This document shows positions 1 through 32,371 of a stretch of DNA of 32,371 bases, in pieces. The first letter of the stretch is position 1, and the number at the start of each line of letters is the position of its first letter. Source of the stretch: Paludisphaera soli. GTDB taxonomy: Bacteria; Planctomycetota; Planctomycetia; Isosphaerales; Isosphaeraceae. The DNA lies in contig NZ_JAALJI010000043.1 of NCBI RefSeq assembly GCF_011064595.1, forward strand, positions 1 to 32,371, read 5' to 3'. Made by a program: the position numbers and the translations under genes. The notes below the pieces were generated by a model. That model did not search any database, had not been told where the DNA came from, and worked only from the letters and a program-made list of their open reading frames with translations.

Positions 1-198
1 CCGCTCGACGGTCGCGACGCCGACGCCGAAGGCCTCGGCGATCCGGGCGTCGGGCCAGGCGGGGCCGCCCTCGGCGGCGTCGGCCTTCAGCAGGATGTGG
101 GCGTGGGCCAGCTTCCTGGCCGCCGACTTGCCGGCGGCGAGCATCTCGTGGAGCCGCTGACGTTCCTCGGCTTCGAGCGTGACCTCGTAGACCTTCAT
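1..198 (-). CDS. IS630-family transposase, N-terminal part (runs off left edge)
   Basis: The first 66 codons of a leftward gene are visible, starting MKVYEVTLEAEERQRLHEML. The segment has the two-helix start and helix-turn-helix (DARIAEAFGVGVATVER) typical of the DNA-binding domain at the head of IS630-type transposases, which recognise the element's ends. The catalytic DDE part lies outside the window. The start at 198 is supported by an AGGAGGG Shine-Dalgarno just upstream on the minus strand. It is not the same lineage as the broken IS630 gene at 2782-3700. Whether the whole gene is intact cannot be seen. A regulator with the same type of helix-turn-helix is the main alternative. Confidence 0.7.
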   Translation of the reverse strand, partial: MKVYEVTLEAEERQRLHEMLAAGKSAARKLAHAHILLKADAAEGGPAWPDARIAEAFGVGVATVER

Positions 199-640
199 CG
201 GGCCCTCCTGTGGCGGCGTCGCCACCAGGAGAACCGATCTCAAATCCACCCGCAAATTAAAACTGGCGCCCTACTAGCCGGCCCCGAGCTGGAGGAGACG
301 CCGGATCATAATTTGGCTTCACCCACCATTGTTTGGCATTAAACTTGCATGATCGGGTCGCAGCCGGCACCTAATCGGCGGCCGGGGGTCGGAACCCCGC
401 GCGCGCCGCCCCCGATCGGATCGACGGCGGCCGGGTCCGCCATGACGACGGGCCCGGCCGCCGTCATTAAGAAAGCCTTCGCCGTCGATGCGAAGGCGGA
501 CGCCGCGTCGTACATTTTTACTAAGGAAATCGGCGCGATCGGGAGAATCGGGCCGCAAGGTGGAGCGTCGCGCGCCGCTGGTTATAATCGGGCGCCACGG
601 GGGAAAGGACCTCCCCGAACACCACGACGCGAGGACAGCC
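199..640. other. Intergenic stretch without a convincing gene
   Basis: Reading frames here are open on several strands only because of high GC. A less GC-rich patch at about 240-355 probably holds the promoter of the leftward transposase and possibly the element end. No terminal inverted repeat could be defined because the other end is outside the window. Confidence 0.5.
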
Positions 641-1081
641 ATGGCCGACCGACACGACGAAAATCTCGCACGCCCATCCCGCCCCGAGGCCGACGGAGGG
701 GCCTCCGCCGGCTCTGCCGTCATGCTCGAGATCCTGCGCTCCCTGGCGACCTCCGAGGAGGTCGAATACCTCATGGACCGTGCCTTCGGCGACGCCGGGC
801 CCGACCCCGACGCGTTCCCCCGCGCCCGCGAGAGCATGACGTTCCTGGCCGGCATGGCCGTCCGCTGCCGCAACGCCGGCGCCCCTTTCGAGGCGACCTG
901 GAGCCTGGTGAGCGAACGCAAGGGGCTCGACGCCCTCGCTGACCCCCAGGGCCGCGCCTTCTGGGACCGCGTCCGCTTCGCCATGAGGGCCCTCGCCTCC
1001 CCCGACTGGGGAGGGGCCGTCAAGAAAAATCGGGACATCATGGGAAGCCATCGAAGGCATCTTGACTCGAATTCTAATTAG
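641..1081 (+). CDS. Hypothetical protein, 146 aa
   Basis: The ATG at 641 follows a weak GAGG ribosome site. The protein is acidic and Ala/Arg-rich, with predicted helical stretches around residues 27-45 (MLEILRSLATSEEVEYLMDR) and 62-105. There is no signal peptide, membrane segment or recognised catalytic motif. An in-frame upstream extension to 488 is possible but has no ribosome site and a different composition. It stands alone, about 90 bases before a response regulator read in the same direction, so co-transcription is possible. No family was recognised. Third-position GC looks like that of the neighbouring real genes. Confidence 0.5.
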   Translation: MADRHDENLARPSRPEADGGASAGSAVMLEILRSLATSEEVEYLMDRAFGDAGPDPDAFPRARESMTFLAGMAVRCRNAGAPFEATWSLVSERKGLDALADPQGRAFWDRVRFAMRALASPDWGGAVKKNRDIMGSHRRHLDSNSN

Positions 1082-1168
1082 GCCTTAACCTGAGTGCGTG
1101 CGACGAGGCACGGCCGGCGACGGCTCCCCTTTAGGACTATCGCATATCGAAAAAGTCGGAGAATGCAC

Positions 1169-1702
1169 ATGCTTCGCGACGCCGCGACGACGTGCGACGC
1201 TTCGCACGACCGATGGACCCTCTCCCAGGACCTCGGGGCGTTGACCCTGCTGACGGCCGAGGACGAAGCCTGGCTCGCGCGTGAGTTCGAATCGCTCCTG
1301 GCCCCCTCCCGGTCGGCGGCCCCGGGCGGCGGTCCCGGCCGCCGGGCCCGGGTCCTCGTCGTCGACGACAACCCCGACGCGGCCTACTTGATGGGCGAGT
1401 GCCTCCGCGCCACGGGACACGACGTGCGGGTCGTGTCCGACAGCCGGGGGGCGCTGGCGGCGGCTCGCGAGCTGGAGCCGGACGCCGTCCTCCTGGACAT
1501 CGGCATGCCGTTCCTCGACGGGTATGAGCTGGCGCGGCGGCTCCGGGCGGACCGGCGGTTCGACCGATGCCTCCTCGTCGCCGTGACGGGGTACGGTGAC
1601 GAGGTCTCCCGCCGCCGGGGGAGAGAGGCGGGATTCGACCACCACTTCGCGAAGCCCGCCGACATGGACGCCCTGATCGGCCTCATCGACCAGGCCGCCT
1701 AG
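1169..1702 (+). CDS. Single-domain response regulator (CheY-like receiver)
   Basis: This 177-residue cytoplasmic protein would accept a phosphoryl group from a histidine kinase. An N-terminal extension of about 58 residues, with no recognised fold, precedes a full receiver domain. The acidic pair is D66-D67 (VLVVDDN), the phosphoacceptor is D110 (VLLDIGMP), the conserved threonine is T140 (VAVTGYG) and the lysine is K162 (FAKP). There is no output domain, so it probably signals by protein contact or belongs to a larger phosphorelay. The start at 1169 fits GGAG at 1158-1161; an ATG two codons upstream (1163) is too close to it. No histidine kinase is adjacent, so the partner is elsewhere. Confidence 0.9.
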   Translation: MLRDAATTCDASHDRWTLSQDLGALTLLTAEDEAWLAREFESLLAPSRSAAPGGGPGRRARVLVVDDNPDAAYLMGECLRATGHDVRVVSDSRGALAAARELEPDAVLLDIGMPFLDGYELARRLRADRRFDRCLLVAVTGYGDEVSRRRGREAGFDHHFAKPADMDALIGLIDQAA

Positions 1703-1940
1703 GAGCTGGCGGCTCCGCGCCGGGCGAAGGCGCCGCTGGCCGTCCGCCTGCGCCAGGTCCGCGTCGAACGCTACGGCGAACGCGGCGGGGTCGGAGCTGG
1801 CCCGTGCCCTGGACGTCCCGCACCGCACGTGGGCGAACTACGAGGCTGGTGTCGCCTTCCTGGCCGCCACCGGCGTCGAGCCGGCCTGGCTGCTGGACGG
1901 CGAGGGCCCCGCGTGGGTTGAGGGCCGGCACCGAGGCCTG
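1703..1940 (+). pseudogene. Decayed helix-turn-helix protein remnant
   Basis: Directly after the response regulator stop, two frames together read LAVRLRQVRVERYGE, then SELARALDVPHRTWANYEAG, then TGVEPAWLLDGEGP. That is the order seen in small Xre-like planctomycete helix-turn-helix proteins (a charged first helix, LA..L.VP.RTW.NYE.G, and a TG.EP.WLL.GEGP tail). Two lesions are visible: one extra G near 1790 shifts the frame between the first two blocks, and about 10-15 residues are missing between the NYEAGV and TGVEP blocks. No start codon with a ribosome site is left. The gene is almost certainly non-functional. Family assignment is from memory of motif order, not from a search. Confidence 0.6.
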
Positions 1941-2077
1941 CCGATCCGATCGCGCCTCATCGAGCGAAAAATCGCCAAAATCGGTTGGCACCCCGCTTCG
2001 CGCGTCCTAGCTTCCATGCGTGCAACGGAGCACTTCCACCCGAGACGACCCCGCCGACGCCTTGATGAGGAAGTCCG

Positions 2078-2350
2078 ATGATGGACGCGCGCGCCAGCCA
2101 GCGACTCGACGACCTCGGCCGCCTGATCGAGGCCCACGGCCGCATGAACGAACTCCGCGAGCAATTACTGGCCCTGGACGACCGCATCGACGCGGCTCGG
2201 GCCTACTTCGGGGCCGCCGGCGCCAACCTGGCGTTGGCCCGGGGCTTCCACGAGCGGCTCATGGCCAGGCGTCGCGACGCGGCCGCCCGGCTGCGCGCCG
2301 TCCGTCGCCGGGCCCACGAGCGCCTCGGCTTGGCCGCGCCGGCCGCCTGA
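2078..2350 (+). CDS. Small predicted coiled-coil protein, 90 aa
   Basis: The protein is almost entirely helical and rich in Ala, Arg, Leu and Glu, with a heptad-like pattern from about residue 8 to 85 (RLDDLGRLIEAHGRMNEL...LRAVRRRAHERLGL). The start at 2078 has a good GAGGAAG ribosome site; a second ATG follows directly and could also serve. There is no signal peptide and no known domain. It follows the decayed helix-turn-helix gene, so the two may once have formed a small regulatory unit. The function is unknown. Confidence 0.5.
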   Translation: MMDARASQRLDDLGRLIEAHGRMNELREQLLALDDRIDAARAYFGAAGANLALARGFHERLMARRRDAAARLRAVRRRAHERLGLAAPAA

Positions 2351-2411
2351 GACGACGCGGCCCCCGCCGCCCCCCCCTCGGCCCCTCGGCCGCCCGTCCC
2401 CAAGCGTCCTC

Positions 2412-2462
2412 CGATCGACCTCATCCGCAAGGCCCTCCCTGACCCTGACCATCGGTCGCGGG
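2412..2462 (-). repeat. Orphan copy of the parA leader and start codon
   Basis: This 51-bp stretch matches 46 of 51 positions with 16046-16096, which on the minus strand holds the Shine-Dalgarno (AGGGAGGGCC), the ATG and the first four codons (MRSI) of the intact parA. Here the match ends after those codons and no ParA coding sequence follows. The ATGA overlap at the start codon is also kept. It marks a lost or truncated second partition locus. Confidence 0.85.
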
Positions 2463-2697
2463 CCTCCGGGGGCCCCTCCGCCTCGCGGGCGGGTGGGGTC
2501 GCGCGATCGGGATTCCGCGAGCTCCGGATTCTTCGAGATGCCGGCCTTTCGGGCGCGACGCCGCAGCCTCTGGATCTTGAATCTCAGGATCCCCCGATGC
2601 TCGGGGCCTGCGGGCCCACGATTCCGGAAGTCTGCGGGTCCTGGATGCCAGGGACCCTGAGCGTCGAAAGCTCGGGGGGTTATGGAGGCCTGCGCTC
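2455..2697. repeat. Second degenerate 8-bp tandem array (about 28 units)
   Basis: Beginning at the shared GTCGCGGG end of the leader copy, the sequence can be cut into units close to G-C/T-N-Y-N-N-R-R. Positions 2582-2653 hold nine units in strict 8-bp phase (for example TCTCAGGA, TCCCCCGA, TGCTCGGG, GCCTGCGG, GCCCACGA); in all nine, position 4 is a pyrimidine and position 8 a purine. Elsewhere units of 5-10 bp interrupt the phase. It has the same consensus and the same place relative to the leader as the longer array at 16085-16640. Confidence 0.75.
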
Positions 2698-2781
2698 ACC
2701 ATCATGTGCCCTGATACCGGATCTCGCTCTCGCGGAGCGCCGGCGATGTAATGACGTAGGCACCTATTTGGAGACCGCGTC

Positions 2782-3700
2782 ATGGCACGCCCCGGGCTCC
2801 CCATCCTGCCGCATCTGACGCACGACGAGATCGTCGTCCGCTGGCGGGCCTGCCGCTCGGGCCCGGAGAAGGCCCACTGGCAGGCCCTCCGGCTGCTGAC
2901 CCGGCCGGTCGCCCCGCCGTCGGCCGCCGAGGTGGCTGAGGCGGTGGGAGTGTCTCCGAGTTGGGTCCGGTCGCTGATCGGGCGCCGGAACGCCCGACGG
3001 CCTGGTCGACCGTCGCAAGTCGACCAACCACGGCCGTGAGAAGCTGTCGGTCGACCTGCGGGTCGACCTCTGGGACGCCCTGCGGCACGCACCGCCGGAC
3101 GGCGGCCTCTGGACCGGTCCGAAGGTCGCCGTCTACGTCCGCGACCTCTGGGGCGTGATCGTCGCCGAGTCGACCGGGTGGCGGTGGCTCCGCGCGCCGG
3201 GCTTCTCGCTGCAGGTCCCCCGCCCCCGCCACCCGGGGCCGCCACGCCCGCCGACCGGCGGGCGTGGAAAAGACGCCCTGGTCGAGCGGGTCGGCCGACT
3301 GCGCCGCGAGCATCCCGATAAGGTCGTCGAGGTCTGGGCCGAGGACGAGGCCCGGCTTGGCCTCAAGCCGGGGCGGTCAGGGGGAGGCGGCCGGTCGCAC
3401 GAAGTACCGGTGGCTCTACGTCTACGGCTTCGCCCACCCGGCCAGCGGCCGGAACCTGGAGTTGGTCCTGCCGGCGGCGGATACGGACTGGATGGCGGCC
3501 GCCCTGGCCGAGTTCGCCCCGTGGGCCGACCCGGCCGGCGAGAAGCTCCTGGTCCTGCTCGTGGACGACGCGGGCTGGCACGTGGCCAAGCGGCTGGCCT
3601 GGTGCTCCACCGGCTGCCGCCGTGCACGCCCGAGTTGCAGCCATCGAGCCGCTCTGGCCGCTGCTCCGCGAGGCGGCCGCCAACGAGGGGCTTCGATAGG
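2782..3700 (+). pseudogene. IS630-family transposase, broken by several frameshifts
   Basis: The ATG at 2782 begins an IS630-type helix-turn-helix region (AAEVAEAVGVSPSWVRSLIGRRN). A one-base insertion near 2991 moves the frame, after which DGLVDRRKSTNHGREKLSVD and VVEVWAEDEARLGLKP (first catalytic Asp) are read. The frame changes again near 3365-3400, where a conserved segment also appears to be missing, then gives GRTKYRWLYVYGF and LLVLLVDDAGWHVAKRL (second Asp). Two more shifts near 3600 and 3643 are needed to recover PPCTPELQP and IEPLWPLLREAA (catalytic Glu). Scrambled C-terminal remnants may reach about 3860. With at least four lesions it cannot make a transposase. Its ends and target duplication were not found. 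Confidence 0.85.
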
Positions 3701-3973
3701 GCGGGGAAGGATCCCGTCGACGTCCGTCGGGCGGTCGATGCGATCCGGCCGCCGCCGAGGTCGGACGGTCGGCCTCCTTGCGTCGCACCTCGGCGATCCG
3801 CCGTCGGGGCCGCGAAGCCTTCGCGACGCTCACCGGCGTCGCGTTTTCCGAACACGCCAGAAAAGCGAATTGTCCGCTCTGGATAGGTTGCTGGCATGCA
3901 CTTACAATGTTCGCGCCACTCTCGGCGATGGGCCGAAGAGTCGTCCACATCATCCAGGGATGGGACTCCCGCC

Positions 3974-4975
3974 ATGGACCTCCGACGCCTCACGACCGCC
4001 GCGACGCTGGCCGTCTGCCTAGCGGGCCCGTCGTCGACCCGAAGCCTCGCCGACTACGTCTCCCGACTGGAGACGCTCACGCCGCTGCGGGAGGAATCCG
4101 CGAGGAGCGACGCTTACGGCGAACGCTTGGAGCACGCCCAGAGCACCCATCACGTCACCGACCACGGCGGCGACTCCAACGTCGGATTCTCCGACAGCTA
4201 CGTGACGGCGGCCGCAGGCGGCCGCGATTGCGATCGCCTGCTCGCCGGATCGGCCCGGGTCGAGGCCGACAGCTCCCAGGTGATCTACAAATACCATCCC
4301 GACGTCTGGGCGGCGACCGGCGTGGCGCGATTCACCGCCGAAGCGCGGGACGCGCTGCGCCTCGAGGGGGCCGGCGTCGAGGCCGTCGAATTCGTCCGCC
4401 TGTACATGACGGTCGAAGGGTCCATGGGGTCGGCCGGCGCGGCCAGCGAAGTATTCCCCGCTTCTTTCCCCGCCTTCTATCAGGGCGGGGTGGAAGTCGG
4501 ATTCCGAAATTCCACGGACCCGTCCGGCGACGGCGTGGTGGGGGCCTATGGGGTCCAGGAGGCGTTCACCTCGTGGGGCCCTCCCCAGATCTCCGAGATC
4601 GCGGAAGGGCAACGCCTCGGCGACGGCGTCGGCCGGATCTACGTCGACATCCTGCTGGGCGACCTCCGCAGGTCGGCCGACGGGACGTCCTACCGGGTCG
4701 CGGAGTACGGGTTGTCCCTCGCGGGCTACGTCAACGTCTTCCTGAGCGACGTCGATCAGCGGGCGTCGGGATGGATGGACTACAGCCTCGGCGTCGACCG
4801 CGTCGTCCTCGCCGACGGGTCGACGCCCGAGTCCCGCGGCTTGACCCTCGCATTCGCCTCGGGCATGCGGTCGCCCAATCCCGCCCCCGCGGCCGTCCCC
4901 GAGCCGGGGAGCCTGGCCCTCCTCGTCGTGGGCGCGAGCGTCCTGGGCGCCGCCTCACGCCGTCGCGCGGCTTGA
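3974..4975 (+). CDS. Secreted PEP-CTERM sorting-domain protein, 333 aa
   Basis: A signal peptide spans roughly residues 1-26 (MDLRRLTTAATLAVCLAG... with a likely cut after SLA). The C-terminus has the PEP-CTERM layout: VPEPGSLALL, a hydrophobic helix, and a final SRRRAA cluster. In known systems this tail is cut by an exosortase and the protein is delivered to the surface or extracellular matrix. The body, about 270 residues of mixed beta-type sequence with many Asp, Gly and Ser, matches nothing I recognise. The ATG at 3974 was chosen because the signal peptide begins there; the in-frame upstream extension to 3896 is polar and would spoil it. The ribosome site is weak (GGGATGGG). The gene stands alone between decayed insertion sequences. 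Confidence 0.85.
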   Translation: MDLRRLTTAATLAVCLAGPSSTRSLADYVSRLETLTPLREESARSDAYGERLEHAQSTHHVTDHGGDSNVGFSDSYVTAAAGGRDCDRLLAGSARVEADSSQVIYKYHPDVWAATGVARFTAEARDALRLEGAGVEAVEFVRLYMTVEGSMGSAGAASEVFPASFPAFYQGGVEVGFRNSTDPSGDGVVGAYGVQEAFTSWGPPQISEIAEGQRLGDGVGRIYVDILLGDLRRSADGTSYRVAEYGLSLAGYVNVFLSDVDQRASGWMDYSLGVDRVVLADGSTPESRGLTLAFASGMRSPNPAPAAVPEPGSLALLVVGASVLGAASRRRAA

Positions 4976-5060
4976 CGGACGGTCCCACCTCGGTCCGCGG
5001 CGGCCCGTGCCGGCCCCCGATCCGCTCCGCTGGAATTCGAGCGAACGCCCTCGCTGGACC

Positions 5061-5108
5061 GAACCGCGACTTCGTTCGCGGCCGCGGCCGCGAACGAAGT
5101 CGCGGTTC
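5061..5108. terminator. 48-bp perfect palindrome, possible terminator
   Basis: The left arm 5061-5084 (starting GAACCGCGACTTCGTTCGCG) is the exact reverse complement of the right arm 5085-5108, with no spacer. It lies 85 bases after the PEP-CTERM stop codon. A hairpin this strong could end transcription, but there is no T-run after it. A perfect spacerless palindrome may instead be a mobile-element or recombination relic. Confidence 0.5.
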
Positions 5109-5159
5109 CACATCGAATTGAGCCTGAATTGGCGATTAATTCGATAAAGCGTCGCAAAC

Positions 5160-5408
5160 TAGTTTAACAAGACGTCGGGCAGGTCGCGGCCCTGGCGGCG
5201 GGACTCGATCGTCGCCTCCAACTCGGCGATCCGCGCGTCCTGCGCCACGATCCGGGCCTCGAACGCGGCGACGATCGCCGGCAGGCCCGGCCGCAGATCG
5301 GCCGGGAGGGCGTCCCAGCACTCGGAAGGGGTGCGGTCGGGCCGCGTCATGCCTCGAAGATTCTCAGGCCGCACGCCGATCGTCGAGCACCGACCCGTGA
5401 ACGGTTGC
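5160..5408 (-). mobile_element. Internally deleted IS66-type remnant
   Basis: Read leftward from an IS66-like end at 5408 (GCAACCGTTCACGGGTCGG, nearly identical to the full element's end at 6829), an ORF begins MTRPDRTPSECWDALPADL, an IS66-type transposase N-terminus. After about 45 residues it passes in frame into TIESRRQGRDLPDVLLN. That is the very C-terminal motif of the neighbouring transposase (TIESRRRQGRDLLDFLVEA). The whole catalytic core is therefore missing. A matching right end was not found; a GCAA at 5154 is a weak candidate and shows no target duplication. Confidence 0.7.
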
Positions 5409-5447
5409 ATCCGAATATGTACGCCGACACGATACGCAAGCTCGGCG

Positions 5448-6829
5448 GTAACCGTTGACGCCCCGGCGGGGACGAGCGAGGGCGGCTTCTGGCCCGAGCG
5501 GTGGGCGGAGACGGCCTCGACGAGGAAGTCGAGCAGGTCGCGGCCCTGGCGGCGGCGGGACTCGATCGTCGTCAGCATCCGCTCGACGAAGCGGCTCCCG
5601 GCCGCGATCGGCGCCGAAGCTGGTCTTGCGCCAGCAAACGGCCTGACGGAGCGACTGCTCGGCCGCGTTGTTCGTCGGGTCGACGTCCTCGACCGTCGCG
5701 AACGTCCACAAGGACGGCTCGATCTTGAGGACCTCGCGGCAGGTCGCCGCCGTCTTCCTCGAGCCGCATCGCGGGCCCGCTTCCAGCAGCGTACGAACCT
5801 CGCGACGCAGCCACGGCAGGGTCTCGGCCGCGAACGCGGGCCGCGACGACCCGCCGGCGCGGACCTTCGACCAGGCGTCGAACAGGACGCCGGCGTGCAT
5901 CAGCAGGTCCGAACCGATCGTCGAGCCGGCGTCGCCGCGGTCGACGATCGCCCGGAAGTCGCGGCGGAGGTGGGCCCGACATACCTGGCGTCGCTCGGGC
6001 GGCAGGTGCGAGTGGGCCGAGTGGCGGTCCGACGTCACGACCCCCGGCGGCGACCGGCCCATCAGCTCCGCGAAGGCGTCGCGGCCGCGGCTCGACGCGA
6101 CCAGGAAGGCGGCCAGACTCCTGGTCGAGGCCGTCCAGAGCCAGCCTCGGCCGCGTCCCTGGGGCCTGCTCGTCTCGTCGACGTTGGCGGGGATCTTGCG
6201 GATATGTTCGAGGAACTCGGCGTGGATCGGGGCCAGGGCCTCGGCCGTGCGACGCTCCAGCCCGCAGACCGACGCCGGGCCGATCGGCGGGCCGAAGAGC
6301 CCCTTCATCACGCGGGCGACGCGTCGCTTGCTCATCCGGCCCTCGCCCGCCAACGCCGCGCAGACGGCCTGCGCGCGGGGCCCGTAGCCGAGATCGGCCC
6401 CGTGCGGCCTGACGGCGGGGACCTCGAAGACCTGGCGGACGAGCGTCGCCTGCGAGGGCCTCGCCGTAGCGGCGGCAATGATCGGGCCTCGCGTCGACGA
6501 CCTCGTCGGGCGCCAGCCGGATGCGGTCGTTCCGACGACGCCCCGGCTGCCCGCCGCGCCGGCGTCCCGACGGCTTCCGCGGCGGCGCCGGCCTGCGGTG
6601 CGGCGGGTCGCTCGACGGCGGCCGCGACGGGTTCGACGAGTCCCGCTTCAGGCTCGCCTTCAGGTCGGCGATCTGGACCTCGAACGAGGCGATCACGACC
6701 GCCAGGACGGCCTGCGCCTCCGGCGGGATCACGTCCCACGTCGCCCGCGGCATGCACTGCGGTCGTTCCATGCCTCGAAGACTCTCAAGCCGCGGGCCGC
6801 CGGTCAAGCACCGACCCGTGAACGGTTAC
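5448..6829 (-). mobile_element. IS66-family insertion sequence with ends and target duplication
   Basis: The element is bounded by inverted ends: GTAACCGTTGACG at 5448 on the plus strand and GTAACCGTTCACG read from 6829 on the minus strand (12 of 13 identical). Beginning with GTAA is usual for IS66. The flanking octamers 5440-5447 (GCTCGGCG) and 6830-6837 (GCTCGACG) match at 7 of 8 positions, agreeing with the 8-bp duplication this family makes. At 1,382 bp it holds a single transposase gene and no tnpA/tnpB accessory genes. Confidence 0.85.
5449..6771 (-). pseudogene. IS66-family transposase with two frameshifts
   Basis: Translation would start at 6771 (MERPQCMPRATWDVIPPEAQ), followed by a short coiled coil and the Ser/Pro-rich basic segment (SNPSRPPSSDPP, GQPGRRRNDR) typical of IS66. 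A single-base shift near 6435 is needed to continue into QVFEVPAVRPHGADL, MSKRRVARVMKGLF, the first Asp (NVDETSRPQ), the second Asp (VTSDRHSAHSHLP) and the Glu region (NNAAEQSLRQAVCWRKTSFG). Another single-base shift near 5600 restores RFVERMLTTIESRRRQGRDL. The zinc-binding middle part appears shortened, and no stop codon occurs before the element end in the last frame. All three catalytic residues remain, so decay is recent, or (less likely) one shift is programmed. Confidence 0.85.
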
Positions 6830-6837
6830 GCTCGACG

Positions 6838-7649
6838 AATTGAACATGCCTATGCGAATGGTGATTGAGGCCCGCCTCGACGAGGCCCGCGCCTGCCTTG
6901 CGAAGTCAGACACCCCACGGCCTCGGCCCTGCGCCTCCACGACGGGCCGCCCGGCTCCACGCCGCGCGTCGCCGGGCCACCGGCGGATCGGCCTGATCGC
7001 CTCGCCCGCGTCCGCCGCGTGCTGACCGGCCGCCGATCCCGACCCCCCGGCGGCCGGGACCAGGCTCGCGGAGGCGCGACGGGCCCCTCGCCATCGCCCC
7101 CCCTGCCCCGCCCGCGACGCGGGCTCCCACGGTCCGACCGGCGGGCGGGCGTCTCGGCCTGCGTCGCAACCGCGAGGCCGGGCCCGACGCCGGATCGCGG
7201 GCCGCGCCGAATGGGACGTCGTCGCTTCGAGACGGCGACGCGATTCGAGACTTTAAATTATTTTAATATGACATAATTATATTAATAATTTCGCGCATGT
7301 CGGGCTTAGGCCTCCCGTCGCGCCCGGGGCCCGCGTCAGCCATTCGGAGGCTCGTCGAGCCGCTACGGCGGCCGCCGGCGGCCGTGACGCCCGGGTCCGG
7401 ATCCCGCCCGGAACCCCGGTTTGCACGTCGCCAAAACACGACCTACTGTTGTGGTGGATGGACGATCGTGCGACGCCGCTCGCCCCGCCCTCCCGTCTAA
7501 GACGACGCTAGCCCCGCAATTCACGCGAGAGGCTCCCTCCCTGCGTGAGCTTCTCGATATCTGTGCATCGGACATCGTCGGTCTCCGAGGCGTTCGCGCA
7601 TGCGCCGGCACCTCGAACCCACGAATGAAATTCATCGAAAGGGTTCGTA
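6838..7649. other. Long intergenic region upstream of the giant surface-protein gene
   Basis: No convincing gene is seen in these 812 bases. Frames open here lack ribosome sites and family motifs. The one striking feature is a sharply AT-rich patch at 7245-7292 (given separately). The last 200 bases are probably the untranslated leader of the gene at 7650. Confidence 0.55.
7245..7292 (+). promoter_or_regulatory. AT-rich island, candidate promoter region
   Basis: Nearly all of this stretch is A or T (for example TTTAAATTATTTTAATATGA) inside DNA of roughly 70% GC. It lies about 360 bases before the giant gene. It could be a promoter upstream element, a protein-binding site or a melted region. 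No -35/-10 pair could be assigned with confidence. Confidence 0.3.
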
Positions 7650-10600
7650 ATGGCCTTCAACTCGATCGCGTCCCGCTTGCGAAGCTCCGCCGGCGTGCGA
7701 AAGGCCCGGCCGTCGAACGGGACGCGGCTGCGGCCCCGACTGGAGCTCCTGGAAGATCGGATCGAGATGTCGGCGGGCGGTGGCTGGGTGTCTGGCGTCC
7801 AGGCGGGCAGGCCGGGGGTGGGGGTCTTCGGCCAATACTACGGATCCTCCCAGCCGTCGGGCGCGCCGTCGTTCGTCCGGTGGGACGACCGGATCGATCT
7901 CCTCTCGCTCGGCGGCGGGTCGGGGCCGGGGGGCTCGCCCAGCCCGGGCTACACCGTCGCCGGCTCCGGGTGGTCGGCCGAATGGTCCGGCACGCTGACG
8001 GCCAACTTCAGCGAGCCTTACACGTTCGCCGTCAACTCGGCGGGCGACGGCGTCCGCTTGTGGGTCACGCCCGCCGGGCAGGAACGCGGCGCCCCCTTGA
8101 TCGATAGCTGGGCGGCCCACGGCCAGACGGCCTACGCGGCCACCGTGCCTCTCACGGCCGGCCTGTACTACGACGTCGAGGTCGATTACGCCTATGGCTC
8201 GGGCTCGGTCCAGCAAGTCCAGCTCCAGTGGTCCAGCCCGAGCACCCCCCTCGAGGCGATCGAGCCCGTCACGCAGGTCGGGGTGAACGTCACGGGCGGC
8301 GACACGCTCTTCGCCAACATGGTCAACGCCACGACTCGAAACGCCTGGACGGTGCCCGGGAGCTCGAGCCAGCAGGTTCCCACGGACGCCAACCTCTGGC
8401 CGCGGGGCGACGCCACCCTCCTCTTCGGCGAGGGGGACGACACCACCACTCTCCGGGGGACCTACCTGGTCCGATTCGCCGGGATGGCGACCGTCACGGC
8501 CTCACACGCCGTCACCTGGGTCGTGGACGGGGCGACTTCGACCGGTGCCACGCTCCACGCAGGACAGGGATACGATCCTTCGACCAACACGACGACGGCC
8601 TTGATGGTCAAGGAAGCCGGGCCGACCGGCTTCAACCTGTCGTTCGTCAACACGAGCCGCGGGCCGAATCCGGGCCTGGGCGTCTCCAGCATCAAACAGG
8701 TCGGCAGCACCGTGACGGTCGCCGTCCCCTCCGTCGCCGGCTTGGCCAAGAACCAGAAGGTGACCATCGCCGGCTTCAGCGGCCCGGTCGCCCGATACAA
8801 CGGGACGTACACGATCTCGAGCGTCGACACATCGACGAACACCTTCACCTACGCTCTCACCGCCCTCAATCTGCCCGCGAGTTCGGGCGGCGTGGCGATC
8901 GCGAATCCGGGTGACGGCATCACCGATCTGTTCGTGATGCGGCCGTCGACGCTGGGCGGCGACACACCGTTGCCCGCGGGCACCCTGTTCAATCCGGCCT
9001 CTCTGGCCATGTTCGCCCAGTATTCGACTCTGAGGACGATGGACGTCGCCCGTACCAACCTCACCTTGGCGTCCGACTGGTCGGATCGAACCCTGGTCTC
9101 GCACAATCTATGGAACTCCTACAAGACGCTGGGCGGGTCCGTCACGACGGGCGTGACCATGGCGCCGCAGCCCGCCGGCGTCCCGTGGGAGGTCCAGGTT
9201 GCCCTGGCGAACGAGACTGGCAAGGATATCTACATCAGCGTCCCTGTCAATGCATCGATCGAATACATCAGGAACCTCGGCAACCTGTTCGCCTACGGGA
9301 GCGACGGATTCGCCCCGTACACGAGCCGCCAGGCGAATCCCGTCTGGAAGCCGCTCAACGACAACCTCAAGGTCTACGTCGAGTTCTCCAACGAGGTCTG
9401 GAACACCGGCTTCCGTCAGTCGTCGACCCGAGGCAACGGCTGGGCCAACCAGCTGAGCCAACGGGCCCTCTACGACTTTCTGACCGGCAATCGAGACGAC
9501 CCCCTGTATCCCGGCGGCGGGTCCGCCGCGTACGACGACGGGGCCGCGCTGGCCGCCTACTTCAAGTTGGACGCTGCGAAAACGGCCGCGTTCCTGGCCA
9601 CCTATAGGCCCAATCCCGCGCCGGCGGGCGACGGCGGATCCCCCTCGTATTTCAACAACTCGGCGTCCCTCAACGGATTCACGACCGGCCAGGCCTGGAT
9701 CGGCCTTCGGACGGCGCAGATCAGCGAAGCCTTCAAGTCGGCGTTCGGCGAGACGAGCGTCGACGCGGTCGAGATGCGCAGCCGCGTCCGCCCGCTCGTC
9801 GAATGGCAGTACGGGGGCAATTGGAGCGCCGCGCTGAACTTCATCGACGGCTTCTACGGCACCCAACGACCGGTCTCCTACTACCTGTACGGCGGCGGCG
9901 GCGGCTGGTACGCGGACGCGCACGTCGGCGGCTTCAGCGACGTGTCCTTCATCAACCACTCGTTCGCCCAAGGAACCTCCGGCTGGGCCTTCGACGGCGG
10001 TTCCGGGGTCGTCCCCAATGGATCCAGCCTGGGCAACCCCGACGCCCCCCCCCCCTTCGCCGCGATCGCCGTCGCCGGCGGCGCAAGGCAGTCCGGCGAT
10101 CTCGCGACGATCACCACGACGACGCCGCACGACTTCCAGGTCGGTCAGGCTGTGAAGATCTCCGGAGTCGCCGTCAAGGGCTACAACGGTACGTTCACGA
10201 TCGTCAGCGCGACGGCCACATCGTTCTCTTTCAAGACCCCCGCGACCGGCCTCGGCGAATCCGGGAGCGGGATCGTGGTGGGCGTCGCCGGCGGTAGGCA
10301 GGCGGCCTACCTCAAGCCCGGATCCGGCGTCAGTCAGAACGTCACCTTCAGCGGGGGCTACGCCGACCTCACGTTCTACGCGACCCGGGTCGTGGCCGCG
10401 GGATCGACTCGCGGCCTCACGATCACGCTGACCCCCATCGACGGCGGTCCGGCCGTCAACGAGGGCCGGCCGATCCGCCTCAGCGAGGGGGCCTTCTCCT
10501 ACTCGGGGAACGGCAACGGATTCATCTGGAGCAGGACCGAGGCCTTCTACACCGGCGACTCCCCCTACACCTACACCGTCACCTTCGGCAACACGCTGCT

Positions 10601-13517
10601 CTCGGACACCATCTTCCTGGCCAGCCCCGCCGTCCAGACGGTGAACGGGATGTTCGACGAACTCACCCCGGAGTACAGGGCCGCCCTCGTCGACATAGGT
10701 CGAACGGTCCGATCGGACGTGGACCTCGCCCTTCAGTACGGGCTCCACGTCGTCGGGTACGAAGGGGGATTCAACTTCAATCAGAACCTCGGCAGCTACA
10801 TGGACCCCAAAGGCTATCAGAGCATGGGGGCCCGCGGGTACAGCAGCAGCGTGCCGAACGTCGGCATGTACGCCAACCTCGATCCCCGCGCCGAATCGTT
10901 GGCGGTCGCGACGCTCGAGAGCTTCTACGCGTCCGGCGGGCGACTGGCGATCGTCTACCAATCCTCCACGAACATCAACAGCTGGGGGGTCGCCGCCCCG
11001 ACGTTCTATGAGTGGGCTACGCCCAAGCAGGGTGCGGTGGTCCAGGTCGAGAGGACGGCGCACGCGCCTTCCCACGGGGCGGCCGCGGGCCAGGCGGGGA
11101 CCTACAGATTCTGGTGGCTGTCCCCCGGAGCCAGCATGTCCAGCACCCACCTGGTCTCGGAGGGCGATTATCAGCTGAGCATCAACCTCGCCGCCAACCC
11201 CAACGCCTCGGCGACCCAGACCGCCCCCGTCGCGGTGCTCGTCGACGGGCGGCTCGTCGACACGCTGACGGTCTCCGTCCGGCAGGGCGGCACGTACCGC
11301 GTACGGGTCGACGGGCTGTCGGCCGGCCAGCACTCCATCAAGCTGGTCTATATGCTGGCCCCGGGCGCTTCGTCGATCAACATGGGCCGCCCGGGCACTC
11401 CGATCATCCAGCTGGATCGCCTCGGGGCGGCAACCCCCGTGATCAAACCGATCGTCCCCTCCATACTCCTGGTCGAGCCGAGCTCGATCACCTACGGAAC
11501 TCCGCTGGGCGCGGCGATCCCTCGCGGCGTCGCCGAGGTGCCGGGCTACTTCTCCTACGATTACGAGGCGGGTGCGATCCTGACGGCGGGACTTCACACG
11601 GTCACCGTGGTGTTCACCCCGGCAGACGCGACCCATTACACGACGGTCGCCACGACGGTCGACGTGTTCGTCGCGAGGGCCCAGCCGACGATCGAACTGT
11701 CCGTGGGCTGGCAATCCGTAGGTTCGCCCGTGGGGGTCGCGGCGACCGTCGTCGGGACCCACGCCGACCTGGAGAGGCCGACGCTGCTGCTGACGTACAC
11801 GTATTATTCGGGCGACGCGGCGAGCGGGGATCCGCTGCCCGAGCCGCCGAATCAGGCCGGAGTCTACACCGTCGTGGCGAGCTTCCTCGGCAGCGGGAAC
11901 TACGCGCCGGCCTCGGCCCAGGCTACGTTCACGATCTACTCGACCACCCTAACCGGGCCCGTCGCCACGACCATATCCCCGATCGCAGGATCTCCGAGGA
12001 GCTCGGCCCTCACGAGCGTCGAGGTCACCTTCGGCAGGCAGATCGACCTGGGCACGTTCGACTGGCGCGACCTCTGGCTCAGTCGCGACGGCGGCCCCAA
12101 TCTGATCAATGAGGCCGTGAGCATCACGCTGATCTCCGGATCGACCTACAGGATCGACGGACTCGCCGGCCTCACGACGGTGGACGGCTCCTACTCGTTC
12201 GCGGTCGACGGGCTCGGGTTGGTCACCTTCGGCGACGGCATCCTGGACGCGACGGGCGGTACCTCCGCCGAGATCGACCTCGCCTCGTGGATCATGGATT
12301 CGACCGCCCAGCCCGAGCCGACGCCCGCGCCCGAGCCGACGCCCGCGCCGACGCCCGCGCCCGAGCCGACGCCCGAGCCGACGCCCGCGCCCGCGCCGAC
12401 GCCCGCGCCCGAGCCGACGCCCGCGCCGACGCCCGAGCCGACGCCCGCGCCGACGCCCGAGCCGACGCCCGCGCCGACGCCCGAGCCGACGCCCGCGCCC
12501 GAGCCGACGCCCGAGCCGACGCCCGCGCCCGAGCCGACGCCCGCGCCGACGCCCGCGCCGACGCCCGCGCCGACGCCCGCGCCGACGCCCGCGCCCGAGC
12601 CCGAGCCGCTGACCTTCCTCGACCTCGGCCCCGACGGGCTCTGGGTGTCCAGCGTCACGCAGGGCGTTCGCAAAATCCACGACGCCAATCCGAAGAACGT
12701 CGTCGCTTCGAGCAACCAGGCCGCGTACGTCGACTTCGGCGTCGCCGGCCTGTGGGCCTGGGACGAACGGCGGGGATTCCGGCGACTCTCCGAGTCCAGC
12801 CCGCAGGACTATGTGGTCATGAACGACGGCGGCCCCCGCGCCGAGGACGTCCTGCTCGTCGATCGCGGGCCCTCCGGACTCTGGCGCTGGAGCGAGAGCC
12901 AGGGCTTGGTCCGCATCAACCACGTCGACCCTCGCTCGATCGTCGTCGACCGCCAGGACGCCTACGTCGACTTCGGCCACGGCGGCCTCTGGCGGTATCG
13001 CGACGCGGCGACGCCCTGGTCGAAGCTCAACGACGCGGTGCCGGAGTCCATGTCCGCCGACGGCGTGCTGTTCCTGGACTACGGCGCGCAGGGGACCTGG
13101 AGTTGGGCCTCCGCCCAGGGCTGGCGCAAGGTGGGTAATGGAAATCCCCAGGCGATCACCTCCTCCGGCGGCTCGCTCTTCGCCGATTACGGCGCCGCCG
13201 GCGTCTGGGGCTGGACCGACGCCGCCGGCTGGTTCCAGATCAACGCGGCCGACCCGCGTTCGATGCGGGCGGCGGGCGGTACGCTGTTCCTGGACTTCGG
13301 CGCCCACGGCCTCTGGTCGTGGACGTCGGCCTCGACGCCCGCCGCGGCGTCGCGGCTCACGAGGCTGACCGACGCGGCCGTCGACTCGTTCGTCGTCGGC
13401 CGAGGGGGCGATCGGGTGGTCGTCGACGCGGGCGCCGCCGGCGTCTGGGTCTGGACCCGCGACGGCTACCGCCGCCTCAACGCCGCGAACCCCAAGGGCA
13501 TCGCCGTGACCGCCTGA
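7650..13517 (+). CDS. Giant surface or secreted multidomain protein with glycosidase-like core, 1955 aa
   Basis: The N-terminus carries [14 protein letters not shown], a motif planctomycetes often place at the start of large exported proteins. Residues about 55-210 resemble a PA14 sugar-binding domain. A TIM-barrel-like region starts near 450 and holds VEFSNEVWN at about 574-582, which resembles the NE acid/base motif of clan GH-A glycosidases; [10 protein letters not shown] near 1033 could carry the nucleophile. Two copies of a YNGT(Y/F)TI module lie at about 344-419 and 806-880, the second inside the barrel region. Ig-like domains occupy about 1273-1548, a Pro-Thr linker about 1555-1653, and eight repeats of 36-44 residues (VDFG..GLW.W......RLN...P) end the protein. 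The start at 7650 has AAAGGG at 7638-7643. Polysaccharide binding or cleavage at the cell surface is inferred, not shown. Confidence 0.85.
12312..12608 (+). repeat. Hexamer-based repeat encoding a Pro-Thr-Ala/Glu linker
   Basis: About 300 bases are built from the hexamers CCGACG, CCCGCG and CCCGAG, encoding [13 protein letters not shown]-type sequence. The linker separates the Ig-like part of the giant protein from its eight C-terminal repeats. Such tracts are stiff, extended and usually vary in length between strains. The same stretch is open in other frames purely because of its composition. Confidence 0.9.
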
Positions 13518-14965
13518 CCGCGTCGCACGCCGCGGATCTTCCCGATCGGGCGGAGCACCGGTTTGGCCGTGGCCCCGCCCGCCGCTCCCCTCCCCGCCGC
13601 GCGGCCTCGCCCCGAATCCGAACCGGGGGCCCAGCCACCGCGGTGCAAGCCCGGCCGCGAGGCCGTCGGTATGGCTCGACGCAACATCAGCCTCCCTGCA
13701 ACCGGACCGCAAGGGGACGCGAGGGGAGGTCCGGGCGGGGCCGACGACCATGCGGCGCGGGGACGCGGACCGGCCCCCCGGCTAGGCGTTCCGGAATTCA
13801 TCGACGCGAGGATCCCGGCCCGCTCGCTCCGCCAGGGCACCTTGGGTGGGGTCGGCCGGCGTCTCGATCCTTCGTCAGTCGTTCTCCAGCGAAGCGCGGC
13901 GAAGGATCGGGTCGCTTCGGATCGACCCGAGGCGAGGGCCGCCCTCGGCGAGGGGACGCGGGGGTGGTAGCGACCGTTCGGGCGAAAGGTCCGGCGAGTG
14001 GGGCGACGGCGAGCCGGCCGCGTAGGCCGTCGAGGTCGGCGAAGTAGAAGGCTGATCCGGGGTGGATCCAAGCCTTCGAGGATCGACCGAAACCGCCGGG
14101 GGCGAGCCCGATTCCGCGGTGTAGACGGGCGATCGCCGTTTTTGATTTCGACGTCCGTGCGTCCATGAGGCCGCGCCGATCCTCGGGACGCGCCCCATGG
14201 CGTCCGGCAGTCCGCTCGCCTACGGCCGGAGGAAGCATCCGCAGGGGCCGCAACGCCCCTAGTCGGCCCGGTGCGCATCGCATTTCACGCCCCCGTCGAG
14301 CCTCGCCGCCAGCGCCCGGGCGTCGACCTTCGCGAGGCCGCGAGGCGGACCGCAGACGCCGCCCGAGTCGTGATCGAGGGATGGGCGCCGGCCGCAGTCG
14401 GGGCCCTCGCGATGGCCTCGCCCGAGACCGCTCGAGGACGATGAGGGCGGGTCGCGGGGAGGGAGCCTTGCCAAGTCTCCCACGCTTGGGGGGTCGTCTG
14501 CGAGCCCTCGGTCCGCCCCCTCCCGGCTCGCGCGCGCCTGCCTGCAGGGCGATCCAGACGGGGCGCGTCCCGATGTCGTCTTCGGCCCGGTCCCGCCGAA
14601 CGTCCCCGCGCGCCTCGCGTCGTGCTTGTAGAACGTCGAGGGCGTCGCCGGCGCCATCGAGGCGGTCCGGGCGACGCAGTCCTCGCCGCGGCCTCCAGCA
14701 GCCTCGCCCGGCGGAAACGCTTATGCGGCTCCGGGCGAGTCGGCGAAGCTCTCCGGCCTGTATGTGGTGACCGGGGCCGGCGTGATCGGCCGTCGCTCGA
14801 TTGCGGCGGGGCGACGACCGCCGACCATCGCCGGGGAGGCCGAGCCGCCTCCGCGATCCCGACCTGATCCGGCAGGAAGTGGCCCAGCGTCGGACGAAGT
14901 CGACGACGCGCGGCGTTAACGGCCTGCGAGTCCGCCCCTAGGCGTCGTCGATCGAGACGCCGGCG
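13518..14965. other. About 1.4 kb without a convincing gene
   Basis: Several frames are open but have no ribosome sites, and their Arg/Pro/Gly-rich products look like shadows of GC-rich noncoding DNA. An inverted repeat CGATCCTTCG (13865-13874) and CGAAGGATCG (13900-13909) could form a hairpin. The region probably separates chromosomal-type DNA from the plasmid-like backbone. No insertion-sequence ends were found. Confidence 0.5.
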
Positions 14966-15310
14966 TCAGCCGACCCGGTTGACGTTCCATTTGGGCAGCG
15001 CCTTGTCGAGGACCTCTTCGGCGATCTCGCTGATCTTCCGCCCCCGCTGGTAGGCCAGCATACGGAGCCGGAAGTGGACGTCTTCGGAGAGGTAGATGCG
15101 CCGCCCCTCCAACTTGACCTCGGTCGTCGCGCCGGCCTTCCGGCTGCGGACTCGGCGCGGGGTCTTCACTTCGGCCGTCGTCCCGTCGGCCTGATCGTCG
15201 CCCCCCTGCCCCGCCTCGACGGCGGCCAGTTCGGGCGCGGCGTCGTCAAGCGGCGCGGTCGGTCGGAGGATTCCCGCCGGGATCGACGATCCGGTCTTTC
15301 GCTCGGCCAT
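14966..15310 (-). CDS. Ribbon-helix-helix partner of ParA (candidate centromere-binding protein)
   Basis: Of its 114 residues, the first 65 are flexible and charged, while residues about 70-106 fit a ribbon-helix-helix fold: strand RRIYLSE, helix 1 DVHFRLRMLAYQRG, helix 2 KISEIAEEVLDKAL. Type Ib partition operons pair a short ParA with a small RHH protein of this kind, which binds the centromere and stimulates the ATPase through its flexible N-terminus. The start at 15310 lies inside parA (65-bp overlap in another frame) and is backed by GGGAG seven bases upstream, so the two are translated from one message. A plain transcriptional repressor is the alternative; the position after parA argues for partition. 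Confidence 0.8.
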   Translation of the reverse strand: MAERKTGSSIPAGILRPTAPLDDAAPELAAVEAGQGGDDQADGTTAEVKTPRRVRSRKAGATTEVKLEGRRIYLSEDVHFRLRMLAYQRGRKISEIAEEVLDKALPKWNVNRVG

Positions 15311-16058
15311 TGATGATCTCCCGAGTCAGGGCCTTGTAAGCGGTCGCCCCGACGCTCGTCGGCGCGTAGGTGATGACGGATTCGTGGCGGGCGTGGGCTT
15401 CCTCGATCTTGATCGAGCGGGGGACCTTCGTATCGAAGACGAGCCCCCCGAACGCGGCCCGGAGCTGGTCTTCCAGGTCCCGGCAGACGTTGTTCCGCTC
15501 GGCCAAGGTGACGACCACGCCGGCTATCCGAAGCTTCGTGTTCCCGAGGTAGCGGCGGACCTGGGCGACGTCGTCTTGAAGCTGACCGAGGCCCAGCACG
15601 CCGAAGATGCCCGGGTTGAACGGCACGATGAGTTCTTCGACGGTGGTCAGGACGTTCGTCGTCAGCAGCGACCGCGTCGGCGCGGTGTCCACGAGGACGA
15701 AGTCATAGCGATCGGCGACGCCTTCGATCGCCGCACACAACCGCCGCTCACGTCCGATCTCGCCCGCCAGAACCACGGCCGCGTCGGCGAGCGTGGCGTC
15801 CGCCGGCAGCACGTCCACGCCCTTGAAGTGGGAAGCGACGATGGCTTCGTCCGCGCCGTCGCCTTCCACCAGGACGTCGAACAGGGACGGCCGACGCGGC
15901 TTCTCGCCTTTCAGGAGGACGAAGGACGCGTTGCCCTGGGGGTCCGTGTCGACGACGAGGACGCGACTCCCCTGCCCTCCCAGGACGGCGGCGACGTTCA
16001 GCACGGACGACGTCTTGGCGACGCCGCCCTTCTCCGACACAAATGCGATCGACCTCAT
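15246..16058 (-). CDS. parA: ParA-type partition ATPase, 270 aa
   Basis: This is a Walker-type ATPase that would bind the nucleoid with ATP and move or position plasmid DNA. Seen in the sequence: the deviant Walker A motif EKGGVAKTSS with its signature lysine at K10 and K15, the A' motif VVDTDPQGN at 35-43, and Walker B FVLVDTAP with D124. At 270 residues with no N-terminal helix-turn-helix it fits the short ParA type (Ib), in which the partner protein, not ParA, usually regulates the operon. The ATG at 16058 follows AGGGAGGGCC. Upstream lies the 8-bp repeat array; downstream the RHH partner overlaps its end. The leader and first four codons recur at 2412-2462. Confidence 0.95.
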   Translation of the reverse strand: MRSIAFVSEKGGVAKTSSVLNVAAVLGGQGSRVLVVDTDPQGNASFVLLKGEKPRRPSLFDVLVEGDGADEAIVASHFKGVDVLPADATLADAAVVLAGEIGRERRLCAAIEGVADRYDFVLVDTAPTRSLLTTNVLTTVEELIVPFNPGIFGVLGLGQLQDDVAQVRRYLGNTKLRIAGVVVTLAERNNVCRDLEDQLRAAFGGLVFDTKVPRSIKIEEAHARHESVITYAPTSVGATAYKALTREIINGRAKDRIVDPGGNPPTDRAA

Positions 16059-16096
16059 CCGTAAGGCCCTCCCTGATCATGGACATCGGTCGCGGG
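16046..16096 (-). repeat. parA leader with ribosome site and start (intact copy)
   Basis: This 51-bp segment is 46/51 identical to 2412-2462. It contains the parA Shine-Dalgarno, ATG and first codons, and ends in the first units of the repeat array. Conservation of the ribosome site together with the array edge suggests leader and array were copied as one unit. Confidence 0.85.
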
Positions 16097-16640
16097 TCTA
16101 TGGGTCTTGAGCCTTTCGACCTCGCGGACCCGTGACCCCCGGGACTTCCAAGTCCGAGGGGCTTTGAGCCCCGGAGCTTTCGACCCCGCCGGCCTTCGAC
16201 CCCAAGAGGTTCCGGAATCGAAGCCTTCCGGGTCCGCAAGCCTGCGGAATCCGGGGCCTGTGGGCTCATGAGTCCGCGAGTCTGGGAGCCTCGGATCCTG
16301 CGGACCCGTGGGCCCATGGGTTCGTGAGTCTCGGGGGTCCGGGGCCTGTGGAATCGTGGGCCGTTGGGCCTGCAATCTCATGGGCCGGAAGCCTCGCAGG
16401 ATGCGGGGCCCCTGAACCTGCGGGTCCGCGAGCCTCGGAGCCCATGGGCGCGAGGGATCGCGAGCCCGGGGGCCTGTGACCTCGAAGGCGCACGAACCCA
16501 AAGGCACCCGAGATCGAAGGCCCTTGGTTCCAGAGGCATCCAAGCCCAAAGGCATTCGATCCCAGAGGCACGGGAGTTCAACGGCCTTGGAGCGCACGAG
16601 CCCACGATGCCACGGGCCTTCGGATCCGGTCGGCTCGTCG
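16085..16640. repeat. Degenerate 8-bp tandem array upstream of parA (about 67 units), candidate partition site
   Basis: The whole gap between the winged-helix gene and parA divides into units of consensus G-C-N-Y-N-N-R-R (for example GCCTTGGA, GCGCACGA, GCCCACGA, GCCCATGG, GTCCGCGA). From 16424 to 16623 there are 25 units in unbroken 8-bp phase. By hand count, position 1 is G in 20, position 4 a pyrimidine in 25, position 7 a purine in 24 and position 8 a purine in 25. Nearer parA, units of 6-10 bp break the phase. Since 8 is not a multiple of 3, codon structure does not explain the period. Its place beside parA and an RHH gene suggests a centromere or operator made of short boxes; this role is inferred. 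Confidence 0.8.
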
Positions 16641-16644
16641 GGGT

Positions 16645-17517
16645 TCAACTGGACGGGGCGGGGGAGGGGCCCCCGGGGGCCTTCCCGCCGTAACGCTTCC
16701 GCACCTCTGCGAGTTGCCTTTGAAGCTCAGCAGGGGTCATCCGACGGCGGCCCGGGAGCGGCCCCCAGGCCGCCCGCCTGGCGTCCTTGAAGCAACCCAC
16801 GGCCATTCCCTCGACGATCCGCCTAACGTCGTCCTGGGGCGTCCTGGACGGTCCTGACGGGGGCGACGATCGGCGGGGTTCCTCGGATCGTTGGGGAGGG
16901 GGCTCGGCGGGCGTCGGCGGGGCGGGGGAAGGGACCGGCTGGCGGAAACCCTTGCGGCCCGCTTCGATCATCGCCCTGAGGAACCGGGCGGCTTCCGCCG
17001 GCTCGGGGACCACGCTTTCCGGATCTTCCTCGGTCGAGAGAATCGGGGCGGTCTGATCCTGGACCTGTGTCGAGCTCTGGTTAGTTAGATGCTCGCGCCT
17101 AACCTCCTTAGGCGCTGGCGTCGGACCCCTTAGATCCTCGCGCCTAACGGACGCCTGTTCAGTTAGACTCTCGCGCCTAACCCCCTCCCAGGCCACGAGG
17201 ATCCCGGTGCGGATCCGGCCCCCGGCGGTCAACTCGCGTCGGATCAGGCCGGCGGATTCCAACCGTCCGAGGGCCCGACTGATCGTCATGGGGCATCGGC
17301 CGAGGATGCGGCCCATCGTCGCGTTGCTGAGGCGGGAGCGCCAACCGCGAGACTTGGCGTTGTCCAGGATCAGCACGAACGCCGCACGGGCGGTCTGATC
17401 CAGCTTGAGGCCGTCCAAGCCGGTCGGGTCGGCTCGGAAGGGAAAGGGGATTTGGCGGGTCGCGCCGCGCTCTTCGCGCACGACCGCCTTGACTCGCAGG
17501 GGGCTGGAGTGGATCAT
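16645..17517 (-). CDS. Winged-helix DNA-binding protein, candidate plasmid replication or copy-control protein
   Basis: This 290-residue protein has a winged-helix domain at about residues 35-110 (LDQTARAAFVLILDNAKSRG, NATMGRILGRCPMTISRALGRLESAGLIRREL). Next come three VRRE.L(T/R) motifs at 113-145, a Pro/Ser-rich disordered stretch, and a C-terminal helical segment (DDVRRIVEGMAVGCF, TPAELQRQLAEVRKRYGG). The single wing, C-terminal disorder and position before parA suggest a replication initiator or regulator, but no initiator family was recognised. The start at 17517 (MIHSSPLRVK) follows AGGT. A longer form from 17580 is open, but would run through a strong hairpin and has no ribosome site. 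Three iteron-like DNA repeats lie inside the gene. Confidence 0.65.
   Translation of the reverse strand: MIHSSPLRVKAVVREERGATRQIPFPFRADPTGLDGLKLDQTARAAFVLILDNAKSRGWRSRLSNATMGRILGRCPMTISRALGRLESAGLIRRELTAGGRIRTGILVAWEGVRRESLTEQASVRREDLRGPTPAPKEVRREHLTNQSSTQVQDQTAPILSTEEDPESVVPEPAEAARFLRAMIEAGRKGFRQPVPSPAPPTPAEPPPQRSEEPRRSSPPSGPSRTPQDDVRRIVEGMAVGCFKDARRAAWGPLPGRRRMTPAELQRQLAEVRKRYGGKAPGGPSPAPSS
17084..17181. repeat. Three intragenic iteron-like 20-bp repeats
   Basis: The copies are 17084-17103 (GTTAGATGCTCGCGCCTAAC), 17129-17148 (CTTAGATCCTCGCGCCTAAC) and 17162-17181 (GTTAGACTCTCGCGCCTAAC). Most have GTTAG/CTAAC ends. An inverted half-site TTAGGCGC at 17108-17115 pairs with GCGCCTAA at 17095-17102. 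They sit inside the winged-helix gene, in its VRRE-motif region, with start-to-start spacings of 45 and 33 bp. They look like binding sites of a replication or regulatory protein. Confidence 0.7.
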
Positions 17518-17539
17518 TGGTTCTACCTGTTGATTTTCT

Positions 17540-17576
17540 AGCCCGGCCGGTGTTGGTCGCACCGTCCGGGCTTTTT
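17540..17576 (+). terminator. Intrinsic terminator-like hairpin facing right, in the winged-helix gene's leader
   Basis: The sequence forms AGCCCGGCCGGTG, loop TTGGTCG, and CACCGTCCGGGCT with one mismatch, followed by TTTTT on the plus strand. It lies just upstream of the leftward gene start at 17517, so it would end a transcript running antisense to that gene. Alternatively the hairpin acts in the gene's own leader. Confidence 0.6.
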
Positions 17577-17682
17577 CCATTTCGAAGCGTGGCGATTCTC
17601 GCGCGCATCCGGGCTTGATGCCAGGGGGGCGCGGCCGGTCGGTTCATCGCTTAAGCGGGATCACCACCAGCGTCCCCGACCG

Positions 17683-17874
17683 TCACTTCTTCGCCCGACC
17701 CTCTATCGCTTCCGCGACGAGGATGCGGGCCATCGCCGCGAGGCTCAAGTCCGCCTTGGCGGCCTCCAGCCTCAGGAGCCGGTGCGTATCCTCGTCGAGT
17801 TCCAGGCGGACGGCCCGGAGTTTCGTTTCGGCGGCCGGCATTCCGGCGTCCCCCTTCGTCGTCTTGCGAGCCAT
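17683..17874 (-). CDS. Small ribbon-helix-helix (CopG/Arc-like) regulator, 63 aa
   Basis: Residues about 17-60 fit the ribbon-helix-helix fold: strand KLRAVRLEL, helix DEDTHRLLRLEAAKADL, turn, helix SLAAMARILVAEAIEGRAKK. Proteins of this size often repress plasmid copy-number or addiction genes, or assist partition. The ATG at 17874 follows AGGGAGC. It lies between the winged-helix gene and the AT-rich repeat region at 17975-18095, which would be a natural operator. No toxin gene is next to it, so an antitoxin role is less likely. Confidence 0.75.
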   Translation of the reverse strand: MARKTTKGDAGMPAAETKLRAVRLELDEDTHRLLRLEAAKADLSLAAMARILVAEAIEGRAKK

Positions 17875-17974
17875 CGGCTTTTGCTCCCTGGGTTGCGTTC
17901 GCCCACGACAGCATACCGACGCACCGCCCCGAATGGCGCGCCGTATCCTACCGCGCCCCCGGATCGCGCGTCAA

Positions 17975-18095
17975 CGCTGTACAAATCGGTCGGCATGTTG
18001 CCTATGCAACATTTGCAACAAATCTTCACGATGTAACCTATTAAGCAAATGCAACGCAACAGGAATTTTGACATTTTCGTTGACGGTGTAACGGA
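17975..18095. promoter_or_regulatory. AT-rich region with GCAAC repeats, candidate origin or operator
   Basis: This is the most AT-rich stretch of the plasmid-like backbone. ATGTTGC (17995-18001) and GCAACAT (18006-18012) form a perfect 7-bp inverted repeat with a 4-bp centre. Further GCAAC copies lie at 18015, 18051 and 18056. It separates the leftward CopG-like gene from rightward genes, so it probably also carries divergent promoters. No clear DnaA box was seen. Confidence 0.45.
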
Positions 18096-18155
18096 AGGTC
18101 ATCATCCATGAGTCGCACGAATCCTGATGCGACCGAGACGTAAAGACGAGCGACA

Positions 18156-18177
18156 GCGGGCCCCACGTGGGGCCCGC
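18156..18177. promoter_or_regulatory. 22-bp perfect palindrome in a leader
   Basis: GCGGGCCCCAC followed directly by GTGGGGCCCGC, centred on CACGTG. It lies 33 bases before the small gene at 18211 and could be an operator or an RNA hairpin in its leader. Confidence 0.5.
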
Positions 18178-18210
18178 GAGGGCGAAGACGCAACCGGGGA
18201 GAAAGCCGCG

Positions 18211-18423
18211 ATGAGCACGATCGGCGAGATGGTCAGATTCACGGGCGAGACGGTCGGCGGGGGGTTGATCGACGTCGACCTGTATTTGACGACCGAGGCC
18301 ACCGAAGGGGCCTTGCTCGCGAGGCAACCCTACCTAATGGGGCCGGGCTGGGTACGTCGGCCGTCGACGCTCCTGGCTGGCCTCATCCTCTATCTGAGGG
18401 ACGACGCCCCCGCCGACGCTTGA
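18211..18423 (+). CDS. Small hypothetical protein, 70 aa
   Basis: The ATG at 18211 follows a good GGGGAGAAA ribosome site; the open frame before it is Arg/Glu-rich leader sequence. The product begins MSTIGEMVRFTGETVGGG and includes IDVDLYLTTEATEGALLARQ and LLAGLILYL, giving a mixed alpha/beta pattern with no signal peptide. No family was recognised. It is the first gene of a rightward series leading to the primase-helicase, though a strong hairpin follows it directly, so its transcript may end there. Confidence 0.6.
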   Translation: MSTIGEMVRFTGETVGGGLIDVDLYLTTEATEGALLARQPYLMGPGWVRRPSTLLAGLILYLRDDAPADA

Positions 18424-18433
18424 GACGGGGCGG

Positions 18434-18487
18434 CTCTGGGAAGCTTGCGACCCGACCCCCGCCGGCCGGGGGGTGAGCTTCCCAGAG
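18434..18487. terminator. Long hairpin after the 70-aa gene
   Basis: CTCTGGGAAGCT (18434-18445) pairs perfectly with AGCTTCCCAGAG (18476-18487). The loop itself contains the self-complementary CCGCCGGCCGG region. There is no T-run, but it stands 10 bases past a stop codon and probably ends or protects the transcript. Confidence 0.6.
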
Positions 18488-18654
18488 GTTGGAAAATCAG
18501 ATCGGCATGCCTTGAGGATCATTTCAAGCGCCTAAAATCAACCCCATTTATGTTGTTTGCCAACAGAGACTTGCGGCGTGACCTATGCCAAAAAGCTTGA
18601 CAGGTCTCAGATTGCGGATGAGATGGGCGAGACGGACGACAAAGAGGCCCGTCG

Positions 18655-18981
18655 ATGACGCCTCCCCGGAGATCCAGAATGCCCGCCCTCAGACGAAACG
18701 CCCGGAAGCCCTCCCCATCGGAAGCCGTCCGATGCACGCCCGACCCTAGTTCGCTCGACGTCGAGCGGCTGGGCGACACGCTCGACCAATGCCTCAGTCG
18801 TCGCGAGGTCGCGACCGCCCTACGGACGACCGGGACTTGCGTCCATAGGTGGACGCACGGCGGCTGTCTCGGCAAGGACGGCCGGATGCACGTACTCCCC
18901 GCCATCAAGGTCGGGAATCGCTATCTGACCCACAAGCGGGACCTGGCCGCCTTCATCAAAGCCATCAACCGCCCCGCCTGA
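18655..18981 (+). CDS. DUF1580/excisionase-like helix-turn-helix protein, 108 aa
   Basis: Residues about 45-106 form a MerR/excisionase-like winged helix: LSRREVATALRTTGTCVHRW for the helix-turn-helix, then VLPAIKVGNRYLTHKRDLAAF for the wing, as in planctomycete DUF1580 proteins. The first 40 residues are basic and disordered. The start at 18655 follows AAAGAGG. Such proteins bend DNA as recombination directionality factors or act as small regulators in mobile elements; a tyrosine recombinase lies at 29038-30129. An exact GCGCCTAA half-site (18528-18535), matching the iteron core, lies upstream, so control by the winged-helix protein is possible. Confidence 0.7.
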   Translation: MTPPRRSRMPALRRNARKPSPSEAVRCTPDPSSLDVERLGDTLDQCLSRREVATALRTTGTCVHRWTHGGCLGKDGRMHVLPAIKVGNRYLTHKRDLAAFIKAINRPA

Positions 18982-19089
18982 CCGACGACGTCCGTCGGCC
19001 TTCCTGATCTTAGCCTCACCGACCACGCGCCGTCCCCGCCGGCTCGACGTGCCCCGCTGCGCCTTGACCTTTCATCATGGAGAGCAGGA

Positions 19090-19386
19090 ATGAGCAATCA
19101 CGAATTCGACGCTAACGGCGTCTGCAACGCCGAGTTCGCCGAGCTTGAGGCCGCCCTCGACGCGGTCGCAGACGACCCCGTTTGCAGGCTGTGCGGCGGT
19201 CCGGCGGACTTCATGGGCATCTGCGTCCCGGACCGAGTCGCGGGCGAACGGGCTTTCCCGTTCGCCATCTGCCCGGACTGCCGGGAGGTCCCGGGCTGGG
19301 GGCGGGCGCTCCAGGACTCGTTCAAGGACGACTCCGAGGGCGTGAGCTTGAAGCGGACCGCTGCCGCCACGCTGGCGGGCGTTTGA
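19090..19386 (+). CDS. Small zinc-ribbon protein, 98 aa
   Basis: Four cysteines in two pairs, CRLCGG and CPDCRE, about 30 residues apart, form a likely zinc ribbon in the middle of the protein. The N-terminus is acidic (NAEFAELEAALDAVADD). The start at 19090 has a strong GGAGAGCAGG ribosome site. It ends 52 bases before the primase-helicase gene and is probably co-transcribed with it. Zinc-ribbon proteins next to replication genes often bind DNA or a replication partner, but no specific family was recognised. Confidence 0.7.
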   Translation: MSNHEFDANGVCNAEFAELEAALDAVADDPVCRLCGGPADFMGICVPDRVAGERAFPFAICPDCREVPGWGRALQDSFKDDSEGVSLKRTAAATLAGV

Positions 19387-19438
19387 CGACATCCGAGGTT
19401 CAACCCGGGGCACGGCCCCGGAAAGAGATTCGCAGCAC

Positions 19439-21847
19439 ATGAGAGTCAACGACGACATGACCGGCTTCGACGACGATGCCGACTGCAACGACTTCGACGA
19501 CGCTCCCGACGTGGCGTGCGTCGTCGAGCTTGACGCCCTCGACGCTGTCCCGGCTGAGCTTCGGCGTCTTCCGCGATGGGTCGTCTGGCGGACGATCGTC
19601 CGGAACGGCAAGGCCACCAAGGTCCCGTTCCAAGTGGGCGGATCCGCCGCCTCGACGACCGACCCGGCGACCTGGACGACGTTCGACGCGGCTGCGAAAG
19701 CCTTTCGCGAGGCGGCCCCCGGCCGGCTCGATGGTTTGGGCTTCGTGTTCACCGGGGGCGACCCTTACGTCGGGGTCGACTTCGACGGCTGTCTGATGGA
19801 CGGCGGGGAGATCGCCGGATGGGCCCAACTGTGGCTCGACCGCCTGCGAGGCGGCTACATGGAGGTTTCGCCGAGCGGCAAGGGCGTCAAGGTCTGGGTT
19901 CGCGGCAAGCTCTCCGGGGGCGGCTCCAAGCGTCAGGTCGGTGAGGGCGAGCGTACGGCGATCGAGGTCTACGACGAGAAGAGGTATTTCACGGTCACAG
20001 GCGTCGCCTTGGGACGCCCTGACGGGGCGATCCCGGAGCGGCAAGAGGTCGTCGACGACTTGTACCGCTGGGTGAAGGAACGGCCGTCCGAGAGGTCTGA
20101 GACACCCCCGGCGAACCGGACGGGGGGGCTTCGCGTCCGGGACACGTCGGGGCCCATGACCGACGAGCAACGGGCGTCCGCCTATCTGGCGAAGGTCGAT
20201 CCAGCCATCGAAGGTCAGGACGGATCCGGGACGACGCTCCGGGCGGCCATGATCGGCCCCGGGTTCGACCTGGCGCCCGACGTCGCCTTTCGGCTCCTGA
20301 GGGATGAGTACAACCCTCGCTGTGAACCGCCGTGGTCGGACAAGGATCTTCGCCGCAAGGTCGATCAGGCGTACCTGAAAGAAGGCCGCCGGGGTTGGTT
20401 GCTCGACGCGGGCGGGGGTCGGACGGGGCAGGGGGGCGACGAGGCGGAAAGCCTGGACGCCGTGCTCGCCCGGAAGGCCCGGACCGACATGGGCAACGGG
20501 GAGCGGTTCGCGGCCCGCCACGGCGGCGACGTGCGGTACTGCAAGCCGTGGGGCGACTGGCTCGTCTGGGACGGCCGGCGGTACGCCGTGGACCGGACGG
20601 GGGCCGTCCAGCGCCTGGCCAAGGATACGGCGCGCAGGATCCTCGTCGAGGCGGCAACGCTCGACGGCGACGATCAGAAGCGCCTCGCCGACCACGCGAT
20701 TGCTTCCCAGTCGAAGACGCGCATCGACGCCATGATCGCGATGGCGGCGACCGAACCGGGGATCCCCATCCTGCCCGAAGAGATGAACCGGGACGGCTGG
20801 CTGCTCAACTGCCGGAATGGGACGATCGACCTGCGGACGGGGGAGCTACGGCCCCACGATCGGGCCGACCTGATCACTCAGCTATGCCCGGTCGACTTCG
20901 ACCCGGACGCGGAATGCCCTCAGTGGGAAGCGACCCTCGACCTGTTCTTCGACAAGAACCAGGCCCTCATCGCCTACTGGCAACGCGTCTGCGGCTACGC
21001 GCTCGTCGGCGTGGTCCGCGACCACGTCATGCCGGTCTGCTACGGGGACGGGTCCAACGGCAAGAGCACGATCCTGGGGACGCTGCTGGACGTCCTGGGG
21101 ACCTGCTACGCCATGAAGGCGCCGCCCGCGATGCTGATGGCGAAGGCCGTCGAGTCGCACCCGACGGACCGGGCCGACCTGCACGGGAAGCGGCTCGTGG
21201 TCGCCATCGAGACCGAAGCCGGGCGGCGGCTCGACGAGGTCATGGTGAAGGAGTTGACGGGCGGCGACCGGATCCGGGCCCGACGGATGCGGCAGGACTT
21301 CTGGGAGTTCTCGCCGACGCACACGATCATCATGGCCACGAACCACAAGCCCGTGGTCAAGGGGACGGACAACGGCGTGTGGCGTCGGCTCCGGATGATC
21401 CCCTTCGCGGTGAAGGTCGACGCGGCGAACGCGGACACCGCGATGCCGGACAAGCTCCGGGCCGAGTTCCCCGGGATCCTGGCGTGGTGCGTCCGGGGCT
21501 GCCTGGCGTGGAAGGAAGTCGGCCTCGCCGAACCGGACATCGTCTCTAAGGCGACCGCCGAGTATCGGTCCGAACAGGACGTCGTCGGCCTGTTCCTCGG
21601 CGATCGGGCGTTGCTGGATCCGTCGGTCAAGAGGCGATGCAGCGAGGTCTACCAGGCTTACCAGTCGTGGGCAGAGTCGGCTGGAGAACGGGCGATGACG
21701 CTCCGGGCCTTCGGCGACGCCATGAAGGAACGCGGCGTCGAGACTAAGACGAGCAACGGCAAGTGGTACGTCGGCGTAGGGCTGAAGCCCCTTGGTTCGG
21801 GGCAGGCGGAGCGCGACGACGAGCGATCGGAACAGTGGAACAGATAG
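19439..21847 (+). CDS. Primase/superfamily 3 helicase of phage-plasmid type, 802 aa
   Basis: The N-terminal part (about 33-170) resembles primase-polymerase-associated domains (AELRRLPRWVVWR, GLGFVFTGG, then YVGVDFDG with the acidic pair D114/D116). The C-terminal half is a D5/P4-type helicase: GWLLNCRNGTIDLRTGEL, then Walker A GDGSNGKST at 536-544, Walker B RLVVAIETE at 585-593, and motif C HTIIMATNHKP at 628-638. A winged-helix tail follows (SEVYQAYQSWAESAGE). Such proteins open and prime the origin of phages, satellites and plasmids. The ATG at 19439 is preceded by AAAGAG; a second ATG at 19457 is possible. It is the best evidence that this region replicates, or once replicated, on its own. 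Confidence 0.9.
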   Translation: MRVNDDMTGFDDDADCNDFDDAPDVACVVELDALDAVPAELRRLPRWVVWRTIVRNGKATKVPFQVGGSAASTTDPATWTTFDAAAKAFREAAPGRLDGLGFVFTGGDPYVGVDFDGCLMDGGEIAGWAQLWLDRLRGGYMEVSPSGKGVKVWVRGKLSGGGSKRQVGEGERTAIEVYDEKRYFTVTGVALGRPDGAIPERQEVVDDLYRWVKERPSERSETPPANRTGGLRVRDTSGPMTDEQRASAYLAKVDPAIEGQDGSGTTLRAAMIGPGFDLAPDVAFRLLRDEYNPRCEPPWSDKDLRRKVDQAYLKEGRRGWLLDAGGGRTGQGGDEAESLDAVLARKARTDMGNGERFAARHGGDVRYCKPWGDWLVWDGRRYAVDRTGAVQRLAKDTARRILVEAATLDGDDQKRLADHAIASQSKTRIDAMIAMAATEPGIPILPEEMNRDGWLLNCRNGTIDLRTGELRPHDRADLITQLCPVDFDPDAECPQWEATLDLFFDKNQALIAYWQRVCGYALVGVVRDHVMPVCYGDGSNGKSTILGTLLDVLGTCYAMKAPPAMLMAKAVESHPTDRADLHGKRLVVAIETEAGRRLDEVMVKELTGGDRIRARRMRQDFWEFSPTHTIIMATNHKPVVKGTDNGVWRRLRMIPFAVKVDAANADTAMPDKLRAEFPGILAWCVRGCLAWKEVGLAEPDIVSKATAEYRSEQDVVGLFLGDRALLDPSVKRRCSEVYQAYQSWAESAGERAMTLRAFGDAMKERGVETKTSNGKWYVGVGLKPLGSGQAERDDERSEQWNR

Positions 21848-21881
21848 TCGCGTGACCGACTGTTACGCTGTTCTGGGCTTC

Positions 21882-21939
21882 CCGGGCGATCGTTCCAACT
21901 CGGCAAACCCCGTAGGCTGAATGGTTTACGATCGCCCGG
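21882..21939. terminator. Stem-loop after the primase-helicase gene
   Basis: CCGGGCGATCGT (21882-21893) and ACGATCGCCCGG (21928-21939) are perfectly complementary. Inside the loop AAACC (21905-21909) can pair with GGTTT (21923-21927), extending the right-hand stem. It begins 35 bases past the stop codon. There is no T-run. Confidence 0.55.
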
Positions 21940-22464
21940 CCGCCCCCCTCGGAACAATGGGCCTGGAATCCCCTATCAACGGCCTTGAGTCCTACGTGAG
22001 GGGCGTTAATGCCAGAAACAGGGTCCAGTGTTCCAATCGTTCCAAGGGATCGCAGGGTCGGCCCCATGCCGGGCATCGAGGGGGTAGGGGGGGCAAAAAT
22101 GTTAGAGCGATCATCGACCCCGTACCGAAGCCGTCCCCGCTTGCGTTTTGATGCGCCGTTCGGACCCCGAAATCCGGGGACAAAGGTGAGTTCGTCCCCT
22201 CTAATACGCGACAACACTCCGCAAGTCGATTGCGGGGCAGTCGCATCACGTTTCGGGCGAAGGGGTTGGGAGCCGATTGGGCCGGGTGCGATCCCATCCC
22301 GCGCCATGTCGCAGCCCTCTTAGCGACTTGAACGCGCGATCACAACCCCCCTTCTGGGGAGCTGAAAACGGGTCGAAAGCGAGGTGTCGAAGTCCATTTC
22401 CGAGCAGTCGCTTCGTCTTGGAATCCCCTTTATGTTTCGCTCGCGAGCGACGCCGTCGAGGCGT
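21940..22464. other. Intergenic stretch between replication genes and cargo
   Basis: No gene is supported. GTTCCAA motifs occur twice at about 22030-22050, and a 12-bp palindrome CGCTCGCGAGCG lies at 22439-22450, just past the end of the leftward reductase gene, where it may help end transcription. Base composition is less GC-rich than in the backbone. Confidence 0.45.
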
Positions 22465-23391
22465 TCACCCGATGACGAACTTGTCGCGGTGCTGCTTAAT
22501 GAATTGGTCGAGCGTTGTCAGCGGCACGCCCCAGCTACGAACGGCATCGAGGTCCACCTTATAGCCCTCGACGTTGTCCCAGACTTGGCCCCTGACCATC
22601 AGCGAGTGGTAGCCTTGTGCGACCAACTCGTCCTCGGAGAAGGTGAGAGCCGAAACCGGCTTTCCGGTGACCTCTGCAATCTTGGCTGCAACCTCGACCA
22701 GAGTGACGCAGTCTGCGGAGAGGTCAATCTCGTGACCGTGGAAACGCTCCGGGTCGGCGAAGGCGGCGGCCGCGAACGCCCCGATATCTTGGGCCGCAAT
22801 CCAGTCGAGGCGGGTGTCCGGCTCAATCGCGGTCTCGAACCGACCGCGTTCCGCAAGCGAGGGGAACATGAAATCCACCATCGGCGGCACCAGGTCTTCC
22901 ATGATTAAGGCAGGCTTCAGGATGACCCAGTGGGGGAAGCCCCGCGTCTTGACCATCTCGTTCACGGCCGCCTTGTTGTTCCAGTAGAGAGGCTCCCAGC
23001 GTCCCTCATCCCAGCCGATGAAGTTCTCCTGGTCACCCGCACGAGCGACCGAGGTGTGGACGACCATGCTGACGCCCGCTCGGTGAGCAGCCTCGACCAA
23101 TGCCTTGCCGGTCACAATCTCGGTGTCCGGGTCACTAGGCTGCGACCCCATCTGCATCGAGAAGACCCCGCCCACCCCGGCCAATGCCGCATCGAGGCTG
23201 GCGGGGTCGTTGAAATCGCCCTTAACGACTTCCACGCCACGCTCGGCGAGTGCCCGTCCGGCGGCCGACTGGGGGTCTCGTGTCATCGCACGAACTGTCC
23301 GACCCGCTTGCTGCAACGCCCGTACGACGGCTCCACCCTGTTTTCCCGTAGCTCCCGTGACGAGAATCGGGCTGCCCGTTTCGTTCGACAT
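22465..23391 (-). CDS. NmrA-like NAD(P)-binding family protein, 308 aa
   Basis: A Rossmann fold opens the protein, with ILVTGATGKQGGAVVRAL giving the GxxGxxG nucleotide-binding loop at 13-19. Later motifs fit the NmrA/HSCARG group of atypical short-chain dehydrogenases: VVKGDFNDPASLDAAL, VVHTSVARAG, and WNNKAAVNEMVKTRGF where the YxxxK lysine region would be. Some members reduce quinones or act as NADPH-responsive regulators; the substrate here is unknown. The start at 23391 (MSNETGSP) has GAGAGG just upstream; a longer frame to 23433 is not needed. It is divergent from the TetR gene, with a palindromic operator between, so it is very likely that regulator's target. Confidence 0.9.
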   Translation of the reverse strand: MSNETGSPILVTGATGKQGGAVVRALQQAGRTVRAMTRDPQSAAGRALAERGVEVVKGDFNDPASLDAALAGVGGVFSMQMGSQPSDPDTEIVTGKALVEAAHRAGVSMVVHTSVARAGDQENFIGWDEGRWEPLYWNNKAAVNEMVKTRGFPHWVILKPALIMEDLVPPMVDFMFPSLAERGRFETAIEPDTRLDWIAAQDIGAFAAAAFADPERFHGHEIDLSADCVTLVEVAAKIAEVTGKPVSALTFSEDELVAQGYHSLMVRGQVWDNVEGYKVDLDAVRSWGVPLTTLDQFIKQHRDKFVIG

Positions 23392-23502
23392 AAAGAACCT
23401 CTCACCAAGCGGATAAGCCAAGCCCGGCACCACTCGCTGAGTCCTGCTCGCGAGGGTAGAGCGTTGAAAGGAGCAATGAGAGAATGGTACTCCAGCTCAA
23501 TA

Positions 23503-23520
23503 CGAAACTCAAGAGTTTCG
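23503..23520. promoter_or_regulatory. Palindromic operator between the NmrA-like and TetR genes
   Basis: CGAAACTC, centre AA, GAGTTTCG: perfect 8-bp arms. It lies 112 bases from one start codon and 40 from the other, in the shared promoter region. TetR proteins usually bind such palindromes and control both divergent genes. Confidence 0.65.
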
Positions 23521-23559
23521 GTACTACCAAGTATCGCAATGTCCGGGTACAGTAGCGTG

Positions 23560-24186
23560 ATGGCCGACCAGACCAACCAGCACCGCCGCCGTCTCCCACC
23601 GTCCGCACGGGGACGTGCCCAAGACATAAGCCGCGACGAACTCATCATCGGAGCGACGCTCAAGCTCCTTGGCGAGGTCGGATACAACGCCCTCAAGATG
23701 TCCGACGTGGCTTCGCAAGCCGGGGTATCCAAGGCGACGCTTTACCGACGGTGGACCGCGAAGGCGGACCTCGTCGCCGATGCGGTCGCCACGCTCAATC
23801 CGTTCCTCCCGCCCGACTACCCCGGCACATCCCTGAGGGATGACCTCCTCGCCCTGATGGAACGGGCCAGCACCTGCGGAGACCGCTCCGACGTCGTGAC
23901 CGCCACGATGGAGATGGCGAGGTCGAACCCGGACCTCTACCGGACGTTGAGCGAGCGATTCACCACTTACGTCCGTCGCGAGATGGGCTCGCTCGCGGTG
24001 CGTGCGGTAGAGGAGGGGTTTGCGGCCTTGTCGCCCGTCGAGCTGGACCATGTCAGCGAAACGGTCGTGGCTTTTGTAACCCACCTATCCAGCCCGGCGT
24101 CGAAGACAATCCCCCGAGAGCGTCTCATCGGCGTGGTTGACCACGTCTTGACCGTTCTGATTACCGGGTCACGTCAGTCGGGGTAG
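23560..24186 (+). CDS. TetR/AcrR-family transcriptional repressor, 208 aa
   Basis: The N-terminal helix-turn-helix is clear at about residues 25-70 (SRDELIIGATLKLLGEVGYN, KMSDVASQAGVSKATLYRRW). The ligand-binding helical part follows, with PPDYPGTSLRDDLLALMERA and a C-terminal segment like the TetR_C_16/C_11 groups. It would act as a dimer that leaves DNA when a small hydrophobic ligand binds. The start at 23560 (MADQTNQHRR) is chosen because the basic tail before the helix-turn-helix begins there; an ATG at 23539 is a possible alternative. The ligand is unknown. Confidence 0.9.
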   Translation: MADQTNQHRRRLPPSARGRAQDISRDELIIGATLKLLGEVGYNALKMSDVASQAGVSKATLYRRWTAKADLVADAVATLNPFLPPDYPGTSLRDDLLALMERASTCGDRSDVVTATMEMARSNPDLYRTLSERFTTYVRREMGSLAVRAVEEGFAALSPVELDHVSETVVAFVTHLSSPASKTIPRERLIGVVDHVLTVLITGSRQSG

Positions 24187-24223
24187 CCAGCCGGCCAACC
24201 GTCGCTCGGCCCAGTCAGGCGGT

Positions 24224-24240
24224 TTTGCCGGAGATAATTC
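24224..24240 (+). repeat. 17-bp direct repeat, left copy
   Basis: TTTGCCGGAGATAATTC is identical to 25657-25673 in the same orientation. The pair brackets the marR-reductase operon. A shorter relative, AGCCGGAGATGA, lies near 26753. Confidence 0.65.
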
Positions 24241-24278
24241 GACCTCGATGGCCGAGCTTGCCGAGGAGTTGAAAGCTC

Positions 24279-24299
24279 GGCACTCCGTCTTGGAGTGCC
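24279..24299. terminator. Hairpin between convergent tetR and reductase genes
   Basis: GGCACTCC, loop GTCTT, GGAGTGCC, with perfect 8-bp arms. An overlapping pair CCGAGCT (24252-24258) and AGCTCGG (24274-24280) offers an alternative fold. It lies between two converging genes and may serve both. Confidence 0.6.
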
Positions 24300-24318
24300 C
24301 CGGAATTCAATCCTCAGC

Positions 24319-25065
24319 TCACATGTACAAGGCACGATTTAGACGGGTGAGATAGTCCGCGTCAGGATTGGTCGTGGAGGAACCAAGCCGTTCTTGGACT
24401 GCTGCTATCGCCATGTCACGCCGCTTGGGCAACCGCGACGCCTCGGCCGCCGCCAACGCGGCCGGCAGCTCCGCGAGCGTGAGGTCGGTGCAGTAGCAGG
24501 GGGCACCGGGCTGCTGCCTCCACGAGTCCGCGAGCGTGCCCGCGTCGTAGGCGTCGAACCCCGTCTCCTCGACGAGCTGCATCCCCACCTTGCGGTCCGA
24601 CTCCCGGTCGGCAGCGATGGAGAGGGCAATTCGACCCGGGCTCCCCGGGGGCTTTCCCAACCGGGCGAATGAGTCGGAACCGATTGAGTTCCATGCCTTG
24701 ACGAAGGGCCTACCCAGCTGCTCGGACACCCACAGGCTCTCGACCTGGCCGGCCTCGATGGCGTCAATCTTGCCGTCCCGATGCGGGTAGTAATTTGACG
24801 TGTCGATGAGGACCGCATCGGCCGGCAGCTTGGCGACCAACGGGGCGATGGACGGGATGTTCTTTAGGGGGATGGAGATGACCAGCACGTCGACATCCGC
24901 CGCAGCTTCAGATTGCGAGACCGCCCGTGCACCGGAGGCCAGCACGTCGGCCCCGATGGTCTCCGGGCCGCGGGAGTTGGCCACCTTCACGTCATGCCCC
25001 CCCGCACTCCATACGAGGGCCAAGGTCTTGCCGATGTGGCCGGTGCCGAGGATTCCGATTTTCAT
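24319..25065 (-). CDS. NADPH-dependent F420-reductase-like oxidoreductase, 248 aa
   Basis: A Rossmann fold at the N-terminus (MKIGILGTGHIGKTLA, VKVANSRGPETI) is followed by DVDVLVISIPLKNI, VLIDTSNYYPHRDG and VKAWNSIGSDSF. This is the order found in the F420-dependent NADP reductase family and related NADP-binding reductases. Whether it uses F420 or another partner cannot be told. The ATG at 25065 follows AAGGAG and overlaps the end of the marR gene by 4 bp (ATGA), so translation is coupled and MarR probably controls the pair. It ends on the left in a hairpin shared with tetR. The length is normal for the family. Confidence 0.85.
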   Translation of the reverse strand: MKIGILGTGHIGKTLALVWSAGGHDVKVANSRGPETIGADVLASGARAVSQSEAAADVDVLVISIPLKNIPSIAPLVAKLPADAVLIDTSNYYPHRDGKIDAIEAGQVESLWVSEQLGRPFVKAWNSIGSDSFARLGKPPGSPGRIALSIAADRESDRKVGMQLVEETGFDAYDAGTLADSWRQQPGAPCYCTDLTLAELPAALAAAEASRLPKRRDMAIAAVQERLGSSTTNPDADYLTRLNRALYM

Positions 25066-25571
25066 GATGCTTCTCCTTCTGTTTGTTGGTCGGAAGATGA
25101 TTCGGCCTCGCCCTTACGAGGTCTCGCGAGCCCGTTCAGGGTGTCGCGGAGCTCGGCGGCCTGGGCATGCGTGAGACGGCAAGCCGTCTCAATCTTCCCG
25201 GGCACCGAGCACGCCTCCTCGCGGAGGGCACGGCCCGCGTCGGTCAAGTCGATGAGGACGCGTCGCTCGTCGGCCGAGTCCCGCGTGCGGGTCACGAGCC
25301 CGGCGGTTTGTAGCCGCTTGAGGAGCGGCGTGAGCGTCCCGGTATCCATGCCGAGGACGAGGCCGAGGTCCCCGACGCTCCGGGGGGCATCCTCGTAGAG
25401 TGCGAGCATGACCAGGAATTGGGGGTAGGTCAGGCCGAGCGGCTCCAGGAACGGGCGATGGAGCCGGATGACCCGATTCGCGGCACCGTACAACGCGAAG
25501 GAGAGTTGCCTCCCGACGCGGAGCCACTCCTCGTTCTTGGTCGATGGGTCGCCTGATGGTTTGCTTGGCAT
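25062..25571 (-). CDS. MarR/OhrR-like regulator lacking the usual reactive cysteine, 169 aa
   Basis: The sequence follows the OhrR branch of the MarR family: QLSFALYGAANRVIRLHRPF, LEPLGLTYPQFLVMLALYED, then the winged helix with LGLVLGMDTGTLTPLLKRLQ and DERRVLIDLTDAG. In OhrR proteins the peroxide-sensing cysteine sits in QLCFALY; here that position is S24. Two cysteines remain near the C-terminus (C121, C131). It therefore probably does not sense organic peroxides in the standard way. The start at 25571 follows AGAGGAG. A palindromic operator lies 22 bases upstream, which points to autorepression together with the downstream reductase. Confidence 0.9.
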   Translation of the reverse strand: MPSKPSGDPSTKNEEWLRVGRQLSFALYGAANRVIRLHRPFLEPLGLTYPQFLVMLALYEDAPRSVGDLGLVLGMDTGTLTPLLKRLQTAGLVTRTRDSADERRVLIDLTDAGRALREEACSVPGKIETACRLTHAQAAELRDTLNGLARPRKGEAESSSDQQTEGEAS

Positions 25572-25592
25572 TGCGAACTCCTCTGGCAAGCA

Positions 25593-25614
25593 ATTATATC
25601 GTTCACGATATAAT
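25593..25614. promoter_or_regulatory. Palindromic operator upstream of marR
   Basis: ATTATATCG, centre TTCA, CGATATAAT: perfect 9-bp arms in an otherwise GC-rich region. It lies 22 bases before the marR start, where it would overlap the promoter. Its size and symmetry fit a MarR dimer site. Confidence 0.75.
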
Positions 25615-25656
25615 AAGGCAAACGGCAAGTTGATTCGGGAGCGAGAGCGAGTCTTC

Positions 25657-25673
25657 TTTGCCGGAGATAATTC
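25657..25673 (+). repeat. 17-bp direct repeat, right copy
   Basis: Identical to 24224-24240, same orientation, upstream of the marR-reductase pair. Confidence 0.65.
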
Positions 25674-25743
25674 CCTTCATCTTTGGCAAAATCCAGCTCC
25701 GAGAGGGTTGAGGTTTGGGGCAGCTATAGCCGAGGGATTCGCC

Positions 25744-26262
25744 GTGGACGCCGAAGGCCCCCCGAACGACGTGACCCGACCGCGGGACGAGGACCTCGCC
25801 GGGGTCGTCCGTCGGTTCCTCGCCCGGCTCGCCGAAGACCCGTTCCTCGTCCTCAGGGTCTCCGACGAGGGGACCGGGGGCTACGTCGAGGTCCTCAACC
25901 ACGACCTCCGCCACGACGAGCGGGACGAGGAGCAGGGCATCGTCTTCGCCGTCGACGGCGTGCCCGTCGTCCGCACACCGACCTGGGACCTGGAGATGTC
26001 CTTCCTCTGGCCCGTGGAGCCCGAGCCCGAGCCGGTCGCCGCGTTCGCCCCCGTCGCCCGACGCCTCGGCTTCCCGCCGCCCCGGGTCAGGCGGGGGGAC
26101 GTCGTGTTGATGCACGAGTCCTACCCGACCGTGCCCCGGGCGTGGCGGTCGGTGCAGGGCCTGGACGCCGAGGCCATCGCCCGGCTCTGCCTCGACGTCC
26201 TCCGGGACGTGTTCGGCCGGGGGCCCTCGCATCGCCTCCGGGCCTCCGTGGGCTACGAGTAG
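25744..26262 (+). CDS. Hypothetical acidic protein, 172 aa
   Basis: Translation probably starts at the GTG at 25744 (VDAEGPPNDV), six bases after GAGGGA; the open frame further left crosses the marR promoter and is not credible. The protein has DEDLAGVVRRFLARLAEDPFLVLRV, GGYVEVLNHDLRHDERDEEQ and RTPTWDLEMSFLWPVE, and ends in a helical segment (DAEAIARLCLDVLRDVFG). This alpha/beta pattern faintly recalls YbjN/TY-chaperone folds or small immunity proteins, but no family can be claimed. It is followed after 39 bases by another small gene in the same direction, probably in one operon. Confidence 0.6.
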   Translation: MDAEGPPNDVTRPRDEDLAGVVRRFLARLAEDPFLVLRVSDEGTGGYVEVLNHDLRHDERDEEQGIVFAVDGVPVVRTPTWDLEMSFLWPVEPEPEPVAAFAPVARRLGFPPPRVRRGDVVLMHESYPTVPRAWRSVQGLDAEAIARLCLDVLRDVFGRGPSHRLRASVGYE

Positions 26263-26301
26263 CCCGGGGCGACGCCGCTGACGACGGGGAGGGATGGGCC
26301 C

Positions 26302-26730
26302 GTGGGCATAAACGTGACGATGATGTTCGAGCGGGAGGTGACGGGCGTCCTGCACCGGTGCGTCGAGGGCTGCGACCTCGCCAAGGGCAAGACCGTGGAG
26401 ACGCTAGGCCGCATCGCCCAAGAGACCGGGGTTCGGCCCATCGACGACTTCTACCGGGACACCCTCCTGGAGCACCTGCCCGAGGAGGCCCGAGTCGCCA
26501 TGACGCTGGGCTGCTGGAGCGAGGAAGAGTGGGGGCCGAGGCCCGACGACCCCGAGCCGAACTGGTACGACCCGGCCGAGGGGCTGGCCAGCCTGCGGGC
26601 CCTGCTCGGCCATCTTCGGGGACACCCGAGGGCGATTCGCAGGGGCGTGGACGAATTGGAGGAGATGGAGCGGGCGTTGGCGGCCGCGGCAGCTGAGGGG
26701 GTTCGCTTCCATGTTTACTTCGATGTATGA
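26302..26730 (+). CDS. Hypothetical protein, 142 aa
   Basis: It starts at a GTG (26302) behind a GGGAGGG-type ribosome site. The N-terminus MGINVTMMFEREVTG looks like a beta strand; then come helices (KGKTVETLGRIAQETG, DDFYRDTLLEHLPEEARVAM), an acidic middle with WSEEEWGPRPDDPEPNWYDP, and a helical end (RGVDELEEMERALAAAAAEG) closing with a strand, VRFHVYFDV. There is no signal peptide. This alpha/beta, acidic, Trp-rich make-up resembles small immunity proteins in general, but no toxin gene is next to it. It pairs with the gene 39 bases upstream. Confidence 0.6.
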   Translation: MGINVTMMFEREVTGVLHRCVEGCDLAKGKTVETLGRIAQETGVRPIDDFYRDTLLEHLPEEARVAMTLGCWSEEEWGPRPDDPEPNWYDPAEGLASLRALLGHLRGHPRAIRRGVDELEEMERALAAAAAEGVRFHVYFDV

Positions 26731-26784
26731 GCCCCGGCCGGCTACGTCAGTTAGCCGGAGATGACCCCTTTGCCTTGGCTCATC

Positions 26785-26836
26785 AGGTCGAGGGATGCCC
26801 CTCGGACCCTGTGTCAAAAACGCTCGTTTTTGAGAC
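26785..26836. repeat. About 52-bp direct repeat, copy 1 (downstream of the esterase)
   Basis: About 85% identical to 28695-28747 in the same orientation. Its core TGTGTCAAAAACG.(C/T)CGTTTTTG contains an inverted repeat AAAAACG/CGTTTTT. The two copies bracket the esterase gene. Confidence 0.7.
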
Positions 26837-26855
26837 TACCTCGCCTAAAGCGAAA

Positions 26856-26882
26856 CGGCCCTGCTCGGTGAGAGCAGGGCCG
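26856..26882 (-). terminator. Intrinsic terminator of the esterase gene
   Basis: CGGCCCTGCTC, a 5-base loop, and GAGCAGGGCCG form a perfect 11-bp stem. On the minus strand it is followed by TTTCGCTTT, so it best fits termination of the leftward esterase gene, which ends at 26927. Confidence 0.75.
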
Positions 26883-26926
26883 CGTCTGATTCGCCGACTT
26901 TTGGTTCAGAGGGGATGTCGCCCCGC

Positions 26927-28561
26927 TCATTTGGACCGCCGCTCCCTCAGCCGTGACCAGTAAACTTCGTACGCCCGGAGCTTTTCGAGGTTCGGCGTCG
27001 GCCCGGCCTGCGGCGACTTGCCGAAGGTCATTGCCTTCATCTCCTTGGGGTCAAACGCGGGCCACTCCGGCAGGCCGGGGCCGTTGGGGTCGCCGTTCGC
27101 GGCGAAGTTCACCCAGTAGGACATGACCGCGTCCGACATCGCCACGTTCTCTTGCGTCGCCTTGGGCATGAACCAGCCGCCGAGGTTGCCGAAGACGAAG
27201 GCGACCTCAGCCCCGTGCCCGGCCTCGCCCGGGGCGGCACCGTAATCGAAGTAGTAGAGATACGCCTTGTGCTTGCCCTTCTCGGTCTGGAGCCTCGCCC
27301 ACGCCCAGGTCGACGTCCCGAAGAGTAAATCGCGGAGCATGTCGCGTGCGGACCGCGATGCTTCCGCGGCGGTCGCGTGCGGGTAGGCGGCCAGGAACGC
27401 CGCCGCGTCCTCCTTGTAATTGTAATTCATGCGGACTTCCTTCTCGAACTCCGCCGGCGTCTTCCTGGGCGAGCCGAATAGGCCGCCGTCGTTGGAGGTA
27501 TAGCCGACGAGCACCGGAGTGTCGTTGAACCGGCCGGTCTGATAGAGCGTGTAAGGGTCGCCGACGATGGTCTCGCCGTCCGCCACCGGCCAGGGCAGGC
27601 CGCCGGAGTTGCCTTTCATGACCGCGTCGGCACTCAGGGCACGGGCCGCCTTGATGTCCTTCACGCCGAGGCTCGCCAGGAACCTCTTCCCCTGCTCCTC
27701 AGCGAGCGGGAGCGACTGAATCAGCCCGGGCGACTCGTCCGCGGCGGACTTGATGGGGGCCATCGCCCCGCCGCTCTGACAGATGGCCCGCTGGAAAAGC
27801 CCCCTGGCCAGGGGCGATTGGGCGAGGATGCTGACGGACGTGCCGCCGGAGGACTGGCCGAAGACGGTGACCCGGTCGGGGTCACCGCCGAACCGGGCGA
27901 TGTTCTCCCTGACCCAACGCAGGGCAGCCACCTGGTCCTGGATGCCGTAGCAGCCGGAGCCCTGGCCGCTCTCCCGGCTCAGCTCGGGGTGGGCCAGGAA
28001 GCCGAACACGCCGACGCGGTGATTGAAAGTGACTAGCACGACGCCCTTCTTCGCCAGGTTCGACCCGTCGGAGAGGGCGTCACCCGCCCCGCCGCCGTTG
28101 AACGCCCCTCCGTAAATCCACACCATCACCGGCCGCCGCTCGGTCGCGTCCTTGGCGGGCGTCCAGACGTTGAGGTACAGGCTGTCCTCGCTCGGACTCG
28201 ACCCGAATGCCAACTTCGCCAGGGCCGACTGCATGGGCGGGGGCCCAAACCTGTCAGCCTTCCGCACGCCTATCCACGGCTTGACGGGCTGGGGTGGCTT
28301 CCACCGGAGTTCGCCCAGCGGCGGCTCGGCGAACGGGACGCCCTTGAAGACGCGGATGCCGTCGTCCCGCTTAACGCCTTCGATGGTCCCGCCGGTGACC
28401 TGGACGCGGTCGGGCTCACCCCTTTCCCGAGCCGGGGCCGCAGGCATGGCCAGGGTGAGGAGCATGATGGGCAGGCCGCAGCAGCAGAGCGGGCTGAGCA
28501 CGAAGATACCTCCGAGAATCCAGGGCCATCGCCGCCGCTTGGAAGGGTCGCGTTCGGTCAT
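26927..28561 (-). CDS. Type-B carboxylesterase, membrane-anchored or exported, 544 aa
   Basis: An alpha/beta hydrolase of the carboxylesterase/cholinesterase family, which cleaves carboxylic esters. After a basic start, residues 13-40 form a hydrophobic segment with three cysteines (CCC at 26-28), serving as a signal anchor or uncleaved signal. The catalytic parts are in order: oxyanion loop YGGAFNGG (150-157), nucleophile elbow FGQSSGG with S237, acid probably D358 (SNDGG, where many members have Glu), and H449 (GHGAEVAFVFG). Length and order match the family. The start at 28561 (MTERDPSK) has AGAGG nine bases upstream; a GTG two codons earlier is possible. It ends in a strong hairpin. Confidence 0.95.
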   Translation of the reverse strand: MTERDPSKRRRWPWILGGIFVLSPLCCCGLPIMLLTLAMPAAPARERGEPDRVQVTGGTIEGVKRDDGIRVFKGVPFAEPPLGELRWKPPQPVKPWIGVRKADRFGPPPMQSALAKLAFGSSPSEDSLYLNVWTPAKDATERRPVMVWIYGGAFNGGGAGDALSDGSNLAKKGVVLVTFNHRVGVFGFLAHPELSRESGQGSGCYGIQDQVAALRWVRENIARFGGDPDRVTVFGQSSGGTSVSILAQSPLARGLFQRAICQSGGAMAPIKSAADESPGLIQSLPLAEEQGKRFLASLGVKDIKAARALSADAVMKGNSGGLPWPVADGETIVGDPYTLYQTGRFNDTPVLVGYTSNDGGLFGSPRKTPAEFEKEVRMNYNYKEDAAAFLAAYPHATAAEASRSARDMLRDLLFGTSTWAWARLQTEKGKHKAYLYYFDYGAAPGEAGHGAEVAFVFGNLGGWFMPKATQENVAMSDAVMSYWVNFAANGDPNGPGLPEWPAFDPKEMKAMTFGKSPQAGPTPNLEKLRAYEVYWSRLRERRSK

Positions 28562-29037
28562 CCCCACGCACCTCTAGTGCGACGACGCATGGCCGGGGAG
28601 CCCTTCATCGGGCTCACGAGCGACGGCGATGGTGCTAACCTCGAAATACCCATCAACGTTGGGCAAAGTTTCGGCCCCGCCGACCTCGCCCACTAGGTCA
28701 AGCGATGCCCCTTCGGTCATTGTGTCAAAAACGCCCGTTTTTGGGACGCCCGAATCGAGCCCGACGGGCAGGCGGAGCCCGGCTGGAACTCGCTTCACTT
28801 CCCGTCTCGAAATCATGGTCCGAGAATTCGCCCGGATGGACGAGTTGCGACACGCGGCCGGGACGCAAGTCTCCAGAGCCCGGTCCGAACCAGACATCGG
28901 CCCGAAAAGACGCCGATAGGCCCCGACGCAAGACCCTCCCCGCCCCGGTCCGATTGCCGAACATGACGCCCTTCAAGTCCGGCGAGCGATACGCCCCCCG
29001 GCGCGACATGCCGAGGGCGGGGTGGGAGGCGGGCGGG
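28562..29037. other. Intergenic region between esterase and integrase
   Basis: It carries the esterase leader and the second copy of the ~52-bp repeat. A rightward frame from 28629 to 28919 is open but has no ribosome site or recognisable motif, and no other gene is supported. Confidence 0.5.
28695..28747. repeat. About 52-bp direct repeat, copy 2 (upstream of the esterase)
   Basis: Matches 26785-26836 with about seven substitutions and one indel. The copies share AGGTC.AG.GATGCCCC and the TGTGTCAAAAACG core, 1.9 kb apart. Confidence 0.7.
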
Positions 29038-30129
29038 TCAGATCGGGACGTCGTGCGAGGCGCCTTCCTTCAGGCTCCGCCGCCGCTTGTCGTAGATCTG
29101 GGTCGTCGTCACGTGCCGATGCCCCAGCAGGTCCTTCACCTTGACGATGTCGACGCCTGCGTCCAGCAGCAGGGTCGCCGTCGTCGCGCGGATCGAGTGC
29201 GGGGAGTAGACGCACCGCTTCTCCTTCCGCGCCGGCCCCTCCTCGCCCGCGACGCCTTCCTCGACCGTCGAGCCCGGGAGCCTTGCGAGGTAGCCCCGGA
29301 CGAGGTTGTACATCGTGACCAGGCCGATGGCCCTCTCGCCCAGCTCCGCCTTCCTCGAGTGTCGCCGGGCGCGGAAGAGGGGCCCCTTGGCCAGCCCGGC
29401 CTTCGCGAGGTATTCCGAGACCGCCTCGGCCGCGGCGAAGTGCAGCCCGATGCGGCGGCGCCTGTCGCCCTTCTCGTGGAGGGCGAGGGTCGCCTCGTCG
29501 CCGTCCTGGTGGAAGTCCTTCACCTTCAGCCGGCAGACGGTCCCGATGCGGGCCCCCGTGTAGAGGAAGACCTTCAAAACGGCCCGGTCGCGATAGTCCA
29601 GGACCGAGTCGCCCGAGGGCATGGCCATGAGCTGGCGGACCCTCGTCGCCGACAGGGCCTTGGTCTCGTCCCGAGGGTCCGACGAGCCGCGGGGGACGAA
29701 CTGGGCGTGGGCCGGGTTGGGGACGACGATCGGCAGCCGGAACTCCGAGGCCGCGCCCTGGAGGTTTTTGTAGAAGCTCGAGAGCGAGGCGATCCGGCGG
29801 TTGATCGTCTTGGGCGCCAGGCCCTCGGCGAGCATGCCGTCGCGGAACGCCTGGACGTCGACGACGGAGACGGCGAGCATCCGGGTCGCGTCCTCGGGCC
29901 AGCGGATGGCGGCCGCCTCGCAGAAGGCCATCACGTCGCGCCGGTAGGCCCTCCGAGTATGCTTCGACTCGCGACGGGCGACCCAGCGTTCGAAGACCTC
30001 GGCGACCGAGGCGTAGAAGCCGGCGACCTGGCGCTCGACGGCGGCCGTCGAACGGCCGAGGAGGACCGGCGGCAGTTCGGGCCTCGCGTCCTCGATCGTT
30101 GCCAACTCCGCCTTCGTCCCGTCGTCCAT
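29038..30129 (-). CDS. Tyrosine recombinase (phage-integrase family), 363 aa
   Basis: A SAM-like core-binding domain (about 41-130, with VFERWVARRESKHTRRAYRR and APKTINRRIASLSSFYKNL) is followed by the catalytic domain with the full residue set: R194 (YTGARIGTV), K220 (ALHEKGDRRRR), H311 and R314 (PHSIRATTATLL), H337 (LLGHRHVTTTQ) and the nucleophile Y346 (IYDKRR). It cuts and rejoins DNA at specific sites and would integrate or excise the element, or resolve multimers. The start at 30129 (MDDGTKAELA) follows GAGGGGG; the longer form to 30219 would run through a near-perfect palindrome that is more likely its operator or attachment site. An excisionase-like protein is encoded at 18655. Confidence 0.95.
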   Translation of the reverse strand: MDDGTKAELATIEDARPELPPVLLGRSTAAVERQVAGFYASVAEVFERWVARRESKHTRRAYRRDVMAFCEAAAIRWPEDATRMLAVSVVDVQAFRDGMLAEGLAPKTINRRIASLSSFYKNLQGAASEFRLPIVVPNPAHAQFVPRGSSDPRDETKALSATRVRQLMAMPSGDSVLDYRDRAVLKVFLYTGARIGTVCRLKVKDFHQDGDEATLALHEKGDRRRRIGLHFAAAEAVSEYLAKAGLAKGPLFRARRHSRKAELGERAIGLVTMYNLVRGYLARLPGSTVEEGVAGEEGPARKEKRCVYSPHSIRATTATLLLDAGVDIVKVKDLLGHRHVTTTQIYDKRRRSLKEGASHDVPI

Positions 30130-30184
30130 GACGCCCCCTCGCTCCGGTCGAATTCCGAGCCCCCCCGCCCTGTATCGGCCGGTG

Positions 30185-30220
30185 GATGGCGGAAGATAAC
30201 CGGTTTTATCTTCCGCCATC
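30185..30220. promoter_or_regulatory. 36-bp near-palindrome upstream of the integrase gene
   Basis: GATGGCGGAAGATAA, centre CCGGTT, TTATCTTCCGCCATC: perfect 15-bp arms, 55 bases before the integrase start. Arms of this size around a 6-bp centre resemble the core site of a tyrosine recombinase (two arms and a 6-8 bp crossover), but an operator is equally possible. Confidence 0.6.
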
Positions 30221-30349
30221 GCCCGCCGACTGCGGCGAAATCACGGGGCCGCGTGCCTCAACCGAAAGGCGGCGAACGTCGGAGCAGCGAGAGGGCTTCT
30301 CTATGGACGCATCGGGCCGGGCGGCGTGAAATGAATGCGAGACTTCCAT

Positions 30350-30389
30350 GGATCACGATTCAACTTGAGGGATCACGATTTAACTTGAG
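30350..30389 (+). repeat. Tandem pair of 20-bp repeats
   Basis: GGATCACGATTCAACTTGAG is followed directly by GGATCACGATTTAACTTGAG (19 of 20 identical). It lies 115 bases before the PEP-CTERM gene at 30505, a plausible place for an activator or repressor site. Confidence 0.7.
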
Positions 30390-30504
30390 TAATCCGTCGG
30401 CGATTCGTAGCCTCGCCTATGGATGTGGGACGACATGCCAGACGAGCCCGATCCACCGAGTCCGGGCGCGTCGGGCGGGGGAAGACCAAGGGGAGGGACG
30501 TTCG

Positions 30505-31431
30505 ATGCTGAAGATGAATCTATTCGCGGCGATGATGGCCCTCGGCACCGCGGCCCTGGCGCAGACGTCCACCGGCTTCACGCAGACGAGGGACGGATTC
30601 GCCACGGGGGACTACCAGACCAGCTTCACGGACACCATCACGATCGGGGCCGGCCAATTGCCGACCACGACCCTGACGGTGTCCTACAAGGTCGACGTCG
30701 ACGAGGTGGACATCGTCGCCAACGACCAGGTCGCGGTCGTCGTGACGGTGGACATCGGCCCGAATTCCTGGACCCAGCTGTCCGGCGGCGGCTTCCAGGC
30801 GTCCATCACCGGCCCGACCACCACCTTCATCGACGTCCAAGATCTCTGGACGGGCGACTACGACGTCGGCACGGTCAAGCGGCTCTTCGATCCGACGACG
30901 ATCACGTCCGCGGGGGGCGTGATCCTGCCGACCGTCGCCAGCCTGGGGGTCCTGCAAGCCGTCGACCCGGCCTTGACGGGCAGCCAGGTCGTGGTGACCA
31001 GCCTGGGGGACCTCGACGGCACGGGGGACTCGCTCGTCCTGTTCGACCTCCAGGGCCTCTTCGCCTCCGACGTCGACGGGCGCATCCAGGGGACCGATTA
31101 CGACCTGCTGCAGGCCGTCTACGACGTAGGGCTCGGCCAGGACGTCGCCATAGGCTTCCTGTCCCCCGGCCACGCCGCCGCCTTCGACATCGACCTGAGC
31201 GACGCCTTCGGCACGGGGTCGGCGTTCTCCCTGGCGAACGTCAGCATCCTCGGCCTGCAGGTCGCGGGCGACCGCGACGACGACAGTCCGTCGTTCGACG
31301 ACGAGGCGGGGGTCACGGTGACTTCTTCTCGAGTGGCCTTCGCCGCAGTGCCCGAGCCGGCGTCGTTGGCGATGCTGGGCGTCGGAGCCCTGGGGCTGCT
31401 GGGCTTCGCCGTCCGGCGCCGTCCGGCCTGA
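30505..31431 (+). CDS. Secreted PEP-CTERM sorting-domain protein, 308 aa
   Basis: A signal peptide covers residues 1-19 (MLKMNLFAAMMALGTAALAQ, cut after ALA). The body is rich in Thr, Asp, Gly and Val with a beta-strand pattern, as in extracellular matrix proteins, and shows no catalytic motif. The C-terminus is a textbook PEP-CTERM signal: VPEPASLAMLGVGALGLLGF and a final RRRPA. Exosortase would process it, but no exosortase gene is in the window. The start at 30505 is well supported by GGGGAGGGACG. It is probably monocistronic and may be regulated through the 20-bp tandem repeat upstream. It shares only the sorting signals with the protein at 3974. Confidence 0.92.
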   Translation: MLKMNLFAAMMALGTAALAQTSTGFTQTRDGFATGDYQTSFTDTITIGAGQLPTTTLTVSYKVDVDEVDIVANDQVAVVVTVDIGPNSWTQLSGGGFQASITGPTTTFIDVQDLWTGDYDVGTVKRLFDPTTITSAGGVILPTVASLGVLQAVDPALTGSQVVVTSLGDLDGTGDSLVLFDLQGLFASDVDGRIQGTDYDLLQAVYDVGLGQDVAIGFLSPGHAAAFDIDLSDAFGTGSAFSLANVSILGLQVAGDRDDDSPSFDDEAGVTVTSSRVAFAAVPEPASLAMLGVGALGLLGFAVRRRPA

Positions 31432-31833
31432 GCGCCCGCGTCAGACGAAGCGGCCGGGCTCCCCGAGCGATCGGCGGTCCCGGCCTTCCTCATGCGCCGA
31501 CGCCTCTCGGCCGGACGACGAGCCTTGAGACCGACGCGGCCGTCCGAACGCATTAGGGGTCAAGCCGATTCAATAAATAAAAAAGTATGGAATTCATGTT
31601 CAAAGTCGTCTATAGTCGTCTTTGCGTCGGGGGTTGGAGTCGACCCCTAATCGCGGCGACCGGCCTTGTCCGGCGTCGCCTCCCTCTTCGCGATTTCCAC
31701 CGTCGGGCCCTCTCGAAGACGTGCGGGGGCCGGCGGCGGCGTACGACCTCGACGCCCCTCGGCCGACCGAGCCTCGGACTTTAATCTCGCGGAATCATCC
31801 CCGCGCCTTGGGTCCGATAATGGGCATTATGTT
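31432..31833. other. Intergenic region before the group II intron
   Basis: No gene is supported. An AT-rich patch lies at about 31565-31600 (CAATAAATAAAAAAGTATGG). Just before the intron, ATAATG-GG-CATTAT (31817-31830) forms a small perfect hairpin whose end is three bases from the intron's first base. Confidence 0.5.
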
Positions 31834-32371
31834 GTGCGACGTGAAAAGATGCGGGTTATTCCAGTGGGTGCGAGTCCCACCCGGCCAACTGGGTCGCTCC
31901 AGCCGGAAGCCATCGGAGCGGCGGCGGAGGTGACGAAGCCGCCGGAGCCTTCGAGAAAACGGGCCGCGCAGGCGGCTCGGCGAGCAGGCAGGCCGTAACG
32001 CGAGTGAACGCCGAGCAGGCCCCGAAAGAAATGACGAGGGAGCCGACCCGCCGACAAACGGGGAAGGCCGCCGTCGCTGGCGAGAATCGAGGCGGTGGAA
32101 GATCCTCCTCATGAGCGATCACGACCCAGCGATCCCTCCGGGGTAGTGGCGACGGCATGCCGGCACATGGATGCCCGGCGCGACACGTGAAGCCCCAGGC
32201 GGCGGCGGTCGTGACCGCCGACCGGAAGCCCGCGAGGGACAGGCCGGGCCGCCTGGGGTGACGGACAGGCCCGTAGTACCGACGAAGCCGGGCAACTCCG
32301 GCGGAGGAAAGGGGCCTGAGTTCAAGACCGACGTCCGAAGGGGCATGAGAGCCGGGAGATTGGCGATGAGC
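31834..32371 (+). mobile_element. Group II intron, 5' part (runs off right edge)
   Basis: The RNA starts with the consensus 5' end GTGCGAC at 31834. It continues with sequence typical of domain I in bacterial group II introns (GCGGGTTATTCCAGTGGG, AGCCGGAAGCCATCGGAGC, GGTGGAAGATCCTCCTCATG, GTAGTGGCGACGGCATG), then the stretch that leads into the maturase gene (GTAGTACCGACGAAGCCGGG, GGAAAGGGGCCTGAGTTCAA). The intron splices itself and, with its reverse transcriptase, can insert into new DNA sites. The 3' end and exon boundary are outside the window. The assignment rests on remembered consensus blocks. Confidence 0.88.
32258..32371 (+). CDS. ltrA: Group II intron reverse transcriptase/maturase, N-terminus (partial)
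   Basis: Thirty-eight codons are visible from a GTG at 32258: VTDRPVVPTKPGNSGGGKGP, then EFKTDVRRGMRAGRLAMS, running off the edge. This matches the start of group II intron-encoded proteins read out of the intron's own domain IV. The full protein would have reverse-transcriptase, maturase and often endonuclease domains, and would help splicing and retrohoming of the surrounding intron. The true start could also be an internal codon further right, since the region is both structured RNA and coding. Whether the gene is intact cannot be seen. Confidence 0.75.
   Translation, partial: MTDRPVVPTKPGNSGGGKGPEFKTDVRRGMRAGRLAMS

Follow-up and report, generated by a model that had tools for sequence, protein, structure and literature searches.

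A long array of degenerate 8-bp boxes upstream of parA as a probable type Ib partition centromere in Isosphaeraceae

Which function can be assigned to a tract of short degenerate repeats that fills the gap between a parA gene and its upstream neighbor? This question is raised by the stretch analyzed here (hereafter the window), a complete contig of 32,371 bp from a genome of 7.97 Mb in 197 contigs. A terminal overlap as a sign of circularity was looked for on the contig and none was found, while a P4-type phage/plasmid primase at 19439-21847 (TIGR01613, E 9.6e-87) together with the partition genes indicates that the contig is plasmid-like. The array lies between parA and a gene for a 311-aa winged-helix-like protein on the same strand (16645-17580). 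The following features are referred to below:

16091 to 16626, minus strand: array of 67 uninterrupted 8-bp boxes (autocorrelation, period model), putative centromere and operator
16059 to 16090, minus strand: leader between the array and the parA start, with a purine-rich AGGGAGGG stretch that by eye is ribosome-site-like
15246 to 16058, minus strand: parA, encoding a 270-aa ParA-family ATPase (AAA_31, E 8.4e-40, residues 1-177)
14966 to 15310, minus strand: gene for an RHH-like partner of 114 aa, overlapping the 3' end of parA
2457 to 2696, minus strand: second, shorter array of about 28 boxes with the same code and two phase breaks
2412 to 2465, minus strand: duplicate of the leader and of the region at the parA start, adjoining the second array and not followed by a parA gene

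Further repeats were seen in the window. A 12-bp repeat (GCCCGAGCCGAC) is present in about 26 copies at 12311-12608 within a 1955-aa ORF (7650-13517), and a 20-bp unit (GGATCACGATTCAACTTGAG) occurs twice in tandem at 30350-30389. A few copies of an inverted TTAG...CTCGCGCCTAAC-like motif were recognized by eye at 17078-17180 inside the 311-aa winged-helix ORF; they are iteron-like and could represent origin or autoregulatory sites.

Period modeling revealed exactly 67 boxes at 16091-16626, i.e., an array length of 536 bp (67 × 8 bp) with no indels and one phase throughout; read on the parA-sense strand, the series begins at 16626 and ends at 16091 with no phase break. This agrees with an earlier note on this DNA, which had counted about 67 units of 8 bp and had described 25 of them, at 16424-16623, as being in strict phase; the latter statement was correct but too modest, since all 67 are in phase. 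The pattern reported for these 25 boxes was also found again: in the frame starting at 16424, position 4 is a pyrimidine in 25/25 and position 8 a purine in 25/25 (best 25-box stretch outside both arrays: 19, 22). The same note had named the lack of an 8-bp peak above shuffled sequence as a refutation; such a peak is present. At 16085-16640, the lag-8 identity of 0.40 (z 6.2) was reached by none of 1000 dinucleotide shuffles, and peaks at lags 8, 16, 24, 32, and 40 gave z values of 6.2, 10.1, 5.1, 12.2, and 6.2, respectively. With the same interval coded as purine/pyrimidine or as strong/weak, lag 8 resulted in z values of 10.1 and -1.3, respectively (500 shuffles each). A hidden-state period model with phase jumps, applied to the window and three complete relatives (L044, L045, and L046), led to the selection of period 8 among 14 periods by BIC. 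The period-8 score of the array was 0.58 versus a background maximum of 0.194, determined for 19,820 windows (400 kb) in 20 stretches of 20 kb that were sampled from nine contigs of this genome. There was also a hint of a 32-bp superperiod in the window (lag-4 box similarity z 4.15), which was not general among 13 arrays (lag-4 z of 4.1 in the window, 2.6 in L020, and at most 1.7 in the others; pooled 2.8). Four 8-bp steps would return a box to the same DNA face, and the superperiod of the window would fit such a return after four boxes; no conclusion rests on it.

Based on all 67 boxes, the consensus on the parA-sense strand is R-G-C-Y-C-N-N-R, with R in 60/67, R in 57/67, C in 45/67, Y in 67/67, and Y in 65/67 boxes for columns 1-5, mixed bases in columns 6 and 7, and R in 64/67 in column 8. 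When rotated, the box reads as a palindrome RRGCYY plus two free bases (NN), and the box matrix of the window changes little on reverse complementation (mean purine difference 0.045). When this dyad was tested by column permutation, we obtained p 0.098 for the window array and p <= 0.04 for seven of the eight other arrays tested at loci of the same partner type (RHH-A, see below; exception L051, p 0.193), while nominal significance (p <= 0.04) was obtained for four of ten arrays of a second partner type (RHH-B) and for L096. With 7/9 versus 4/10, the dyad thus appears clear in RHH-A and mixed in RHH-B. Two weak RHH-A arrays, L017 and L021, whose fitted boxes showed no clear code, were left out of the permutation test.

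The composition of the boxes bears on the origin of the array as well. Slippage is a common source of tandem short repeats, and TRF called three short repeats inside the array (units of 48, 16, and 8 bp), as a neutral simple-sequence tract grown in this way might show. However, 61 different boxes are found among the 67, and still one column is a pyrimidine in every box, and the pitch is kept across 11 arrays despite GC contents of 0.42 to 0.73 (0.68 in the window). Absence of the array in most relatives, which would favor slippage, was not seen. Slippage was rejected on the finding that similarity between neighboring boxes is below that expected for random order (z -2.2 at lag 1 and -3.2 at lag 3), and we regard it as extremely unlikely. 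That the parA message has a structured RNA leader is hardly probable at all: though dinucleotide shuffles fold less well than the transcript (z -4.4, 0/100 as good), the latter folds no better than column- or box-order-shuffled sequence (z +1.4 and +1.5; 60 each), so that folding is explained as a by-product of the palindromic boxes and RNA structure was rejected, and Rfam resulted in a sub-threshold match to mir-657 only. A coding sequence was likewise rejected, since 8 is not a multiple of 3 and stops occur in most frames of most of the 11 arrays checked.

The genes next to the array resemble a type Ib partition pair. ParA has no N-terminal extension, as is characteristic of the short type Ib ATPases without an N-terminal DNA-binding domain, and it is followed by a small partner for which a flexible N-terminus and a C-terminal RHH domain have modest support. 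No structure was predicted for partner residues 1-60 (low pLDDT), while strands were predicted at 63-67 and 70-74 and helices at 76-89 and 93-104, with a beta-alpha-alpha domain at 70-104 and a block pLDDT of 78-88 over residues 71-100. Its structural neighbors were mostly RHH proteins at low Z (CopG 4.3, Arc 4.0, omega 3.3, and ParG 2.6), and every Foldseek match had E > 1. The window partner alone revealed no significant library match (FitA-like_RHH only, E 0.2); two of eight members of its family matched RHH_5 (best E 0.0027), and the family profile matched MatP, another RHH protein (E 0.0012). Altogether, several modest lines of support from sequence and modeling suggest that the protein encoded at 14966-15310 is RHH-like. 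No ParB family was among its Pfam matches, i.e., an HTH-type ParB as in type Ia (ParABS) systems was not found, and the locus was typed as RHH-A. A possible link between beta-strand residues and the box sequence, considered by eye only, is a lead. A scan of the genome contigs resulted in three loci, and a search of viral contigs for relatives of the RHH protein led to none that was confirmed.

For a survey, every parA match (E <= 1e-30, n=93) in 45 Isosphaeraceae genomes was collected, the partner downstream was typed with profile models, and period 8 was scored in the 700 bp upstream (659-700 at short contigs) against 100 shuffles each. Scores were obtained for 92 loci, the upstream stretch of L104 (RNase-HIII type) being only 232 bp long. 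The signal was present at 32/32 loci with RHH-type partners and at 0/31 with ParB, so that the array stands beside related parA genes, where its absence would have been a refutation according to the earlier note. All 11 RHH-A loci had it with 0/100 shuffles as good, and all 21 RHH-B loci with at most 2/100 (0 in 16 of these), while the best ParB case had 11/100 shuffles as good. Among RNase-HIII neighbors and unclassified partners, single loci were positive, namely 1/18 (L079, score 0.14, 0/100 shuffles) and 1/11 (L096, score 0.30, 0/100 shuffles), respectively. The background maximum of 0.194 was surpassed by 11/11 RHH-A loci, 15/21 RHH-B loci, and 1/60 of all others (L096), which means that 26 of the 32 RHH-type loci exceeded every window of the 400-kb background. 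Weak scores were found for the RHH-B loci L029 (0.138), L036 (0.148), and L105 (0.154), the best window lay 630-690 bp upstream of parA in L022 and L036, and with 160-bp windows and 60 shuffles, 4/25 RHH-type loci (L017, L022, L029, and L037) were no better than the best shuffle. No Pfam family was matched by the RHH-B proteins, whose assignment is based on similarity to RHH-A at the profile level (E 1.2e-5, probability 81%). The L096 partner (198 aa) has a C-terminus that is RHH by eye only, and since Pfam and PDB sequence searches gave nothing significant, this locus was counted only as an array with an unclassified partner.

Arrays of 8-bp boxes were also identified upstream of parA in three closed plasmids, namely pOJF2_2 of A. 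giovannonii and pEP7_04 and pEP7_03 of Isosphaeraceae EP7, in each of which the array was the sole stretch scoring >0.20. They are located between the last annotated upstream gene and parA, according to gene tables that may be incomplete. No clear 8-bp array was detected for five RHH-A relatives (L122, L123, L125, L127, and L128) whose retrieved sequence has no related ParA, the best score being 0.17 (L122) versus a shuffled maximum of 0.13. The array is a real, functional-looking feature and is family-wide.

Some further loci are worth recording. On a 5.27-Mb contig, an apparently broken parA and RHH remnants adjoin an 8-bp array (L136, score 0.31), which suggests an integrated, decaying partition cassette. 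In another genome, an 8-bp array (L135, 1369-1990) lies beside a ParA that is followed by a single small partner, and the opposite strand carries another RHH-like ORF. Locus L050, an Isosphaeraceae-type parA-RHH locus, is found on a contig titled Candidatus Kuenenia MAG; the genome was placed in the family of the window, and the title may be wrong.

The distribution of the signal also speaks to a replication origin with Rep-binding iterons. Iterons are tandem repeats, the 311-aa winged-helix-like upstream neighbor could be a Rep protein, and in pOJF2_1 and pPALBO1 (both RHH-B) a replication initiator gene lies just past the RHH gene. It is, however, the ParA-RHH pair with which the array is associated: in pEP7_04, about 5 kb and two other genes separate the array from the annotated initiator, the signal is missing at all 31 ParB-type parA loci, and the ParB plasmid pPL62-2 has no 8-bp array around its parA and replication initiator. 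An origin is therefore very unlikely.

In a ParA tree of 45 rows (11 RHH-A, 21 RHH-B, four loci with 9-bp pitch, L096, four ParB, and four RNase-HIII), the RHH-A, RHH-B, and 9-bp groups formed one clade (100/100) of 32 Isosphaeraceae array-bearing ParAs plus four, with the four ParB-type and four RNase-HIII-type ParAs falling outside. L096 was on a very long branch, and its placement is unsure. Since the array-bearing ParAs share one clade, the association of array and partner reflects few events and not 33 independent ones. The array sequences themselves are nearly unalignable between systems, with two short blastn matches among 11 arrays; maintenance of the pitch, with diverging box sequence, is what recurs across the family at the sequence level. 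The longest unbroken runs in 13 arrays comprised 67, 59, 32, 42, 12, 16, 20, 28, 30, 25, 24, 20, and 25 boxes, four RHH-B arrays being represented by 280 bp only, and phase breaks ranged from 0 to 18 per array in the stretch given. A single register of 67 boxes was found in the window only, and unbroken phase is not general.

The second array of the window reached a 12-box score of 44.1, while the maximum of 20 shuffled windows was -0.8 and the next-best score away from both arrays was -12.1. It may be an extra centromere, as pSM19035 likewise has several parS sites, or a decaying duplicate; decay is favored because of the two phase breaks. It also matters for the possibility that the array serves as an operator only, at which many RHH dimers repress parA-rhh while the true centromere lies elsewhere. 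The position upstream of parA would suit this, and RHH partition proteins are also repressors in the text cited from PMC5016525. Yet 536 bp would be far beyond the expected need of repression, the second array, which shares the code, is 13 kb distant and no parA follows it, no other periodic site above 0.20 occurs in the three closed plasmids, and known type Ib arrays serve both functions. We therefore consider an operator without centromere function unlikely.

Altogether, we are confident, with a small reserve, that a plasmid partition system of type Ib (ParA-RHH) uses the array as its parS/parH-like centromere and probably as its operator too. The array of the window, the RHH-A loci, and the contrast to ParB loci weigh most in this judgement. 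What was observed is the array of the window with its phase and dyad, a partner that is RHH-like, and a link between such arrays and RHH-type partition pairs. By analogy to published type Ib systems, binding, filament formation, ATPase stimulation, autoregulation, and segregation would follow, and the RHH protein most likely coats the array. One RHH dimer would bind per 8-bp box with its two-fold axis on the box dyad, its paired beta strands would read mainly the purine/pyrimidine pattern, and adjacent dimers would line up laterally as a spiral covering up to 67 boxes. Flexible N-terminal tails of the RHH protein would engage nucleoid-bound ParA-ATP and stimulate its ATPase, by which plasmid copies would be moved and separated, while binding to the array would also repress parA-rhh. 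This scheme is modeled on the portions cited from three accounts of type Ib systems (PMC9499535, PMC5016525, and PMC7308502).

More tentatively, the partition complex could consist of up to 67 RHH dimers in a single continuous filament that does not spread, specified by a palindromic purine/pyrimidine code and not by an exact order of bases, and the RHH lineage would determine the pitch (7, 8, 9, or 11 bp). We find this idea possible but on balance doubtful. According to the passages cited from the pSM19035 authors, RHH-ParBs cannot spread, so that dimer loading is limited, and the fit to the diffusion-ratchet model is unclear (PMC9499535). If true, such a filament would be the RHH route to gathering as many binding proteins as the spreading HTH-ParBs. 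The 67 contiguous boxes and the related runs of 12 to 67 provide a graded set for dimer number versus ParA activation, and pitches of 8 and 9 bp within one ParA clade make a link between RHH packing and DNA spacing testable. For Paludisphaera borealis, ParA and ParB are said, in the passage cited, to lie on different plasmids and both to be required (PMC5352709). We found a small RHH-B partner of its own and an array of 8-bp boxes for the ParA of plasmid pPALBO1 (L024/L188), which bears on this remark.

Boxes with other pitches were found beside related pairs. In another Planctomycetia family, 9-bp boxes were detected in the 170 bp upstream of parA at L121, L124, L126, and L132, a signal reached by 0/1000 shuffles in L124, L132, and L126 and by 32/1000 in L121. 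Like the window, these loci have a ParA of the same clade, an RHH-A-like partner, and tandem boxes just upstream of parA, whereas they differ in the pitch of 9 bp, in a box like ACGTYTCAG, and in a shorter or looser array, as judged from BIC favoring no period there. The pSM19035 delta control gave period 7. For the parFG region of a TP228-type plasmid with an identical ParG, period 8 was best by likelihood and rose above shuffles (29.7 versus a shuffled maximum of 10.9), although it was not favored over no period by BIC; the parH box spacing was taken from this sequence. In Selenomonas plasmid pSRC6 (L183), an AT-rich array of 11-bp pitch is located upstream of parA (0/1000 shuffles), and the partner revealed weak RHH matches (RHH_3, E 0.0031). 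Loci from Geobacter, Pelobacter, and Nostoc had best periods of 8, 12, and 9, respectively, somewhat above six shuffles, and those from Leptospirillum and Flavobacterium no period above shuffles; a Crinalium locus carries no annotated ParA and was left out of this comparison. As 8 bp is one of several pitches beside ParA-RHH pairs, it is not in itself new.

Among known systems, TP228 ParF/ParG/parH shares with the window a ParA-family ATPase, a small RHH protein encoded downstream, and a site upstream of the ATPase gene. In the TP228-type plasmid, ACTC boxes upstream of parF have a pitch of 8 bp as best by likelihood, which is also the pitch of the window. While parH consists of tetramer boxes with AT-rich spacers, a 294-bp gap, and about five phase breaks, the window array has GC-rich palindromic RRGCYY+NN boxes, 67 in unbroken phase, and no AT-rich spacers. 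The partner has no clear sequence relationship to ParG: the ParG family was absent from its NCBIfam/Pfam matches, ParG structure 1p94 gave Z 2.6, and tblastn found a Leptospirillum ParG at E 0.04. In the excerpt cited, parH is described as degenerate short boxes coated by ParG dimers (PMC7308502). The earlier note had likened the locus to delta/omega of pSM19035, which stands as regards a ParA-RHH pair with contiguous short boxes, but parH/ParG is the closer parallel in spacing because of its 8-bp pitch upstream of parF versus 7 bp in pSM19035. There, non-palindromic 7-bp WATCACW boxes are arranged as 7-10 per site at six sites, in contrast to the 8-bp palindromic, degenerate, GC-rich boxes of the window, 67 at the main site. 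Box contiguity is needed for ParA activation and function in pSM19035, as stated in the lines cited from PMC9499535, and by analogy the long uninterrupted phase of the window agrees with this requirement. Archaeal SegAB differs from the window in its scattered 13-bp chromosomal sites with no tandem array. It is presented, in the text cited, as a ParA-like ATPase with an RHH partner binding palindromes near its own operon (PMC12284271).

A search of titles and abstract openings in the openly licensed literature led to no description of such arrays in planctomycete plasmids. Plasmid pCXC100 belongs to a host of another phylum. Its ParA-RHH system is described in the section cited as a type Ib system whose centromere consists solely of direct repeats, and the same source gives a centromere upstream of the operon and a small binding protein with a flexible N-terminus and a C-terminal RHH domain as type Ib features (PMC5016525). 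Short repeats upstream of the operon are likewise present in the window, with 67 boxes in the putative centromere. The centromere reading of the earlier note is thus very likely right and well supported by comparison, but its "new type" was too strong, as type Ib short-box arrays are known, and the array is better described as a new variant of a type Ib centromere. While ParA-RHH systems with short-box arrays upstream and the 8-bp pitch of TP228-type ParF/ParG are already known, the array length, the GC-rich palindromic degenerate box, and, in the window plasmid, the unbroken phase are new.
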